DNA of 64,000 bases, taken from contig NZ_RBKS01000001.1 in the NCBI RefSeq assembly GCF_003634555.1, positions 3,596,001 through 3,660,000 on the forward strand, written 5' to 3'. Both the position numbers and the translations under genes were made by a program. The stretch comes from Frondihabitans australicus (GTDB lineage: Bacteria > Actinomycetota > Actinomycetes > Actinomycetales > Microbacteriaceae). The notes under the pieces are model-generated. The model had not been told where the DNA came from, ran no database searches, and was given only the letters and a program-made list of their open reading frames with translations. Shown piece by piece: positions 1 to 64,000 of the stretch (the stretch's first letter is position 1; the number at the start of each line of letters is the position of its first letter).

Positions 1-792
1 CGGTCGATCATCCACCTGGACACCGTCCCGCCCGATCTCGACGTGAACTACCAGCCCGAAGTGGAACTGCGCGGAGACATTTCAGCGACCATCGACGAGC
101 TCCTTCCCGACCTCGAGCGGATGGTGCTGCGCGAGGATTTCCTTCTCGATGCGGCGGAGTTGCGGTCGCGGTTGAGCGATATCGATGACGACGCGCGGCA
201 GTGGAACGGTGCTGACGGTCGAGTCAATCCGGGTGCGTTGGCGTTGAAAATTCGCGACCTCGTTGACGACCGGACGACCGTCACATGCGATGTCGGCTCC
301 GTGTACATATACATGGCCCGACACTTCCGCAGCTTCGAACCACGCCATCTTCTCTTCAGCAACGGGCAGCAGACATTGGGGGTGGCGCTGCCGTGGGCGA
401 TGGCTGCGTGTCTCGCACGCCCCGGGCAACCTGTTGTGTCTGTCTCCGGTGACGGAGGCTTTCTGTTCTCTGTCCAAGAGTTGGAGACAGCCGCACGTCT
501 AGACCTGTCGTTTGTTCACGTGATCTTCCGCGACGACAGTTATGACATGGTCGGCTTCCAGGAGCAGTTGAAGTACGGCCGGAAATCGGGTGTGGAGCTC
601 GGCCCGTACGACATCCCGTCGCTCGCCGCTGCGTTCGGCGCTACGGGTGTGGTGGTGCAGGGCGCGGCCGAGTTCGAGGCCGTGTTCACGAATGCTCTTC
701 AGACGCACGGTCGAACGCTGATCGAGGTTCGCGTGGATTACAGCCGGAATGTAGACCTCGCCGCGCTGCTGCCAGAGGAAGCGTTCGAGTGA
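1..792 (+). CDS. alsS: Acetolactate synthase, catabolic (3' part)
   Basis: The frame is open from the first base, so only the C-terminal 263 residues are present. The enzyme condenses two pyruvates to acetolactate in the cytoplasm using thiamine diphosphate. The TPP-binding segment is visible as GDGGFLFSVQELETA, followed by the downstream stretch DDSYDMVGFQEQ that is typical of AlsS-type enzymes and resembles other TPP enzymes less. The next gene overlaps or nearly abuts it and encodes acetolactate decarboxylase, which supports an acetoin-forming (catabolic) role over branched-chain amino acid synthesis. There is no sign of a FAD-dependent IlvB regulatory partner in view. Confidence 0.9.
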   Translation, partial: RSIIHLDTVPPDLDVNYQPEVELRGDISATIDELLPDLERMVLREDFLLDAAELRSRLSDIDDDARQWNGADGRVNPGALALKIRDLVDDRTTVTCDVGSVYIYMARHFRSFEPRHLLFSNGQQTLGVALPWAMAACLARPGQPVVSVSGDGGFLFSVQELETAARLDLSFVHVIFRDDSYDMVGFQEQLKYGRKSGVELGPYDIPSLAAAFGATGVVVQGAAEFEAVFTNALQTHGRTLIEVRVDYSRNVDLAALLPEEAFE

Positions 793-812
793 CCGAGACG
801 GGGGAGGCAAAA

Positions 813-1613
813 ATGGGTGAGCCACAGGGGGGTGGCGGGCTTGCGCACTGGGCGCGTCAAACACTCGCCCGATCGTGGGGCGACAAAACGGCCCGTCCTC
901 GCATGGAGGACGGGAAAGTCGTCTGGCAGACCTCGACGATGGAAGCGCTCTTGGCGGGCGTCTTTGACGGTGATGTCTCCGTCCACGACCTCCTCCGCCA
1001 CGGCGATTTCGGGCTCGGCACGTTCAACGGACTCGATGGTGAGATGGTCGTCCTCGACCGCATCTGTTACCAGTTGCGCGCTGATGGAACGGCCTCGACG
1101 GCCGGCCCCGATGAACGCAGCCCGTTCGCGGTCGTCACGACGTTCTCGCCGGACGCCGTTCTGGATATCGACGAGCCAACCGACAGGCTCTCGTTGCTGT
1201 CCAAGATCGATGAGGTCCTGCCCAGCAAGAACATCATCGTCGCTGTCCGAGCCGATGGTGCGTTCTCGACGATGCGCACGCGCACGGTGGCCAAGCAACG
1301 TCGGCCCTACCCGCCTTTTGTCGACGCGACGAGCGACGAGTCGGAACACGCCCTGGCGGATGTGTCGGGGACCCTCGCTGGATTCCGAACTCCGGACTTC
1401 GAGGAAGGGATCTCCGTCGCCGGCTACCACCTGCACTTCCTTGACGGGGTTCGTCAGTCCGGAGGCCACGTCCTTGATTTCACGTTCGAAAAGGGTCGTG
1501 TGGAGCTGAGCTTCTCGACGGATGTGCATCTCAGTTTGCCTCGCTTCGGAGCGTTCCTGACGGCGGACCTCACCGGGCCTAATGTGGCCGCCGACATTCA
1601 TAGAACCGAGTGA
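813..1613 (+). CDS. budA: Alpha-acetolactate decarboxylase
   Basis: This protein converts acetolactate to acetoin and CO2, the second step of the acetoin branch begun by the preceding gene. The family signature is clear: an N-terminal segment with GVFDGDVSVHDLLRHGDFGLG, then GEMVVLDRICYQL, and a C-terminal block with GGHVLDF. At 266 residues it is close to the usual family length. I chose the ATG preceded by GGGGGAGG about seven bases upstream. A GTG at 789 that overlaps the alsS stop by four bases is an alternative start and would add eight residues. The gene runs up to a convergent LAL regulator only two bases away, with no terminator visible. Confidence 0.92.
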   Translation: MGEPQGGGGLAHWARQTLARSWGDKTARPRMEDGKVVWQTSTMEALLAGVFDGDVSVHDLLRHGDFGLGTFNGLDGEMVVLDRICYQLRADGTASTAGPDERSPFAVVTTFSPDAVLDIDEPTDRLSLLSKIDEVLPSKNIIVAVRADGAFSTMRTRTVAKQRRPYPPFVDATSDESEHALADVSGTLAGFRTPDFEEGISVAGYHLHFLDGVRQSGGHVLDFTFEKGRVELSFSTDVHLSLPRFGAFLTADLTGPNVAADIHRTE

Positions 1614-1615
1614 CG

Positions 1616-4501
1616 TCATCCAGCGGGGCGGTCGTGTTCGTTCCGGAACCGTGCAGCGAGGTCTTTGCGTGAGGCGACTTTCCATTTGCCGTAGATGTTT
1701 CGCACGTACGTGGTGACCGTGTGGGGTGACAGGAAAAGATCGTCGGCGATCTGCTGCGTGGTTCTCCCCGCGGCTACCCGCTCAGCGACTTGGAGCTCCC
1801 GGCTGCTGAGGACAGACTCTTCGAACTCTGGGCGTGTCGCACGCTGGCTTACGCCGACAGTGCGGAGCCGCCGCCGGACACGGTTCCATGGATGGGTGGC
1901 GCCGGCGGAGTCGTAGAGATCCGCGGACTCAAGCCACGACATCGTGGCTTTCTCTTCGGCCGTGGCTGCTTGTAGGACGCCAAGGTCCTCCAGGGCGCAC
2001 GCCAGCGCGAGTCGCCTATCGACAGTTCGGTACGCGGCGACCGCTTCGCTGAGCTCTGCGACGGACCGCTCCGCGAGCCCGACCACATGGTGTGCCACGG
2101 CGGTGGCGAGGGGGAAAGACGGGTTTGCTCTGGCTCTGCCGACCGCCATGTTCACAACCTTGGCGACATGCTCGGAGTCGCTTCGGCGAAGAAGCATCCG
2201 GCACAGTTGCACGTCGTCGAGGAAATCGGCTGGTGCCGCAAGCCCGAACACCGGTGCGTCCAGAGCCGCGGTAAGCGGGGTGAGGTACGCGTCGGCCGTG
2301 GACCTGTCATGATTCTCGTCTGCTTCGAGAGCCAACAGCCAGTGCGCAACACCCGCCATGTCGGTGGCCCGCGACAGGTCCTCGATCATCGGACGGTACT
2401 TGTCCAGCCCGGCCCGGTCGCCCTGGTGAACGGCGGCCCGGAACAGGACGTAGCCGACCGTCGTCGCCAGTAGCTGCCCGAGCGGCAAGTCCGCGTGGAA
2501 GTCCAGGACCGCCTCGGCGGTTGCGCGAGCCCTCCGCAGGTGGCCCTGGTCGAAGAGGGCGCGGGCGCGAACCATCATCCAGTAGGCGGTGGCCGTGGCG
2601 TTGTGTCGGCGCTGATTCTCGAGGACGTTGGCTGCCGCGATGCGCTCGGCGCGTCCGGGATCACCAAGAGCGTCTGTCAGGAACGCCAGCCAGAGACTTT
2701 CGGGTAGCCACTGGGATTCTGTCGTGCCTGGAAGAGAGGCGATTCGGGCTACCGCGGACACGATTTGTTTCGATGCGTCGTCGAACCGGTTTCGGTAGAA
2801 CGATCGGATGGACTCGCTGGCGTCGAAGGTGGCGAGCGCCAAAATGTTGGAGGTGTCCTGCGCGAGTGGTCGGCCTTCGTCGAGTAGCTTTTGCACGGCG
2901 TCATGCTCTCCAAGGCCCGCGAGTGCCTGCGCTTTGACGCTGAGAAGCCCTGCCTTGGTGAAGGCGGGGATCCCGTCGAGCTGCAGGCCGGCATTGGCTG
3001 CGTCAGCCGCCGCCCGAAACGAGGACTCGGTGCGGAGTCGGGCGATGCCAAGGCGAAGGGACGCTTCTTCCGGTGCGGGGAGGGACCCTTCGAGGGACGC
3101 GACGAACGTTTGCGCTTCTTCGCTGAGACCTCCTTGCCACAGCACGGGAAGAAGATCCGCGATCAGCCGCTTCCGTTCCTCTGGCCTGTTTTCCGTTTCG
3201 ATAGCGGCACGCGCGAATTGGGCGGCCAGCGCGGCGTCGGATTCGAATGTGCGTTGGGCGGCGCTGTGGAAAGTCGCGGCAGCGTCAAGGTCGCCGCGTT
3301 GCGCCACTCCTAGCAGGCGCGATGCGATGGCCACGAGGTACTCGCCGTCGGTGTGCGCGACAGCGGCCGCCCGGCGCTCGAGGATGCGTCTGGATTCGGC
3401 GGGAATCAGGGACTCAGCGGCGTCTCTGAGTAGGTCGTGCCGGAACGCTACGCGAGTGCCGTCGTCGGTCAGCAGTCCGGCCTCGATGGCGTCGACGAGG
3501 GGGAGCGCTAGGTCGTGGACCGAGGTATCCATCAATTGTGCAAGTGACGTCAAGCGAAATTGTCGGCCGAGGATCGACGCGGCGAGGATGAGTTCTCGGG
3601 GTCCGGACGGAAGCCGGGTGATGCGTTCCACGAGGGCCTGGCCGTGTGACGCGTCATGTCCATCGCCGACGAGTTCGGCTCGACCACCTGCTAGGTCGAG
3701 CTGGTCCGCGTCTGAGAGCGCGCGGAGCATCTCCAGGACGAGCAACGGCATGTGCTCGGCGCCTTCCATGTGGCGCAGGAGACCTTTGCCGGGGGTCACG
3801 CCGATTCGGTCGGAGATCATGGCGGAAACGTCGTCGTCTGAGAGCGGACTGAGGTCGAGGGTGCTTCCGGAGATCGTCAGTGCGGAGATCGTGTCACTCA
3901 CCGAGGAGGTGAGGCCGCCGGAGCGGACGGTCACGATCCAGGTGACCGCCATGTCCCGCAGGTGCCGGATGAGGGACCGGAACACGGCCAACGTGCTGGT
4001 GTCGCACCATTGCAGGTCGTCGACGAAGACGACAATGCCGCTGCCCGCGGCCGCGCGTTCCATGCGCTCTTGGATTTGCTGAATCAGCCAGTACCGGGAT
4101 TCGGGGGCGCTGACCAAGGACTCGAAGTGTTCTGCGGAGATAAATGGGGGTTCTGCCCCGAGGAGGATGTCGGAGATTGCGCCCAGCGGCACGTTCTGGG
4201 ATTCGGGTCCGGGGCGGCAAAGTGTGAAGAGGATGCCACGTTGTCCCGCTGTTTCCAGCGCCGACGATAGGAGGCGTGTTTTGCCGGCGCCCGCGGAGCC
4301 GACGATGACGAGGTTGCGGGCGTAGCCTGCCTCGAGTGCATCGAGGCTGTCCTGCACTGCGCTCTGCTCTCGTGGCCGACCTCGCAGGGGGAACGCCGTG
4401 TCTAGTCCTTGGAATGCTCGCCGTGTGAGGCGGCTGGCGGGGACTGGACCGGCCACCTCCGTGGGGGCGTTCACCGGTTGGGTGGCGGCAGGCTCGGTCA
4501 T
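1616..4501 (-). CDS. LAL-type LuxR transcriptional regulator (copy 1)
   Basis: A large (961-residue) ATP-binding regulator of the LuxR (LAL/MalT-like) class. A Walker A loop GSAGAGKT lies near residues 68-75 and a Walker B VVFVDDLQWCD near 157-167. A long TPR-like helical region follows, and a C-terminal LuxR helix-turn-helix shows SSRELQVAERVAAG and LFLSPHTVTTYVRNIY. The frame stays open upstream, but the ATG at 4501 overlaps the stop of the preceding LAL gene by four bases (ATGA), which makes it the best start. The two genes are therefore one transcription unit and appear to be an old tandem duplication. The inducer and targets are unknown; neighbouring acetoin and export genes are candidates. 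Confidence 0.9.
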   Translation of the reverse strand: MTEPAATQPVNAPTEVAGPVPASRLTRRAFQGLDTAFPLRGRPREQSAVQDSLDALEAGYARNLVIVGSAGAGKTRLLSSALETAGQRGILFTLCRPGPESQNVPLGAISDILLGAEPPFISAEHFESLVSAPESRYWLIQQIQERMERAAAGSGIVVFVDDLQWCDTSTLAVFRSLIRHLRDMAVTWIVTVRSGGLTSSVSDTISALTISGSTLDLSPLSDDDVSAMISDRIGVTPGKGLLRHMEGAEHMPLLVLEMLRALSDADQLDLAGGRAELVGDGHDASHGQALVERITRLPSGPRELILAASILGRQFRLTSLAQLMDTSVHDLALPLVDAIEAGLLTDDGTRVAFRHDLLRDAAESLIPAESRRILERRAAAVAHTDGEYLVAIASRLLGVAQRGDLDAAATFHSAAQRTFESDAALAAQFARAAIETENRPEERKRLIADLLPVLWQGGLSEEAQTFVASLEGSLPAPEEASLRLGIARLRTESSFRAAADAANAGLQLDGIPAFTKAGLLSVKAQALAGLGEHDAVQKLLDEGRPLAQDTSNILALATFDASESIRSFYRNRFDDASKQIVSAVARIASLPGTTESQWLPESLWLAFLTDALGDPGRAERIAAANVLENQRRHNATATAYWMMVRARALFDQGHLRRARATAEAVLDFHADLPLGQLLATTVGYVLFRAAVHQGDRAGLDKYRPMIEDLSRATDMAGVAHWLLALEADENHDRSTADAYLTPLTAALDAPVFGLAAPADFLDDVQLCRMLLRRSDSEHVAKVVNMAVGRARANPSFPLATAVAHHVVGLAERSVAELSEAVAAYRTVDRRLALACALEDLGVLQAATAEEKATMSWLESADLYDSAGATHPWNRVRRRLRTVGVSQRATRPEFEESVLSSRELQVAERVAAGRTTQQIADDLFLSPHTVTTYVRNIYGKWKVASRKDLAARFRNEHDRPAG

Positions 4502-7338
4502 GATGCCTGGCCGTCGAAGAGGGACCGGAGCGCACGCCGGGAATTGACGCCCCATTTGGCGTACATGTGCCGGACGTGGCTGGTGACAGTGTGCGGGGAG
4601 ATGAACAGGTCGGCGGCGATCTGTTGGGTGGTCAGGCCGGCGGCGACTCGCGCGAGAACTTCCAGTTCCCGATTGGTGAGGTCGGTCGACGGTGGCGCCG
4701 CCGCGTCCCGGGGGAACACACCGATGCTCCGGAGCCGCATTTTTACGCGATTGGATTCGCGCGATGCTCCGCTGGATTCGAACAGCGCGAGAGCTTCCTG
4801 CCACGCCGATTCGGCATTGCTGGCGTCGTCGCCGGCCCGGAGAATGCCGATGTCCTCGAGGGCGGACGCGAGGATCAGGGGACGTGCGATGCGCCGGTAG
4901 TACTCCGCGGCGGCGGCGACGGCTTCCGCGTCGTCCTCACGAAGACCATGGAGGTGCAGCACGATCCCCCGGCACAGGTCGTTGGTGGGGTTGAGTTCGG
5001 CGCGCCGGTCGGCTTCGCTGATGATTCGGGCCAGGCGGTCCGGCCGGCCAGCTGCGAGCATCATCCGCGCGAATGTGACGTCGTCGAAGAAGTCGGCGGG
5101 TGACGTCATGGACGGGACGGGTTGTTCGAGGGTGTCGTAGGCCTCCTGCGTCAGTGCCGTTGCTGCCGCCCAGTCGCCGTCTTGCTCTGCCTCCAACGCG
5201 AGAAGCCACTTCCCGATCCGTCGTAGCGGCTGAGACGCGGCCATGGACACGGCGAACCTCCGGTATCTGTCGAGGGCGGGCCGGTCGGCTTGCAGTAGCG
5301 CCACCCGGAACAGGACGAGGCCGATGGTCGATTGTGAGATGAAACCGTTTTCGAGGTCGTCCGCGAGCTCCAGGGCCGCTTCAGCCAGAGTCTTCGCTTC
5401 GTCAAGGCGCCCTTGGTCGAGGAGGACTCGGGAGCGGAACATCGTCCAGAACGACGTCGCGACTATGTCGTGCAACGCCTCTGTTTCCGCGATGCCGTCC
5501 TGGGTGATGCGGTCGGCGCGTGCGGTGTCGCCGGTGCTGTTCGCCAGGCATGCCGGCCACAGCCCTTCGGGCAGCATCCTGGACGGAGGTAGCGATCCTG
5601 CGTTCGACACACGCTTCATCGCTGACGTGATGAGGGTGAGGGCGTCATCGAAGGCGTTCTCGTTGAAGGCAGCCATGGAGTCGCCCGTTTCGATGAACGC
5701 CAGCGTCATCGCATCGCCGGCGACGTCCGCCTCTGTTCGGGCCGCTCGAAGCGTGGCTCGCATGTCGTCGTGGAGCCCTTGGTTGGCCAGGCTCATAGCT
5801 TTCGAGGCGAGGAGCCTGGCTCGGAGGGTGGAAGGGATTCCGGGAAGGGCGAGTCCCGCATTTGCGGCGTCCATGGCCTCTTGGATGGTGGTTTCGGCTT
5901 GGATGCGAGAGACAGCGAGCCTGAACTCTCCTTCTTGCTCGGGGGTGAGCCTTCCCTCGAGGCGTGCGAGGAGTTCACGGGCTTCGGAATGAAGCCCCCC
6001 GGACCACAGCAACGGCAGGAACCGGGCAGTGAGCGCCGCATGGCAGGGGAGGGCGTCGACCAGCTGGATGGCTCGGAGCGCGAATTGTGCCGCCTGCGAT
6101 GCGTCGGCGGTTGTGAGGGCGTCGGCGGCGTCGCTGAGGATGTTGGAGGCGATACGGTCTCCTCGCTTCGCTGATGCGGCCACTCGTGTGGCTATGGAGA
6201 GGAGGGGGTCGCCTTCTTTGAGGAGGATGGACGCCGCTTCCCGGATGAGGAGGTCGCGGAGCGATGGGGGGATGGACTGCTCCACTGTCTCGCGGACGAT
6301 GTCGTGTCGGAAGGCGGCGCGGTGGTGTCCGTCGTCGATGAAGACGCCTGCGTCGGTCGCGTCTTTTGCGGCGGCTAGCAATTCGTTCTGAGGCATTTGG
6401 GTGAGCTGTCCGAGGCTGGACAGGGTGAAGCGGCGCCCGAGCACGGAGGCTGCCTGGATGACGTTCTGGGTTGCCGCCGGCAGCCGTCGAAGCCGGCTCA
6501 TGGTGGAGATGCCGAAGCTTTGGGGAATGGCGCCCGTCTCCATCGTCGCGACGCCGTCCTGGGTTGTGACCAGGTGCTCGTCCTCGAGTCCCTGGACGAA
6601 TTCCTTGACGAGTAGGGGCACGTTGCCGGTGCGTTCGACGGCCTCGAGGACGGCGGCGTCGGGGGTCGCGTGGAGGAGGTCTGACACCATCGCCTCAACC
6701 GCCCTGGTGTCGAGCGGTTCGAGGTTCAGCACGTCTCCGCTGGCCCGATGGGCGTCAACGGTGGCTTCGACGTCGGCGGACTGTTGATCGGCTCGGACGG
6801 CGAGTAACCACAAAATGGGCATGTCTGAAAGTCGGTTGGACAGGGTCCGGAGGATGTTGAGGGATCCTGGGTCGCACCATTGCAGGTCGTCGACGATGAA
6901 TGCGACACCGCTGTCGAGAGCTAGTTGCTCTACAGTTTCCTGCACCTGTTGCGCGATCCAGTATCGCGAGGCCGGGTCGGTCGTGTGCGGGTCCAGGGCG
7001 AGGCGGGTGCCGCTGCGTGAGGCTTCGTTGATGGCGTCCAGTAGCGGCGCGAGGGGCATCAGAAAGGATTCGGGGTCGGGTCGGCAGAAGATGATGTTCA
7101 GCCCGCGTTCTCGGGCGGTGTGGGCGGCGTCCTGGAGGGCTCGTGTTTTGCCGACTCCGGGGATGCCTCTGATGATCAGGGTCTGGGATGTCCCGCTGTA
7201 TAACGCGTCGATAGTCGCCGTGATGCGGGCCGTCTCGGCGGCCCGTCCGCGGGTGGGAAACCCGTCGCTGTTCGAGAGCCCCTGAACGGCGCTCGAAGAA
7301 GTGGTCTGTCGTGGTGTGCCGAACTCCCTCACCGCCAT
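4498..7338 (-). CDS. LAL-type LuxR transcriptional regulator (copy 2)
   Basis: A 946-residue ATP-dependent LuxR-family regulator. Walker A is GIPGVGKT (about 58-65), Walker B is AFIVDDLQWCD (about 146-156), and the middle is helical and TPR-like. The C-terminal LuxR DNA-binding domain shows NRELEVLARVAAG and LFISPHTVTSHVRHMYAKWG. It shares domain order and many motifs with the gene downstream, with which it overlaps by four bases, so the two are probably co-transcribed and translationally coupled. It is divergent from the MFS exporter gene across a 286-base gap that probably holds both promoters. Its ligand cannot be told from sequence. Confidence 0.9.
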   Translation of the reverse strand: MAVREFGTPRQTTSSSAVQGLSNSDGFPTRGRAAETARITATIDALYSGTSQTLIIRGIPGVGKTRALQDAAHTARERGLNIIFCRPDPESFLMPLAPLLDAINEASRSGTRLALDPHTTDPASRYWIAQQVQETVEQLALDSGVAFIVDDLQWCDPGSLNILRTLSNRLSDMPILWLLAVRADQQSADVEATVDAHRASGDVLNLEPLDTRAVEAMVSDLLHATPDAAVLEAVERTGNVPLLVKEFVQGLEDEHLVTTQDGVATMETGAIPQSFGISTMSRLRRLPAATQNVIQAASVLGRRFTLSSLGQLTQMPQNELLAAAKDATDAGVFIDDGHHRAAFRHDIVRETVEQSIPPSLRDLLIREAASILLKEGDPLLSIATRVAASAKRGDRIASNILSDAADALTTADASQAAQFALRAIQLVDALPCHAALTARFLPLLWSGGLHSEARELLARLEGRLTPEQEGEFRLAVSRIQAETTIQEAMDAANAGLALPGIPSTLRARLLASKAMSLANQGLHDDMRATLRAARTEADVAGDAMTLAFIETGDSMAAFNENAFDDALTLITSAMKRVSNAGSLPPSRMLPEGLWPACLANSTGDTARADRITQDGIAETEALHDIVATSFWTMFRSRVLLDQGRLDEAKTLAEAALELADDLENGFISQSTIGLVLFRVALLQADRPALDRYRRFAVSMAASQPLRRIGKWLLALEAEQDGDWAAATALTQEAYDTLEQPVPSMTSPADFFDDVTFARMMLAAGRPDRLARIISEADRRAELNPTNDLCRGIVLHLHGLREDDAEAVAAAAEYYRRIARPLILASALEDIGILRAGDDASNAESAWQEALALFESSGASRESNRVKMRLRSIGVFPRDAAAPPSTDLTNRELEVLARVAAGLTTQQIAADLFISPHTVTSHVRHMYAKWGVNSRRALRSLFDGQAS

Positions 7339-7624
7339 CTCCTGTCCTTGGGGCGTATTCGGAGTCTATGAATGGGCCGAGTGAGCGCGCGTGTCCCTCC
7401 TGATACCCCATACGCCGAGGTGGCCTTGTAATCGTTGGGTCCGGCCGTGGAAATCGGACATGTGGCACGGGTATCTGGTCATAGTCGGTCGTTCGGCGGA
7501 CACGCGCTCGCGCATCGGATGAAGGGTGACCCTGCGAGGGGCAGGATTCTGGAGTGATCATTACCCGACATGGTTGAGCCGTTTGACGCTTGGGTCGGAG
7601 GAGCCTGGGCGACAGAGTCGCAGC

Positions 7625-8845
7625 ATGACAACTTCTACGACGAACAGGTCGGTCATCCGGGCGGTTCCCGCCGCGTGGCACGGCATCGGTTTCTGGATTA
7701 TCGCTGTCGTGTTCACGACGGTCATGGCGTATTCGACTGTCCCCACGCCTCTTTATGTGCTTTACGAGGCGCGTGACGGCTTCCCCTCGTTCGCTGTGAC
7801 ATTCATCTTTGCCGCCTATGCGGTCGGCGTGGTCGCGAGCCTCTATTTCGCTGGTCACATCAGCGATTGGGTGGGTCGGCGTCGCATCATTCTCATCTCC
7901 GTCGCCGTGGAGATTCTCGCGTCCTGCCTGTTCATCGCTTGGCCTGACTTACCGGGGCTGCTCGTGGCCCGGTTCGTCAACGGCGTCGGCGTCGGCATGT
8001 TGACGGCGACTGCAACAGCCCATCTGAGCGAGCTCAGGGTCATCTCGCGCTCCGACGGATCAGCGGACGCCTCCACCGTGTCCGGCGTCGCCAACCTTGG
8101 CGGTCTCGGCTTGGGACCGCTCATCGGCGGCCTGTTCGCCGAGTTCCTGCCCCAGCCGTTGCTCGTGCCGCACGTGGTCTTCCTCGCGTTGTTCGTCGTC
8201 GCTGTAATCGGTGTGGCGCTGGTCCCGGAGACGGTTGTGAAAGAGGAGATCCGGCCGGCGTACCGGCCACAGAAGGTGTCCGTTCCGCGAGAATCCCGGG
8301 CGGTGTTTTTCGCCGCTGGCGCGGCCGCTTTTTCCTCGTTTGCTGTGTTCGGCCTGTTCACGTCCCTCGCTCCGACGTTCCTCGTCGTGACGCTCCACGA
8401 AACCGACCGCCTCGTCGCAGGGGCGGTGTCGTTTTCGGTGTTCGCCGCGGCGTGCCTCGGGCAAGTGCTCCTGTCGAAGGCTCGGATCCGCACACAACTG
8501 AATGTGCTTCTTGCCCTCCTCCCCGTGGGCCTGGTGGGTCTCGCCGTCGGCGCGGCCGCCGCGTCACTCCCCGTGTTCGCTGCGTCGGGCGTCGTGGCTG
8601 GCGCCGGAGTGGGCCTGCTGTTCCGTGCGGCGCTGTCGACGGGAGCGTCGCTCGCGGGCGCCGAATCCAAGGGTGAAGTTCTGGCGGCGTTGTTCCTCAT
8701 TGCCTACGCCGGGTTGTGCATCCCCGTGCTGCTTGTCGGCGGTGCACTCGTCATCGCATCGCCGCTTGCCGTCCTGCTGGTCTTCGTTGTGCTCGTGCTG
8801 ACAGCCGTGCTCGTCTCGGCGATCAACATGCGGCGGCGTCACTGA
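7625..8845 (+). CDS. MFS transporter (drug/metabolite exporter type)
   Basis: A 406-residue integral membrane protein with about twelve hydrophobic segments. The MFS signature in the loop between helices 2 and 3 reads GHISDWVGRRRIILIS, and the N-terminal region has TPLYVLYE. This pattern fits the DHA1-like proton-driven exporters, although the substrate is not predictable. The start is the ATG of MTTSTTNRS; an upstream in-frame GTG would add 33 residues lacking any family character. The ribosome binding site is poor. The gene sits between divergent and convergent LAL regulators, which suggests local control by one of them. Confidence 0.85.
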   Translation: MTTSTTNRSVIRAVPAAWHGIGFWIIAVVFTTVMAYSTVPTPLYVLYEARDGFPSFAVTFIFAAYAVGVVASLYFAGHISDWVGRRRIILISVAVEILASCLFIAWPDLPGLLVARFVNGVGVGMLTATATAHLSELRVISRSDGSADASTVSGVANLGGLGLGPLIGGLFAEFLPQPLLVPHVVFLALFVVAVIGVALVPETVVKEEIRPAYRPQKVSVPRESRAVFFAAGAAAFSSFAVFGLFTSLAPTFLVVTLHETDRLVAGAVSFSVFAAACLGQVLLSKARIRTQLNVLLALLPVGLVGLAVGAAAASLPVFAASGVVAGAGVGLLFRAALSTGASLAGAESKGEVLAALFLIAYAGLCIPVLLVGGALVIASPLAVLLVFVVLVLTAVLVSAINMRRRH

Positions 8846-8864
8846 GCGGACGAAGCAGCCGACA

Positions 8865-11567
8865 CTAGGCGCCGCGGGACATTTCCGGCGAATTCAAGCC
8901 GAGCAGGGCGTCGCGGAGACCCGCGCGTGCGGTGACGCCGAGCTTGGGGAAGATCCGGTACAGATGTCCGCTGACGGTTCGCGGGGAGAGAAAGAGCTGG
9001 TTTGCGATCTGCTTGTTCGACAGCCCAGCGGCCGCCAGGGAGGCGACGCGCTGTTCCTGCTCACTGAGTTCGATTCCGTCGAGGCTCGCGGGGGTCGGCC
9101 CTGATGCTCCGCCAGCGACCCGCAGCTCGCTCTGCGCCCGCTGGCGCCATTGCTCGGCCCCTAGGGCTTCGAAGGCCGCCGCGGCAAGCCGGAACTGTGT
9201 CCTGGCTTCAAGCGCGTGCATGGTGCGTCGGAGCCATTCGCCGTATGCGAGGCGGATTCGCGCGATTTCGAATGGAGCTTCTTGCGGTTCCACCAGCGAC
9301 AACGCGGACTCGAAGAGTGCTCGGGCATCGGTGCGTTCGTCGATGATGGCCCGCGATGCGGTGACGATCATCGTCTGCTTCGGGGCGCGCCGGGAGCCCA
9401 AGGCGGCCTCCGCGGCCCTGATCAGTTCCAGGCCGTGCGCCGGCATACGCAGCCGGGCCGCAGACTCGACCGCGTCGAGGAGTTCGACGGGGCCGTAACC
9501 GTGCTCGATCCAGTGGCCGCCGACCGGGGGTTTCGCCGTAGATCGTGCGTGCGCGTCTTCGAACCTACCGAGTGACAGGTCAAGGGAAGAGCGTGCGTGG
9601 TCCGCGGAGCGGGCGACGAGAGGTGCGCCGTGCCGCAGCGCCCACTGGCTTGCACGGTCAGCTGTCGCAGACGCCCTGTCCGGGTGCCCCTGGACGGAGA
9701 ACACGAGCGCTTGAAACGCGTCGGCGAGGGCCACAACGGTGCCCGCCTGGTACCGCAACGCCGTTGCTCGGGCTTTGTCCATCGCGTCCACCGCCTCGTC
9801 GAGACGGCCGCGCTGGAACGCTGCGACGCCCGTCCGGCACATTCTGAACAGGCCGAGGAGGTCGTCGTCGTTGCCGGTTCCGGCCATGAGCTGCTCAACC
9901 CAGTCGCGTCGAGGATCCGTCGCATCGAGGATCGACCAGGCAACATGCAACGACACGAACTTCCACGGTTCCCCGTCTGCGGCCGATTGGCGTGCTGCGT
10001 CATACAGCGGTGCGTTCGCGGGGGACGCGGTGCTCTGCAGGCAGTCCTCGACGACGCGGAGAATCGGGTCGACGTCGCGTGTGGCCGTTTCGCCCACGGC
10101 CTCATCCCACCAGGCGTTGTCTCCCCGCAGGAAGCACAGGATCTGCAGTGTCGCTGTGAGGGCGTCTCCGGTGGCTGAGTGCATGCGAGGGGTCTGTGCC
10201 AGAGCAGCGAGGATGTTCCTCTTCGACTCGCGGACTTCGCCGCGACAGAGGGCTTGCGCGAACTCGAATCCGGCCCGCATGTCGACAGGAACCTGACCAT
10301 CAGGGGTTGCGAGCTTGGCCGTGACATCTTCGAGAACAGGGAACGCGCCGATAAAGCCGGCGATATCCGCTGCTCGCGCGAGCTGCTTCTGCTTATCCTT
10401 CCGACTCTTGGACAGGCGTGCCGCTTGCAGGTAGGCGTTCACGGCCTCATGAGGGCGGCGCGCTTCAAGCGCTTCGCCTGCGACGGCGACGAGGTCGCCC
10501 GCCAACGCATCGTCGGCCTGTGTGGCGGATGACGCTCGCACCAAGATGCGGAACCTTCGAGGCAGGTGCTCGCACGCGGTGATAACGGTCCGCACTTCGG
10601 TGAGCTCCGCTTCGGATGCCTGGGAGAGAACGATGGCGCGCGTGACGGGATCCGCAAACTCCGGTCCGTTGTCGCCCTCGATGAGGACCCCGGCGTTTAA
10701 CGCATCCCCGATGGCGGCGCTGTCTTCGGCGATGAACGGCGGAACGATGCCAGCGAACTCCACGGTAGCGACTGCTGCTTTCAGGACGACGGTTCGCGCC
10801 GAGTTGCTCAGACTCTCCAAAGCGTTCCGGCTTGACCCGGACATCTCATCAAGCCGCGGATAGCTGGCGGGGAAGATCGCTGAGCGCCGCTTGGACGACT
10901 GCGCCGCCCACGCCCGACCGACAGCGTGCAGGATCATCGGGTTCCCCTGCGCCAGATTCGTGAGCATGCGCCGACGCGCGGGAGGCAGATCGATCACGTT
11001 CTCCCGCAGCAACTGTTCCGCCTCACCCACGTCCAACGGGCGCAGGAAGACGTGCGGGAGGTCATTCCACCCCGGGATGAGTCTCCGGTCGTCCACCGCA
11101 ACCACGCACACGGCGCTGGAGTTCCTGACGACGTGGGTGAGAATGGCGTGCAGATGAGCCTGGGCGGCCCGCTCCAGGTGATGGAAATCGTCGACCAAGA
11201 CGACATGCCCGCGCGCCAGCGGACGTGGAACAGATGCGGCGTCGACATGCATCCCTGGCGCGTTCGCGCTCCCGCTTGGCTCACTCTTCGGGGCCACGAC
11301 CGGCCACAGCGACATCAGCGGTTCCAGCGACGACGCCGAGATCACGGGATCGCCGGCATGGGCTCTCATCTGCACGACCTCGAGCCCTTCACTGCGCGCT
11401 GCGGCGGCAGCACCCGCGAGTGCGAACGACTTCCCGAAACCTGTCCCTCCTTCGACGATCACGAACCTGTCCAGGAACGTCGATGACGGGTGGAGCGCGC
11501 GGGCGAAAGCTTCATCAGCTTGGACGGGGCCGCGAACGGCCCTCTCAGCGGACATCTCGATGGTCAT
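8865..11567 (-). CDS. LAL-type LuxR transcriptional regulator (copy 3)
   Basis: Third large LuxR-type regulator in 10 kb, about 900 residues. Walker A is GGTGFGKS (about 40-47) and Walker B is HVVLVDDFHH. The C-terminal LuxR helix-turn-helix has SEQEQRVASLAAAGLSNKQI and LFLSPRTVSGHLYRIFPKLG. The middle part is more divergent from copies 1 and 2 than these are from each other. I chose the ATG with GGAG six bases upstream; an in-frame start 24 codons earlier lacks this site. A 20-base perfect hairpin-type palindrome lies 33 bases upstream. The gene is convergent with the MFS gene, 19 bases apart. Confidence 0.88.
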   Translation of the reverse strand: MTIEMSAERAVRGPVQADEAFARALHPSSTFLDRFVIVEGGTGFGKSFALAGAAAAARSEGLEVVQMRAHAGDPVISASSLEPLMSLWPVVAPKSEPSGSANAPGMHVDAASVPRPLARGHVVLVDDFHHLERAAQAHLHAILTHVVRNSSAVCVVAVDDRRLIPGWNDLPHVFLRPLDVGEAEQLLRENVIDLPPARRRMLTNLAQGNPMILHAVGRAWAAQSSKRRSAIFPASYPRLDEMSGSSRNALESLSNSARTVVLKAAVATVEFAGIVPPFIAEDSAAIGDALNAGVLIEGDNGPEFADPVTRAIVLSQASEAELTEVRTVITACEHLPRRFRILVRASSATQADDALAGDLVAVAGEALEARRPHEAVNAYLQAARLSKSRKDKQKQLARAADIAGFIGAFPVLEDVTAKLATPDGQVPVDMRAGFEFAQALCRGEVRESKRNILAALAQTPRMHSATGDALTATLQILCFLRGDNAWWDEAVGETATRDVDPILRVVEDCLQSTASPANAPLYDAARQSAADGEPWKFVSLHVAWSILDATDPRRDWVEQLMAGTGNDDDLLGLFRMCRTGVAAFQRGRLDEAVDAMDKARATALRYQAGTVVALADAFQALVFSVQGHPDRASATADRASQWALRHGAPLVARSADHARSSLDLSLGRFEDAHARSTAKPPVGGHWIEHGYGPVELLDAVESAARLRMPAHGLELIRAAEAALGSRRAPKQTMIVTASRAIIDERTDARALFESALSLVEPQEAPFEIARIRLAYGEWLRRTMHALEARTQFRLAAAAFEALGAEQWRQRAQSELRVAGGASGPTPASLDGIELSEQEQRVASLAAAGLSNKQIANQLFLSPRTVSGHLYRIFPKLGVTARAGLRDALLGLNSPEMSRGA

Positions 11568-11599
11568 TGTCGCTCCAGAGATTGATGGCATCGATAAGG

Positions 11600-11619
11600 G
11601 CGGACGTCGAAACGTCCGC
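11600..11619. promoter_or_regulatory. Perfect palindrome upstream of LAL regulator copy 3
   Basis: Arms GCGGACGT and ACGTCCGC are exactly complementary around a CGAA spacer. It lies 33 bases upstream of the regulator's start codon, so it could be an operator for autoregulation or a leader hairpin. The role is inferred only from position and symmetry. Confidence 0.4.
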
Positions 11620-11763
11620 ATTCGGAGACACGCTTGCAAGTTAGGGGACTCTTCGCCGGCCGCACATCACCCCTGCGTTGAGACGACCTCCCCTCCTGCG
11701 TCCGACGCAACCTCCGCCGGCCGTCGGGAAGCAAGCCTCGACATTGGGCAGTGCGCCGACCGG

Positions 11764-11775
11764 GTCGAATGACTC
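11764..11775 (-). promoter_or_regulatory. GAGTCA-type motif, site 1
   Basis: Minus-strand reading GAGTCATTCGAC, identical over 12 bases to the site at 38684. It is about 190 bases upstream of LAL regulator copy 3 and 130 bases before the aquaporin gene. It is one of a set of similar sites found in gaps of the accessory region. Confidence 0.35.
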
Positions 11776-11905
11776 AGGCGCAGAGACGGATCTTTTTGCC
11801 ACGCTCGACGCAGCAGACCCTGACCACACAGGCAGCCCGGTACAGGAACGCCGCATGACTCGCCGCACCCGCGAACCCTCATCACTCGATTTCACCTAAG
11901 GCTCG

Positions 11906-12700
11906 GTGCTCAACATGACCTTCCCCGCAGCACCGAAACCGGCCCGCCCTACACGGGCCGGAAAATGGGCCGCTGAGTTCGCTGGCACGTTCCTTCTGAC
12001 CTTCGGTCTGGTTGGAGCGGCAACCTTCTCGGCGGCCCACGTGGCCGGTGCCGGCACGCCGGCACCCGTCGGCATCCTGGGAGTGGCGCTCGCTCTCGGA
12101 CTCACCGTGATCATCGGCGCCTACGCGTTCGGGCCCATTTCCGGCGGGCATTTCAATCCCGCCGTGTCACTCGGTCTCACCATCGCCGGTCGTCTTTCGT
12201 GGCGAGATTTGCCCGAATATGTGATCTCCCAGGCGCTGGGCGCCCTCCTTGGCACAACCGCTGTCCTCGGTATCGCGGCCGGCGCCGGCCACACCTTTCT
12301 GTCTGCTGCCGTCAATACGGGTTTCGCGTCGAACGGATACGGCGGTCACTCGCCCGGTGGATTCGGCATCGTGTCGGCCATCATCGTCGAAGTGGTCGGC
12401 ACGGCCGTTTTCGTCTTCGTGATCCTCGGCGTCACCAACGCCCGCTCGAATCCCAGCGTCGCCCCCTTTCCCATCGGCATCACCCTGACGCTCCTGCTCC
12501 TCGTGGCGATCCCCGTGGACAACGCCGGCTTCAACCCGGCTCGCTCGCTTGCCACAGCGGTATTCGGGGGAGGACCCTGGATGGGCCAGTTGTGGCTCTT
12601 CGTCGTCGCTCCCGCCGTCGGGGCGGCGATCGCAGGAGCCAGCAACCAATTCCTGTTCGAGACGGCCACAAAGAATACGGACGCATCCGATGGACAGTAA
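11906..12700 (+). CDS. Aquaporin / MIP-family channel
   Basis: A 264-residue six-helix channel of the major intrinsic protein family. Both pore-forming NPA boxes are present: GGHFNPAVSLG (NPA at about 84-86) and NAGFNPARSLA (about 210-212). The Arg directly after the second NPA is the usual selectivity-filter residue. AqpZ-like water channels are the closest in length and motif; glycerol facilitators normally have an Asp in the second box region (NPARD), which is absent here. Start is GTG with TAAGG just upstream; an ATG three codons later is equally possible. It precedes the DyP-encapsulin pair and may help pass water or peroxide, but this is inference. Confidence 0.88.
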   Translation: MLNMTFPAAPKPARPTRAGKWAAEFAGTFLLTFGLVGAATFSAAHVAGAGTPAPVGILGVALALGLTVIIGAYAFGPISGGHFNPAVSLGLTIAGRLSWRDLPEYVISQALGALLGTTAVLGIAAGAGHTFLSAAVNTGFASNGYGGHSPGGFGIVSAIIVEVVGTAVFVFVILGVTNARSNPSVAPFPIGITLTLLLLVAIPVDNAGFNPARSLATAVFGGGPWMGQLWLFVVAPAVGAAIAGASNQFLFETATKNTDASDGQ

Positions 12701-12859
12701 CTACCGTGGCGTCGCCTGGGTGCCACCAGTCGGGATCGAACGGCTGGGGCGCCATCGACGCCGCTGGTTCCCCCGCCGCGTTCCACCCGCAACCCACGGC
12801 GACCACGCATCATCATTCACGGACATCACGTACGGTGACTTCTTCAAAGCCGACGGCGA

Positions 12860-13933
12860 ATGAGCAACCGCGCTGACGGGACCCGTGTCCCCATCGACGC
12901 CCAAAGCATCGACGCACCGCTGACCAAAGCGGCCGTCTTCCTCACCCTGACCGTGAAACCAGACTTAGACGACGCCGACGCTGTGCGAGACATCCTCGAC
13001 GGCCTCGATGACCTGATCAAAACAATCGGCTTCCGGGATTTGGCAGCTCGACTCACCTGCGTCGTCGGCCTCGGACCGGGCCTTTGGAAGCGGCTGTCAC
13101 CAGGAAGCGCACCAGCAGAACTTCACCCGTTCGTCCCCATCGACGGGACACCCCACCGGGCGCCTTCAACCGCCGGCGACCTGCTCTTTCACATTCGGGC
13201 GGACAGGCCCGACTTCTGCTTCGAACTGGAACGGCTTATCCTCGCCACCCTCGGAGAGCACGTGCGGATCGAAGACGAGGTGCAGGGATTCCGCTACTTC
13301 GACACCCGGGACCTCCTCGGCTTCGTCGACGGCACCGCGAACCCCGTCGCCCAAGAACTCGACGCCGCAGCTCTGGTCGGGGCAGACGACCCGACGTGGG
13401 CCGGCGGCAGCTTCATCGTCGTCCAGAAATACCTCCACGACCTCACACGCTGGAACGATCTGACGACCGACGAGCAAGAGGCCATCATCGGCCGGTCCAA
13501 AGCAGACAACATCGAACGCGACTCAGACGCCGAAGAGCGGCCCTCGCACAAGACGCTCGCCACCATCACCGACGATGACGGCAACGAATACGACATCCTC
13601 CGCGACAACATGCCTTTCGGCAGGCCGGGCGCAGGAGAGTACGGGACATACTTCATCGGCTATGCCGGACACCTGTGGGTCATCGAGAAGATGCTCCAAC
13701 GAATGTTCCTCGGAGAAACCCCCGGGCAATACGACCGCATCCTGGACTTCTCCACAGCCGTCACCGGCGCCACCTTCTTCGCCCCATCCCGTCAGCAGAT
13801 GGCACTGCTCGCCGCCGGCCCAGCGGCGGCAGCCATGGAGAACACCGCAGCGTCAACCGACGGCTCCTCCTCAGCGCCTTCGAGCGCGCCCACCTTGGGC
13901 ATCGGTTCCCTAAAAGCACCCACCGGAGAGTGA
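12860..13933 (+). CDS. DyP-type heme peroxidase, encapsulin cargo
   Basis: A 357-residue dye-decolorizing peroxidase that uses hydrogen peroxide to oxidise aromatic substrates. The catalytic GFVDG box is at about 154-158 (Asp157). The likely proximal heme ligand is His230 in ERPSHK, and the distal Arg is in ILRDNMPFG (Arg248). The Pro/Ser/Ala-rich C-terminal tail carries LGIGSLK at about 346-352, the known type of cargo-loading peptide that targets enzymes into encapsulin shells. The encapsulin gene begins two bases after the stop, confirming the pairing. The enzyme therefore probably works inside a protein nanocompartment in the cytoplasm. The start has no strong ribosome binding site. Confidence 0.95.
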   Translation: MSNRADGTRVPIDAQSIDAPLTKAAVFLTLTVKPDLDDADAVRDILDGLDDLIKTIGFRDLAARLTCVVGLGPGLWKRLSPGSAPAELHPFVPIDGTPHRAPSTAGDLLFHIRADRPDFCFELERLILATLGEHVRIEDEVQGFRYFDTRDLLGFVDGTANPVAQELDAAALVGADDPTWAGGSFIVVQKYLHDLTRWNDLTTDEQEAIIGRSKADNIERDSDAEERPSHKTLATITDDDGNEYDILRDNMPFGRPGAGEYGTYFIGYAGHLWVIEKMLQRMFLGETPGQYDRILDFSTAVTGATFFAPSRQQMALLAAGPAAAAMENTAASTDGSSSAPSSAPTLGIGSLKAPTGE

Positions 13934-13934
13934 C

Positions 13935-14738
13935 ATGAACCACTTGCTGCGAGACCTAGCCCCGTTCGGCGTCGACGCATGGACGATGCTCGACGACGAA
14001 GCCCGAAGCCGACTCACCGGGTCGCTTTCTGCACGTCGAATCGTCGATTTCGATGGCCCGCTCGGCTGGAAACACTCGGCCGTCGACCTAGGGCGGACGG
14101 ACCCCCTGACGTCAGCGCCTTCCTCCATCCAGGCTCGCCGCCGCAAACTCCTGCCGTTATCGGAACTCCGAGCCGGATTCCGACTGAGCAGAAACGAACT
14201 CCTCGATTTCTCCCGGGGCGCAACCGACATCGACCTCGGACCGCTGGACGAGGCTGCTCTCGCGCTGGCCGCGTTCGAGAACGAGATCATCTTCCACGGG
14301 TGGTCCGACGCGGGCATCACCGGCATCGTCGAAGCGTCCTCCCATGCTGACGTCGCCCACGATGGTGAAGCAGCGTCCTATCGCGACAGTGTCGCCGAAG
14401 GCGTCGCCGCACTGCGCCGCGCAGGCGTGGACGGCCCCTACACGCTGGCCGCCGGACCCGACGATTGGGTTGCCCTCGTCGACACGGACGATGCCGGCTA
14501 CCCGCTGCGCAAGCAACTGCACGGCATCCTCGGCGGACCCATCGAGTGGACTCCCGGCCTGCGGAACTCGGTCATCGTCAGCGCACGCGGAGGCGACTAC
14601 CAACTGACCGTCGGTGAAGACTTGGCCCTCGGCTACGCGTCGCACGACGCAACCACCGTCGACCTCTACGTGGAGGAGACCCTCGCGTTCCGGGTGAACA
14701 CGCCAGAAGCCGCCGTCCGTGTCGTGCCGCAGCTCTAA
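13935..14738 (+). CDS. Encapsulin shell protein (family 1)
   Basis: A 267-residue shell protein of the encapsulin (linocin/CFP29-like) family with the HK97 phage-capsid fold. Many copies self-assemble into a hollow nanocompartment. Family features are the N-terminal segment beginning MNHLLRDLAPF, which forms the cargo-peptide binding face, the block WKHSAVDLGR, the segment AALALAAFENEIIFHG, and the C-terminal LYVEETLAFRV. Length is as expected. GGAGAG lies five bases before the ATG. It is translationally linked to the DyP peroxidase upstream, which supplies the cargo. No second cargo gene (ferritin-like protein) is visible nearby. Confidence 0.95.
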   Translation: MNHLLRDLAPFGVDAWTMLDDEARSRLTGSLSARRIVDFDGPLGWKHSAVDLGRTDPLTSAPSSIQARRRKLLPLSELRAGFRLSRNELLDFSRGATDIDLGPLDEAALALAAFENEIIFHGWSDAGITGIVEASSHADVAHDGEAASYRDSVAEGVAALRRAGVDGPYTLAAGPDDWVALVDTDDAGYPLRKQLHGILGGPIEWTPGLRNSVIVSARGGDYQLTVGEDLALGYASHDATTVDLYVEETLAFRVNTPEAAVRVVPQL

Positions 14739-14929
14739 GCGGGCTCGGGGTCGCCAGCCGAAGACAGCTCCGATGACCGTTCTTCGCACCACCGCGACCG
14801 CACCCGCTCGACCGTCATCAAGCCTGACGTCGACCCGGCGCCACCACGCACCCTTCGCCTTTCCGTCTGGCTTGTGTCTGCGACACAATGCTGACGACGG
14901 GTTCCACTGTTTCGCTCCGAGGAGATGAC

Positions 14930-15508
14930 ATGGCCGGATTCGAAGGATTCGCGAGCCGCCGGCAAACCGACCCGGCTCTTCCACCAGGGCAGCACCTGGA
15001 GCGGGGTTTCCCGGTCCTGTCCGCCGGCCCAGACCCGAACATCAAGGTGTGGGAGCTGCAGGTCGCCACCGAGACCGGGCAACGCTCCTGGTCGTGGGAC
15101 GACTTCCTGGCGCTGCCCCAAGAGGACATCACCACCGACATTCATTGCGTGACCAGCTGGTCCAAGCTCGGAACCCACTGGCGGGGCGTGTCCGTCGACA
15201 CCCTCTTCGACGGACTGAAGACTGAGCAGAGGTTCGCCATGGCCCGCTCCTACGGCGGATACACCACGAACTTGCCCCTGGAGGACCTCCTGGGCGGCAA
15301 AGCGTGGGTCATGCACACGTTCGAAGGTCGACCTCTTGCTTCCGAGCACGGCGGCCCGGCACGCCTGTTCGTCCCCCACCTGTACTTCTGGAAGAGCGCC
15401 AAATGGCTGCAGGGCATCCAGACCATGGCCGTCGACCGGCCAGGCTTCTGGGAGAACTACGGATATCACAACCACGGAGACCCATGGAAAGAGGAACGCT
15501 ACGCGTGA
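14930..15508 (+). CDS. Molybdopterin-dependent oxidoreductase (sulfite oxidase-like)
   Basis: A 192-residue protein with the molybdopterin-binding domain of the sulfite oxidase/YedY fold. The conserved cysteine that ligates Mo is in DIHCVTSWSKLG, and further family blocks are WRGVSVDTLF, YGGYTTNLPLED and GGPARLFVPHLYFWKSAKW. No signal peptide or Tat motif is seen, so it is probably cytoplasmic, unlike periplasmic MsrP. The ATG has GAGGAG five bases upstream; an in-frame ATG 14 codons earlier has no such site. It overlaps the flavin reductase gene by four bases and probably receives or donates electrons through it. The substrate is unknown. Confidence 0.87.
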   Translation: MAGFEGFASRRQTDPALPPGQHLERGFPVLSAGPDPNIKVWELQVATETGQRSWSWDDFLALPQEDITTDIHCVTSWSKLGTHWRGVSVDTLFDGLKTEQRFAMARSYGGYTTNLPLEDLLGGKAWVMHTFEGRPLASEHGGPARLFVPHLYFWKSAKWLQGIQTMAVDRPGFWENYGYHNHGDPWKEERYA

Positions 15509-16251
15509 GCACCGACTGGCGCCCCGCCATCTGCGTTCAGGGCCGACCCGAGACGTTGAGCTCTCGGAGCATCCGTCTCAAAGTTGACAACCTCGGACCG
15601 GTCGTCGCCGGTCAGCACATCGACATTCGGCTGACGGCCGACGACGGCTACCAGGCTGTTCGTTCCTATTCCCTGTCTGCGACACCTCGCGGAGGCCCTG
15701 GAGGGACACCGCTGGGTAACAGCGAAGTTGAAATCGCTGTCGAAGAACTGCCCGAAGGTGAAGTCTCCCCGTACCTTGTCGAAGCTCTTGCCCCCGGAGA
15801 CCCGCTGGAAGTCCGTGGACCCGTTGGCGGCTGGTTCGTCTGGCACCCCACTGATTCAGAGCCAGTGCAACTCATCGGTGGCGGATCTGGCGTCGCCCCG
15901 CTCGTCGCCATTCTCCGCGCCCGCATCGCTTCAACCAGCGCTGTACCGATGCGGCTGCTGTACTCCGTCCGTGCTCCTGACACCGTGTACTTCGCCGACG
16001 AACTGGCCAGCTACACCACCTCGCCCAACATCACCGTGGATCTGGCGTACACGCGTGTGGCTCCACACGGTGAGGCTCGCCCGCCCGGGCGTCTCACCGA
16101 CCGGGACATTGAGAACTTCGTCCAGGAACCCGGCTCTGGAATCGTGTACGTCTGTGGCCCGAACTCGTTCGTCGCGGCCGTCACCGACTTGCTCCTCGCC
16201 CGCGGCTACGACTCCGCGGCCATTCGCACGGAACGCTTCGGAGGAGCCTGA
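15505..16251 (+). CDS. FAD/NAD(P)-binding oxidoreductase
   Basis: A 248-residue ferredoxin-NADP reductase-fold protein. The FAD-binding motif is RSYSLSA, the NAD(P)-binding start is IGGGSGVAPLVAILR, and the nicotinamide-site segment is VYVCGPNSFVAAV. No 2Fe-2S domain follows, so electrons probably pass straight to the molybdopterin partner encoded just upstream. The GTG start overlaps the upstream stop by four bases and has GAAAGAGGAA before it. This Mo-enzyme plus reductase pairing recurs in actinobacteria, although its physiological substrate is not established. Confidence 0.85.
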   Translation: MSTDWRPAICVQGRPETLSSRSIRLKVDNLGPVVAGQHIDIRLTADDGYQAVRSYSLSATPRGGPGGTPLGNSEVEIAVEELPEGEVSPYLVEALAPGDPLEVRGPVGGWFVWHPTDSEPVQLIGGGSGVAPLVAILRARIASTSAVPMRLLYSVRAPDTVYFADELASYTTSPNITVDLAYTRVAPHGEARPPGRLTDRDIENFVQEPGSGIVYVCGPNSFVAAVTDLLLARGYDSAAIRTERFGGA

Positions 16252-16351
16252 CGACCCCTGCGAGGTCCGACACCATAGGCGTCACGTCCGAGTGCCGGGT
16301 GGTCATGCCCGGGTCGCACTGGACAGAGCGTGCGCTCGCGGGCTTTCCGTA

Positions 16352-16783
16352 TCAGGCGATACAGGGGACGAGGCGTCCGCGGAGGCGGCGGCAGAAAACC
16401 GCATTGCGCCACGGGTCCTCCACGCACGTCACACTCGTCGCGGGATGGATCAGGCCGAAGAGTTCCTTGCCCGTCGGCGGAGCCGGCCGGGGCGGGTCGG
16501 CGGTCGCGAACGCGGACGACACGGCCTCGTCCGACGCCCTGTCGACGTATTCGAAGGCTCCCGGCCCGCCGATGACGATCAAACGCACACGCCGCCGGGT
16601 GCCGCGTCCGGACGACAGCCGGAGCACCGTCAGGTCGCCACGGAACTGGATCATCCCGATGGACAGTCCCGCCTGCGCCAGCCACCACGCCGCTGCTTCG
16701 CCGGCACGCGGGGCCGTCACGATCTGCACCCCGAGGGGTCGCAGCGCGTTGACGCTGCCCGTCGGGTACTGGGTGGTGCTCAT
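16352..16783 (-). CDS. Hypothetical protein, 143 aa
   Basis: I do not recognise the family. The protein starts MSTTQYPTGSV and alternates hydrophobic strands and Arg-rich stretches (for example RRRVRLIVIGG), with a Cys-containing C-terminal part. It has no membrane segment or signal peptide. Its ATG overlaps the stop of the SnoaL-like gene by four bases, so the two are co-translated and may act together. It is convergent with the flavin reductase gene about 100 bases away. Confidence 0.6.
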   Translation of the reverse strand: MSTTQYPTGSVNALRPLGVQIVTAPRAGEAAAWWLAQAGLSIGMIQFRGDLTVLRLSSGRGTRRRVRLIVIGGPGAFEYVDRASDEAVSSAFATADPPRPAPPTGKELFGLIHPATSVTCVEDPWRNAVFCRRLRGRLVPCIA

Positions 16784-17166
16784 CCGTGCAACTGACGCCA
16801 GACGGTGATCTGGCAGTCGTGAACCTCGAAGCTGGCGAAGCTCATCAACTCCCGGATCGGCTGGCCGGGGAAGCCCAGCAGGAGGGCTTGTTCGACGAGG
16901 ACGCGGTCACCGCACGTGGCCACATGGATGGGCTCGATTCGGAAGATCTCGAAGTTGTCGATGATGGCTTCGCACAGCCGTAGGACTTCGCCGCGGCCCC
17001 GCACGAGACTGCACGTACTCGGCTGGTAGACGACGTGTGTGCTGAGGAACGGTTCGAGTTCGAGGACATCGTGGGTGTTCAGATTGTCGATGAAATCGCG
17101 GACGACGAGCTCGTGCTCGACGGCGGTCGTCATCTTTGCAACGGCTTCCTCAAGAGGGTCGAGCAT
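16780..17166 (-). CDS. SnoaL-like / NTF2-fold protein
   Basis: A 128-residue protein with the pattern of the SnoaL-like branch of the NTF2 fold: an N-terminal helix pair VVRDFIDNLNTHD, then ELEPFLSTHVVYQPS, RGRGEVLRLCEAI and C-terminal beta strands ending with VWRQLHG. Family members are small cyclases, hydrolases or ketosteroid isomerase-like enzymes, or simple binding proteins; the substrate cannot be inferred. It is the first gene of a two-gene operon. A GAGTCA-type motif lies about 165 bases upstream on the same strand. Confidence 0.7.
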   Translation of the reverse strand: MLDPLEEAVAKMTTAVEHELVVRDFIDNLNTHDVLELEPFLSTHVVYQPSTCSLVRGRGEVLRLCEAIIDNFEIFRIEPIHVATCGDRVLVEQALLLGFPGQPIRELMSFASFEVHDCQITVWRQLHG

Positions 17167-17507
17167 GGTGTCTCCTTCCGTGATCTGGTGACATTCACTC
17201 TCGCCGGAGTGCGCCCGGCGCGGTTAGGTCAGATGTCTGCAAACCGCCCGCGTTTTTCCTGCCTGACCGCACCTTTTCCCGGAGCGTTATCGAGCGAGTG
17301 AGGTCATCGGACCCGGACTCTGGTGGACAGGTCAGCTGACTCTTCCCCGAGCCAGGTCGCGGACCATGTCACCCACAGCACAAGGCCAGGAGCGTGCAGA
17401 CATCGCTCGGTCCACGCACGTTGCGCGAGCTTCACTGGACCGCACTCCTCGCGGGACGTGTGGAGCGGCGGCGCCGGTCGCGGATTGCAGGCGTCGCGGT
17501 TTGCGTT
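17167..17507. other. Gap of about 340 bases
   Basis: No convincing gene on either strand; the open frames here are antisense extensions of the neighbouring SDR gene. It holds the upstream region of the SnoaL-like gene and one GAGTCA-type motif. Confidence 0.5.
17331..17342 (-). promoter_or_regulatory. GAGTCA-type motif, site 2
   Basis: Minus-strand reading GAGTCAGCTGAC, with the palindromic core GTCAGCTGAC. It is upstream of the SnoaL-like gene and its partner. Confidence 0.4.
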
Positions 17508-18245
17508 CTACGCGGTTCCGCCGTTGACGTGCAGGTTCTGGCCGTTCAACCAGCGGGCACGACCGGCGAGCAGGGAGACGACTTCGGCGATGTCGGAGGG
17601 TTGTCCGAGACGTTCGAGCGGGGAGTCTTTGGCGAGATCCGTGAGGGCGGGTCCGTCTTTCCCTTCCAGGAGCTGTGGCGTTGCGACGCTGCCCGGGGAG
17701 ACGGAATTGACGGTGATGTTTCGGCCTCGCGCCTCACGGGCCAACGTCATCGACAACGCCTCGACGGCTGCGTGTGACGCGGTGGTGATGCTTCGGCCGG
17801 CGGGCGTCAGTCGAACGTCTGCGGAGGCCATGTTGACGATGGCGCCGCCGTCGCGGACGAGTTGCAGTGCCAGCTGGTTCACCGTCAGCGTGCCGAGGAT
17901 GTTCGCCTTGAGGATCTGATCGGCGGCTCGAAGGTCCAAGTGGCTGAGGAGTCCTTCGAAGGTCCGCGACGCCGTGTGGACGACGACGTCGACACCGCCG
18001 TACTCGGCGAGGACCATGTCGAACACGTAGCGCATGTTTGCCTCGTCGGTGATGTCGCCGGCGACGGCGATGGCTTCACCGCCGTCGTCGATGATCTGGT
18101 CGACGATGTCGCGAGCTTTCTCGGCGTGGGTGAAGTAGTGCACGGCGACACACATGCCGTCGGCGGCGAGACGCCTGCTGATCGTTCCTCCCAGGGTCCC
18201 GGAACCGCCGGTGACGAGTGCGATGCGGCTGGTCGTCGTCTTCAT
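17508..18245 (-). CDS. SDR-fold protein lacking the catalytic Tyr and Lys
   Basis: A 245-residue Rossmann-fold protein that aligns with short-chain dehydrogenases along its length: TGGSGTLGG at the dinucleotide site (about 12-20), NMAS near Ser141, and the C-terminal WLNGQNLHVNGG. The active-site YxxxK is replaced, because the segment reads RSITTASHAAVEAL with Thr154 and His158 at the Tyr and Lys positions. The usual NNAG motif is VHTAS. It therefore probably is not an ordinary NAD(P)H-dependent oxidoreductase and may be a binding or regulatory protein, as known for divergent SDRs. An AGGAGA site precedes the ATG. It sits just downstream of a quinone reductase gene. Confidence 0.85.
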   Translation of the reverse strand: MKTTTSRIALVTGGSGTLGGTISRRLAADGMCVAVHYFTHAEKARDIVDQIIDDGGEAIAVAGDITDEANMRYVFDMVLAEYGGVDVVVHTASRTFEGLLSHLDLRAADQILKANILGTLTVNQLALQLVRDGGAIVNMASADVRLTPAGRSITTASHAAVEALSMTLAREARGRNITVNSVSPGSVATPQLLEGKDGPALTDLAKDSPLERLGQPSDIAEVVSLLAGRARWLNGQNLHVNGGTA

Positions 18246-18292
18246 GTCGAAATCTCCTGGCGCGTGTGACGGCCGATAGCAGGTGTCGTACG

Positions 18293-18823
18293 TCATCGGC
18301 GTCCCGCACCGACACCATCGATGTAGGTGCCGACGTGGTTTCTCAGACCCGAACCGTCTTCCAGGACGTTGTCGACGACGATCGGGGTCTCCCACGTCAT
18401 GCCGAGTCGCAGCGCTGTCGCTTTCAAGGGCACGAGGAACTGGTCGATGGTGAAGTACTGGGGCCGGCCCGGTTCGTATTCGCGGGCGTCTTCCGAGGTG
18501 GAGACGGCCACTTGCAGGGACTTGCCGCGGAGGAAACCGGGACCGCCGTCGTCGCCATACGCCCAGCCCCGTTCAAGGACGCGGTCCATCCAGTCTTTCA
18601 GCAGCCCGGGGACGGAGTACCAGTGCAATGGGAACTGCAGAACGATGTGGGTGTGTTCCAGGAGGAGCCGCTGTTCGAGTTTCGCGTCGATGATGTGGTC
18701 GGGGTATTCGGCGTAGAGGTCGTGCAGGGTGACGTCCCCCTTCTCGAGGAGTGGTTCCGCGAGCGATGCGTTGATCCTGGCCGCCTCTTTGTTCGGGTGG
18801 GCGAGGATGATGAGTGTCGACAT
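18293..18823 (-). CDS. NAD(P)H dehydrogenase (quinone), flavodoxin-fold
   Basis: A 176-residue FMN-type quinone reductase of the YwrO/KefF-like group. It begins STLIILAHPNKEAARIN (phosphate-binding part of the flavodoxin fold) and continues with IVLQFPLHWYSVPGLLKDW, the typical family block, then ERGWAYGDDG. It probably performs two-electron reduction of quinones in the cytoplasm, preventing redox cycling. GGGAG lies before the ATG. It is separated by 13 bases from the lipoprotein gene upstream and 47 bases from the SDR-fold gene downstream, all on the minus strand, which suggests one operon. Confidence 0.87.
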   Translation of the reverse strand: MSTLIILAHPNKEAARINASLAEPLLEKGDVTLHDLYAEYPDHIIDAKLEQRLLLEHTHIVLQFPLHWYSVPGLLKDWMDRVLERGWAYGDDGGPGFLRGKSLQVAVSTSEDAREYEPGRPQYFTIDQFLVPLKATALRLGMTWETPIVVDNVLEDGSGLRNHVGTYIDGVGAGRR

Positions 18824-18836
18824 GCCTGCTCCCGAG

Positions 18837-19388
18837 TCAGTTCGTGGGCGTCGGTTGCGGGGTCGACTCGAACAGCGGCGATGACGTGTCGCCGGGGTCC
18901 GCAGGATTCGTACCGGCCGGTGTCGGCAGCAGAGTCTTGTATTCGTTGAGCGCACCGGTCAGGATCGGGATCCGAAGCATCTTGCCGGTGCTGGCATCCG
19001 ACTGCACGAAAACACGGATGAGGGCACCGGGTTCGACGTGCAGGTCCGAGAGGATCATCTGCTCGTCACCGGGTTTGGTGCCCCGGAACAGCATCGACGT
19101 CGGTGCCATGGAGAGGGTTTGAGTGACCCGTCCGTCCGTCGTGTCGTACTGGAAGCGAACGTCGGCGGGGGACGCACCGGTGTTCAGCAACGTCATGCTC
19201 AGACTGCCCGTCTTCCCGTCATTGCTGATGAGAACGGCGTTGCGGACCTCGATCGAGCCGATGTCCGCATTCGTCCCATCGGTGACGTCTTTGATGTACT
19301 GCGTCTCCGTAGGGATGACGAAGTTGCAGCCGGTGAGGCCCGTCGCGGCCCCCACGGCGATGGCTGCGATGGTGACGAGTCGTTTCAT
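18837..19388 (-). CDS. Secreted lipoprotein of unknown function
   Basis: A 183-residue protein with a clear lipoprotein signal: MKR start, hydrophobic stretch, and lipobox LTGC with the modified Cys at about residue 21. The mature part is beta-rich (SIEVRNAVLIS, GSLSMTLLNTG) and ends in a Pro/Thr-rich tail. The fold resembles small immunoglobulin-like or PCu(A)C-type domains seen in actinobacterial lipoproteins, but I see no Met/His copper site, so I leave the function open. It is first in a probable operon with the quinone reductase and SDR-fold genes and is divergent from formate dehydrogenase. Confidence 0.75.
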   Translation of the reverse strand: MKRLVTIAAIAVGAATGLTGCNFVIPTETQYIKDVTDGTNADIGSIEVRNAVLISNDGKTGSLSMTLLNTGASPADVRFQYDTTDGRVTQTLSMAPTSMLFRGTKPGDEQMILSDLHVEPGALIRVFVQSDASTGKMLRIPILTGALNEYKTLLPTPAGTNPADPGDTSSPLFESTPQPTPTN

Positions 19389-19450
19389 GCGAAAGCCTCC
19401 GTTCTCTGGGTTCCTCCGATCTTGAAAGACGTGCCGTAGGTGCCGAGTCA

Positions 19451-19462
19451 GTCATTTGACGG
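19451..19462 (-). promoter_or_regulatory. GAGTCA-type motif, site 3 (degenerate)
   Basis: Minus-strand reading CCGTCAAATGAC keeps the palindromic core GTCAAATGAC but not the first two bases. A plus-strand GAGTCA lies immediately beside it (19445-19450). It is about 65 bases upstream of the lipoprotein gene. Confidence 0.3.
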
Positions 19463-19496
19463 CATCCGGTGCCGACGACTCCATCTCCGCCATTCC

Positions 19497-19508
19497 GAGT
19501 CATCTGAC
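19497..19508 (+). promoter_or_regulatory. GAGTCA-type motif, site 4
   Basis: Plus-strand GAGTCATCTGAC, about 108 bases upstream of the formate dehydrogenase start and in the same orientation as that gene. Confidence 0.4.
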
Positions 19509-19615
19509 GCATTCGGTTGGCGCCAGGTGACCGGCAGGGTGGCATCGGGCGAACCGGGGACCGAACCGTCGGCAATCCGGTGCGATTCCGCGGCCCCGAA
19601 CGGAAGGCAAACGTC

Positions 19616-20803
19616 ATGGCGAAAGTGCTCTGCGTCCTCTACCCGGACCCCGTGACGGGGTACCCGCCGCAGTACGCACGCGACAGCATCCCGAAGCTGA
19701 CCGAGTACCCGGGCGGGATGTCCTTGCCGACGCCGTCGACCATCGACTTCACCCCGGGGGAGCTGCTCGGCTGCGTCAGCGGGGAATTGGGGTTGAGGAA
19801 GTTCCTGGAGTCTCAGGGGCACGAGTTCATCGTCACATCCGACAAGGACGGCGCAGACTCGGAATTCGACCGGCACCTGCCCACGGCAGACATCGTCATC
19901 TCGCAACCGTTCTGGCCGGCCTACCTGTCGGCGGACCGCATCGCCAAGGCTCCCAACCTCAAGCTCGCCATCACCGCAGGAATCGGTTCTGATCACGTTG
20001 ACTTGGACGCGGCGATTGCCCGGGGCATCACCGTGGCTGAAGAGACGTACAGCAACAGCATCAGCGTGTCCGAGCACGCGGTCATGCAGATCCTCGCACT
20101 GGTGCGCAACTACTTGCCGGCACACGAGTGGGTCGTCAACGGCGGGTGGAACATCGCCGACAGTGTCGAACGCTCCTACGATCTCGAAGGGATGGACTGC
20201 GGTGTCATCGCGGCCGGGCGGATCGGGCTTGCCGTTCTGCGCCGACTGAAGCCCTTCGGCGTCAAGCTGCACTACTTCGAACGTCGGCGCCTCGCGCCCG
20301 AGATCGAAGAGGAGCTGGGGCTGATGTATCACTCCGACGTCGAATCGATGCTGGAGATGATCGACGTTCTGTCCATTCACGCGCCGCTGCAACCGGAGAC
20401 GTACCACCTCTTCGACGACGCGATGATCGGGAAGATGCGCCGCGGGTCGTACATCGTGAACACGGCGCGGGCCGAAATCATGGAGCGCGACGCCGTCGTT
20501 CGCGCTCTTCGGTCCGGTCAGCTCGCGGGTTACGCCGGCGACGTCTGGTATCCGCAACCGCCCGCGGTCGACCACCCGTGGAGGACGATGCCCCATGAGG
20601 GGATGACGCCTCACATGTCGGGGTCATCCCTCTCGGCGCAGGCACGTTACGCGGCCGGCACGCGGGAGATCCTCGAAGACTGGTTCGCGGGGACCCCGAT
20701 TCGGGAGGAGTACCTCATCGTCGACGGAGGCAAGCTCGCCGGAGCCGGAGCCGTGGCGTACACGACCGGCGGGGCGTCAAGCCCTGGCAGCAGTGGCTCC
20801 TGA
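19616..20803 (+). CDS. fdh: NAD-dependent formate dehydrogenase
   Basis: A 395-residue metal-free D-2-hydroxyacid dehydrogenase-type enzyme that oxidises formate to CO2 with NAD+. The match to classical bacterial formate dehydrogenases is strong: QPFWPAYL, AGIGSDHVDL, SVSEHAVMQILALVRNY, the nucleotide-binding GVIAAGRIGLAVLRRLKPFG, catalytic Arg in NTARAEI, and catalytic His in TPHMSGSSLSAQARYAAG. The C-terminus EEYLIVDGGKLAG is also typical. AAGG precedes the ATG. It could finish the degradation of oxalate begun by oxalate decarboxylase (at 39,625-40,839), yielding NADH. The MFS gene starts inside its last codons. Confidence 0.96.
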   Translation: MAKVLCVLYPDPVTGYPPQYARDSIPKLTEYPGGMSLPTPSTIDFTPGELLGCVSGELGLRKFLESQGHEFIVTSDKDGADSEFDRHLPTADIVISQPFWPAYLSADRIAKAPNLKLAITAGIGSDHVDLDAAIARGITVAEETYSNSISVSEHAVMQILALVRNYLPAHEWVVNGGWNIADSVERSYDLEGMDCGVIAAGRIGLAVLRRLKPFGVKLHYFERRRLAPEIEEELGLMYHSDVESMLEMIDVLSIHAPLQPETYHLFDDAMIGKMRRGSYIVNTARAEIMERDAVVRALRSGQLAGYAGDVWYPQPPAVDHPWRTMPHEGMTPHMSGSSLSAQARYAAGTREILEDWFAGTPIREEYLIVDGGKLAGAGAVAYTTGGASSPGSSGS

Positions 20804-22052
20804 CCCGGAAAGGAGCCACGCGGGGACGGTTGCGGGCATCTCGTTCGCCGCCTTCGCCGTCCCCAACTTCCGGAAGTTCGCCATCGGCCAGGCCGTCAGC
20901 CTGATCGGGACGTGGACGGAAACCGTTGCCCTTGCCCTGCTCGTCCTGCACCTGACCAACTCCGGGTTTCTCCTCGGTCTCGTCACCGCCGCCCGGTACG
21001 TGCCGGTCCTGCTTTTGACCCCGTATGCCGGGCTCATTGTGGACCGGTCCTCGAAGCGTCGCGTCCTGCTGGTCACGCAGACGGGCCTGGCCGGACTGTC
21101 GGTCGTCATGGGCACATTGGCTTTCGCCGGCCGGGCGAACCTCCCCGCGGTGTTCACTATTGCGGTCGCTTTCGGCTGCCTGTCAGCTCTCGATAATCCG
21201 GCCCGGCAGGCTTTCATCCCCGAGATCGTCGGCCGCGACCTGATTCGCAATGCGGTGACCATCAACAGCACCTTCGTCAATGTCGGCCGGGCTCTCGGAC
21301 CGCTGCTCGCCGCAGTTCTCGTGGCAACAGCCGGTATCGGCTGGTGCTTCTACATCAACGCGGCAAGTTTCGGAGCGGTCATCATCGCCCTCACACTTCT
21401 CGACCGTGCTCAGCTCGCCCCGACCGTCCCGGTGCCACGAACGAGGGGGCAGTTCACCGCGGGAGTTCGTTACGCACTCACCGTGCCGACGATCATCGGA
21501 CCTGTCCTGATGATGGCGTTCATCGGCACGTTCACGTATGAGTTCGAGGTGAGCCTCCTCCTGCTGGCCCGAACCCTCGACGGCGCCTCGCCGTTGGCGT
21601 ACAGCTGGCTGATCGGAGCGTTCGGAGCCGGATCCGTTGCGGGAGGCTTGTACTGCATGCGCCGCCCGCAGACCGGAGTCGCGCGCCTCATCCGCGCCTG
21701 CGTCTTGTACGCCGCAGGCCTGGCCGCGGTCGCTGTTGCCCCGGTCCTGTGGTTGGCCGTCGGACTGATGTTCGTCGTCGGTCTTGCCAGCATCACGTTC
21801 CTCACCACCGGGAACAGCACCATTCAGCTGGCCGCTCGACCGGAGATGAGAGGTCGTGTCACTGCGCTGTGGTCGACGGCGTTCCTCGGAACAACCCCAA
21901 TCGGTGCGAGCATCATCGGTGCCGTCGGCGGTGTCAGCCCGCGGCTCGCAGTCGGCCTCGGTGCGGCAGCCTGCGTGGCGGCTCTAGGTGTCGGCGTCAC
22001 CGTTTCGCGGTCATCGACTCGAGCGACGCCCGGGACGACACCACCAGAATGA
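20793..22052 (+). CDS. MFS exporter
   Basis: A 419-residue membrane protein of the major facilitator family (enterobactin-exporter-like/tetracycline-exporter-like branch) with about twelve helices. Family blocks are PNFRKFAIGQAVSLIGTW at the N-terminus, the loop DRSSKRRVLLVT, the motif DNPARQAFIPEIVG, and NVGRALGPLLAA. The GTG start overlaps the end of formate dehydrogenase by 11 bases, so expression is probably coupled. A formate, oxalate or drug exporter role is only inference. The 3' end overlaps the convergent YoaK-type gene by 56 bases. Confidence 0.85.
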   Translation: MAPDPERSHAGTVAGISFAAFAVPNFRKFAIGQAVSLIGTWTETVALALLVLHLTNSGFLLGLVTAARYVPVLLLTPYAGLIVDRSSKRRVLLVTQTGLAGLSVVMGTLAFAGRANLPAVFTIAVAFGCLSALDNPARQAFIPEIVGRDLIRNAVTINSTFVNVGRALGPLLAAVLVATAGIGWCFYINAASFGAVIIALTLLDRAQLAPTVPVPRTRGQFTAGVRYALTVPTIIGPVLMMAFIGTFTYEFEVSLLLLARTLDGASPLAYSWLIGAFGAGSVAGGLYCMRRPQTGVARLIRACVLYAAGLAAVAVAPVLWLAVGLMFVVGLASITFLTTGNSTIQLAARPEMRGRVTALWSTAFLGTTPIGASIIGAVGGVSPRLAVGLGAAACVAALGVGVTVSRSSTRATPGTTPPE

Positions 22053-22734
22053 CGGCCGCTGCGACGAGCACGAACGGCAGCACCGGCGCAATGACAGGAA
22101 CGGATGAGGACAGCGCCGTTCCGGCGAATGCGCCGGCGGAGAGCGACAGCACGATCACCACCTGGATGGCTTTCGACCCTCGTTTCCGGTCGGCGAGCTC
22201 CTCCATGACGCTGGTCAACGTTCCCGTGACGAACGTCGTCGTCAGCCCCGCCGCCCCGGAGATCTTCTTCGCCAGGACCGTCTGAAGTCCGAGCGCCGCT
22301 GCGGAACAGCCGATGAACGCGCACTGAAGCGGCAGCGTCGTGTGTCCCTCCCACACCAACCACTCGGCCACGATCACGAGTTGCAGGCCCGCTGCAACCA
22401 CGGCGACCCCTAACAGCCGAAGGGTCGCCAAAGACGAATCCGCGTTCGCGGTTGGTCGTATCACCCAGAAACCCACAAAGCTCGACCCGGCGAAGCAGAC
22501 CACAGCGGTCACCGCGCCCGCCAACGTCGACAGCCAGTCCGGCCGGGAGAACAGTCCCGCGAGGACGAGATTCCCTGTCATGTTCGCGGTAAAAATCCCG
22601 CCCAGGAGAAGGAACGCGAACGCGTCCGTGGCGCCGGATGCGAGAGCAAGAAGAACCAACGCCAAGTGCACCCTCGCCCGCGGCGTCGCCTCGCTGGTCA
22701 TTGCCGGCCCGGGTGAAGTGTTCGCTGATGTCAT
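21997..22734 (-). CDS. DUF1275 (YoaK-type) membrane protein
   Basis: A 245-residue integral membrane protein with about six hydrophobic segments. The DUF1275 signature is present in the first helices: SGATDAFAFLLLGGIFTANM then TGNLVLAG. Later comes QTVLAKKISGAAGLTTTFVTG, also characteristic. The function of the family is unknown. I took the ATG at 22734; one at 22701 is possible. The gene is convergent with the MFS exporter and overlaps it by 56 bases at the 3' ends. Confidence 0.82.
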   Translation of the reverse strand: MTSANTSPGPAMTSEATPRARVHLALVLLALASGATDAFAFLLLGGIFTANMTGNLVLAGLFSRPDWLSTLAGAVTAVVCFAGSSFVGFWVIRPTANADSSLATLRLLGVAVVAAGLQLVIVAEWLVWEGHTTLPLQCAFIGCSAAALGLQTVLAKKISGAAGLTTTFVTGTLTSVMEELADRKRGSKAIQVVIVLSLSAGAFAGTALSSSVPVIAPVLPFVLVAAAVILVVSSRASLESMTAKR

Positions 22735-22856
22735 GGACCAAGGGTGGGGCGCCCTCCCTCCGCACGACAGAGTCGTTTGGCCTCCATGTTCATCCACCGG
22801 TGCGTTCATTCCGGTCGCGAACCGGATGCCGACCGCCGAAGAGACTCGACAGCCTG

Positions 22857-23231
22857 TCAAAGGTGAGCGCCGACTGCGAGGCCTGCGGAAGCCCCGATCA
22901 AGCACGTCACGAGCACGCCCCACACGGTCGCCGCTGCGAGAAACCAGCGGCCCTGCCGGGCCAGGGACAACGCTTCAACGCTTGCGGTGCTGAACGTGGT
23001 GTAGCCGCCGAGCGCGCCCGTTCCCAGCACCATGACCCACTGCGCCGATCCGGGAGCCGCGAACGGGAACGTCGTCACGACACCAAGAAGAAAGGAACCT
23101 GTGGCATTGATCACCGCCGTCGGCCACGGCCACACGTGAGGGCTCTTCGAAGCCCACCTGCCGACGGCGTACCGGACCAAGGCGCCACCGCCTCCAGCCG
23201 CGCAGGTCAAGATGAAAACCGTCACGTTCAC
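22857..23231 (-). CDS. crcB: Fluoride exporter FluC/CrcB, second subunit
   Basis: A 124-residue four-helix membrane protein of the Fluc family. Motifs are GGGGALVRYAVGRW in helix 1, the conserved NATGSFLLGVV in helix 2, and GALGGYTTFSTASVE in helix 3, which carries the Phe and polar residues lining the fluoride pore. The GTG start overlaps the preceding fluC gene by four bases. Such paired genes encode two subunits of opposite membrane topology that form a heterodimeric fluoride channel. Confidence 0.92.
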   Translation of the reverse strand: MNVTVFILTCAAGGGGALVRYAVGRWASKSPHVWPWPTAVINATGSFLLGVVTTFPFAAPGSAQWVMVLGTGALGGYTTFSTASVEALSLARQGRWFLAAATVWGVLVTCLIGASAGLAVGAHL

Positions 23232-23659
23232 GAAGCGACCCCCTCGGGAACAGACGCCGGCTCCGGTGCGGGCTTGATGCGCGGCGAGAACAGACGATGC
23301 CCGGCCCACGCGGCCAGAACACCCGCCGAAACCAAAGCGAACGACACGGCGATCGCGAGCACGAAAGCGCCACGGCTGAACAGGATCGTTCCGGCCAGCG
23401 CCATCGTGCTGTACGACGTGAACCCGCCCAGGACGCCGACTCCGATGCCGACGTTCAACACGTCCTTCATCCCCCGGCCGACGCCGGCCCGTGACGCAAC
23501 AGCCGACACCGCACCCAGGACGAACGCGCCGACGACATTGATCGCGACCAAGCCGACCGGGAAACCATCTCGTCCTGGCGCAAGCATCTCGCCAGCCGCA
23601 CGAGCCCCGGTACCGACAAAGCCGCCGACCACCACGAGAAACACCCTGAATACCGTCAT
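23228..23659 (-). CDS. crcB: Fluoride exporter FluC/CrcB, first subunit
   Basis: A four-helix Fluc-family protein of about 143 residues. The conserved blocks are GGFVGTGARAAGEML, NVVGAFVLGAV and GVLGGFTSYSTMALAG. It pairs with the downstream subunit to form a fluoride channel. The start is uncertain: the ATG used here gives a normal N-terminus, a TTG at 23680 has GGAGG four bases upstream, and a GTG lies at 23701. I looked for a fluoride riboswitch in front of it and could not match the consensus. Confidence 0.88.
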   Translation of the reverse strand: MTVFRVFLVVVGGFVGTGARAAGEMLAPGRDGFPVGLVAINVVGAFVLGAVSAVASRAGVGRGMKDVLNVGIGVGVLGGFTSYSTMALAGTILFSRGAFVLAIAVSFALVSAGVLAAWAGHRLFSPRIKPAPEPASVPEGVAS

Positions 23660-23696
23660 GGCCACACTGTCGCGGATCAATTGACCTCCGAGAACA

Positions 23697-23709
23697 GTCA
23701 CTTGACCTC
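23697..23709 (-). promoter_or_regulatory. GAGTCA-type motif, site 5 (one extra base)
   Basis: Minus-strand reading GAGGTCAAGTGAC contains the GTCAAGTGAC core with an extra G after GAG. It is about 40 bases upstream of the first fluC ATG used here, and it would overlap the alternative GTG start. Confidence 0.3.
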
Positions 23710-23710
23710 A

Positions 23711-23735
23711 CCTGTCGGCCGGGCTCCCGGACAGG
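23711..23735. other. Inverted repeat in the fluC/PrsW divergent gap
   Basis: Arms CCTGTC and GACAGG pair around an inner CGGG/CCCG. It lies about 50 bases upstream of the first fluC subunit and 90 before the PrsW-like gene. It could be an operator or leader hairpin. It does not resemble the fluoride riboswitch pseudoknot. Confidence 0.35.
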
Positions 23736-23827
23736 TCCGCGCGAAAGCGAGTCAGCCTACTCATTCGCCAAACGTCGACACCTTCAAGGATTGAAGCCCA
23801 CCGGCCATCACACACAAGGAGGACGAC

Positions 23828-24790
23828 ATGGCGACGGAACTCGCGGCCGCCGAACAGAAACTGCACCCCCATCGCCATCACCGTCACGGCTGGTGGTGGA
23901 AGACCCTCATCGCCGGGTTCATCCTCTGGGCGATCACCATCGTCGTGACCGCAGTCACCCGAAACGTCAACCTCATCCCGACGTTGATCCTCCTCGGCAG
24001 CTTCCTCGTTCCCTTCGCCGTCGTCCTATTCGCTGTAGAACGCGTGAAAGGCTCCGTCAGCACCCTGCAGCTGGTCCTCGCATTCTTCGTCGGCGGGATC
24101 TGCGGCGTCCTCGGCGCATCACTGCTCGAATCGAATCTGCACCAGTCCGTGTGGATGTTCGTCGTCGTCGGCTTCATCGAAGAGTTCGTCAAAGGCGCCA
24201 TCGTCGTCATCGTCGGCTGGCGAGTCGTCCCCAAAACCGCCACTCAGGGAGCGCTGCTCGGCGCCACCATCGGGGCCGGGTTCGCCGCCTTCGAATCCGC
24301 CGGCTACGCGTTCAACGCCGCCATCACATCGCAGGGCATCGACCTCGTCTCTCTTCTCCACACCGAAGTCCTGCGGGCCATCCTGTCGCCGGTCGGACAC
24401 GTGCTGTGGACGGGACTGCTCGGAGCCGTCGTCTTCGGCCTCGCCAAGCAGCGCCCCCGATTCCGGTGGTCTTTCCTGATCCTCGCCGCCTACGCCACCA
24501 TCGCCCTCCTGCACGCCCTCTGGGACTCGACATCGGAACTCGCCTCCTACCTGGCGTTGTTCCTCACCGGGAACGCCACCGCCGTCCTCGAGCACGGCTT
24601 CCTGCCGCAAGGCACAGCAGACGCCGTCAACACCCTCGCCACCGTCTTCTACATCATCGGTCTCGCCGTCGACGCCATCATCGGCGTCCTCATCCTCATC
24701 CTCGTGCTCCGGCACTACCGCCGCGCCGAACGGCTCCACGCCGCCGAAGCGACGTGGGACGACCCCGACACGGCGTGGTGGACCCACTAA
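23828..24790 (+). CDS. PrsW-family intramembrane metalloprotease
   Basis: A 320-residue membrane protein with about eight helices after a His-rich cytoplasmic N-terminus (HPHRHHRHG). The PrsW signature is present: FIEEFVKGAIVVIVGW (glutamate pair), AGFAAFESAGYAF and a C-terminal LLHALWDSTSE with the predicted metal-binding His. PrsW-type proteases cut anti-sigma factors in other bacteria; no anti-sigma gene is seen here. The ribosome binding site AAGGAGG is perfect. It heads a run of short genes on the plus strand. Confidence 0.9.
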   Translation: MATELAAAEQKLHPHRHHRHGWWWKTLIAGFILWAITIVVTAVTRNVNLIPTLILLGSFLVPFAVVLFAVERVKGSVSTLQLVLAFFVGGICGVLGASLLESNLHQSVWMFVVVGFIEEFVKGAIVVIVGWRVVPKTATQGALLGATIGAGFAAFESAGYAFNAAITSQGIDLVSLLHTEVLRAILSPVGHVLWTGLLGAVVFGLAKQRPRFRWSFLILAAYATIALLHALWDSTSELASYLALFLTGNATAVLEHGFLPQGTADAVNTLATVFYIIGLAVDAIIGVLILILVLRHYRRAERLHAAEATWDDPDTAWWTH

Positions 24791-24814
24791 CGCCAATCGA
24801 ATGGGACAGGAAAC

Positions 24815-24955
24815 ATGAATCGCGACATCCTGCACGACGCCCCCGGGCACCGCATCCGCCCCGACGACCTCGAGCTACCGCCTACGGAACCCGTGGTCAT
24901 CGAGTTCACCCGAACCAACTTCGACACGTTCACCTCCCCGGACGCCGGCCTGTGA
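24815..24955 (+). CDS. Small hypothetical protein, 46 aa
   Basis: A short frame beginning MNRDILHDAPGH with AGGAAAC before the ATG, strong third-position GC, and a stop that overlaps the GTG of the next frame by four bases. The protein is acidic and soluble, with no known motif. Its placement between PrsW and the DUF1003 frame in tight spacing supports its reality. Confidence 0.55.
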   Translation: MNRDILHDAPGHRIRPDDLELPPTEPVVIEFTRTNFDTFTSPDAGL

Positions 24956-25467
24956 GCGGCCGCGGGCAGGCCGCGAACGCATCCCGCTCAGGGCGGATGC
25001 CTCGCCTTCACAGCGCCCGCATCGTCCACGCGAAGAACTGGCACCAACGCGCCCAAGAACGGTTGAAACCAGGCGACCGCGCCGCTGACGTTCTCCGCAA
25101 CGCCATGGGCAGTTGACCGTTCGTCGGAGCGTTCATCCTCTTCATGCTGGTATGGGCCGGCGCGAACAGTGTCCGTGGAGCATGGGACCCCTACCCATTC
25201 ATCCTCTTGAACCTGCTCCTCAGCATGCTCGCCGGGCTGCAAGGCGCCATCCTGCTCATCTCCGCCCGCAGGCAAGACGCCATCGCCGCCACCCTCGCGC
25301 AAAGCGACTATGAAACAAACGAAGCGGCAAAAACCGACATCGAACGGCTCCTCGACATGAATCAGCAGCAGCTCCAACTCATCGAGACCCTCTGCGCCGC
25401 CCTCAACGCCACCCAGACCACCAGCCCCTCCGACGAGGCGGCGACGCCGAACCCGTCGGACCTTTGA
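24952..25467 (+). pseudogene. DUF1003 membrane protein interrupted by in-frame TGA
   Basis: A single reading frame encodes a DUF1003 protein of about 171 codons, but the codon at 25114-25116 is TGA. The family has a Trp at this place (MGSW at the start of the first helix); here the sequence reads MGS, stop, PFVGAFILFMLVWAG. After the stop the family motif WDPYPFILLNLLLSMLAGLQ and the C-terminal acidic coiled region continue unbroken. So one base change (TGG to TGA) explains the interruption. Either the gene is a recent pseudogene or the base is a sequencing error; regular readthrough is less likely. The N-terminal fragment is 54 aa. The downstream SDR gene begins ten bases later. Confidence 0.8.
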
Positions 25468-25476
25468 AAGGCAACC

Positions 25477-26271
25477 ATGCTCATCGACCTCTCCGGTAAA
25501 TCTGCGCTCGTCACCGGGTCAACCCAGGGCATCGGGGCCGCCATCGCCCTGGGTCTGGCCAGGGCAGGAGCGGAAGTGGGTATCAACGGCCGCACCGCTG
25601 AACGAGTGGACGAATCCATCGCCTGGCTGCAAGCGAAAGCACCGTTGGCGCGTTTCGTCCCGGTACCCGGGAACATGGCCGACCAGCAGCAGGCCACTGC
25701 GGTCGCCGAGTTGCTTCCCGACTTCGACATCCTCATCAACAACCTCGGCATCTTCGGATCCGCCGACCCGCTCTCCATCGACGACGCCGAGTGGAAACGC
25801 TACTTCGACACCAACGTCCTCTCCGCCGTCCGACTCACACGCCTGTACCTCCCGGCGATGATGACCAAAGGCTGGGGGCGCATCCTCAACATCGCCAGCG
25901 ACTCCGCCGTCGTCACCCCCGCCGAGATGATCCACTACGGCATGAGCAAGACCGCCCTACTCGCGGTCAGCCGCGGCTTCGCGAAGGCAGCCGCCGGCAC
26001 CGGCGTCACAGTCAACTCCGTCCTCGCCGGCCCGACGCACACAGACGGCGTCGAGGACTTCGTCTACGAACTCGTCCCCCGGTCGTTGAGCTGGGAGGAA
26101 GCGGAGCGGCAGTTCATGCTCAAGTACCGGCCGCAAAGCCTGCTGCAGCGGCTCATCGAACCGGAAGAGATCGCCAACATGGTGGTCTACCTAGCATCCC
26201 CAGTCGCTTCCGCGACCACCGGCGCCGCCGTCCGCGTCGACGGCGGTTACATCGATTCCATCGTCCCGTGA
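25477..26271 (+). CDS. Short-chain dehydrogenase/reductase
   Basis: A 264-residue classical SDR. The dinucleotide site TGSTQGIGAAIA is at about 14-25, NNLG at the structural motif, Ser in NIASDSAVV and the catalytic pair in YGMSKTALL (Tyr and Lys). A C-terminal VRVDGGYIDSIV matches the family. It resembles 3-oxoacyl-ACP reductase-like oxidoreductases; the substrate is unknown. AAAGG precedes the ATG. The stop overlaps the next small gene by four bases, so it is the first gene of an operon running on to the AlaRS-like and MprF-like genes. Confidence 0.9.
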   Translation: MLIDLSGKSALVTGSTQGIGAAIALGLARAGAEVGINGRTAERVDESIAWLQAKAPLARFVPVPGNMADQQQATAVAELLPDFDILINNLGIFGSADPLSIDDAEWKRYFDTNVLSAVRLTRLYLPAMMTKGWGRILNIASDSAVVTPAEMIHYGMSKTALLAVSRGFAKAAAGTGVTVNSVLAGPTHTDGVEDFVYELVPRSLSWEEAERQFMLKYRPQSLLQRLIEPEEIANMVVYLASPVASATTGAAVRVDGGYIDSIVP

Positions 26272-26549
26272 CCGACCCCACCGCGCAGCCGTTCCTGCCC
26301 GACGAGCACGGGCTCCGACGGGACCGGCAGCTCCGGCTCTACAACGCAAACACACTCACGGGCGACCGAGAGCGGCAAATCCGGGCAGCGTGTCGCGGAG
26401 CGGACCCCTACGGGACGGTTCTTCCCGCCTGGATGACGGAAGCGCTGCTGCACGAGATCGACCGGCTCCGAACCCAGCTCGACACTGTTCTCCGCCAGAG
26501 CGGGAGCGATGCCCCACCCGAAAGCGAGAGCACTCATGAACGTGGATGA
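26268..26549 (+). CDS. Small hypothetical protein, 93 aa
   Basis: A 93-residue charged protein starting VTDPTAQPFL with a GTG that overlaps the SDR stop (GTGA), and ending inside the first codons of the AlaRS-like gene. It has predicted helices (TEALLHEIDRLRTQLDTVL, coiled-coil-like) and no membrane segment. I recognise no family. Because it is tightly placed between the SDR and AlaRS-like genes, it may be a partner of the lipid aminoacylation pair. Confidence 0.65.
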   Translation: MTDPTAQPFLPDEHGLRRDRQLRLYNANTLTGDRERQIRAACRGADPYGTVLPAWMTEALLHEIDRLRTQLDTVLRQSGSDAPPESESTHERG

Positions 26550-27957
26550 CATCCGCCGCGCCTACCTGCAGTTCATGCTCGAGCGCGGTCACGTACGTAT
26601 CCGACCCGCGAGCCTTGTTCCGGACGACACCACGACATTGTTCACCAGTAGTGGCATGCAGAGCCTGCTGTCGTTCTTACTGGGACGTCCTCACCCCGAC
26701 GGAACTCGCCTGACCGACGTGCAACCGTGCCTGCGAGCTCAGGACATCGACGACGTCGGCGACAACCGGCACACCACATTCTTCGAGATGCTCGGGAATT
26801 GGAGCCTCGGCGCCTACTTCAAAGAGCAGCAGATCCGGCAGTTCTTCAACTTCCTGACCGACATCATCGGGCTCGACCCTGCCCGGCTGTATGTCACCTG
26901 CTTCCAAGGCGACAAAGAGCAGGGCATCGCCCGCGATGACGAAGCCGCCAGCATCTGGCAGAAGGTGTTCGAGGAAGCGGGCGTCGAAGCACGCATCGCA
27001 GTCATCGGCAGCCAGCAGGACGGGGACCGGCGAGGCATTCTTCCTGGGGAACGGATCTTCTTCTACGACGCCGACCAGAACTGGTGGAGCCGCGGAGGGT
27101 CCCTCCCCGGCACACCCTCCGGCGACCCGTGCGGCCCGGACAGCGAGGTGTTCTTCGACTTCGGCCCGCAACACCACGACGGCCGTTTCGGGCTAGCGCA
27201 CCCAGCAAGCGACGGAGGCCGCTTCCTCGAAATCGGCAACCAAGTGTTCATGCAGTACCGACGCGAAGCCGACGGGTCGTTCGTCCCTCTCGAACGCCGC
27301 GACGTCGACTTCGGCGCCGGACTGGAACGCATCGCCGCGGCCGTCCGGGACGATCCCGACATCTACCGCATCGATGTCCTCGCGCCTCTCATCCGCACCG
27401 TCGAAGCCATCGCCAGCACCTCCTACGACAGCGACCCGACCACGATGCGCATCATCGTCGACCACGTGCGGGGCGCCGTGTTCCTTGCCGCGGATGGAGT
27501 AGTCCCCTCCAACAAGCAGCAGGGCTACGTGATGAGGAGGCTTCTCCGCCGCGCCATCGCAGCGGCCCGCCGTCTCGACGTCACCGACCATTTCTTCAGC
27601 CGTCTTACCGACGAAGTCATCCGCAACTACGCCGACACCTATCCTCAGCTCGCCGCCCGTCGAGAGTCCATCACCCACCTTCTCGACATGGAGGAGAAAG
27701 CCTTCCGCCACACGTTGGATTCCGGATACCGGGAATTGCAAAGGCACACAGGGACGACGCTGTCCGGGCAGGACATTTTCCACCTGTCCGACACATTCGG
27801 GTTCCCCCGCGACGTGACCTTGGAAGAAGCGCGGCGGCTCGGAAGCGCCATCGATGCCGAATGGGACTCCGACTTCGCCAACGCCCTCGAGGCCCAACGA
27901 CGCCAGTCACGGCAGCATTCACCACTCGGCGCCGGCAGCACCCCCGACACCAAGTGA
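26536..27957 (+). CDS. Truncated alanyl-tRNA synthetase homologue (catalytic part only)
   Basis: A 473-residue class II synthetase related to the N-terminal half of AlaRS. Motif 1 region reads TTTLFTSSGMQSLLSFLLG; motif 2 region DNRHTTFFEMLGNWSLG; motif 3 VDFGAGLERIA. The helical tRNA-recognition part follows (DHVRGAVFLAADGVVPSN, YVMRRLLRRAI), and the protein stops just after TFGFPRDVTLEEA. The editing domain and the C-Ala domain are absent; a normal AlaRS is about twice as long. The comparable fragment of E. coli AlaRS is known to be active in charging. It overlaps the 93-aa gene upstream by 14 bases and is followed seven bases later by the MprF-like gene. I infer that it supplies Ala-tRNA for that enzyme. 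Confidence 0.9.
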   Translation: MNVDDIRRAYLQFMLERGHVRIRPASLVPDDTTTLFTSSGMQSLLSFLLGRPHPDGTRLTDVQPCLRAQDIDDVGDNRHTTFFEMLGNWSLGAYFKEQQIRQFFNFLTDIIGLDPARLYVTCFQGDKEQGIARDDEAASIWQKVFEEAGVEARIAVIGSQQDGDRRGILPGERIFFYDADQNWWSRGGSLPGTPSGDPCGPDSEVFFDFGPQHHDGRFGLAHPASDGGRFLEIGNQVFMQYRREADGSFVPLERRDVDFGAGLERIAAAVRDDPDIYRIDVLAPLIRTVEAIASTSYDSDPTTMRIIVDHVRGAVFLAADGVVPSNKQQGYVMRRLLRRAIAAARRLDVTDHFFSRLTDEVIRNYADTYPQLAARRESITHLLDMEEKAFRHTLDSGYRELQRHTGTTLSGQDIFHLSDTFGFPRDVTLEEARRLGSAIDAEWDSDFANALEAQRRQSRQHSPLGAGSTPDTK

Positions 27958-27964
27958 ATCGCCG

Positions 27965-30631
27965 ATGGCCAGCGCAGTAGCCGCCGTGCTGTATGTCGTC
28001 ATCGTGTTCGTCGGCGTCGCGGCCGAGAACCTCGGGCTGCCGCTCCCGGGACAGTCGCTTCTCGTCACCGCGCTGGCAGTGAGGCATCACACGGACACGT
28101 CCGGATGGCTCATCGCCGGGACGGCCGCCGCCGGAGGCGTCGTCGGAGACACAGCCGGATACGTCACCGGACGCAAGTTCGGAGACAGGATCATCGCCGA
28201 GGCATCGCAACGATTCCCGCGACTCATTCCTGCGTCAGGCGTGAAGCGTGCCCGCACGGTCGTGAACCGGTACGGCACGGCTGGTGTCGCCATTGGACGC
28301 TGGTTCCCCGTGCTGAGGATCTTCGTCGCCCCGACGGCCGGTGCGTTGCGCCTACCGTACCGAGCATTCCTCCCCGCGAGCATCGTCGGATCGGCCGTGT
28401 GGACGGCCGTCGTGTTCGGCGCGGTGACCATCGCGGGTCGAACCGCCCGAGAAGGCATACACGGGGCGACGTGGATCGCGCTCGGTGTCGCCGTCGCCGT
28501 CGCCGTCTCGGCGACGGTCGCCCGGTTCCGTTCCCCGCACGTGCAGGATCTCCAGACGCCGACAGCCGCCGGCGACCCGGTGCCTTGGCGTCGGGTCGGG
28601 GCTGTCGTGGCCAGACGGGCCTGGAGCGCCTGCACCGAGTACCCGTTCACCGTGGCTTTCACGGTGGGGTTCGTGACCATCGGTGTTGTCACCGGCGCAC
28701 TGTGGCACGCCATCGACTCGCGACCGGATTTCGTGAGCCTTGCGTACGGGGCGCCGAACTTCGCGGAAGGGCGCTGGTGGACGTTGGTCACGGGCTCTCT
28801 CGTCGCCGCCGAACCGTTGCACTATTCGCTGTTCCTACTGATCTGTCCTGCCGCGTTATGGGCGTATGAGCGACGCGCGGGAACAGGAAAGGCGGTGATC
28901 GTTTTCACCGCTGGTCAGCTCGGGGCGGTGCTCATCACGGCGGCGCTGCTGACGGCGCTAGCCGGCACCGGGTGGGTTTGGCCCCGCGCAGTTGCCGGCG
29001 ATCTGGACGTTGGACCGTCGGCGGGTTACCTCGCCGTCCTTGTCGGAGTCTTCTGGCGTGCTCCGCAGCCCTGGCGTCTGCGCGGCCTCACCGCGGTCGG
29101 CGCCATCGTGACCGTGTTCCTGCTGTTCAGCGGGACGGTCGCCGACGTCGAGCATTTCGTTGCCGTCGCCGGCGCGTTCGTGTTCCTGAAGAGACCAGGT
29201 CTGGCGGTTGGCTCTCTTCACGAACGTCGGCTGTTCGCATTCGCCGGAGCGCTGATGCTCGCCGCCGTGCCGTTGCTGACAGCCATCGGCCCAGAAGTCG
29301 GTCCGTTCGAGGTGTCTTTCGACGGGCTCGGCACGTGGATCTTCGTCGGTGTCGACATCGCCGTCGCCGGTCTGCTGACTTTTCCCCTTCACCGAGGACA
29401 ACGAGCAGCGTGGCGGATCATGGTGCCGCTCGGGGTGTGCAATGTCGCCGTCGGGGTCAGTTCTCTCGCCTTCACGAGTGACGAAGCGATTGCGACGATC
29501 ATTCGGCTGCCGACCGCCTACGCGGGATTGTGGTTGGTGGCCACCGTACTGCTGGTCTTCTCTCGGGACGCGTTCGCTGTCACTCGGCGGAAAGTTGGTC
29601 GAGAAGTCGCCGTCGGTCGCGACGACGCAGTGCGAGCACTTCAGCAATGGGGCGGCGAGTCACTGTCTTGGATGATCACGTGGCCGCACATGGAGTATCT
29701 CCGCGTCCGTGAATCCATCATCGGGTTTCAACGCCACAGGCCCGTGGCGCTGATCTTGGGGGACCCTATCGGCCCGGTCGCCGGCGCAGAGTCGGTGATG
29801 GAAGACATTGATCGGCAGGCCCGGCGTCTGGGCCTCACGCCGTGCTTCTTCGCCGCGAGTGAGGCGACACGGCACAGCGCTCCGCAGGGATGGGCGTCGC
29901 TTCGTATCGCAGAGGATGAGGTCGTCGACCTGGACGATGTCGCCTTCACGGGAAAGAAATGGCAGCCGATTCGCAGCGCCGTCAACAGGGCTGGACGGGA
30001 ACGTGTGACCCTTCGCATGGTGACCCTTGAAGACGAGCCGGTCGACGTTCTCGAGCAGGTTCGGTCCATCTCCGATGGGTGGGTCGGCGATAAGGAGCTG
30101 CCGGAGATGGCGTTCACTCTCGGCGGCGTCGCGCAAGCCCTTGACCGGCACGTTCAGGTGGCGTTGGCTGTCGATGCCGCGGAGATCGTGCAGGCTGTCC
30201 TCAGCTGGCTGCCCGTCTACGGGGAGGGCGGTTCCATCCGCGGATGGACGCTGGATGTCATGCGACGCCGTGACGGAGCCATGCCCGGGGTGATGGAGTT
30301 TCTCATCGCGGCTTCTGCACGGTTCTTTCACGATTCCGGAGCGGAGTTCGTGTCCTTATCGGCCGCGCCGCTGGCGCCCGGCGGTGCCGACGTCGAGAAG
30401 CCTGAGCGGACGGTCCTCGACCTGTTGGCGAGGGTCTTGCAACCGGTGTATGCGACCGGCTCCCTGGAGTCGTTCAAACGAAAGTTCAACCCGGTTGGTG
30501 CGCCGCTGTTCCTCGTCTACCGCGACGCGGCGGATCTTCCCGGAATCGCTGTCGCTTTGACCCGCGCGTATTTGCCGGGCGTGACAGCTCTGCAGCTGAG
30601 CCGGGCAGGTATCGCGGCGATACGACGATGA
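27965..30631 (+). CDS. DedA / MprF-type phospholipid aminoacyltransferase fusion
   Basis: An 888-residue multi-domain membrane protein. Residues about 1-200 are DedA-like (ENLGLPLPGQSLLVTAL, DTAGYVTGRKFGDRI, RWFPVLRIFVAPTAGALR). About 225-400 is a rhomboid-like block (GRWWTLVTGSLV). More helices follow, and the last 330 residues or so form the DUF2156 dual-GNAT domain of MprF/LysX enzymes (SLSWMITWPHMEYL, GFQRHRPVALILGDPIGP, PGVMEFLIAASARFF, SLESFKRKFNP). MprF enzymes move an amino acid from aminoacyl-tRNA to phosphatidylglycerol at the membrane and flip the product, lowering negative charge and raising resistance to cationic peptides and acid. The neighbouring AlaRS-like gene points to alanine as the amino acid. 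The ribosome binding site is weak; coupling to the upstream gene is likely. Confidence 0.88.
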   Translation: MASAVAAVLYVVIVFVGVAAENLGLPLPGQSLLVTALAVRHHTDTSGWLIAGTAAAGGVVGDTAGYVTGRKFGDRIIAEASQRFPRLIPASGVKRARTVVNRYGTAGVAIGRWFPVLRIFVAPTAGALRLPYRAFLPASIVGSAVWTAVVFGAVTIAGRTAREGIHGATWIALGVAVAVAVSATVARFRSPHVQDLQTPTAAGDPVPWRRVGAVVARRAWSACTEYPFTVAFTVGFVTIGVVTGALWHAIDSRPDFVSLAYGAPNFAEGRWWTLVTGSLVAAEPLHYSLFLLICPAALWAYERRAGTGKAVIVFTAGQLGAVLITAALLTALAGTGWVWPRAVAGDLDVGPSAGYLAVLVGVFWRAPQPWRLRGLTAVGAIVTVFLLFSGTVADVEHFVAVAGAFVFLKRPGLAVGSLHERRLFAFAGALMLAAVPLLTAIGPEVGPFEVSFDGLGTWIFVGVDIAVAGLLTFPLHRGQRAAWRIMVPLGVCNVAVGVSSLAFTSDEAIATIIRLPTAYAGLWLVATVLLVFSRDAFAVTRRKVGREVAVGRDDAVRALQQWGGESLSWMITWPHMEYLRVRESIIGFQRHRPVALILGDPIGPVAGAESVMEDIDRQARRLGLTPCFFAASEATRHSAPQGWASLRIAEDEVVDLDDVAFTGKKWQPIRSAVNRAGRERVTLRMVTLEDEPVDVLEQVRSISDGWVGDKELPEMAFTLGGVAQALDRHVQVALAVDAAEIVQAVLSWLPVYGEGGSIRGWTLDVMRRRDGAMPGVMEFLIAASARFFHDSGAEFVSLSAAPLAPGGADVEKPERTVLDLLARVLQPVYATGSLESFKRKFNPVGAPLFLVYRDAADLPGIAVALTRAYLPGVTALQLSRAGIAAIRR

Positions 30632-30670
30632 CCGTGTCGGAGAGGCCACATCGTGTCTCGACTCTCGGAG

Positions 30671-30913
30671 TCAGGCGCCGGGACCGGCCGCGTCGTCGGC
30701 CATCTCGAGGTATCCGCTGAGCCTGCCAGTGAAGTCGTCGGACGGCCGATAGGCGGCGTCGGCCAGAGCCTTCTGGTACTCGGTCTGCAGCTCGTCGAGG
30801 GCGCCGTCGATCTGCAGGACAGCGAGGGCATCCTGCTGGTTCCGGTCTAACGTCACCAGGAAGCCGATGGCCCGGTCGATGTCTTTGGCGCCGTGATAGG
30901 TGAATGTCGACAC
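30671..30913 (-). CDS. Hypothetical protein, 80 aa
   Basis: An 80-residue soluble, acidic protein beginning MSTFTYHGAKDIDRAIGFLV. It is mostly helical (ALDELQTEYQKALADAAY) with no known motif. GGAGAG lies about eleven bases upstream of the ATG. It is convergent with the MprF-like gene, with 39 bases between. It is plausible but unrecognised. Confidence 0.55.
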   Translation of the reverse strand: MSTFTYHGAKDIDRAIGFLVTLDRNQQDALAVLQIDGALDELQTEYQKALADAAYRPSDDFTGRLSGYLEMADDAAGPGA

Positions 30914-31010
30914 GTTCTCTCCGCTCGTTTTCGAGCAACCCTAGGGCCGTCCCGGCCTGACGAACGGAGTTCGAGTACTAATCGGGACATCCCCGACCGG
31001 GCTGGCGAGA

Positions 31011-31610
31011 TCAGGCGATGCGGGCCGTGGTGAGCCGGGTTGACGTGTCGGCGATCGCTCGCAGTTGGGCGTCCGAGGCGGACAGATGGCTCATCTCGAT
31101 GAGCGCCTGCGACACCAACACGATGTGAGACGCGAGCGGAGCCACGGCCTCCGGTGAGATGGCGTACCGCTCCTCGTCGACGGCTTGACGGATCCGGCGG
31201 GCCATGGAGGCTTCCATCTTGTTGATGGTGTGAGCTCCGATGCGTCGAACTTCCTCGATGCGCGGGCCGAGTTCGGCGAGGGAGTTGATCATCAGGCAGC
31301 CGCGTCTGTCCGGGTGTGATGAGCAATCGGCGATGATGGCCGAGAAGTAGTTCCCGACGGCCGATTCGAAGTCGCCCACGTGCGTGCGGATAATCTCATC
31401 GACGAGCGCAGCCCGACCGTCGCAGTAACGAGCGAAGACGGCGAGAAACAACGTCAGCTTGTTGCCGTACGCGGCGTAGATGCTGCCGTTGCCCACCCCG
31501 GAGCTGGACGCGATCACCTCGATGGAGGTTCGCTCGTAGCCGCGCACCCAGAACACCTCTTGGGCGGCGTCCAGGAGGCGTCGCTCGTCGAACTGGCGGG
31601 CTCGGGCCAT
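31011..31610 (-). CDS. TetR-family transcriptional regulator
   Basis: A 199-residue repressor with the TetR N-terminal helix-turn-helix: DERRLLDAAQEVFWVRGYER followed by TSIEVIASSSGVGNGSIYAAYGNK, where the recognition helix lies at about 36-46. The C-terminal ligand domain is all-helical and contains a Cys in HPDRRGCLMINSLAEL, a segment seen in the AcrR-like group with the TetR_C domain. The ligand is unknown. It lies on the same strand as the methionine sulfoxide reductase genes about 100 bases upstream. Confidence 0.9.
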   Translation of the reverse strand: MARARQFDERRLLDAAQEVFWVRGYERTSIEVIASSSGVGNGSIYAAYGNKLTLFLAVFARYCDGRAALVDEIIRTHVGDFESAVGNYFSAIIADCSSHPDRRGCLMINSLAELGPRIEEVRRIGAHTINKMEASMARRIRQAVDEERYAISPEAVAPLASHIVLVSQALIEMSHLSASDAQLRAIADTSTRLTTARIA

Positions 31611-31716
31611 ACGGTCACGTTACAGGCAGGTCCCGTTTCGGTGAACGCCGACTTTCCTCACCGACCCCGCCGGCACGGGCTGCCGCCATGGTCCGACCGT
31701 TCGGCGATTCCGTGGT

Positions 31717-32232
31717 TCAGCTGACGGGGTGATCTTCCCGCACGGGGAGGCGCCAGTTCGGTCGAACGTAATGGCAGGTGTACCCGAACGGGTTCTTGAT
31801 GAGGTAGTCCTGGTGCTCTTCCTCCGCTTCCCAGAACGGGCCGGCGGCGGTGACCTCCGTGACGACCTCGCCAGGCCACAGGCCGGACGCTTCCACGTCC
31901 GCGATCGTGTCGATGGCGATTCGGCGCTGTTCGTCGTTCGTGTAGAACACGGCCGAACGGTAGCTGCGGCCGATGTCGTTGCCCTGCCTGTCGAGGGTGG
32001 TGGGGTCGTGGATCTGGAAGAAGAATTCGAGGATTTCGCGGTACGTGATGACCTCTGGGTCGAACGTCACCTCGACGGCTTCGGCGTGGTCGCCGTGGTT
32101 GCGGTAGGTGGCGTTGGGGACGTCTCCGCCCGTGTATCCGACGCGGGTGGAGATGATTCCGGGGCGGCGGCGAAGGAGGTCCTGCGCTCCCCAGAAGCAT
32201 CCGCCGGCGAGGATCGCGATTTCGGTGGTCAT
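31717..32232 (-). CDS. msrA: Peptide-methionine (S)-S-oxide reductase MsrA
   Basis: A 171-residue MsrA. The catalytic Cys is in AGGCFWGAQ (Cys12), with the family blocks [27 protein letters not shown] and [18 protein letters not shown]. The enzyme reduces the S form of methionine sulfoxide in proteins. The ATG overlaps the stop of msrB by four bases, and CTCC-type pairing upstream gives a usable Shine-Dalgarno (GGAG). The two enzymes together repair both sulfoxide stereoisomers in an oxidative stress operon. Confidence 0.95.
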
Positions 32233-32711
32233 TTGCTTGTCTCCTTCGCGGTGGCGCGGAATGCGTCGTCGAAGAGGGCGAGGTACTCGCCGTAGCCCTG
32301 TGCTGCCATGTCGGCGAACGGGATGAAGCGCAACGCGGCCGAGTTGATGCAGTACCGGAGGCCGCCTTCGGACGTGGGGCCATCGTCGAAGAGGTGGCCG
32401 AGGTGGCTGTCGCCGTGGGCGGATCGGACTTCGGTGCGTCGCATGCCGAAGCTGTTGTCTTCTTTCAGCACGATGTTCTCCGGGTCCACCGGCTTGGTGA
32501 AACTCGGCCACCCGCAGGCGCTGTCGAACTTCCTGGTGGACACGAACAGCGGCTCGCCGGAGACGATGTCGACGTAGATGCCCGCCTCGTCGTTGTCCCA
32601 GAATTCGTTGGCGAAAGCCGGCTCGGTGGCTGCTTCCTGCGTGACCTGATACTGGCGGGTGGTGAGTTTGGAGATCGCGTCGGGCGATTTCGAGTACTTC
32701 GTGGACATCAT
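32229..32711 (-). CDS. msrB: Peptide-methionine (R)-S-oxide reductase MsrB
   Basis: A 160-residue MsrB. The catalytic Cys is in [12 protein letters not shown], and the likely resolving Cys is in [11 protein letters not shown]. The structural CxxC zinc pairs of many MsrB proteins are missing: [13 protein letters not shown] stands where a Cys pair is often found, so this is a non-zinc form. AAGGGAA precedes the first of two adjacent ATGs. It is translated together with msrA. Confidence 0.95.
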
Positions 32712-32825
32712 GGATTCCCTTCGTCTCGTCGTTTCATGCTGACAGGGTTCCGGGTCCGGCAGATAGGACGGATGACTGCATTTCGCGGCGCACGTCGATG
32801 GTGGGAGCTGATGCCGCTTCGGGTG

Positions 32826-33290
32826 TCAGCGGCCTGCTGCGGTCTCGGGCCGGTTGAACCGGTGCAGTAGGGCGGCCAGGGCAGAGATGTCGTCGGCGGG
32901 CCAGTCGGCGACCCGTTGGTAGAACTCGGAACCTCGAAGGTCCAGTGCCGCGGAGACCTGCGTGCGTCCGCGTTCCGTGAGGGAGACGATGGTGCTGCGC
33001 CGGTCCGTCGGGTCCGTTGTCGTGTCGATCAGGCCGTGGTCTTTCATCTGCCGTATCAGGTTGCTCGTCGAACCACGGTCCATGGCCACCTCCGCGGCCA
33101 ACACGCTCGGTTTGGCCGGGCCGAAATCGAATAGCCACCGCGCGAGATGAAAAGCCGCCGGACGCAAGGCCGGGTGGAACCGTGCCGCTGACCGCTCGGT
33201 AAGGGCTCGTGAGGCGGCGACGAGGGCGCTCAGTTCTTCACCCAGAGCGAGCCGCGGGTCGGGCGGTGTTGTCGGTTGGGACGCGCTCAC
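32826..33290 (-). CDS. MarR-family transcriptional regulator
   Basis: A 154-residue winged-helix regulator. The recognition helix part is SVLAAEVAMDRGSTSNLIRQ and the wing DPTDRRSTIVSLTERG, both typical of MarR. I use the GTG of VSASQPTTPP; a longer frame starts 12 codons earlier inside the first operator palindrome and is less likely. Two palindromes with TTGG/CCAA arms lie between this gene and the divergent SDR gene, so it probably represses both. MarR proteins often sense phenolic or oxidant compounds. Confidence 0.88.
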   Translation of the reverse strand: MSASQPTTPPDPRLALGEELSALVAASRALTERSAARFHPALRPAAFHLARWLFDFGPAKPSVLAAEVAMDRGSTSNLIRQMKDHGLIDTTTDPTDRRSTIVSLTERGRTQVSAALDLRGSEFYQRVADWPADDISALAALLHRFNRPETAAGR

Positions 33291-33308
33291 GGTGCCCACC
33301 CTACTTGT

Positions 33309-33330
33309 ATAGTTGGTAAATGCCAACTAT
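33309..33330. promoter_or_regulatory. MarR-type operator, copy 1
   Basis: Perfect inverted repeat with 8-base arms ATAGTTGG and CCAACTAT around a 6-base spacer. The size and symmetry are those of MarR operators. It sits just upstream of the marR-type gene. Confidence 0.75.
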
Positions 33331-33336
33331 CCGCCT

Positions 33337-33358
33337 ATGGTTGGTAAAAACCAACTAC
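33337..33358. promoter_or_regulatory. MarR-type operator, copy 2
   Basis: Second copy of the same design with core GTTGG and CCAAC around TAAAAA, with weaker outer bases. Its centre is 28 bases from copy 1, and it lies nearer to the divergent SDR gene. Confidence 0.7.
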
Positions 33359-33393
33359 ATGGCGTGTGGCGTCAGGGCAAGGAGTTTGTGCTT

Positions 33394-34260
33394 GTGAAGG
33401 ATCTGATGATCGTCGTGTTGACGGGGGCGACCAGCGGTCTCGGGCGAATCGTGGCCCGGCGGCTCGCAGTCGATGGCGTGCACCTCGTCTTACCTGTCCG
33501 GGATGAACGCCGTGGTGACGACTTGCGGCAGGAGCTTCACCGTCTCGCCACTCGTTCTGCGGTCGACGTGTTCGTCGCCGACCTGAGCCTGATGGCTGAC
33601 GTCTCGCGGCTCGGCACGGACATCGCGGCAGCCGTCGACCGTGTCGACGTCCTGATCAACAACGCCGGCCTTCATGCCTTCGCCCCGCGCGGCACCGTCG
33701 AGGGATTGCCCGAGATGATGGCGGTCAACTACCTGGCACCGTGGCTGCTGACCGAGAAGGTGATGCCAGCTCTCAGCCGTGCCAGCGGGGGTCGGGTGGT
33801 GAACGTGGCGTCGGAAGCATCCCGCCGTCACGGCACGCTTGGGCTCCCGTCAGACCTCACTGACACCAGGCCGTTCACCGGCCGGCAGTCGTCGGCGCTG
33901 TATGGGAAGACGAAGCTGCTCGACATCATGTTCACCATGGAACTGGCGCGCCGAACCGCGGCCGCGGGAATGACCGCGAACTGCCTCGACCCGGGATTCA
34001 ATGTCACGGGGCTCGGCCGCGAGCTGTCGTTCGCCGCCCCTCTGGAGCGAGTGCTGAAGGCTTTGCGGATCGGCGACCCCGCGCGAGGCGCGCACCTCAT
34101 CCACCGGGTGGCTACCAGCTCGGAGTTCGACGGCGTCACCGGCGCGTACATCGGTGTGCGTCATGCGGAGCCTCTTGTCCCCGCCTGGCCGGCTGGCGAC
34201 GAGGCGCTTCAGGAACGCCTGTGGGATGACACGGCCGCCCTGCTGGAGCCGTGGCGGTAA
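33394..34260 (+). CDS. Short-chain dehydrogenase (retinol dehydrogenase-like)
   Basis: A 288-residue SDR of the extended-loop retinol dehydrogenase/WWOX-like type: TGATSGLGRIVARRLA at the cofactor site, NNAGLHAF, Ser in VVNVASEASR, and catalytic ALYGKTKL. AAGGAG is nine bases before the GTG start. The gene is divergent from marR with shared operators, so it is probably the target of that regulator and may reduce a reactive carbonyl compound. Confidence 0.87.
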   Translation: MKDLMIVVLTGATSGLGRIVARRLAVDGVHLVLPVRDERRGDDLRQELHRLATRSAVDVFVADLSLMADVSRLGTDIAAAVDRVDVLINNAGLHAFAPRGTVEGLPEMMAVNYLAPWLLTEKVMPALSRASGGRVVNVASEASRRHGTLGLPSDLTDTRPFTGRQSSALYGKTKLLDIMFTMELARRTAAAGMTANCLDPGFNVTGLGRELSFAAPLERVLKALRIGDPARGAHLIHRVATSSEFDGVTGAYIGVRHAEPLVPAWPAGDEALQERLWDDTAALLEPWR

Positions 34261-34276
34261 GGCTCCGGGCGGAGCC
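34261..34276. terminator. GC-rich hairpin after the SDR gene
   Basis: GGCTCC and GGAGCC pair around a GGGC loop directly after the TAA stop. There is no T tract, so termination is plausible but not proven. It also follows the end of the small acidic gene on the other strand. Confidence 0.5.
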
Positions 34277-34280
34277 GGCG

Positions 34281-34400
34281 TCAGTCCGAGATCAGGTCCT
34301 CCTCGGCGGACACCAGGTCGGCTGCCGCGGACTCGATGGCTGCGTCTTCCGAGTCGTCGTCAACGTCGTGCGAGCTCTTGTTGCCGGGTGCGGATTCCAT
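34281..34400 (-). CDS. Small acidic protein, 39 aa
   Basis: A short frame encoding a strongly acidic peptide (MESAPGNKSSHDVDDDSED and so on, ending in LISD) with no Cys. Its ribosome binding site is weak, but a GAGTCA-type motif lies 38 bases upstream on the same strand and a hairpin follows its stop. It is convergent with the SDR gene. The function is unknown; the call rests on composition and context. Confidence 0.45.
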   Translation of the reverse strand: MESAPGNKSSHDVDDDSEDAAIESAAADLVSAEEDLISD

Positions 34401-34437
34401 GCCAGGACGCTACGAGACCGTTCGCTGTGGCAGGAGC

Positions 34438-34449
34438 GTCATTTGACTC
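34438..34449 (-). promoter_or_regulatory. GAGTCA-type motif, site 6
   Basis: Minus-strand reading GAGTCAAATGAC with a 10-base palindromic-type core. It overlaps the last codons of the STAND regulator gene and lies 38 bases upstream of the small acidic gene. Confidence 0.4.
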
Positions 34450-36721
34450 CATGCGGCCTGGAGTTCGCTGCCTCCGACAACCCCGCGTCGAGGGTGAGGA
34501 GATCTCCTCGAAGCTTGTTCAGATAGGCGTCTTCGCCGGACGTGCCGATGCGCTCGAGCGCCTCGGCGATGTCTCGTCGCGCCGCCGCGGTCTCCCCGAG
34601 CCCGACGTAGGCACTCGCTCGTCTACTCAGTGCGCCCGCGATGCGCAGCACCGAGTCCAGATCGTGGGCGAGGTCGAGGCTCTGCTGGGCGGCATCGAGA
34701 GCTTCCTCGAAGCGGCCTAGGGCTTGCAGGTTGGATGACATCTGATCGAGGATGCTCGCCTGCGCCACGCGACTGGCCACCGTGTGTGCCCGTTCACCGT
34801 GATCTCGGATCCGGGTCAACAATTCCCCGTATTCCGCGAGGCCTCGAGCGTGCTGCCCGCGTTGCGACTGCACCTTGCTGAGGACGAGGAGTGCCTGAGA
34901 AACGCCGTCCAGTTCGGATGCTCGTTCGAACGCGACAAGCGAGGCCGATGCCGCGGCATAGCTTTCGTCGAGGCGTTCCTTATGGCTGGCCGCCCAGGCG
35001 ACGTAGAACAGTGCCCATCCGAGCTGCTTATCCCCCTTCGCGTCTCGGGCAAGGTCGGCGGCCCGGCGCCCGGTGTCGATGGCGGCGTCGTGGTCACGGC
35101 GCTCGACGATCTCCGCCCACGCCACGTAGCCGAGCTGTTCGGCTTCGAGGGCCGAGTTGCCCAGGTCGTGGGCGGAGCGGGCGGCGAGAGAAAAGAATTC
35201 GTGCCACCGCCCCCATTCGACCCAGAGGTCGGAGAACCAGTGCAGCGCGTCGGCGGTGTCGACGATGCGTCCGGCGTCACCGGCGGCGGCAATCGATTGC
35301 ATGGCCGGCCACCAGTGCGCGACCTCGAGTTTGATCCACGCCCCTGCCGTGTCAGCGTCGGGAAAAGTGAGCCCCTCATCCGCTGGTCTGTCCGGGCGGC
35401 GGTCTGTTTCGAACCAAGCGCCGGCCCGTTCGAGGCTGGTGAGGAACCATCGGTGCAGCGCCTCTCGACGGCGTCGCACGCCCGATTCGCCCTCGACTGC
35501 GAGCAGCCGCTGAGAGGCGAACAATCGAGTCAGGTCGTGCATGCGGTAGCGGACGTTTCCTCGCGCATCGAGCAGCCCTAAGTCGGTGAGCTGATCGAGA
35601 CCCGCTTCGGTTTCCAGAACATCGGCGTCGAGGGTCGCGGCTGCGATGCGGGCGTCGAAGGTGGCGCCGTCGATGATGGAGATGCTGCGGAACAGTGTTG
35701 CAAGGCCGTCGTCGAGGTCGCTGTAGGAGAGGTCGATGGCGGATTCCACCGCAAGATCTCCGGCGACGAGAAGTCGAAGCCGATCCTCCGCCTGCGCCAT
35801 CCGGTCGATGAAGTCCTCCGCCGTCCACGCGGGGCGGCTGGCGATCCGGTTTCCCGCGATGCGCAACGCCAGAGGCACCCGATCGCAGAGCATGGCCAGT
35901 TCTGACAAGTCCGTGTCGATGCGCTGTCGTTCGGGGATGAGCCGGGCCAGGAGCCGCGTGCTGTCGGTGTCGGCCAGGGGGCCGACCCACACTCTGTGCG
36001 GCCCTTCCAAGCCGGCGAGCACCCTCCGTGAGGTGACGACGACGGATCCGGCCGTGGTGCAGGACAGGACGGTGCGGACTTGCGCTTCGCTGCCCGCGTT
36101 GTCCAGCACGACGATAGGGGCGTATTCGGTGGTGGCCGCCGCCCACATCTGACTGGCGGCGTCGAGGTTCGCCGGCACCTTCTCCGCGATGTCTGGGATC
36201 TGTCGCAGGAGCGCGCGGAGGACCTGGACCGGGGCCAGCGGGTACGCGTTGAACCCGTCGAGGTCGACGAACACGATGCGGTCGCCGTCCTGGTTGAATC
36301 GGCTCAGCGCCTCGACGGCGATGCTGGTTTTACCCATCCCGGGAGGGCCGCTGACGACGACGACTTTCGCGCCCGACGTCGTGTCGTCGTTGAGGAACGC
36401 AGTGACCTCCGCGATTTCGTCATCGCGGCCTGTGAAGTCAGCGACGCGATGCGGTGACAGGGCGGTCACCCGGGTACTGGCGGGCTGGGCAAGTCGTTGG
36501 GCCTTCGCGGCGCCTAAGAAGTCTTCCCGGTCCGCCGGCGTGAGGTCGAGAGCGGCGGCGATCATCTGTAGTGTTCGGCGCTGGGGGATGCTGCTGATGC
36601 CCCGTTCGATGTCGCTCAGCGTTCGCGCGCTGACTCCGGACCGCTCCGAGAGGCCTTCGAGGGTCAGGTCCGCGAGCAGTCGGAGCTGTCGGAGTTGCGC
36701 TCCGAGGGGGAGAGTGGTCAT
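34439..36721 (-). CDS. XRE-type HTH / NB-ARC STAND regulator with TPR repeats
   Basis: A 760-residue regulator. Residues about 5-60 are an XRE helix-turn-helix (LGAQLRQLRLLADLTLEGLS, RTLSDIERGISSIPQ). An NB-ARC-type ATPase follows: Walker A GPPGMGKTSIA, Walker B IVFVDLDGF, and VVVTSRRVLAGL. The C-terminal part has TPR-like helices (LGRFEEALDAAQQSLDLA). This layout resembles actinobacterial SARP-less AfsR-like regulators, which control secondary metabolism or stress genes. The start used has a weak ribosome site; an ATG 11 codons upstream is possible. It is divergent from the MmyB-type regulator. Confidence 0.85.
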   Translation of the reverse strand: MTTLPLGAQLRQLRLLADLTLEGLSERSGVSARTLSDIERGISSIPQRRTLQMIAAALDLTPADREDFLGAAKAQRLAQPASTRVTALSPHRVADFTGRDDEIAEVTAFLNDDTTSGAKVVVVSGPPGMGKTSIAVEALSRFNQDGDRIVFVDLDGFNAYPLAPVQVLRALLRQIPDIAEKVPANLDAASQMWAAATTEYAPIVVLDNAGSEAQVRTVLSCTTAGSVVVTSRRVLAGLEGPHRVWVGPLADTDSTRLLARLIPERQRIDTDLSELAMLCDRVPLALRIAGNRIASRPAWTAEDFIDRMAQAEDRLRLLVAGDLAVESAIDLSYSDLDDGLATLFRSISIIDGATFDARIAAATLDADVLETEAGLDQLTDLGLLDARGNVRYRMHDLTRLFASQRLLAVEGESGVRRRREALHRWFLTSLERAGAWFETDRRPDRPADEGLTFPDADTAGAWIKLEVAHWWPAMQSIAAAGDAGRIVDTADALHWFSDLWVEWGRWHEFFSLAARSAHDLGNSALEAEQLGYVAWAEIVERRDHDAAIDTGRRAADLARDAKGDKQLGWALFYVAWAASHKERLDESYAAASASLVAFERASELDGVSQALLVLSKVQSQRGQHARGLAEYGELLTRIRDHGERAHTVASRVAQASILDQMSSNLQALGRFEEALDAAQQSLDLAHDLDSVLRIAGALSRRASAYVGLGETAAARRDIAEALERIGTSGEDAYLNKLRGDLLTLDAGLSEAANSRPHGVK

Positions 36722-36961
36722 CGAGCCGGTCGCAGTTCTGCATTGTTTCTGCATGGCGCCGCGCCAGCCTGGTCCGCTGTCATTGGCTGAGGGCACATGA
36801 CATAAGCGTGGCAGGGCGCCCGGTCCCGGACAATGCGACATCCGTCTCGACTCGGACCCACACGACGAGGGAAGTGAGGGCAGCATGACACCACCCGCCA
36901 TCCCCCTGCCCTCGTGCGAGGCTCGACCGTCAGCTCATCCCACCTCCGGCGGGGTCCAGTC

Positions 36962-37810
36962 ATGAACAGCCGGTCGACGCTGCTCGGCGACTACCTCCGA
37001 ACCCGAAGGGACCTGGTCCAGCCGGAAGACATCGGTTTGCTGCGAGAGCCGAATCGACGCGTGAAAGGACTGCGTCGCGAGGAGGTGGCGGCGTTGGCCG
37101 GCATCAGCCCGGAGTATTACCTCCGACTCGAGCAGGGGCACGCACATCAGCCATCCGAGCAGGTGCTGAACTCCCTCGGGAGAGCGCTCGATCTCGACCC
37201 TGCCGCCATCGACTATCTCCATCGCTTGGCGCGGCCGAGCAACCGCACCGAATCGAACCCTCGATCCCGGGCGACGAAAGACGAGCTTCAGCGACTCCTT
37301 CGGCGCACCGCGGACCGGCCGGCTTTCGTCATCGACGACAACATGGACGTTGTGGCCGCCAACCCTCTGGCCGAGGTGCTGGGGCCCGGGGCCATGTCCA
37401 CCGGTAGCAATCGCCTCGTTCGCATGTTCTCCGACGAATGCCGGGGCATGTACGACGACTGGGCCGAACGCGCCGCGGAGATGGTCGCTGTGCTCCGCAT
37501 GCGTGCGGACCCCGAGTCGTTGCGCCTGCAGCAGATCGTGGGTGAACTGTCGATGCACAGCGTCGACTTCCGGCTCCTCTGGGCTCGCCACGACGTGCAC
37601 GTGTTCACGTCGGGAACGTGCCTGGAAATGATTCAGCCGTTTGGTGCGGTCGAGTTCGAATACGACGACCTGCGGATCATGAGTCACCCGGACCTGACGT
37701 TGACGACTCTGTATGCAGCTCCTGGCAGCATAGGTGCCGGCGTCATCGCCTACGCCTCCGCTCGACTCACCAGCGCCACCGAGACGGCCGATATCGACCT
37801 TCTGCCCTGA
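36962..37810 (+). CDS. XRE-family regulator with MmyB-like ligand domain
   Basis: A 282-residue regulator. The N-terminal HTH includes LREPNRRVKGLRREEVAALA and GISPEYYLRLEQGH, the standard start of this group. The C-terminal MmyB-like domain (PAFVIDDNMDVVAANPLAE, then FTSGTCLEMIQPFGAVEF) is PAS-like and in related proteins binds fatty-acid-like ligands. These regulators usually control an adjacent short-chain dehydrogenase; here the nearest genes are a STAND regulator and a DUF1269 protein. GGGG precedes the ATG. Confidence 0.88.
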   Translation: MNSRSTLLGDYLRTRRDLVQPEDIGLLREPNRRVKGLRREEVAALAGISPEYYLRLEQGHAHQPSEQVLNSLGRALDLDPAAIDYLHRLARPSNRTESNPRSRATKDELQRLLRRTADRPAFVIDDNMDVVAANPLAEVLGPGAMSTGSNRLVRMFSDECRGMYDDWAERAAEMVAVLRMRADPESLRLQQIVGELSMHSVDFRLLWARHDVHVFTSGTCLEMIQPFGAVEFEYDDLRIMSHPDLTLTTLYAAPGSIGAGVIAYASARLTSATETADIDLLP

Positions 37811-37872
37811 TCCACGGCACGGGCCGCCCGCATCTCCGACCGGGGGATCGGGGACGAAGGCGACCCGCGGAT

Positions 37873-38367
37873 TTACGCCACGGGTGTCAGATCGTGCGCC
37901 AGCTCCCGTTCCTCGTCGTCGCTCAACGACGTCTGCACGACGGTTCCGCCGAACGGTGCGAGCGCGTCCGCGAACTTGTCCTGGGTGAGCTTGGTCGCGT
38001 AGATGACGACGGCGGAACGTCCCCGGGCAAGTTCGGACTTCACCCGGTCGCGGAATGCCGCGTTGACGCCCGTCTTGTCCAGGCGTGCGACGAGTGCCCC
38101 GATCGCACCGCCGACGACCAGGCCCACCAGTGGAACGAAGAAGAACAGACCGATGAGAGCGCCGAAGACCGCCCCGCTGGCCGCCGCCAATCCCACCCGG
38201 TTGCCCTGGTCGGGCATCTCCACTCGCGTCTTCCCCTTGTCGTCGACGTGGACGAGCGCGAGGCCCGCCAGTTCGATGATGAGGTCGCGTTCGAGTGACT
38301 GCACCGCTTCGAAGGCGGCCTCCGCCTTCGCTTCGTCCTGGTACGACAAGATGATGAGATCCGCCAT
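37873..38367 (-). CDS. DUF1269 membrane stress protein
   Basis: A 164-residue protein starting MADLIILSYQDEAKAEAAFE. It has a Gly-rich hydrophobic core (GAVFGALIGLFFFVPLVGLV, GGAIGALVA) that forms one or two membrane segments, and a C-terminal acidic part ending EERELAHDL. This is the DUF1269 pattern, found in acid- and general-stress proteins; the biochemical role is unknown. AAAGGAA stands seven bases before the ATG. It is convergent with the MmyB-type gene. Confidence 0.83.
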   Translation of the reverse strand: MADLIILSYQDEAKAEAAFEAVQSLERDLIIELAGLALVHVDDKGKTRVEMPDQGNRVGLAAASGAVFGALIGLFFFVPLVGLVVGGAIGALVARLDKTGVNAAFRDRVKSELARGRSAVVIYATKLTQDKFADALAPFGGTVVQTSLSDDEERELAHDLTPVA

Positions 38368-38846
38368 CGCGGTTCCTTTCCTCGGCTGCAACGACCGGCG
38401 CGGAAGCGCCGACAGTGGGTGGGCGGTGCCGCCCATCCCCGTCACGAGTGTCCCGGGATCGTCGCCCAACAGGCCTGCGTCGGATGACCCGAATCGGCTG
38501 TCTGCCTTGGTCATGGCTCCCTCATCGAGAGAGCCGCGGCACGCGGGGCCCAGCGCTCGGAACACATCGACGGCGACGACGAATGGACCGGGCACACCGC
38601 CGAGGAGGACACCGAACCGGTCGGCTAGAACCTGCAACCGAGGCAACTGACTGGCACGACAAAGAAAGTTAGAGCCGCCACCTGAGTCATTCGACGCGCT
38701 GCGCCATCGACATCACCCGGCCATCCCGCAACGGATTGCCGGGTGGTGTCGTGTTTGATGACTCGAACCCGCCGAAGGCGCCCCAGCAAGGGCGCCGACG
38801 TAGGTACGGTTCCCCCATCCATCGAGGATGAAACGGAGACCCCATC
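38368..38846. other. Gap of about 480 bases
   Basis: No credible gene. It contains a GAGTCA-type motif at 38684 and a GGCGCC-CCAGCAAG-GGCGCC inverted repeat near 38778. It separates the divergent DUF1269 gene from the gene at 38847. Confidence 0.5.
38684..38695 (+). promoter_or_regulatory. GAGTCA-type motif, site 7
   Basis: Plus-strand GAGTCATTCGAC, identical to site 1. It is about 150 bases upstream of the gene at 38847. Confidence 0.4.
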
Positions 38847-39509
38847 GTGAATGCCGGCACCCGCAAAACTTTCCACGCGCTCCTCGGCGGGAAAGCCCCC
38901 CGAGACCTCAGTTGGGACAAAGTCATCGACCTGTTCGAAGACATCGCTGACGAGGTCCACCGAGAAACCAGCGACCGGGTCGCCGTCACGATGGGCGGCC
39001 ACCGGACCGTATTCCACCGACGTCACGACGGACGGCTCAGCCTCGACGACATCGAACAAGCCCGGCACTTCATCCGCACCGCCGACGCCCCCGGCATGCC
39101 CGTCCATCTCCTCGTCGTCGCCATCGACGACGAACGCGCACGACTGGTGACCTTCGATCTCGACCAGGCAGCGACCGTCTCCACCGAACACGACCTCACC
39201 GACAGCGACGACCGGTCACGACACCTGCGCACCGTCGAACGGCACACGGGACGTGACGATGCCCAAGAGGAGAACGCGTTCTTCGACACCGTCGCCGCAG
39301 ACATTCGAGCCAGCGGACACCTGGACTTCGTCATCCTCGGTCACGGCACCGGAAAAGCAAACGCTGCCGCCGGGCTCCTCGACCGGATCCGCGCCCACCA
39401 CCACGACATCCTCGAACGGTTCGCGGGCGTCGGCGACATCGACCTGTCCGCCGCAACACTCACCGACCTCGAAGACGCTGCTCGGGCTGTCCTCGACAAC
39501 GGGTTCTGA
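38847..39509 (+). CDS. Hypothetical protein with HicA-like N-part and eRF1-like C-part
   Basis: A 220-residue soluble protein. Residues about 20-75 (WDKVIDLFEDIADEV, GGHRTVFHRRHDGRLS) recall small nuclease-like HicA domains, where a His in GxH is catalytic; here it reads MGGHRTVFH. The C-terminal part (FVILGHGTGKANAAAG, DILERFAGVGDIDLSAATL) resembles the last domain of bacterial eRF1-like (baeRF) proteins of stress loci. Both similarities are from memory and are weak. GGAGA precedes the GTG. It is convergent with oxdC, with a strong hairpin between. Confidence 0.6.
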   Translation: MNAGTRKTFHALLGGKAPRDLSWDKVIDLFEDIADEVHRETSDRVAVTMGGHRTVFHRRHDGRLSLDDIEQARHFIRTADAPGMPVHLLVVAIDDERARLVTFDLDQAATVSTEHDLTDSDDRSRHLRTVERHTGRDDAQEENAFFDTVAADIRASGHLDFVILGHGTGKANAAAGLLDRIRAHHHDILERFAGVGDIDLSAATLTDLEDAARAVLDNGF

Positions 39510-39564
39510 CGCGCGACAGACACCACGCCGGACCGACGTTTGCCGTCGTCACTGAGCGAAAAGA

Positions 39565-39605
39565 CAGAAGTGGTGCCGAGTGACTTCACCCCGGCACCAC
39601 TTCTG
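39565..39605. terminator. Bidirectional terminator hairpin
   Basis: A 14-base-pair stem (left arm around CAGAAGTGGTGCCG, right arm CGGCACCACTTCTG) with a 13-base loop lies between two convergent genes, 56 bases after the first stop and 20 after the oxdC stop. It is one of the best hairpins in the window and probably serves both strands. Confidence 0.8.
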
Positions 39606-39624
39606 GTCGTGTTGTGCCGGGCGA

Positions 39625-40839
39625 CTACTTGCGCAGAGGCGTGATGCCCTGAGTCTCGCGGGGGAACGTCGCCAGGACGTCCTCCGGGATGTTCAGATGC
39701 TGCGACACCAGCGCCGGCGGGACGTGCGCCAGCCAGTTCGCCAGTGACACTTCCTCGTACCGGTCGCTCTTGAACGTCTCGATGTAGATCAGCTGTTCGT
39801 CGCCGGTGTTCTCGACGTAGTGGCCGAGGTTCCTCTTGACGAGGCCGACGTCTCCGGCGTGGAAGTCGGTCGTGTTGGCGTGCGGGCCCGTGTTGAACAC
39901 GGTCATGCGGCCGGACCCCTTGAGGAAGTACTGCCATTCGTCGGCGTTCGGGTGCCAGTGAAGTTCGCGCATCGACCCGGGTTCCAGGATCGTGAGAGCT
40001 GCTGCGACCGTTTTCGACGCCGGGAAGTTGGTGCTGTCGGCGATCTGGATGCTGCCTCCGCTGTTCTTCCGCGCCGGAGCGGACTGCGACAGTCGGAAGA
40101 TCACCGCCTCCGTGTCGGGCTGCACACCGGCTGACGCGCGGTCGGCCTCGAGGTCGCCGGGAACGTCTCCGGGGAAGATCCACAGGTTGTGCAGCGGAAT
40201 GTCCTTGAACACCTCCTGGGCGACCCCGAAGTTCTTCGCGAGCACGTCCGGCGGGGTGTGCGCGAACCAGTCGCTCAGCAGCAGCGTGTTGCTTTCCGAC
40301 TGCGCGCCGTTGTCGAATGCGAGGACGAACTCCGCGCCGCTGGGGCCGAGACCCTGCAGCGAATGGGGAAGGCCCGGCGGAAAATACCAGAGGTCGCCTT
40401 CGTTGACGTCGTCGACGCTGGGACGTCCGTCGCGGCTGAGAGTGGTGATGCGGCAGCTTCCGCGGGTCATGATGGCCCATTCCGCGGTCTGATGCCAGTG
40501 GAGCTCCCGGATTCCGCCGGGCTCCAAGTACATGTTGACGCCGGAGATCTCGTCGGAGATGTTGAAGTCCGCCTGGGTGACCTCACGTGCCCAGCCGCCG
40601 CGTTGCACACGCCTCGGGGAGATGTTGAACGATGACCAGAAGAACGGCTGAGTGCTGATGTCCGTGGCCGGCGCGTTCATCTGATTCGGGAACTGGCTCT
40701 CGAGCACCGGGTTCCGAGGCCCGGTCATGACGAGGCTGCTCGGGTCGTCTGCGACGTTGGGCAGCCCTTCCTGCGGAAGGTCGGGGTTGCCGAGGACCGG
40801 TGTCTCGTGATGCGGGGCCGTTGATTCTTCAGGTGTCAT
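39625..40839 (-). CDS. oxdC: Oxalate decarboxylase (bicupin)
   Basis: A 404-residue bicupin that cleaves oxalate to formate and CO2 using manganese and oxygen, consuming a proton. Each cupin shows its metal site: ELHWHQTAEW and GLPHSLQG in the first half, ELHWHPNADEW and NLGHYVEN in the second. The lid loop reads SESNT, where the Bacillus enzyme has SENST; the Glu needed for decarboxylase activity is kept, which favours decarboxylase over oxidase. No signal peptide is seen. A GAGTCA-type motif lies about 80 bases upstream, and a formate dehydrogenase gene elsewhere in the window can use the product. Protection from acid is a known role. Confidence 0.94.
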   Translation of the reverse strand: MTPEESTAPHHETPVLGNPDLPQEGLPNVADDPSSLVMTGPRNPVLESQFPNQMNAPATDISTQPFFWSSFNISPRRVQRGGWAREVTQADFNISDEISGVNMYLEPGGIRELHWHQTAEWAIMTRGSCRITTLSRDGRPSVDDVNEGDLWYFPPGLPHSLQGLGPSGAEFVLAFDNGAQSESNTLLLSDWFAHTPPDVLAKNFGVAQEVFKDIPLHNLWIFPGDVPGDLEADRASAGVQPDTEAVIFRLSQSAPARKNSGGSIQIADSTNFPASKTVAAALTILEPGSMRELHWHPNADEWQYFLKGSGRMTVFNTGPHANTTDFHAGDVGLVKRNLGHYVENTGDEQLIYIETFKSDRYEEVSLANWLAHVPPALVSQHLNIPEDVLATFPRETQGITPLRK

Positions 40840-40916
40840 GGGTCTCTCCCTTATCGAAGCGAACGGGCTGCTCGCCGTCTTTCGATCACACCGGAACCGT
40901 GGCGGGGCACGACACG

Positions 40917-40928
40917 GGCGTTTGACTC
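40917..40928 (-). promoter_or_regulatory. GAGTCA-type motif, site 8
   Basis: Minus-strand reading GAGTCAAACGCC, part of an 18-base match (TCGAGTCAAAYGCCCGTG) with site 9. It is 78 bases upstream of oxdC, in the same orientation. Confidence 0.5.
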
Positions 40929-40943
40929 GACTGTGGCGGCCGG

Positions 40944-41297
40944 TCAGAACGACTGGAAGCGCATGCCGAGGTCCAGCCCCGCCGCCATCATGATGTCCGC
41001 CTCCGACAGCCCGGGTTTCGCTCGCGCCGTCCGGATGGACGCCCGGGTGAACAACCCGTTCGCGACCGCCAGATACCGGTATGCGTCGGCGTAGCGAACC
41101 TCGCCGTGGGGTCCACGGAAATGCTCGCTGAACACTTTCTCGAGTTCCCGGATGAGCTCCACTTTCTGCTCCGCGTCATCCAGTGAGGGAACGCCGACGG
41201 CCATCCCGACCGTGTACTCGATGGCGCGGAATAGGTCGTCTCGGTCCTGGTCGCGGACGTGCAGGTCGGGCAGTTCCGGGACAAGCTCTGCGGTCAT
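40944..41297 (-). CDS. Hypothetical protein, 117 aa
   Basis: A 117-residue helical protein beginning MTAELVPELPDLHVRDQDRD. It has no membrane segment or known motif; the C-terminal ADIMMAAGLDLGMRF is distinctive. AAGGAG lies seven bases before the ATG. It stands between a flavin monooxygenase (40 bases upstream) and oxdC, in one direction, and may belong to their operon. Confidence 0.65.
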   Translation of the reverse strand: MTAELVPELPDLHVRDQDRDDLFRAIEYTVGMAVGVPSLDDAEQKVELIRELEKVFSEHFRGPHGEVRYADAYRYLAVANGLFTRASIRTARAKPGLSEADIMMAAGLDLGMRFQSF

Positions 41298-41337
41298 CGC
41301 AGTCTCCTTCGCTGATTGGTTGAACGGGACTGGTCGG

Positions 41338-42480
41338 TCACGGTCGCGAGAACGGTAGAGATGCGCCGAGACGCCGGCCGTACTCGGCGATGGACCGTGC
41401 TTCCGCGGTGCGAGCCACGTCGTACACCGACAACGCCACCTCGGGAATGTGCGTGCGCAACGCGTCGCTGAGCGCCATCGCGTCGCCGGCCGCTTTCGAC
41501 GCCCCCATCGCTGTGTGTGGGCGGACAACGCAGGCGGCATCGCCGAGAACAACGACGCGACCGCGGGCGAACCGCGGGGCGACGTAGTCGGTGATCGCCT
41601 GAAGGAATGGTTCAGGTTCCGCCACGACAGCGTTTGCGAAGGGCGCCGGAAGTTCGTCGTTCGCGTCGCGGACGAGCAGTGTTCGCAGGTCGCCGGGCAG
41701 GTCTCCTGGAGCGGTCGACAGGCTCGCCTCAGGCCGGCCGGAGGCGACCATGATCTGCCGCAGATGCGCCGGGGAGATGGGACGGTACCAGACCCAGTTG
41801 TATCGGCGTCGTCCAACGACGGTCTCCCCATCAGGGCCTGGGACGAGGTAACCGAGCATGTGAGCCCGAGTGCTGTTGAAGAACGCGAACTTCTCCAGGA
41901 GCACCAACGCGGAGTCTGCCTCCAACGCCGTCTCCGGGATGAGGCCACGCCACGTGGAGTAGCCGACATAGTGGTTGTCGTGGTCCGCCGGGGCGACGTA
42001 TCGCCTCACGACCGAGGAGGCCCCGTCCGCCCCGATGATGACATCGAACTCGTGCGCCGCACCATGCTCCACCTCGAGGAGAGCGTGCGACCCCACCGTG
42101 TCGACGTACCGGACCTGCTGCCCGAGCAGGTACTCCTTGCCGGTCAGGCGAGCCCGCAGTTGTTCATACAAGTAGTCCCACGACACCTGCGTCTGTGGTG
42201 TTGGGTCCCGTTGGATGACGCTCCCGTACCGGTTTAAGGTGATCCGCTCCCGCGCGGAAACGCCGACTCCTGCGGCATCCCGCAGCTGCAGGCGCAACAA
42301 CAGCTCGTACAGGTCTGGTTGCGCGACCAGGCCGGCGCCGCGGCGCGCCAACCCGGAATGGGACCGTTCGAACACGGTGACCGCGTGGCCGTCCTGCTTC
42401 AACAGGGTCGCCGCGAACAGCCCGCCGAGCGATCCGCCGACGATGCCGATGCGGAGGCGTTCGAAATCACGGTCGGTCAT
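41338..42480 (-). CDS. FAD-dependent aromatic monooxygenase
   Basis: A 380-residue class A flavoprotein hydroxylase. The FAD sites are visible: GIVGGSLGGLFAATLLK (GxGxxG variant) near the N-terminus, IIGADGASSVVRRY for the DG motif, and VVLGDAACVVRPHTAMG for the GD motif. It resembles 2,6-dihydroxypyridine hydroxylase-like enzymes, but the substrate is unknown. GGAGGG is five bases before the ATG. Upstream lie a GAGTCA-type motif and two GC-rich hairpins that could fold in the leader. Confidence 0.88.
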   Translation of the reverse strand: MTDRDFERLRIGIVGGSLGGLFAATLLKQDGHAVTVFERSHSGLARRGAGLVAQPDLYELLLRLQLRDAAGVGVSARERITLNRYGSVIQRDPTPQTQVSWDYLYEQLRARLTGKEYLLGQQVRYVDTVGSHALLEVEHGAAHEFDVIIGADGASSVVRRYVAPADHDNHYVGYSTWRGLIPETALEADSALVLLEKFAFFNSTRAHMLGYLVPGPDGETVVGRRRYNWVWYRPISPAHLRQIMVASGRPEASLSTAPGDLPGDLRTLLVRDANDELPAPFANAVVAEPEPFLQAITDYVAPRFARGRVVVLGDAACVVRPHTAMGASKAAGDAMALSDALRTHIPEVALSVYDVARTAEARSIAEYGRRLGASLPFSRP

Positions 42481-42506
42481 TCTCACCCTCCGAAGCGCTC
42501 ACAATC

Positions 42507-42549
42507 CCCACCTGCCGAACGCGGGTGGGGGGTCGGCGGCGACGCCGCC
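42507..42549. other. Two hairpins in the monooxygenase leader
   Basis: CCCACC pairs with GGTGGG (42507-42529), and GGCGGC pairs with GCCGCC around GAC (42535-42549). Both lie between the GAGTCA-type site and the start codon. They could be an attenuator or a chance effect of GC-rich sequence. Confidence 0.3.
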
Positions 42550-42586
42550 CCACGAGATTGCCGGGACGATAGGCGCGGGCTCCACG

Positions 42587-42598
42587 GGCATTTGACTC
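42587..42598 (-). promoter_or_regulatory. GAGTCA-type motif, site 9
   Basis: Minus-strand reading GAGTCAAATGCC, sharing an 18-base block with site 8. It is 107 bases upstream of the monooxygenase gene in the same orientation. Confidence 0.5.
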
Positions 42599-42649
42599 GA
42601 CCTGTCTCGGAGGCAGCCTGGGCGCGATCCACGTCGCTAGGGTCGACTG

Positions 42650-43327
42650 GTGATCACCCTGACGGTAAGCCCACCTGACCTCGCGCCCACCTGGCTCGGT
42701 GCGATCGCAACGGCCGCAGGCGTGGTCGTCGCCATCGTTGCCATTGTTCTGACCATCCACCAGATCCGCACGACTGGTGCCCAGATACGCTCTGCAGCGG
42801 CCGCCGAGTCGAGGGACAGCGAAAGTAGGACCAGGCCGTATGTGTTCGCCGAACCTACGATCAGTATCGCGGGGTCTCCCACATGCGACATCGTGTTCTT
42901 CAACACGGGCAACTCAGTAGCCCGAGGCGTCACGCTCGAGGTGACAGGGCAACCATTTGCTGCTCGATTTGAGGGCGACATCGTGGGGCCAGCGCAGGCC
43001 AATGCGTTCGGCCACGGATTCGACATGGCACCGCATACGCGACGTCGATTCTTCTGGCACTTTCCGGAGAGGCCCAGTGCGACCCCGAGTGGCGCCATGG
43101 GAGCGCCTCGGAAGGGCGAGATCGTCATCCGCTACACCTGGGCTCCCGACGACGGGAGAGAGCGGCGACAGTACGCAGAGCGGTACACGTACAACCTCGA
43201 CGATCTCATGGCACTCGCCCCTCAAGCGTGGAAGGGTGCCGAAGCATCAAACACATCAGACGACGCTCGGAATGCCGTCCTCGCGCTACGTGCCATTGCG
43301 GGCAACCTTGGCGATTTGAACCGCTGA
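42650..43327 (+). CDS. Membrane-anchored hypothetical protein, 225 aa
   Basis: A 225-residue protein with one N-terminal membrane helix (LGAIATAAGVVVAIVAIVLT) followed by a charged linker (TIHQIRTTGAQIRSAAAAES) and a beta-rich cytoplasmic or external domain (PYVFAEPTISIAG, CDIVFFNTGNSVARGVTLEV). This layout is common in defence-linked and phage-island hypotheticals, but I assign no function. The GTG start has only weak ribosome pairing. Confidence 0.65.
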   Translation: MITLTVSPPDLAPTWLGAIATAAGVVVAIVAIVLTIHQIRTTGAQIRSAAAAESRDSESRTRPYVFAEPTISIAGSPTCDIVFFNTGNSVARGVTLEVTGQPFAARFEGDIVGPAQANAFGHGFDMAPHTRRRFFWHFPERPSATPSGAMGAPRKGEIVIRYTWAPDDGRERRQYAERYTYNLDDLMALAPQAWKGAEASNTSDDARNAVLALRAIAGNLGDLNR

Positions 43328-43464
43328 GGATGACGCGGCAATTCGCCGTGTGACGACTAACCGATGCCGCGTCCGAGGTGTTGTGCCCGTCCATCGAGGC
43401 CGGATGACGCCAAGGAGTGGGCCCCTCGCGTTTTCAACAGGAGTGGGCGGAACGGCAGTGCAAT

Positions 43465-44538
43465 TTAGCGATCTGCCCCGATGTGCTCGAGTGCTTCGCT
43501 AATGAGGTCCGGGACGACCTCAAGAGCTGCATCCAGGAGAAACTCCACCTTCGACGCAATAGGACTGTTCGACAGCGATAGGGTCTGAGTCCAATCGTTC
43601 GGCGCGTATCTCGCAATCATGGAAAACGAGTACAAGATCAACCACCACGACATCAACGGCGCGAACGCTTGGTCGTCGGGGCTGAGTTGTGGGAATACGA
43701 GATCATGGCTCCGATAGCGCTGCGTGCCTACTGGAATGTACGTGTAACCAGAGCGTGCCATTTTGATCTCGTCGCGCCGCTGGACTGCAAGGTTGATTCG
43801 TCCTGCGTTGCGAATCAAGATTGAGCCATCCGGACCGTGGACAAGTCCGAAGGCGCGGAGGGCGGGGTACTTCGCCATTGTCGCCAGAACGACTTCGTCC
43901 TTGACCTCGCCGCTCAGGTCGAGTCCGGGAGCATCGACCTCGAGGCTCGTCGGGAAGATCAACTCGGGCACCATGGCGTAGATGCCTTCCGGGTTCAGGT
44001 AGGGCAAGGCTCCGTCGATGGAGCCAAACGTCAACTGGAACTCCGGGATCTGGCTTACCAAACCAGCCAATGGCACGCTTCCGGACGTCGACGGTGAATC
44101 CAGCACTGTTGAGACACGACTGAACAGGTCTGTTCGCGGACGTCCCGAACGAGCTTTGGCTATAAAGACGTCCGAGTGTAAGAAGTCTCTTTCTCCGATT
44201 TCCGGCTGAAATTGCAGACCGTGTCCGTTGCCCTTCCACACCTCGGTGGCGAGATTGCCCGTGTCCGGCCCTAATTTGTCGCTCGCAGCCCCGAGTGCGC
44301 GGCCAGCCTGGGCCAATCCATAGAACAGATTGAGGGGCCGGCTTTCGTACCCGATGAGGGAGGCTGCGGTGAACTGCTGTTGAGCCTGTTCTAGGCCCGT
44401 TTGAAAGACAAGGCGCCTCTCATCATCCGAATCAAATACGTCAGCAAACGACTTTGGCAGGTCCGCTCGAAGCGAACGGATTGAGCGCCATGATTCGGCC
44501 GGGGTATTAGCCCCAAGGGAGAAGACCGTCTTCGGCAT
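43465..44538 (-). CDS. YaaC-like protein
   Basis: A 357-residue soluble protein of the YaaC group: the N-terminal part has SLIGYESRPLNLFYGLAQAG, typical for this family, and the C-terminal part has PLMSWWLILYSFSMIARYAP. The function of YaaC is unknown. It is more AT-rich in codon use than its neighbours (for example the codons for the last 100 residues), which fits recent acquisition. It is divergent from the DUF723-like gene. Confidence 0.75.
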   Translation of the reverse strand: MPKTVFSLGANTPAESWRSIRSLRADLPKSFADVFDSDDERRLVFQTGLEQAQQQFTAASLIGYESRPLNLFYGLAQAGRALGAASDKLGPDTGNLATEVWKGNGHGLQFQPEIGERDFLHSDVFIAKARSGRPRTDLFSRVSTVLDSPSTSGSVPLAGLVSQIPEFQLTFGSIDGALPYLNPEGIYAMVPELIFPTSLEVDAPGLDLSGEVKDEVVLATMAKYPALRAFGLVHGPDGSILIRNAGRINLAVQRRDEIKMARSGYTYIPVGTQRYRSHDLVFPQLSPDDQAFAPLMSWWLILYSFSMIARYAPNDWTQTLSLSNSPIASKVEFLLDAALEVVPDLISEALEHIGADR

Positions 44539-44635
44539 GCCTGAAGCTACTACCGCCCGGAGAGGGCAACTCGAAATATCTGCTCTGGCCGTCAGGCCCG
44601 CGCATAGACGTCAGGTCAACCACGAAGGAGACCTG

Positions 44636-45199
44636 ATGTCGACCCTTGACCTCGCCGCCCGCCTCGAAGCGTTCGCAACGGCAGCCGCCGCGAAACACAA
44701 CGGAAAGTACGACTACAGCCGAGTCGCCGAACGATTCGTCAACGCCCACACGAAAGTCACCATCGTGTGTCCCGACCACGGCGATTTCGACATGACTCCG
44801 AACGACCACAAGCGAGGCCAGCGCTGCCCGGACTGCTCAGGGCGACGCGGCTCATCCGCAGCCGCTCGCCGAGACCTCTTCATCCGACGCGCCATCGACA
44901 CCCACGGCGACCGGTACGACTATCGCGACGTCGTCTTCGTCGACCAGCACACGCCGGTTGTCATCATCTGCCCGGACCACGGTCCCTTCGAACAGCGCCC
45001 CACGAACCACCTCGACGCGGCCGCACCTCACCACTGTGGCGAGTGTGCCATGGACAAACGTCGCGCGAGCCTCAGCACATGGGCTGCATCCCGACCGGCA
45101 CCTCGACGCGACAAAAGGACAGGAGAGTTCCGGCCAGCTCGTGTCGCGAAACGACGTCAGCCCTCGACGGCGCCGCGAGAAGAGCGTGGCGCTGCCTGA
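44636..45199 (+). CDS. DUF723-like zinc-ribbon repeat protein
   Basis: A 187-residue protein with two copies of a roughly 48-residue unit. The first has KYDYSRV, then VTIVCPDHGDF, and RCPDC; the second has RYDYRDV, then VVIICPDHGPF, and CGEC. The CPxHG and CxxC pairs probably bind one zinc per unit. Such units occur in phage and homing-endonuclease-like proteins and bind nucleic acid. The tail is Arg-rich. GAAGGAG precedes the ATG. Confidence 0.75.
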   Translation: MSTLDLAARLEAFATAAAAKHNGKYDYSRVAERFVNAHTKVTIVCPDHGDFDMTPNDHKRGQRCPDCSGRRGSSAAARRDLFIRRAIDTHGDRYDYRDVVFVDQHTPVVIICPDHGPFEQRPTNHLDAAAPHHCGECAMDKRRASLSTWAASRPAPRRDKRTGEFRPARVAKRRQPSTAPREERGAA

Positions 45200-45639
45200 C
45201 GGCAGCGCCCCGACGCGATTCACCTCATTCGAGCACAAACTCCGCGCACATCAGTCGATTGAGTCCCTGTCGTTGCGCCGGGAAAACATCTGCCGAGCTG
45301 AAATACCGTGGCGTCCCAACTTCTTCAGTGTCCGTTTCGACGAGCTAAAGATTCTTCTGGGGTTACTCGCGGAGTTATGACCGAACGCGTCAGCAGAGGA
45401 CTGCGTTGCGCAACTTGGGCTGGCGTCCCGGCAGCCAATCGCCGCGAGCCTCAAGCGAGGCCGCCGGTGCGTGCAGCGTCACTGCAACGGACGGTCGCAA
45501 CGTTGTTGCGGTGAGGTGCTTCTCCTAGGTCCCAAAGATGTGTCTGCCGCTGTCTCTCTGAATTGCCCCGACCGCGATCTGTCCTGAGGATCGCTGGACT
45601 GGAGATGAGTTGTGCCGCGAAAGGCCCATAGCGAGATTG
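45200..45639. other. Gap of about 440 bases
   Basis: No convincing gene; the open frames lack ribosome sites and coding bias. Base composition is somewhat less GC-rich than its surroundings. It lies between convergent genes, and no terminator hairpin stands out. Confidence 0.45.
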
Positions 45640-46209
45640 TCAGGGTCGTTGACCTGAGTCTCGGGACTGCTCTTGGCGTAGCCGCGCTTCGCGTTGCCTA
45701 CGGCGCGCTTCTTCTCCAACAAACGCCCCGGGACTCGTTTTGGCCAACGCCTGCGCGTGGTCTCTCCGGAGGAGCGCGAAGCGCTCGCTTGGCCGGAGCG
45801 GCCACACGACGACGTTGTAGTCCTCGACAGCCTCGTTCACTACTAAGTCCCAGGCGGTACTCCTCCCTCTGGCCGTGATTCTCACTCCATAGGCGCTTCG
45901 ATCGATCGACGCATACTCGGGCGGCCGGAATGTGTCTCCATCCGGGCCGTAGAAGTAGAGGGGTCCAGAGGTCACTAAGCGTCCTGAGCCGACGTCCGAT
46001 GAGGGGGCGACTTGAGGGGGTTCTTCGTCAACGAGAGTCGCGTAAATGCGCACCGGTCCAGCGGCGACGCCGGCCATGACAGCCAACGTCCCATCGAAAT
46101 CGCTCACTAGGCCGTTGATCATGCGGTCGGTTCCGGTGCCGAAGTCATAGATCGCGCGACTGCTCAGATAGAACAGGTGATCGTCAACGTGTATGACACT
46201 GCTCGTCAC
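45640..46209 (-). CDS. Hypothetical protein, 189 aa
   Basis: A 189-residue soluble protein starting VTSSVIHVDDHLFYLSSRAI. It has a beta-rich core (SGPLYFYGPDGDTFRPPEY) and a basic helical C-terminus (EEARRRQREARLRQEQ). I recognise no family. GGGAG lies eight bases before the GTG start. It is divergent from the 79-aa gene. Confidence 0.6.
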   Translation of the reverse strand: MTSSVIHVDDHLFYLSSRAIYDFGTGTDRMINGLVSDFDGTLAVMAGVAAGPVRIYATLVDEEPPQVAPSSDVGSGRLVTSGPLYFYGPDGDTFRPPEYASIDRSAYGVRITARGRSTAWDLVVNEAVEDYNVVVWPLRPSERFALLRRDHAQALAKTSPGAFVGEEARRRQREARLRQEQSRDSGQRP

Positions 46210-46285
46210 TGGCTCATCTCCCGATTGTTATGGATCCGCGCATAGACCACCTGTGGCCGCGAACGCGGCCCAGAACGGAGCCATC

Positions 46286-46525
46286 ATGCCGGACAAGACT
46301 CTATTCGCATTCGACGCGCATAACCGCGTCGACGTCGCCGTGATCACCGACGACCTTCACGTGACCATCGGGCCGCACGACACCGTCACCATCCACGGAT
46401 GGGAGGGCACCACCGTCAGCCTTGACTTCGACGACACCTGCGACATGGTCGCCGTGCTCGCGGACGCCGTCACGATCTTGAGGGATCGCGGTCACAGGCC
46501 AGCCGAACGTCCGACAAATCCGTAG
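46286..46525 (+). CDS. Small hypothetical protein, 79 aa
   Basis: A 79-residue acidic protein beginning MPDKTLFAFDAHNRVDVAVI with GGAG six bases before the ATG. It is beta-rich with a C-terminal helix and no known motif. The frame is supported by coding bias. The convergent gene to the right overlaps it only if that gene's frameshift is ignored. Confidence 0.6.
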   Translation: MPDKTLFAFDAHNRVDVAVITDDLHVTIGPHDTVTIHGWEGTTVSLDFDDTCDMVAVLADAVTILRDRGHRPAERPTNP

Positions 46526-46638
46526 CCGAGTGACCTACATACGAACTGATGCCGGGCAACATGTCGGTCACGTCTCGGACCGCGATGCGGAAAACGACGA
46601 CACATGCAGAGACGTCCACGGGGCCGTTGGTGTCCGCG

Positions 46639-47846
46639 TCAATCCAGGTCGAAGAATTCTGCTGCTTGACGGCGAATCTTCGCAAGCCGCTTGCTGATCG
46701 CGGAGTGGTTCGCATAGCCGAGGATCTCGGCGCACTCGTGTAGCCGCTGTTCAGGAGGACGACGACTTCGCGGTTCTTCGCATCCAGCACAGCCAGAAAG
46801 TCGTTCGTGACTAGGTTCCCGTCGAAGTCGCTGCCCGGTGCCTGCACCAGGTCGGCGTCCGTCAGCTCGACGAACTTCACGGACACCTTGGACCGCTTCT
46901 TGTAGAGCTTTCGTTCGAAGTCCGCGCGGGCGTTCGACCATTTGTTGCTGAAGTCGTCTTCAATCCTGTTCGACCTGACCGCGTCGATGATGTCGCGGAG
47001 CCGCCCCGTTTCGTCCGCGGCGTCGACGACCTCAACCAGTGCGTGTGCGGCGTCGTCCTCACCTGTCCAGATTTCTCCGCCCATCCTGGGTCCACCGCCG
47101 ACGACTCCCGGGAGCACGTCGCCGTTGGTCAACATGACCGGCCCGGTAGGGGATGCGTCCTGCACGATGGGTAGTTCGCGCAGGCGGGCCTGCATGACTT
47201 TTGTGACCGCGGGCATCCAGAAGTCCAAGTTGTGGGCAAGGAGGCGGATCGGGTCATCGCCCGAGAACGCTCCCAGCGTTGACTGGGAGGTGATGCGCGG
47301 CCACACGACCGATGCCCACGCGCGTTCCAGCCGGGACGCGAAGTCCCCGGGCAAGTGGCGGTCAACGTTTATGTAGTCGACGAGCGGAGGCCACTGACCC
47401 GCCTGCATGTACGGGAGGGTATGCCGGGCGAGAGTTTTCTGGGGCAGCAGGTGCAACAGCGGCGCGTACTCGTAGTACCGCGACTTCGTCTGCGGGATGA
47501 ATTGAATGTTCCGGTCGCCCACGTCGGCGAGTTTCGCGAGGGGGTCGGGGAGCTCGTCGATGTCGAAGTAACGACGGCGGTACTGCGCTGACTCCCACAC
47601 CAGGTTCCACTTGCTCATCGCCACGACCAGTTCGTCGTGCCGGTCCCTTACCGGGATGACGACGTGACTCACCGGGTCGGGGTTCACAGGTCGGATGATG
47701 CCTTTGAACAGGAACCCGGCGGACATGTTCACCATTCGCGGGAACTGGTCGGGGTCGACCTCCTCGGTCGTCAAGAACCGCCGGAGAGGATCGCTGTCGT
47801 CGCCCCGCGAGGCTGAGGGCGTGTCTGTCTGTGAATTGATGGTCAT
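46639..47846 (-). pseudogene. HTH-containing protein with apparent 1-base frameshift
   Basis: From the ATG at 47846 a good coding frame runs about 365 residues to near 46750 (ending VVVLLNSGYTSA). There the coding character moves to another frame, which reads AEILGYANHSAISKRLAKIR and ends at 46639. The two parts join as one protein of about 402 residues if a single base is restored, and the joined end is a sigma-70 region 4-like helix-turn-helix. Without the shift the frame runs on through non-coding-like sequence and over the 79-aa gene. The gene is either broken or mis-sequenced. The N-terminal 340 residues match no family I know; a phage or defence role is possible. Confidence 0.7.
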
Positions 47847-48152
47847 ATCTCCTGGACGGCATCGGAGGCGTGCTTCGTTCCGTCGCGGGTGATTTTATTT
47901 CGGGGCGGCGTCCTTCGAACGTGTCGGGATGATGACCCTCCCGAGGTCACGCCAGCGCCATGGGGCGCGTCAGCCCCCTCACAGGCGACCGGTGGCAGAG
48001 GGAATTTCTGAGAGAACGAGGGACTGGAGACGGCACACTGGTGTGCTGTCGGTCGGATGCCTGCCGACGCTGGGGCTCGTGCGGCGCCGCTTTCCGCGAC
48101 GACCGACGCGACCTCCCGATGGTCGACGACCTCGTGCCGGCTCCAAGCAGGG
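47847..48152. other. Gap of about 300 bases
   Basis: Nothing recognisable. It lies between two minus-strand genes and presumably holds the promoter of the HTH-containing gene. Confidence 0.4.
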
Positions 48153-49391
48153 TCAGTACGGGGTCTGGCGGTTGTCGTCAGCATGTGGGTCGGGTCGGAC
48201 TGGTAGACGCGCGATTCGCGCGGGGCCCTTCGGCGCCGGTCGAGCCACCTCGCGGATCGGAAGCACTGTCAACTCACCAGCAGGCATGGCGGTACCCGTC
48301 GGTTCCCAATCGAGCCACCGGGAAAGGTAGCGAGCACCAAGACCACTGGCCTCAGCCGCCTGGTCGTGTCCGGAGGGGCCCGGGAAACGCTCGCGGAGCG
48401 CTTTCTTCAACCACACAGCGCTCTCGTTTCCCGGCCGGAACGGTTCATCACGGTTCCACCGCCGTGCCGAGATTTGCTTGTAGAGCGACCGGGCTTGGGC
48501 TTCATCGATGACACCGAGCTCCCGGAATCTGAAGACGAACGCTTTGATGGAGTAACCCCATTTCTGTTTCAGCGTTGCCATGGTTCCGAGCGTCACCCGA
48601 CCGCCTGCGTGGTGAAGGTCCTCAAGGGCCGAATCTCCCGGTACGAGGAATGCCGCCGCGAATCGATTCGCCTCGCGTTCCATTCGAGCGGCCTCGGCCG
48701 GAGCCGCAGGTTGCGTCGCCCCGGCGTGGAGGACAAGATGCCCGAGTTCATGGGCGACGGTGAAACGCTGACGGTCGCCGGGAAGGTCAGATTCTGGGTC
48801 CCGGGACGGCCGTGCGACGCGAATGACAGGTGTGCCGTCGACTGTCAGCGACATCCCGAGGTGCCGCCCGAGTTCACCATCGAGAGGCAGCACGAGGCAG
48901 CCCAGTCGTTCTGCGGCTCGGATCACGCTCGGTATGACCTGGGTTGAGGTCAAGCCGGCAGCCGTGCGGGTATCGGCTGCGATCCGGTCGATTGCGTCGT
49001 CGTCATTGAGGTCGCCGTCAAAGACCGGGACGGACACGGGCATGACGCGAAGGTTCGCGGCCCGGATCACCTCGACGGCGGCCACGGAGTCGAACATGGT
49101 GCGGTCGACTACGCGCTGGGGTGCGTCGGCGTATGCGCGGAGCTTGGGCCGGTCGAAGTCGACCGGCCATGCCTTCAGTAAGTAAGCCGGGTCACAATCA
49201 AGGACGTCCGAGAGAGAGGCGATGTCGTCGGCGTCGGCGTCGAATCGCCCGTTCTCGATCATCGAGATGGCGCCAGAGGCCATTCCTGCGCGGGCGGCCA
49301 AGTCGGTCTGGGTCAGGCCGGCAGCCAGTCGCAGACGTCTAACACGCTCGCCGAGCGTTGCCACCGCTGACGGTGACTCGTTTCTGGTCAT
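48153..49391 (-). CDS. XRE-HTH / ImmA-IrrE metallopeptidase
   Basis: A 412-residue protein with an N-terminal XRE helix-turn-helix (LGERVRRLRLAAGLTQTDLA, MASGAISMIENGRF; about 13-70) and a central ImmA/IrrE-type zinc peptidase domain with FTVAHELGHLVLH (HExxH motif), followed by EREANRFAAAFLVP. Proteins of this type cut repressors in mobile elements or act as antitoxins or regulators in stress response. It follows the unknown gene at 49401 by nine bases, so the two are probably co-transcribed. Confidence 0.88.
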   Translation of the reverse strand: MTRNESPSAVATLGERVRRLRLAAGLTQTDLAARAGMASGAISMIENGRFDADADDIASLSDVLDCDPAYLLKAWPVDFDRPKLRAYADAPQRVVDRTMFDSVAAVEVIRAANLRVMPVSVPVFDGDLNDDDAIDRIAADTRTAAGLTSTQVIPSVIRAAERLGCLVLPLDGELGRHLGMSLTVDGTPVIRVARPSRDPESDLPGDRQRFTVAHELGHLVLHAGATQPAAPAEAARMEREANRFAAAFLVPGDSALEDLHHAGGRVTLGTMATLKQKWGYSIKAFVFRFRELGVIDEAQARSLYKQISARRWNRDEPFRPGNESAVWLKKALRERFPGPSGHDQAAEASGLGARYLSRWLDWEPTGTAMPAGELTVLPIREVARPAPKGPARIARLPVRPDPHADDNRQTPY

Positions 49392-49400
49392 ACGGGTGTT

Positions 49401-50006
49401 CTACCCCTGTTTACCGGATTGCTCGGATTCGTCGACGTCCCAGCCGTCGAGCTCGTCGCCGTCGTCGGGGGTGAACGCGAAGCCGCCGCCGACTGTCGGT
49501 ACGTCGAAGTAGTGGGTCCATCCGAACTCGAAGTACTGCACCTTGGTGTCTGTGCGCCCGCGCACTTCTGCGACTAGGAACCGCAGCCGGTGAGTGTCGT
49601 CGACGAACCACGCGAACACGTAGGGCATCAGACGCACGAGTTCGTCGTCGGCAATGCCGCCGAACGATGACCCCTTGTTTGCGATGACTCGCAGTTCTCC
49701 GTTCACGTGCTTGGCGCCGCGGAGTCGGATGAGGGCGTACTCGTCGCCGTTCAGCTCGAAGATCTCCCGAGCTCCACCGCTACCGTCACGCTCGTACATG
49801 CCGGCCCTGATCGCTGCCCGGCTGAACTCTCGCGCGATGATGGCGCGGATCATGGATGACCGTGTGTGGTTCGTGTCGGTGAACGAGGGGTGCAGCTCGA
49901 GGGCGGCCGACACCGTCCCGCTGTCTGCTTCGAACCCTTCGGCGACGTCGACAGCGACGTCACCGAGCTTCTGCACCAACTCACCACACAACGCGACCAT
50001 GGACAT
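49401..50006 (-). CDS. Hypothetical protein next to ImmA peptidase
   Basis: A protein of about 201 residues from the ATG used; an upstream TTG would make it 229. It contains an N-terminal helix (ALCGELVQKLGDVAVDVAEG) and a beta-rich region with YALIRLRGAKHVNGELRVIA and KVQYFEFGWTHYF, ending in an acidic tail. No family is recognised. Because it is paired with an XRE-ImmA gene, it could be the toxin, effector or substrate of that system. Confidence 0.65.
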   Translation of the reverse strand: MSMVALCGELVQKLGDVAVDVAEGFEADSGTVSAALELHPSFTDTNHTRSSMIRAIIAREFSRAAIRAGMYERDGSGGAREIFELNGDEYALIRLRGAKHVNGELRVIANKGSSFGGIADDELVRLMPYVFAWFVDDTHRLRFLVAEVRGRTDTKVQYFEFGWTHYFDVPTVGGGFAFTPDDGDELDGWDVDESEQSGKQG

Positions 50007-50137
50007 GAGGATATTCGATCGAATGTCACACTGCAACGGTTTCTCGGGCGTGGCGTCGAGATTCGTTGCATCACCGCAGACTCCACGCAACCCGGGAGGC
50101 GCACGTCACCCGGGACCATGACAGGCATCCGGAACGG

Positions 50138-50423
50138 GTGAAACCCAAGGACTCTGGCGATGTCGCACTGCTAAAGATGGTCTCCGACGGCGCGGATTGC
50201 GCCCGCACCATCGCAGAGATAGTCGAGCGCGACCAGCGTGCGCGCGACGTCGCCATCGAAGGTGCGAAGTACCCCATCAACCTCTACGAGGCGGCCGGCA
50301 ATCAGCTTCCTCGCGCGGCTGCCGCTGAGAGTCTCCAGTCGTGGAAGGCCGACGACGTGTTCGGCGATCGATGCCTGGCTGGCCACGTTCGAGGCGGAGC
50401 TGACACGCCTGAAATTGCTTTGA
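50138..50423 (+). pseudogene. Small helical protein with apparent frameshift
   Basis: Coding bias is good from the GTG at 50138 (KPKDSGDVALLKMVSDGADC) through SLQSWKADDV near 50350. Then a second frame takes over with SAIDAWLATFEAELTRLKLL and stops at 50423. Removing one base near 50350 joins them into a protein of about 95 residues. The frame that simply continues to 50626 loses coding character. The function is unknown. It is divergent from the genes to its left. Confidence 0.5.
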
Positions 50424-50973
50424 CGTCGTCGTCCGACGTCGACGCGGCCGGGCTCGTCACGTTGCACGGCAGGGGCTACAGCAGAGTGGTGGCCAGAGCC
50501 ACGGACGCAGGCGCCGGCTTTCTCGAAGCGGCCGACTGGACAATTCACGACCCTGGCCACACTCTTCGGCGGGTGGCCTCGCCCCGCGCAAACGACCTCC
50601 ATACCCGTTGCCTACGATCGAAATGACGTTCCATGATGACGTCGGGCGGAGAACAGCGTCGCGAAGCGTTCCGGCAAGAACGAAGGGCGCGCTCGACTGA
50701 CCCGACCGCGATTTCGAGACGTGAACTTCGGCGGTCAGGCGCACCAAACGGCCCGTGAGGAACCAGCCCCTGACCTGGGATAAGTCTGGAGGAGGGGAAA
50801 ATCTGGCGCCGGCCAGGGGAATCCCAGATTCGCATCGGTCATGGCGCCCCGAAAATCCTTACAAATCCAGGCCTCGCTGAGATACGTCATCGACCCGCTT
50901 CCTTCTAGTCGCTCGCTGCGCTCGCTCCCGGGGCGGAGCCTCAGTGCTTGTTTGGCCGCCTCCGGCGGCGCGC

Positions 50974-51032
50974 GTCAGCGCATCGCTCCGCTCGCTCGAC
51001 GCTGTGCGGCCATCGCTGCGCTCGGCCGCGGC
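50974..51032. repeat. 59-base direct repeat, copy A
   Basis: Begins GTCAGCGCATCGCTCCGCTC and ends GGCCGCGGC. It differs from copy B at only two positions and lies 104 bases from it. Confidence 0.85.
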
Positions 51033-51077
51033 GCTGGCTCCGCTCGGTGCTTGCCTGGCGGCCTTCCGGCCGCGCGG

Positions 51078-51136
51078 GTCAGCGCATCGCTCCGCTCGCT
51101 CGACGATGCGCGGCCATCGCTGCGCTCGGCCGCGGC
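51078..51136. repeat. 59-base direct repeat, copy B
   Basis: Same start and end as copy A, with two substitutions in the middle (GATGCG in place of GCTGTG). A shorter related unit ATCGCTGCGCTCG follows at about 51146. Confidence 0.85.
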
Positions 51137-51167
51137 CGCGCGGCATCGCTGCGCTCGCCGCTGGGAG

Positions 51168-51227
51168 CGCGACACAACGCGACACCCGCGACGCTCCACC
51201 GCGTCGCAGGTGTCGCGTTTTGTCGCG
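51168..51227. repeat. 27-base inverted repeat (large hairpin)
   Basis: Arms at 51168-51194 and 51201-51227 match at 25 of 27 positions around a six-base loop. The arm is built on CGCGACA words (CGCGACACAACGCGACACC). It ends 98 bases before the peptidase start. No T tract follows, so a protein-binding, recombination or REP-like role is as likely as termination. Confidence 0.85.
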
Positions 51228-51324
51228 GGCGGCGGAGGGGAGGGGGGAAGGGCGCGACGACGACTCATAGGTTCGGCGGGTAGCGTGTGAGGGTCTGTCT
51301 CCCAGCAGAATCCTCGAGGTCCAC

Positions 51325-53115
51325 GTGTCGTTCCCGCCGCCCTACGGCCAGCAGCCCCTGCCCGAGCGCGATCCGCGGCAGGGCGACGGCCAGCAGCCTC
51401 AGCCCCAGCCCCCGCAGTACGGCTACGGGACGAGCGGCGGCTACGGCTACGGCCAGCAGCAGCCCGGCACGCCCTACGGCCAGAACCCCTACGGCCAGAA
51501 CCCCTACGGCCAGTCCCAGGACAACCCCTGGGGCCCGCCGCCTCCGCGCCGCCGGCGTCCCAGCCGCCGCCTGATCATCGGCCTCGCGGGTGCCCTCGCG
51601 TTCGTCCTCGTCGCCGTGGTCGGCGTCGTCTCGTTCGGCCTCGTCGGCAGCGGCAACGACACCGCGACGGCGAAAGCCCTCGAGGCCCGCTACACCCAGG
51701 CGATCGACTGGCAGCACTGCAGCGGCCAGTACTACTGCGGCGCGATCGAGGCGCCGCTGGACTGGTCCAGCACCTCCAGCAAGTCGATCCGGATCGCCCT
51801 GATCGAGCATCGGCCGAAGACCGGTGAGGCGAAGCAGTCGATCGTCGTGAATCCGGGCGGGCCCGGCGGCTCCGGCGTGAACTTCGTCGGCTCGTCGGTG
51901 CTGAACGCCGTCGACAAGACCATCGCCTCGAAGTACAACGTGGTCGGCTTCGACCCTCGCGGCGTCGGCTACTCGAGTGCGGTCAAGTGCTACGACGCGG
52001 CGAACACCGACACGTACCTGTACGGGATCCTGCCCGGAGCGATCGGCTCGAAGACCTGGCTGGCGGCTCAGACGAAAGCGCAGAAGAAGTACGGCGAGGC
52101 GTGCAAGACGAACACCGGCGACCTCCTCGCCCACGTCGACACGACCAGCTCGGCGCGCGACATGGACCTCATCCGGGCTGACCTCGGGGCGTCGAAGCTC
52201 AACTACATCGGCTACTCGTACGGCTCGTACCTTGGCACGATCTACGCCGGGCTCTACCCCGGAAAGGTCGGCCGCTTCGTCTTCGACGGCGCCGACGATC
52301 CCTGGTACGGCGACGCGTCGGGCATCAGCGACGACCAGACGGTGCAGCAGGCGGTGGGCTTCGAAGACGATCTGAAGTCGTGGATGAAGGCCTGCCTGGC
52401 GGGGAGCGCCAAGGCGGTGGGTTCCGGATCCTGCCCCTTCACGGCCACGAGCGTCACAGCCGGCATGGACGACGTGCAGGCGATGCTGGCGAAGGTGCAG
52501 AAGTCGCCGCTCGACAACTCCGACGGCCGAAAGCTCGGCTCGGCCACCCTCGCGACGGCGATCTTCTCGGCGATGTACGACACCTCCGAGTGGCCCGCGC
52601 TGACCAAGGCCTTCGCGGGCGTGCAGGCCGGCGACCCGAAGGCGGCGTTCGCGCTCGCCGACGCCTACAACGACCGCACCTCGTCGGGGAAGTACTACGA
52701 CAACACGTCCGACGCCTTCCTCGCGATCACGTGCCTCGACGACGGCGGCGACAGCTTGAGCGATCAGAAGAAGGAGTTCGACGCCCTCAAGAAGAAGGCG
52801 CCCGTGCTCGGCGTCTACGAGTCGTACGGTGCGATCACCTGCAACGAGTGGCCCGAGAAGGCCGTCGCGGCGCCCGCGCCCGTGACGGCGAAGGGCTCGG
52901 GCCCCATCCTGATCCTCGGCAACACCGGAGACCCCGCGACCCCCTACGCAGGAGCAAAGGCGCTCGCGAAACAGCTCGACAACGGCCACCTCCTCACCTA
53001 CGTCGGCGAGGGGCACACGATCTACGGCCAGGGTGTCAGCTGCATCGACACGCGCGTGGACTCGTACCTCGAGACCGGGAAGACCCCCGCGGCGGGCATC
53101 CGCTGCACGAAGTAG
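51325..53115 (+). CDS. Membrane-anchored alpha/beta hydrolase (tripeptidyl aminopeptidase-like)
   Basis: A 596-residue protein. Residues 1-75 are Gln/Pro/Gly/Tyr-rich with repeated PYGQN units. One membrane helix follows (about 85-108), then an extracytoplasmic alpha/beta hydrolase domain. The oxyanion segment is NPGGPGGSGVNFVG, the nucleophile GYSYGSYLG, the acid Asp in NTGDPATPYAG and the His in GEGHTIYG. The C-terminal TAP-like domain supports peptidase or esterase activity on short peptides. The GTG start has a weak ribosome site. The large inverted repeat lies just upstream. Confidence 0.88.
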   Translation: MSFPPPYGQQPLPERDPRQGDGQQPQPQPPQYGYGTSGGYGYGQQQPGTPYGQNPYGQNPYGQSQDNPWGPPPPRRRRPSRRLIIGLAGALAFVLVAVVGVVSFGLVGSGNDTATAKALEARYTQAIDWQHCSGQYYCGAIEAPLDWSSTSSKSIRIALIEHRPKTGEAKQSIVVNPGGPGGSGVNFVGSSVLNAVDKTIASKYNVVGFDPRGVGYSSAVKCYDAANTDTYLYGILPGAIGSKTWLAAQTKAQKKYGEACKTNTGDLLAHVDTTSSARDMDLIRADLGASKLNYIGYSYGSYLGTIYAGLYPGKVGRFVFDGADDPWYGDASGISDDQTVQQAVGFEDDLKSWMKACLAGSAKAVGSGSCPFTATSVTAGMDDVQAMLAKVQKSPLDNSDGRKLGSATLATAIFSAMYDTSEWPALTKAFAGVQAGDPKAAFALADAYNDRTSSGKYYDNTSDAFLAITCLDDGGDSLSDQKKEFDALKKKAPVLGVYESYGAITCNEWPEKAVAAPAPVTAKGSGPILILGNTGDPATPYAGAKALAKQLDNGHLLTYVGEGHTIYGQGVSCIDTRVDSYLETGKTPAAGIRCTK

Positions 53116-53170
53116 GTTCTCCGCCTCCGGGACGATCCGCGCACCGTTATCCGTCTGTTACCTTGGCGGG

Positions 53171-54559
53171 ATGCACCCGGGGGAAGCTTCAGAGCCGTCA
53201 GCGCCGAGGGGCGAAGCGAGCGCCGAAGCGAACTCCACTGCGAACGCCGAAGCGAACGCGACCTCGAACGCCACGCCGCTCGCCCGCCACGGTCGGCTGC
53301 CGAGGCGCCACCCGGTCGTCTCGCTGATCAAGGGCCTCGCGATCGCCCTGGTCGTCGTGGTGGTGAGCGCCGGATCGATCGGCGCGATCGCCACCTGGCA
53401 GATCCTGGGCGGGGCGAAGCCGACGGCGCAGTTCACGGCAGCCGTGCCGTCCGGAGCGGCGTCGACCGCGCCGGCAGTCAGCGCGTACTCGGGCGAAGTG
53501 AACATGCTCGTCGTCGCCACCGACACCCGGACCGGCCAGGGCGCGGCCTTCTCCGACCCCGCCGACCAGCGCGCGTCGTCGGGAGCCGGGCAGAACGACA
53601 CGAACCTCCTGGTGCACATCAACGCCGACCACTCGCAGATGCTCGTGATCAGCCTTCCGCGCGACCTCGAGTTCCCGTTCCCGGCGTGCCCGAACGGCTC
53701 AGGCGGCACCACGCCCGCGAGCAGCCAGGCGATGCTGAACACGGCGCTCGTCCGCGGCGGGACGAAGGGCGGCCTGCAGTGCGCCGCCGACGCGGTGAGC
53801 CAGCTGACCGGCGTGCGCATCGACTACGCCGCCCTCGCGACGTTCTCGGACGTCGTCTCCATGTCGAACGCGATCGGCGGCGTCACGGTGTGCCTGGCGA
53901 CGCCGATCGACGACGACAACGTCACGCCGGCGCTGCACCTGAAGGCCGGAAACGTGAACCTCGTCGGCGCGCAGGCCGGTGCGTTCCTCCGTTCGCGCGA
54001 GGGCGTCGGCTACGGCGGCGACACCAGTCGCATCTCGAGCCAGCAGATCTTCATGTCGGCCATGATGCGCAAGATCGTCTCGGCGGGCACCCTCACGAAC
54101 CCGGTGAAGCTCTACGGCCTGGCGTCGACAGCCGTCCGCAGCGTCCAGCTCTCGTCGACCCTCGACCCGAAGACGCTCGTCACGATCGGTCTCGCCATCA
54201 AGGGCATCGGCCTGTCGAACATGGTGTTCCTCGCCTACCCGAACCTCCCCGACCCCGCCGACAGCAACCGGGTGATCCCCGACCCCGCCGGCGTGGCGAT
54301 CCTCCGCTCGGCGCTGCAGAGCGGCACGCACGTGGCGCTCTCGCCGAACAGCCTCGGTCAGGCGGCGGTGACGCAGTCGCCGGCGGCACAGGGAGCGCCT
54401 GCGACGTCGGCCCCGGCGACGCCTCCCGCTGCTCCTGCGACCAAGCCTTCGGGCGCAGGATCAGGAGCCCCGACGCCTCAGAGCACCTCGGCCGTGCTCC
54501 CCGGCACCGCGACGGGCCAGAACGCGTCGCAGCAGACCTGCGCGGCCAAGAAGTACTGA
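53171..54559 (+). CDS. LytR-CpsA-Psr family cell-wall protein
   Basis: A 462-residue protein with a charged cytoplasmic N-terminus, one membrane helix (SLIKGLAIALVVVVVSAGSI) and an external LCP domain. Family residues are present: the Arg/Asp-rich LLVHINADHSQMLVISLPRD, GGVTVCLATPIDDD, LVGAQAGAFLRSREGVGYGGD with the phosphate-binding Arg residues, and SRISSQQIFM. The C-terminus is an Ala/Pro/Thr-rich linker. LCP enzymes attach glycopolymers to peptidoglycan. It starts 55 bases after the hydrolase gene. Confidence 0.92.
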   Translation: MHPGEASEPSAPRGEASAEANSTANAEANATSNATPLARHGRLPRRHPVVSLIKGLAIALVVVVVSAGSIGAIATWQILGGAKPTAQFTAAVPSGAASTAPAVSAYSGEVNMLVVATDTRTGQGAAFSDPADQRASSGAGQNDTNLLVHINADHSQMLVISLPRDLEFPFPACPNGSGGTTPASSQAMLNTALVRGGTKGGLQCAADAVSQLTGVRIDYAALATFSDVVSMSNAIGGVTVCLATPIDDDNVTPALHLKAGNVNLVGAQAGAFLRSREGVGYGGDTSRISSQQIFMSAMMRKIVSAGTLTNPVKLYGLASTAVRSVQLSSTLDPKTLVTIGLAIKGIGLSNMVFLAYPNLPDPADSNRVIPDPAGVAILRSALQSGTHVALSPNSLGQAAVTQSPAAQGAPATSAPATPPAAPATKPSGAGSGAPTPQSTSAVLPGTATGQNASQQTCAAKKY

Positions 54560-54638
54560 ACCCCAGCCTCCGGAAGAGGCACAAGTGACCCCTGGCCAGG
54601 GGATTGTGGGCGCACAGGAGATCCGTAGACTCTCGCCC

Positions 54639-55013
54639 ATGCCGTACTTGTTCGAGGCCGTCACGGTCATCCTCATCATCGTGGCGCTCGTCGATCTGAT
54701 CCCGCGCCAGGACCACGAGATCCAGCACATGCCGAAGGTGGTGTGGGCGCTGCTGATCATCCTCATCCCGGTCGTCGGCGTCGTCCTGTGGTTCGTCATC
54801 GGTCGCCAGTACCGGGCGCCGCAGCAGTACCGCACCACGCGCGACCCGCACGAGACGTCGGCGCCGATGCCGCACCCGGCGTCGAACCGCGTGAAGACGA
54901 CCGAGGAGGAGCTCGCCGACCTCGACCGCGAGATCGAGTTCTACGAGAAGCAGGCGAAGCTCAAGCGCCTCCAGTCGGAGGTCGACGGCGCACCCGACGA
55001 GCAGACGACCTAG
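54639..55013 (+). CDS. PLDc_N-type membrane protein
   Basis: A 124-residue protein with two membrane helices (FEAVTVILIIVALVDLI and VWALLIILIPVVGVVLWFVI) followed by GRQYRAP, the signature of the phospholipase D N-terminal (PLDc_N) domain. The C-terminal half is a charged helix (EELADLDREIEFYEKQAKLK). No phospholipase domain is attached. The function is unknown; such proteins are usual in actinobacteria. Confidence 0.82.
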   Translation: MPYLFEAVTVILIIVALVDLIPRQDHEIQHMPKVVWALLIILIPVVGVVLWFVIGRQYRAPQQYRTTRDPHETSAPMPHPASNRVKTTEEELADLDREIEFYEKQAKLKRLQSEVDGAPDEQTT

Positions 55014-55092
55014 CGTCCGGCCGGGCCGACCAGCACTGCCAGCGGCCGCGAGCCTGACCAGCAGCCGGTCAGAGCGCCGAGGAGATGTACGG

Positions 55093-55127
55093 CGTGGAGT
55101 GGCCGCAACCCGAATGCGCCCACTCCA
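55093..55127. terminator. Hairpin between convergent genes
   Basis: GTGGAGTGG and CCACTCCAC pair perfectly around a 17-base loop, between the ends of the PLDc_N gene and lgt. No T tract is present; it is a probable bidirectional terminator. Confidence 0.55.
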
Positions 55128-55208
55128 CACCGACGGTCAGGAGACCAGACCCGACATCCGGCTCCGACACGACGAATGTAGCGTGACGCGACACGTGCTG
55201 TCTGTCCG

Positions 55209-56108
55209 TCATACAGCGGACACGCCTGCCTCCGAATCGGTGTCGGCCTCGGTGGCGGCCACCGCCGCCGGCGGTGACTCCGGGATCGCCGGATGCCCTC
55301 GACGCCCACTCACGATGATCACGATCAGGCCGAAGATCGCGGCGGCGATGGCGACGTCCTCGTTGATCTTGAGACCGAACAGGTAGAACTCGGTGGGGTC
55401 GAGGCGGAGGTACTCGAGGAAGGCGCGCGCGGCGCCGTACCAGAGGAAGTAGAAACCGGCGGTCTGCCCGAGCTTGAGTGCGAGGCGTCGGCCGACCGTG
55501 AGGATCAGCACGGCGCCGAGGATGTTCCAGAGCATCTCGTAGAGGAAGAGCGGCTGGAACAGCGTCCCGGCCGGCACGCCCGCGGGGTAGGCCGCGTTGT
55601 CGGGCGAGATCTGCAGACCCCACGGCAGCGTGGTCGGGCCGCCGTAGAGCTCCTGGTTGAAGTAGTTTCCGAGCCGGCCGAAGGCCTGCGCCAGCAGCAG
55701 GCCGGGGATCACGGCGTCGGCGAACAGCGCGAACGGCACCTTCGCCCGGCGGCAGCCGATGTAGGCGCCGAGCGTGCCGCAGAGGATCGACCCGAAGATC
55801 GCGAGCCCGCCCTCCCAGATCGCGAAGACGTTGAGCAGGTTGTCGCCCGCGGCGAAGTAGTCGCCCGGGTGCGTGACCACGTGGTAGAACCGACCGCCGA
55901 CGATGCCGATCGGCACCGCCCAGATCGCGATGTCGATGATGGTGCCGGAGCCGAGGCCCCGCTTGACCATGCGGCCGTTCGTCACCCAGCATGCGATGGC
56001 GATGCCGACCACGATGCAGATCGCGTAGTAGTGGATCTCGAGGGGGCCCAGGTCGAAATGGTTGACCGGGGGGCTGGGTATGCCGCCATGGAACATGCTG
56101 TCGAGCAT
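55209..56108 (-). CDS. lgt: Prolipoprotein diacylglyceryl transferase
   Basis: A 299-residue enzyme with about seven membrane helices that moves diacylglycerol from phosphatidylglycerol to the lipobox Cys of prelipoproteins. Signature blocks are GPLEIHYYAICIVVGI, the VGGRFYHVVTHPGDY segment, and GRLGNYFNQELYGGPT with the conserved Arg and Asn. C-terminal helices include LWYGAARAFLEYLRLDP. The acidic tail is variable in the family. This is a core gene, supporting a chromosomal location. Confidence 0.96.
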   Translation of the reverse strand: MLDSMFHGGIPSPPVNHFDLGPLEIHYYAICIVVGIAIACWVTNGRMVKRGLGSGTIIDIAIWAVPIGIVGGRFYHVVTHPGDYFAAGDNLLNVFAIWEGGLAIFGSILCGTLGAYIGCRRAKVPFALFADAVIPGLLLAQAFGRLGNYFNQELYGGPTTLPWGLQISPDNAAYPAGVPAGTLFQPLFLYEMLWNILGAVLILTVGRRLALKLGQTAGFYFLWYGAARAFLEYLRLDPTEFYLFGLKINEDVAIAAAIFGLIVIIVSGRRGHPAIPESPPAAVAATEADTDSEAGVSAV

Positions 56109-56185
56109 GGATCATCCGCCCCAGGAATTCATGCGAATCGCCTGAGTGCCGCTCATCCCCGGTTCGCGTGCCCGGTGCGGCCGTG

Positions 56186-56737
56186 CTACATCGCGGCGCG
56201 ACGAGGCAGCAGCAGGAGCATGGTGACGCCGATCACGATCAGCACGATCGACCCCACCGTGAGGAACGCCGACAGGGCCACGAGCGGCAGCAGGATCATC
56301 ACCACTCCCGCCAGGAGGCTCACCACGCCGGCCACGATCGTCAGCCATCGCGCCCCGCCGACGTAGCCGACGGCTCCGCCGATCAGGCTGCTCGCCCCCT
56401 CGAAGATCCACGCGAAGCCGATGAGGTAGCCGAGCACGGACAGCGAGCGGAACGGGTCGATCCAGCACAGGATGCCGGCGACGAGCGTGAGCGCCCCCAG
56501 GATGCCTGCGAACCAGCGCATTCCCCGGGTGAGGTCGCTCGCCGTGTAGGAGTGCACGATCCTGCGCAGTCCGACGACCACGAGAGCGATGCCGAAGACG
56601 ATGGCGACGGCCACGAGCGACGTGCCGGGGAAGATGAGGCCGATGAGCCCGAGAACGATCGCGACGACGGCGACGCCGATCACCCAGCCGCGGTGGAAGA
56701 GGACGGTGTTGCGACTCAGCGGCGTCGGCGTGGCCAT
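56186..56737 (-). CDS. HdeD/DUF308-family membrane protein
   Basis: A 183-residue protein with six hydrophobic helices in three pairs, including RGWVIGVAVVAIVLGLIGLI, GMRWFAGILGALTLVAGIL and LIGFAWIFEGASSLIGG. This is the DUF308/HdeD pattern, associated with acid resistance in enterobacteria. GGAGG is five bases before the ATG. It lies 77 bases upstream of lgt on the same strand. Confidence 0.87.
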   Translation of the reverse strand: MATPTPLSRNTVLFHRGWVIGVAVVAIVLGLIGLIFPGTSLVAVAIVFGIALVVVGLRRIVHSYTASDLTRGMRWFAGILGALTLVAGILCWIDPFRSLSVLGYLIGFAWIFEGASSLIGGAVGYVGGARWLTIVAGVVSLLAGVVMILLPLVALSAFLTVGSIVLIVIGVTMLLLLPRRAAM

Positions 56738-56938
56738 GGTGTCCTCCAGTGATCGCGGAGAGGAAAGCGCCCGGGTGCGGGCGTACTGAGCGTACGGGGT
56801 GACGGCGATCGAGGGCCAGACGGGCGCCCCCGCGTGTGCGCCAGGGTTTCGCCTGGACGTCACCGCGATGTCACCCGTTCGGGGTTAGATCGGTCTGTCC
56901 ACGACGATCACGCGCGGACGAGCTCAGGGGAGAGAGAC

Positions 56939-59900
56939 ATGCGACGATCACTCGCACTGGCGGCACTCGCGGCCGCGGCACTGGCCGGAGGGCTGCTGAC
57001 CGCGGCTCCTGCGAACGCCGTGCCATCGACCGGCCTCGTCATCGACGAGGTGTACGGCGGCGGCGGCAACTCGGGCGCCACCTACACCAACGACTTCGTC
57101 GAGATCGCCAACCAAGGCGCGGCGGCCGTCGACCTCAGCGGCTACACGGTGCAGTACCACTCGAAGTCGGCGACCGGCACCTGGCAGGCGACGACGCTGA
57201 CCGGCTCGATCGCCCCCGGCGACTTCTACCTCGTGCAGGAGGCGAAGGGCTCCGGCGGCACGACCGCCCTCCCGACCCCCGACGCCACCGGAACGATCGC
57301 GATGAGCGCCACCGACGGCACCGTCGCCCTCGTCGACGGCACCACGGCCCTCACCTGCTCCGACAGCGCCGCCTGCGAGTCGGCCAGCGTCGACCTCGTC
57401 GGCTTCGGCGGCGCGGCGCTCGCCGAGGGCAGCCCCGCCACGGGCGCTTCGAACACGGCCTCGGTGCAGCGTCTCGCCGCGGCCGACACCGACGACAACT
57501 CGGCCGACTTCGCCGCAGGCACCCCGACCCCGGGCGCCGCGAACACCGCGACGGCCCCGACCGGCCCCACCGGCCCGGCGCCGACGCCCGGCGACGTGCG
57601 CATCCACGACATCCAGGGCGCCTCGTGGGTCTCGCCGCTGAACGGCCAGAATGTCGAGAACGTGCCCGGCATCGTCACGGGTCTCCGCACCTCCGGCAGC
57701 AGCAAGGGCTATTGGATTCAGGATCCGACGCCCGACAGCAATCCCGCCACCTCCGAGGGCGTCTTCGTCTACACCTCCACGACCCCGACCGTGAAGGTCG
57801 GCGACTCGGTGCTGGTCACCGCCACCGTGAAGGACTACTACCCCCTCGCCTCGGGCGACACGACGGCCACCACGTCGAACCTCTCGGTGACCGAGCTGGA
57901 AGACCCGACGGCGTACGTCGTCTCGTCGGGCAACGCTCTGCCTGCTCCTGTGGTCATCGGCCCCTCGTCGGTGCCCGCCACCTACGCCCCCGACCTCTCG
58001 GGCGCGAGCATCGAGTCGACCCCCATCACTCCGACCCGCTCGGCGCTCGACTACTACGAGTCGCTCGAGGGCATGCGGGTCGAGGTCGACGACGCCCGCG
58101 TCGTCGGCCCGAGCGACCAGTACGGCGAGCAGTACGTCACCACGAAGCCGACCCAGCTCGAGAGCGCCCGCGGCGGCACGCTGCTCACGGCCGAGAACGC
58201 CACCCCGTCGGGTCGCCTCGAGGTCGTCGAGGCGTCAGGTGACAACCCCGAGGTCTCGGTCGGCGACGTCTTCACCGGCGCGACGGTCGGCCCGATCGAC
58301 TGGTCGCAGTACGGCGGCTACACGCTCGACGCGACGACCCTCGGCGCGGTGAAGAGCGCCGGCCTGACGGCGAGCGTCGCCACGAAGGCTCAGAGCGACC
58401 AGCTGTCGGTCGCGACCTACAACGTCGAGAACCTGGCCCCGTCGGATCCTGCGTCGAAATTCGCTGCCCTCGCCAAGGGCGTCGTGACCAACCTCGCCTC
58501 GCCCGACATCCTCACGGTCGAGGAGGTGCAGGACGACACCGGCGCCACGGACGACGGCACCGTCGCCGCGGGCACCACGATCGACAAGCTGACGGCGGCC
58601 ATCGCCGCGGCCGGCGGACCGACCTACTCGTCGCGGGAGATCGACCCGGTCAATGACGCCGACGGAGGCCAGCCGGGCGGCAACATCCGCGTCGTGTTCC
58701 TCTACAACGCGAAGCGGGTGACGTTCGACGACCGCGGCTCGGCCTCGACGAACCGCTCCACGACGGCCACCGCGGTGACGAAGGTGCACGGCTCGCCCGA
58801 CCTCACGCTCTCGCCCGGCCGCATCGACCCGACGAACTCGGCCTGGACCTCGAGCCGCAAGCCGCTCGTCGGCGAGTTCACCTTCCGCGGGCGCAAGGTC
58901 TTCGTGATCGGCAACCACTTCGACGCCAAGCTCGGCGACCAGAACGCCGACGGCCGGTTCCAGTACCCGGCGCAGTCGTCGGCCGCCCAGCGCCAGCAGC
59001 AGGCGACGCTGGTGCACGACTTCACCGCGCAGATCCTCAAGGTCGACAAGAACGCGGCCGTCGTCGTAGCGGGCGACCTGAACGACTACCAGTTCAGCCC
59101 GGCGCTCGCGACGCTGACGGGGAAGCCGCTTCACGGGACCGGATCGCCGATCCTGACCGACCTCATCACCACGCTGCCGGCGAACCAGCAGTACACGTAC
59201 GACTACGACGGCATCAGCGAGGTGCTCGACCACATCCTGGTGACCAAGGGCGTCGGCACGCCCGACTACCAGGTGATCCACCTCAACTCGGAGTTCGCGA
59301 ACCAGGTGTCCGACCACGACCCTCAGGTCGTTCGGATCTTCGGCCACGCCGCGCCGCCGTCGAACCTGGTGCCGCCGTCGGCCGCCGCGCTGAGCTACAG
59401 CGACGCGCTCGACAAGCTCGTCTACAAGGGCACCGAGGTCGGCGGCCTGTCGTCGCTCGCCTACGACACGCGCTCGGGCGCCTGGATCTCGGCGGTCGAC
59501 AACCACGCCGACGACCCGTCGCGGATCTGGTTCTTCCGCAACCTGAACGACCCCACCGTGACCCGTCAGCCGCTCGTGCTGAAGAACACCCAGGGCGTGC
59601 CCTACACCGGTCTCACGGCCGACAACGAGGGCCTCGCGGTGCTGCCCGACGGCGACTACCTGGTGAGCTCCGAGACCGAGCCGTCGATCAGGATCTTCGG
59701 TCGCGACGGCGTCGAGAAGAGCCAGCTGCCGGTGCCCGGTCGGTTCGCCGTCACCGGCACGACGCTGAGCGGCGCAGGGCTCTCCGGGCCGGCCGTGCCG
59801 GGCGAGGCCACCTCCAACGCCACGCTCGAGGGGCTGTCGATCTCGCCGTCGGGCCACACGATCGTGGCGGCGATGGAGGGCGCGCTCTCGGGCGACGTCT

Positions 59901-60415
59901 CCGCCGCCGGAGACGCCACGTCGCACCGTCTGCTCGTCTACACGGAGAAGACCACGTGGACGCGCCACGGGCTGTCGACCACGTGGGTGCTCACCAAGCA
60001 GGTAGGCTACCGCGCCGACACGGGCAACCGGATCCCCGAGGTCGCGCTGGTCTCCGACGACCGGCTGATCGTCGAGGAGGCCGCGTTCACGGCCGACGCC
60101 GGCAACTCGGTCGAGCTGTACTCGGTGTCGGGGCTGTCGCGCGCGGCCGACGTGAGTCGCGTGGCGAACCTGTCCGCTGCTCCTGCGTCGCAGATCCTGT
60201 CGAAGACGCTGGTCGCCGACCTGGTCAAGGGGCCGACGCTCGGCGCCACCGCCCTCGAGACGCAGACGAACCCGCTGCTCGACAACTACGAGGGCATGGC
60301 GATCACGGGTGTCGGGCCGGGAGGGACCGTCGGGGTCAGCCTGATCTCGGACGACAACTTCGGCGCCCTCCAGCGCACCCGCGTGCTCAACCTGGCGGTG
60401 AAGCTGCCCCGCTAG
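56939..60415 (+). CDS. Secreted LTD-nuclease-phytase-like fusion protein
   Basis: A 1158-residue exported protein. A Sec signal (MRRSLALAALAAAALAGG, cut near ANAVPS) is followed by a lamin-tail (LTD) domain (VIDEVYGGGGNSGATYTNDF). An OB-like region comes next, then an endonuclease/exonuclease/phosphatase domain with VATYNVENLAP, VIGNHFDAKLGD, VVAGDLNDYQFSP and VSDHDPQVVR as metal and catalytic sites. The last 350 residues or so (ISAVDNHADDPSRIWFF, EGLAVLPDGDYLVSSETEP) match esterase-like phytase domains. It probably degrades extracellular DNA and phosphate esters for phosphate. GGGGAGAG precedes the ATG. Confidence 0.88.
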   Translation: MRRSLALAALAAAALAGGLLTAAPANAVPSTGLVIDEVYGGGGNSGATYTNDFVEIANQGAAAVDLSGYTVQYHSKSATGTWQATTLTGSIAPGDFYLVQEAKGSGGTTALPTPDATGTIAMSATDGTVALVDGTTALTCSDSAACESASVDLVGFGGAALAEGSPATGASNTASVQRLAAADTDDNSADFAAGTPTPGAANTATAPTGPTGPAPTPGDVRIHDIQGASWVSPLNGQNVENVPGIVTGLRTSGSSKGYWIQDPTPDSNPATSEGVFVYTSTTPTVKVGDSVLVTATVKDYYPLASGDTTATTSNLSVTELEDPTAYVVSSGNALPAPVVIGPSSVPATYAPDLSGASIESTPITPTRSALDYYESLEGMRVEVDDARVVGPSDQYGEQYVTTKPTQLESARGGTLLTAENATPSGRLEVVEASGDNPEVSVGDVFTGATVGPIDWSQYGGYTLDATTLGAVKSAGLTASVATKAQSDQLSVATYNVENLAPSDPASKFAALAKGVVTNLASPDILTVEEVQDDTGATDDGTVAAGTTIDKLTAAIAAAGGPTYSSREIDPVNDADGGQPGGNIRVVFLYNAKRVTFDDRGSASTNRSTTATAVTKVHGSPDLTLSPGRIDPTNSAWTSSRKPLVGEFTFRGRKVFVIGNHFDAKLGDQNADGRFQYPAQSSAAQRQQQATLVHDFTAQILKVDKNAAVVVAGDLNDYQFSPALATLTGKPLHGTGSPILTDLITTLPANQQYTYDYDGISEVLDHILVTKGVGTPDYQVIHLNSEFANQVSDHDPQVVRIFGHAAPPSNLVPPSAAALSYSDALDKLVYKGTEVGGLSSLAYDTRSGAWISAVDNHADDPSRIWFFRNLNDPTVTRQPLVLKNTQGVPYTGLTADNEGLAVLPDGDYLVSSETEPSIRIFGRDGVEKSQLPVPGRFAVTGTTLSGAGLSGPAVPGEATSNATLEGLSISPSGHTIVAAMEGALSGDVSAAGDATSHRLLVYTEKTTWTRHGLSTTWVLTKQVGYRADTGNRIPEVALVSDDRLIVEEAAFTADAGNSVELYSVSGLSRAADVSRVANLSAAPASQILSKTLVADLVKGPTLGATALETQTNPLLDNYEGMAITGVGPGGTVGVSLISDDNFGALQRTRVLNLAVKLPR

Positions 60416-61307
60416 CCCTTGGTGAGGTGCGCGGCCAGGAAGGTCATCTGGGCGGGTGCGATGCGGCGCCAGTACGCCGAGTCGTGCCCGCCCGGCGTGA
60501 ATCCGCCGGCCGGCCTCGTCGCGAATCCGGCCACGTAGTCGCGGTCGTTCGGGCAGAACCCGTCGCCCGTGCCGCAGTCGACCCTCACGGCTACGCCGTC
60601 GAGAAGGTGCTGGCGGCCGTACAGCGTGTGCTCGGCGAAGTCGGCGGCGCCGTCGAAGGCCGAGGCGGTCGCCCGGTCGGCAGTGTGCCAGAGGGCGACG
60701 CTCTCAGCCGTGACGGCCGCCACTCGAGCGGACCCGAGCTGCCCGCCGATCAGCAGCGCCCCGTACGCGCCCATCGACCAGCCGAGCAGGCCGATGCGAC
60801 CCGTGTCGAGGCCCTTGGAGGCCAGGAGCGGGAGGAACTCGTCGGCGACCATCGCTCCGGAGTCCTCCCCCGTCGCCCGCCGATGCCAGTACGTGTTGCC
60901 GCCGTCGACCGACGCCAGAGCGAACGGCGCCGCTCCGGACTTCACCGCGGCGGCCAGGAACCGGTCGAGATGGAAGTTCCGGTCGAACGCCGACGCGTGC
61001 GAGCCGCCGAAGCCGTGCAGCACGACGGCGACGGCAGGTGGTCGCCCGGAGTCGAGCCCGGCGGGTAGGCGATCGAGTAGCCGACGGTCTTCCCGAGACG
61101 CTTGGGTGAGACGAAGGTGCCCGTGACGACCGCTCCCGCGGCGACGTGCGGCACGGTGCCCGCGGCGCCGTCGAGCCCGAGGTCGCGGTAGATCGTCGAG
61201 CGGCCGGGCAGGACGCCGCGGTCGACGGCGACGGCGCCCGTCGCCCCGGCCAGGACGACGGCGGCACCGCCGACGAGGAGCGTGCGGCGGGCCAGGCGTG
61301 AGGTCAT
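60412..61307 (-). pseudogene. Exported esterase (PHB depolymerase-like) with apparent frameshift
   Basis: The N-terminal frame begins MTSRLARRTLLVGGAAVVL, a Tat-like signal, and runs to YSIAYPPGSTPGDHLP. The rest of the protein is in another frame: VAVVLHGFGGSHASAF, the nucleophile LLGWSMGAYGALLIG, VDCGTGDGFCPND, and HDSAYWRRIAPAQMTFL. Adding one base near 61,030 joins the two into a protein of about 298 residues with a normal alpha/beta hydrolase order (Ser, Asp, His). So the gene is broken or mis-sequenced. It ends four bases inside the convergent nuclease gene. Confidence 0.78.
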
Positions 61308-61495
61308 GTCGCGACCGTATCCGCCCGGCTCCTGCGCCCACCTCGGTCTCGGGAGTGACGAGAGCGGTCCTCGAGACGGATCTGCCGGACACTCGTATGA
61401 CTGCGGGGCACGCAAACCTGCGTCGCGTGCAGATTCACGCTCTGTTCACCTACCGGCCCTCGTTCGGGGGGCTTCGCCGTTGATAAACAACTCTT

Positions 61496-63643
61496 ATGCG
61501 ACTCATGGGAGATCTGAAAGGCTGGCGACGCATCACTGCGATCGCCGTGTCGGCGGGCGTGCTCTGCGCCGCCGCAGTGGGGGTCGGCAGTGCCGCCTCC
61601 GCCACTACCGCGGCACATTCCGGGGGAAACCAGCGTGGCACCACGATCACGACGACGGGCCTCAAGGCGGGTCAGATCAAGCACGTGTGGCTGATCATCC
61701 TCGAGAACAAGTCGTACGACGCGACCTTCACGGGCCTCAACCAGAACTCCTACCTCTGGAAGACGCTGCCGAGCGAGGGCGTCCTGCTCAAGAACTACTA
61801 CGGCACCGGCCACTCGTCGATGGACAACTACCTGTCGATGGTCTCGGGCCAGGCTCCCGAGGAGGACACCCAGGAGGACTGCTCGGTCGCCAACACGAAC
61901 TTCGGCAGCAACTCGTCGATCGTGACCAAGGGCGCGAACAAGGGCCAGGTCGCCTCGCTCGCGAACGCCTCGCAGCCCAGCAAGGCGAACGCCGCCAACG
62001 GCCTCAACGGCTGCACCTACCCGACCGACACCCCCACGCTCTTCAACCAGCTCGACGCCGCAGGCAAGACCTGGAAGGGCTACGCGCAGGATCTCGGCAA
62101 CCAGACCGGCCGCGAAGACGGCGTCTGCGGCGCTCCCGGCTCGGCGTCGAACAATCCGACGACCAACCCCACGTACCTCAGCGCGACCGCGGCTCACCCG
62201 CTGCCCGCCGGAGTGACGAGCTTCACCGGGGCCCAGGCGAACGACCAGTACGTCGCGAAGCACTTCCCCTTCCCGTGGTTCTCCAGCCTCACCGGAGCCG
62301 TCACCACGAGCGGCAAGGTCACGCCCGCTCTCACGAAGCCCGTCCAGGGCGGCACCGACTGCGACTCGAACCACATCGCCAACCTCGACTCGGCGAAGAA
62401 CGGCCTCTACAAGGACCTCCAGCACGAGTCCACGACGCCGGCCTTCAGCTGGATCACGCCGAACAACTGCTCGGACGCGCACGACGCGGTCTGCAAGGGC
62501 AACAACCTCTCGGGGTCGTTCACGAAGTCGGGCCAGCCGATCTACCAGGCCGGCACGCCCGCCCCGCAGTCGACCACCCCGGTCAACTACACCGGCGGCC
62601 TCTACGCCTCCGACCTGTTCCTCAAGTACTACATCCCGATGATCGAGAAGTCGGCGGCGTTCAAGGACGGCGGTCTGATCGACATCACGTTCGACGAGGC
62701 CGACCCGCCCTTCACCTACTCGGGCAACAGCTTCAACAACGCGAACGCCTACGGCCCCACGCTCGCCGACCAGCCGAACGCCGCCAACGGCATCAAGACC
62801 GACGCCGCAGGTGAGAACCTCTACGGCAAGAACGTCACCACGGAGCCGACCGGCGTCAACTCGACGCTAGGAACCGACTCGCAGGGCAACCAGCTCTACC
62901 CCGGGCCCGGCAACAACTCGTTCATCGACCGTCCGCCGGTGTGCACCTCGACCTCGCCGAAGGTGCCCGCGAACTGCGTGCCCGGCATCGTCGAGGGCGG
63001 CTCGGGCAGCAGCCCGGCGGCTCGCAACGACACGGCGCTGGCATCGACCGCGACGAGCTTCGTGCTCGACGACTCGATCCTCGCCGACGACACCGGCCGC
63101 ATGGTCACCGACACGACCGACACGACCGGCCCCGGCGGCACCAGCCCGATCCCGGCCAACACGTTCGTCGGCACCGTGAGCGACACCGGTCCCAACCCGG
63201 CCGCCACGAACGCCAGCTCGGTCATCAACGGCTCGTTCCAGCTCGTCGACGCCTCGGGCAACCCGGTCACCCCGACGGGCAGCGTCTCGAAGATCACGCT
63301 GAGCGCCGAGGGAGCCCCCGGCTACCTCACCGCCGGCCAGACCGCCGACCCGCTGTACGACGCGAAAGACGCGACCCCCGGCGGCGGCGACACCGGCAGC
63401 GTCCTGATCAGCCCGCTGATCAAGCCCGGCACGGTCTCGACGACGTACTACAACCACTACAGCTGGCTGCGGACCATGGAGGACATCTTCCAGGTCGGCG
63501 AGGGCCGCGACCGCCAGTCGCTGCCGGGCGGCTCGGTCTCGGGTGGCGTCGACGGACTCGGACACCTCGGGTTCGCCGCGCAGCCGGGCCTCGCGCCCTT
63601 CGGGCCGGACGTGTTCAACAACACGGGGAACAGGCACTGGTGA
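61496..63643 (+). CDS. Secreted phosphoesterase (phospholipase C/acid phosphatase family)
   Basis: A 715-residue exported protein with a signal peptide (cleavage near SAASAT). The phosphoesterase family signature is IKHVWLIILENKSYDATFTG, followed by YYGTGHSSMDNYLSMVSGQ and, later, WITPNNCSDAHDAVC and IDITFDEADPPF with metal ligands. A C-terminal repeat-like domain with Gly/Thr-rich linkers (PGGTSPIPANTFVG) precedes a last conserved HYSWLRTMEDIFQ. It probably hydrolyses phosphate monoesters or phospholipids outside the cell. Confidence 0.87.
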   Translation: MRLMGDLKGWRRITAIAVSAGVLCAAAVGVGSAASATTAAHSGGNQRGTTITTTGLKAGQIKHVWLIILENKSYDATFTGLNQNSYLWKTLPSEGVLLKNYYGTGHSSMDNYLSMVSGQAPEEDTQEDCSVANTNFGSNSSIVTKGANKGQVASLANASQPSKANAANGLNGCTYPTDTPTLFNQLDAAGKTWKGYAQDLGNQTGREDGVCGAPGSASNNPTTNPTYLSATAAHPLPAGVTSFTGAQANDQYVAKHFPFPWFSSLTGAVTTSGKVTPALTKPVQGGTDCDSNHIANLDSAKNGLYKDLQHESTTPAFSWITPNNCSDAHDAVCKGNNLSGSFTKSGQPIYQAGTPAPQSTTPVNYTGGLYASDLFLKYYIPMIEKSAAFKDGGLIDITFDEADPPFTYSGNSFNNANAYGPTLADQPNAANGIKTDAAGENLYGKNVTTEPTGVNSTLGTDSQGNQLYPGPGNNSFIDRPPVCTSTSPKVPANCVPGIVEGGSGSSPAARNDTALASTATSFVLDDSILADDTGRMVTDTTDTTGPGGTSPIPANTFVGTVSDTGPNPAATNASSVINGSFQLVDASGNPVTPTGSVSKITLSAEGAPGYLTAGQTADPLYDAKDATPGGGDTGSVLISPLIKPGTVSTTYYNHYSWLRTMEDIFQVGEGRDRQSLPGGSVSGGVDGLGHLGFAAQPGLAPFGPDVFNNTGNRHW

Positions 63644-64000
63644 GCTCCACCGCCTACAACGCACGACCCCAGGGCCGGCTCGTCTCGCGAGCCGGCCTCT
63701 GGGCCGTCGTGGGGCCGCTGGCTCTCGCGGCGGGGTTGGCTGTCGCGGCGTGCTTCCACGCTGCTCCTGCGACCTCGGCCGCCGAGCCCGCCTACGGCAC
63801 GATGCCCGCGTACCTGAAGAAGATCGCCGGCGACGGCACCGACGCGATGCTCACCGGCACCGCGGCGCGCCCGGCGCTGACCTCGGAGGGCGACACCGTC
63901 AAGGTGATGCTGCCCGGCGGAGGCTCGGTGCGGATGGACGTGACCGGGCCGGTGGTGCCCGGCGAGGGCCTCCCGTTCCAGGCGGACTACACGACCTGCA
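63640..64000 (+). CDS. Exported hypothetical protein (5' part)
   Basis: The GTG start overlaps the phosphoesterase stop by four bases and the frame is open to the end of the window. It has a signal segment (AGLWAVVGPLALAAGLAVAA, cut after a Cys- or Ala-rich region) and then PAYGTMPAYLKKIAGDGTDA. The first 120 residues give no family. Its coupling to the phosphoesterase suggests a partner or accessory protein. Confidence 0.75.
   Translation, partial: MSSTAYNARPQGRLVSRAGLWAVVGPLALAAGLAVAACFHAAPATSAAEPAYGTMPAYLKKIAGDGTDAMLTGTAARPALTSEGDTVKVMLPGGGSVRMDVTGPVVPGEGLPFQADYTTC

Follow-up and report, generated by a model that had tools for sequence, protein, structure and literature searches.

In Mycobacterium and Corynebacterium, LysX joins a LysRS to an MprF in one protein, and according to the available text of PMC10580965 and PMC2922099 this dedicated synthetase paralogue feeds a lipid enzyme of the DUF2156/LPG_synthase_C type. 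The available text of PMC2922099 also describes VlmL and VlmA of Streptomyces viridifaciens, where a separate dedicated class II synthetase, a SerRS paralogue, works with an MprF-fold transferase and serine is passed to an antibiotic precursor. The fungal protein ErdS fuses an AspRS, also a class II synthetase, to a DUF2156 lipid transferase that places aspartate onto ergosterol (available text of PMC9437257). AlaDAGS, an actinobacterial MprF homologue from Corynebacterium glutamicum and C. pseudotuberculosis, makes Ala-DAG and Ala-PG; in the available text of PMC10580965, no dedicated AlaRS is named under the term AlaRS. AlaRS paralogues appear in the available part of the review PMC9437257 (Table 1) as carrier-protein ligases only, and the diversion of aminoacyl-tRNA from EF-Tu by MprF is called an open question in the available part of PMC9976931. 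Among literature titles and abstract openings, with subscription literature thinly covered, we found no AlaRS paralogue paired with an MprF.

Here we examine a window of 64,000 nucleotides from Frondihabitans australicus (Microbacteriaceae) in which a short AlaRS gene is followed by a gene for an MprF-type protein. The pair resembles LysX but has an AlaRS rather than a LysRS, and the genes are separate. It differs from VlmL/VlmA in that alanine is proposed to go to a lipid, and from ErdS in that the latter is fused and eukaryotic. The features of the locus are:

25144..25467, + strand: DUF1003 protein, 107 aa, 9 bases 5' of the SDR gene
25477..26271, + strand: SDR (short-chain dehydrogenase/reductase), 264 aa (ORF list, Pfam)
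26268..26549, + strand: ORF of 93 aa with a GTG start, no Pfam or NCBIfam match
26536..27957, + strand: short AlaRS core (P0001), 473 aa (ORF list, Pfam, NCBIfam, conserved columns, fold model)
27965..30631, + strand: MprF-type protein (P0002), 888 aa, DedA/VTT, then rhomboid-like membrane region, then LPG_synthase_C (ORF list, Pfam, NCBIfam, solved relatives, trees)
28046..28423, + strand: VTT (DedA) domain, residues 28-153 of the 888-aa protein (Pfam)
28865..29167, + strand: rhomboid-like stretch, residues 301-401 of the 888-aa protein (Pfam, below cut-off)
29636..30520, + strand: LPG_synthase_C domain, residues 558-852 of the 888-aa protein (Pfam, solved relatives)

An alternative in-frame ATG at 26509 would lengthen the short AlaRS to 482 aa. 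PF01411 is the sole Pfam domain of P0001 at E 0.001 (372 bits, cut-off 30.3; profile positions 1-432 of 552); the Pfam scan gave neither the editing domain PF07973 (tRNA_SAD) nor a DHHA1/C-Ala domain. P0001 falls below the NCBIfam equivalog cut-offs (TIGR00344, 371.7 of 457 bits; NF002436, 398.3 of 529 bits) because the C-terminal half is absent. Conservation reaches 95% or more at 84 columns among 67 Patescibacteria-type AlaRS, and P0001 keeps 80 of them. Its residue 93 is Ala, a position held by Asp in 99% of those 67 sequences, 100% of 13 canonical ones and 93% of 29 short rows. The structure model (mean pLDDT 92.4) matches AlaRS catalytic fragments (9jdn, TM 0.82/0.92; E. coli 3hxu, TM 0.82/0.88), and residues 300-462, the helical region that should recognize the tRNA acceptor, are conserved and confidently folded. 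These data bear out the first-pass annotation, which had described an AlaRS that keeps the charging core but lacks the editing and C-Ala domains; it had named loss of ATP- or alanine-binding residues as a point against its idea, and 80 of the 84 conserved columns are kept. Given the columns kept, tRNA-Ala charging by the short AlaRS is plausible.

The MprF-like ORF begins with an ATG at 27965, leaving a 7-base gap after the AlaRS stop at 27957. P0002 belongs to the DedA/VTT family (PF09335, 54.8 bits, cut-off 33.9) and carries the aminoacyltransferase domain (PF09924 LPG_synthase_C, 186 bits, cut-off 27.5) in the same ORF, in agreement with the closely following membrane enzyme and DedA-MprF fusion reported earlier. 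PF20401 Rhomboid_2 scores 22.4 bits, under its cut-off of 27; in the relative L264, PF01694 Rhomboid passes its cut-off. P0002 is neither a canonical bifunctional flippase/synthetase (NF033480, 132.6 of 600 bits, C-terminal part only) nor a LysX (NF002821, 81.7 of 742 bits, no LysRS domain). Solved relatives of its transferase domain are 4v36, 6lv0, 5vrv and 4v34. Because the best of these, the lysyl enzyme 4v36 (E 5e-20), outranks the alanyl enzyme 4v34 (E 1.5e-10), the sequence leaves the amino acid used by P0002 unfixed. The structure model of P0002, built from a four-sequence alignment, has a mean pLDDT of 43.9 and is unusable.

MprF relationships were examined in a 69-row tree that holds 59 of 60 retrieved MprF loci (a selection of the places rather than all of them) and 10 MprFs beside or near an AlaRS; the stop-interrupted L221 was omitted from the MprF trees. 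Nine directly adjoining MprFs, drawn from three families, all sit in a single 22-row clade (support 100/100), which we call clade A. The other five adjoining MprFs of the family score 1027-1044 bits with a clade A profile, whereas non-members reach at most 418 bits with a similar profile. Every adjoining MprF found, 11 within the family and 3 outside it, belongs to clade A. This clade is far from the LysX-like rows (stem 3.16), a further difference from LysX. Clade A and two Pseudonocardia rows together have as their sister group the non-LysX MprF found in two Rhodococcus that carry the short AlaRS.

Within the Microbacteriaceae, 37 of 398 genomes encode the short AlaRS. An MprF adjoins it in 11 of these 37 carriers, spread over 4 genera, and also in Williamsia and two Pseudonocardia (two further families); the pairing thus extends beyond this strain, whereas restriction to a single strain was what the first pass had named as a possible objection. 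The two genes converge in 10 of the 11 family pairs, and their stop codons lie 14-286 bases apart in the 8 convergent loci measured; the same-strand order occurs in the window only. Without correction for relatedness, clade A MprFs occur in 26 of 37 carriers versus 28 of 361 non-carrier genomes and, at the genus level, in 9 of 11 versus 8 of 74 genera (Fisher p 2.7e-06). PF09924 of any kind is present in all 37 family carriers versus 22 of 56 non-carriers. The clade A count leaves out four genomes with weaker matches (G100, G124, G161 and G332); two of these, G100 and G161, reach 514-518 bits over the transferase half and may be members. Clade A occurs without the short AlaRS in 28 genomes (32 with the weaker matches), and therefore the MprF partner works alone there. 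Conversely, a clade A MprF is missing from 11 of the 37 family carriers: G031 and the entire set of 10 in genus g11.

The two-gene system first suggested for this locus is therefore upheld in that the AlaRS is tied to one MprF subfamily, but its same-strand, DedA-fused architecture is found in the window only, and two carriers, Brachybacterium massiliense and Brevibacterium S111 (multi-contig assemblies), gave no PF09924 match at E 0.01. DedA-fused clade A MprFs are also present without an adjoining AlaRS. The MprF and AlaRS trees disagree in places: G379 groups with G326, G342 and G055 in the MprF tree and with G330 and G146 in the AlaRS tree. In G330, decayed clade A fragments (at most 86% identity over 35 aa) lie immediately upstream of the AlaRS and a PF00756-type esterase immediately downstream; similar esterases adjoin MprFs, and the AlaRS of G1042 has the same kind of esterase neighbour.

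In the AlaRS tree, the short AlaRS nests among Saccharibacteria AlaRS, its closest non-actinobacterial relatives (48-60% identity). These differ from the window AlaRS in being longer (624-660 aa, the frame-broken L038 aside), and the editing domain tRNA_SAD is kept in all three Patescibacteria-type AlaRS scanned (L005 and L010 from Saccharibacteria and the related L028). The tree omits the broken or partial L038, L054, L065, L075 and L078, and its canonical rows are 12 of the 28 phylum-sample loci L134-L161. In a later tree, the Saccharibacteria group includes three rows without that label (L006, L009 and L028); L129, identical to L004, was omitted from this later tree and from the AU tests. 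The same genome also encodes a full-length AlaRS that has both the editing and the DHHA1 domain. A trimmed copy of this enzyme was ruled out as the origin because the two share 40-41% identity and fall in different clades. The AU test rejects a single origin of the actinobacterial short AlaRS (p-AU 7e-05; 6e-04 without the long-branched window row), and therefore there were at least two acquisitions. One lineage holds Williamsia and Pseudonocardia and the other holds the window, G055, G326 and G342; MprF adjacency occurs in both. The first-pass annotation had missed both the Saccharibacteria type and the repeated acquisition. Plasmid carriage was also rejected: the best 15 of 63 plasmid matches have 37-39% identity and are named alaS where annotated, and all 63 are below 60%. 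Parts of the window MprF matched nothing in the Saccharibacteria AlaRS loci (up to 6 kb on each side, E 1e-3).

Domain make-up, the conserved catalytic core, phylogeny, recurrent adjacency and co-occurrence, all computed here, lead us to favor, with moderate confidence, the reading that the pair is a dedicated alanyl-lipid module with a private Ala-tRNA supplier. A Saccharibacteria-type donor would have given rise to a short AlaRS without an editing domain, which would charge the cell's ordinary tRNA-Ala. The Ala-tRNA would go to the neighboring clade A MprF, and this enzyme would move alanine onto a glycerolipid, either diacylglycerol or phosphatidylglycerol. Naming phosphatidylglycerol is guesswork, because Actinobacteria also use diacylglycerol as an acceptor (available text of PMC10580965). 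The fused DedA may help the product cross the membrane, and the private supply would presumably keep lipid demand off the main AlaRS. We tentatively extend this to a history that we rate somewhat below an even prospect, in which Actinobacteria captured the Saccharibacteria AlaRS at least twice, shed the proofreading domain and tied the enzyme to one MprF subfamily, in some cases with a membrane esterase, for alanyl lipids. An editing-free foreign core might load glycine or serine too, and the lipids would then carry a mixture of amino acids that proofreading by the main AlaRS would otherwise prevent. Cultured Saccharibacteria live on actinobacterial hosts, and an altered surface could bear on epibiont attachment.

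The short AlaRS might instead be a general spare or stress enzyme, for example a zinc-independent one, that serves translation under metal or other stress beside an incidental MprF. The AlaRS editing domain binds zinc, and nrdF-like and metal-transporter-like ORFs (named by eye) lie next to the short AlaRS in Brachybacterium, Brevibacterium S111, G834 and G935, although G834 has only a 162-aa ORF of the metal-transporter-like kind and G935 is near-identical to Brevibacterium S111. The two carriers without PF09924 are among these, and in two Rhodococcus the short AlaRS adjoins a cobG-like ORF rather than an MprF. However, a single MprF subfamily repeatedly adjoins both AlaRS lineages and co-occurs with the enzyme, and translation with an editing-free AlaRS would risk mistranslation; we regard this reading as unlikely but worth keeping in view. 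Patchy distribution and horizontal origin would also suit a resistance enzyme, one that lets the cell withstand an inhibitor of its main AlaRS, as in other duplicated synthetases such as SerRS2 (albomycin) and IleRS2 (mupirocin) in the available text of PMC9437257. We consider this improbable: we spotted no biosynthetic cluster when inspecting ORF lists by eye, and the association with MprF and esterases would be left unexplained.

The missing editing and C-Ala domains, the long branch of the window copy and the Ala that replaces a near-invariant Asp at residue 93 raise the slim prospect that the short AlaRS no longer charges tRNA and instead produces alanyl-adenylate or attaches alanine to a protein or small molecule. 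Against this, the helical part expected to read the acceptor is conserved, and E. coli AlaRS fragments about this long charge tRNA. Finally, both genes may be mobile and adjacent by accident, which would fit a window gene order unlike that of the other pairs and upstream genes that are not conserved, but the recurrence of one MprF subfamily beside the AlaRS in four family genera and two further families, together with the genus-level co-occurrence, makes chance the most improbable of these accounts.

If the pair is indeed an alanyl-lipid module, it would do for alanine, with separate genes, what LysX does for lysine: a variant of the LysX/VlmL theme in which a translation enzyme from a Patescibacteria-type donor has been turned to membrane chemistry. 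A private synthetase would be a testable answer to the competition between MprF and translation for aminoacyl-tRNA, and clade A is now a named MprF subfamily that can be tested for alanyl lipids.

The closely spaced genes for DUF1003, the SDR and the 93-aa ORF precede the pair, which appears to close a longer gene run. The start of the 93-aa ORF overlaps the SDR stop and its end overlaps the AlaRS start by 14 bases; the SDR is probably in one transcription unit with the pair, and the 93-aa ORF may or may not be part of the system. No conserved upstream neighbors of the short AlaRS turned up in 32 carrier loci: at E 1e-5, PrsW, DUF1003 and the 93-aa ORF had no match and the SDR had a single one, which has 24% identity and in L127 is separated from the AlaRS by more than 7 kb. 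The 24 MprF loci contain three further SDR matches (26-30% identity). A dedicated tRNA-Ala adjoining the short AlaRS was rejected, as the window holds no tRNA and 27 carrier loci hold only tRNA-Gly (3) and tRNA-Arg (1); the genome has 46 tRNAs. Both window genes sit on long end branches (AlaRS, 1.2; MprF, 1.12, compared with 0.36 and 0.33 for the genome's two other MprFs), a parallel that speaks for the module reading but could also reflect relaxed constraint.

Two adjoining genes, separated by 7 bases on the + strand, encode a short alanyl-tRNA synthetase (AlaRS) and an MprF-like transferase.

26536-27957, + strand, AlaRS-like gene, 473 aa
27965-30631, + strand, MprF-like gene, 888 aa

In a Pfam scan, the short AlaRS matched only PF01411, over profile positions 1-432 of 552, and the MprF-like protein comprised a VTT (DedA) domain, a weak rhomboid-like stretch and LPG_synthase_C (PF09924). 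Upstream of the AlaRS gene lie a DUF1003 gene, an SDR gene and a 93-aa ORF, with a spacing of 9 bases followed by overlaps. Because the spacing is so tight, the five genes may form one transcription unit. The 93-aa ORF (26268-26549), between the SDR and AlaRS genes, overlaps both and has no match in Pfam or NCBIfam. No tRNA genes were found in the window, and no tRNA-Ala was found near the short AlaRS in 27 loci from genomes that carry it. By eye, two pairs of ORFs on the - strand flank this region: adjoining small membrane proteins resembling a CrcB fluoride-channel pair (22857-23711) and side-by-side MsrA-like and MsrB-like ORFs (31717-32711).

The 4.04-Mb, one-contig Frondihabitans australicus genome encodes a second AlaRS, which has the core plus tRNA_SAD and DHHA1 domains and shares 40-41% identity with the short enzyme. 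Residues 4 to 462 of the short AlaRS align with the E. coli AlaRS catalytic fragment, and its predicted structure is that of an AlaRS catalytic fragment (mean pLDDT 92.4). Of 84 columns at least 95% conserved among 67 Patescibacteria-type AlaRS (62 from the Patescibacteria group, the other 5 being MAG rows with different names), 80 are kept, the four departures being P43S, D93A, N256D and E426D. Asn and Asp occupy the positions aligned with E. coli Asn303 and Asp400, the readers of G3:U70. The loop containing E. coli Lys73 is absent; since the main AlaRS and all 17 printed rows of the alignment also lack it, its absence is no lesion.

We examined how frequently the short AlaRS occurs. One of the 7 genomes from the genus has it, as do 37 of the 398 genomes in the family sample (Microbacteriaceae), those 37 falling in 11 of 85 genera. 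In the phylum sample, 48 of 396 genomes matched, only two of them (the window's own and G146) with the short type; the other 46 matches show 37-43% identity, and 43 of those lie in open reading frames at least 777 aa long. In the order sample, 9 of 396 genomes matched at E ≤1e-100, three of them outside the family.

PF09924 occurs in 37 of 37 family carriers of the short AlaRS compared to 22 of 56 non-carriers, the latter taken by low handle number and not by random draw. An MprF adjoins the short AlaRS in 11 of the 37; ten of these pairs converge, their matched stretches lying 67-171 bases apart, and in the window the two genes share a strand. Williamsia and two Pseudonocardia also have the pair, again convergent. 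A tree of 69 transferase domains placed all nine directly adjoining MprFs that it included, among them those of the window, Williamsia and Pseudonocardia, in one 22-row clade (100/100), hereafter clade A. A clade A profile built without the window scored the window MprF at 716 bits compared to at most 418 for non-members, and the remaining five adjoining family MprFs scored 1027-1044 bits with an alignment-based profile (A1). With A1, clade A was detected at E <1e-200 in 54 of 398 family genomes. Ignoring kinship, these are 26 of 37 carriers and 28 of 361 non-carriers (32 with four weaker genomes added), or, by genus, 9 of 11 with and 8 of 74 without the short AlaRS (Fisher P = 2.7e-06). End branches are long for both window genes (1.2 for AlaRS and 1.12 for MprF, compared to 0.36 and 0.33 for the genome's other two MprFs), and this fast change may reflect joint evolution or relaxed constraint. 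In two genera without the short AlaRS, a clade A MprF lies directly downstream of an ORF that by eye resembles trpS (loci L253 and L261).

Most likely, the short AlaRS would make Ala-tRNA, which the clade A enzyme would take over and use to alanylate a membrane lipid. Because a Corynebacterium MprF homologue makes both alanyl-diacylglycerol and alanyl-PG (PMC10580965), either diacylglycerol or PG is possible as the acceptor. In PMC9976931, recognition of the aminoacyl group is the proposed source of MprF specificity, and the mechanism of competition with EF-Tu is called open. A dedicated class II synthetase paralogue serving an MprF-fold transferase is a published principle (PMC2922099 and PMC9437257), shared by LysX, VlmL/VlmA and the fungal AspRS fusions. 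Our literature search, which misses most subscription papers, found no alanyl version of this pairing.

Several results weigh against a single lipid role for all carriers. Clade A was not found with A1 in 11 of the 37 family carriers (10 of one genus, g11, and G031), and PF09924 had no match at E 0.01 in Brachybacterium massiliense or Brevibacterium S111. In these two and in G834 and G935, the latter nearly identical to S111, nrdF-like and metal-transporter-like ORFs (by eye) lie beside the short AlaRS; this block is possibly a mobile metal-stress island. By eye, transposase-like ORFs occur in some of its four loci (L011, L016, L298 and L299), and the transporter-like ORF of G834 (L298) has only 162 aa. 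In two Rhodococcus (L024 and L026, ~5900-8580), a divergent cobN-like ORF precedes the short AlaRS, which is followed after 9 bases by a cobG-like ORF (both by eye); the non-LysX MprF of Rhodococcus is sister to clade A. In G1161, outside the family, no MprF match lies within the fetched 17 kb. In G379, the MprF is 6 kb from the short AlaRS, and the AlaRS and MprF trees conflict on its placement. DedA-fused MprFs without an adjoining AlaRS occur in L256, L258, L262, L263 and L264; the fusion is no specific mark of the pair. On these results, the short AlaRS could serve more than one purpose, and we limit the lipid reading to clade A lineages.

Relatives were sought in one scan of genome contigs. 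Saccharibacteria (48-60% identity) and other Patescibacteria (40-57%) make up most of the best 80 of 589 confirmed matches; the Actinobacteria among them are scattered (Subtercola, Brachybacterium, Brevibacterium, Williamsia, Rhodococcus and Pseudonocardia). The actinobacterial proteins have 463-494 aa compared to 624-660 aa in Saccharibacteria, where frame-broken L038 is the exception; the editing domain is present in all three longer AlaRS scanned (L005, L010 and L028) and absent from all three short ones (window, L021 and L026). The actinobacterial short AlaRS nest at two places within the Saccharibacteria clade (SH-aLRT 100; second tree 100/100), and again do so with four more rows. The AU test rejects one common group of actinobacterial short AlaRS (p-AU 7e-05 with the window row, 6e-04 when it is left out). 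The simplest reading would be two transfers into Actinobacteria with loss of the editing part each time, the direction hinging on rooting with other Patescibacteria. Cultured Saccharibacteria live on actinobacterial hosts (PMC9040727), which would provide an opportunity for transfer.

Next to the MprF of clade A or its sister group, Williamsia, two Rhodococcus and two Pseudonocardia have an esterase-like gene; both such genes scanned contain PF00756, with an N-terminal membrane part judged by eye. The esterase may correspond to C. glutamicum PesT, named in PMC10580965. The window's genome has two further MprF genes (G000:C1:518301-521926 and 1089229-1092791), outside clade A; a short distance upstream of each is an esterase-like gene. 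In G330 and G1042, the gene immediately downstream of the short AlaRS encodes an esterase of this kind. Just upstream of the G330 short AlaRS are decayed clade A MprF fragments (L119, 6992-7205), and an intact clade A gene is present elsewhere in that genome.
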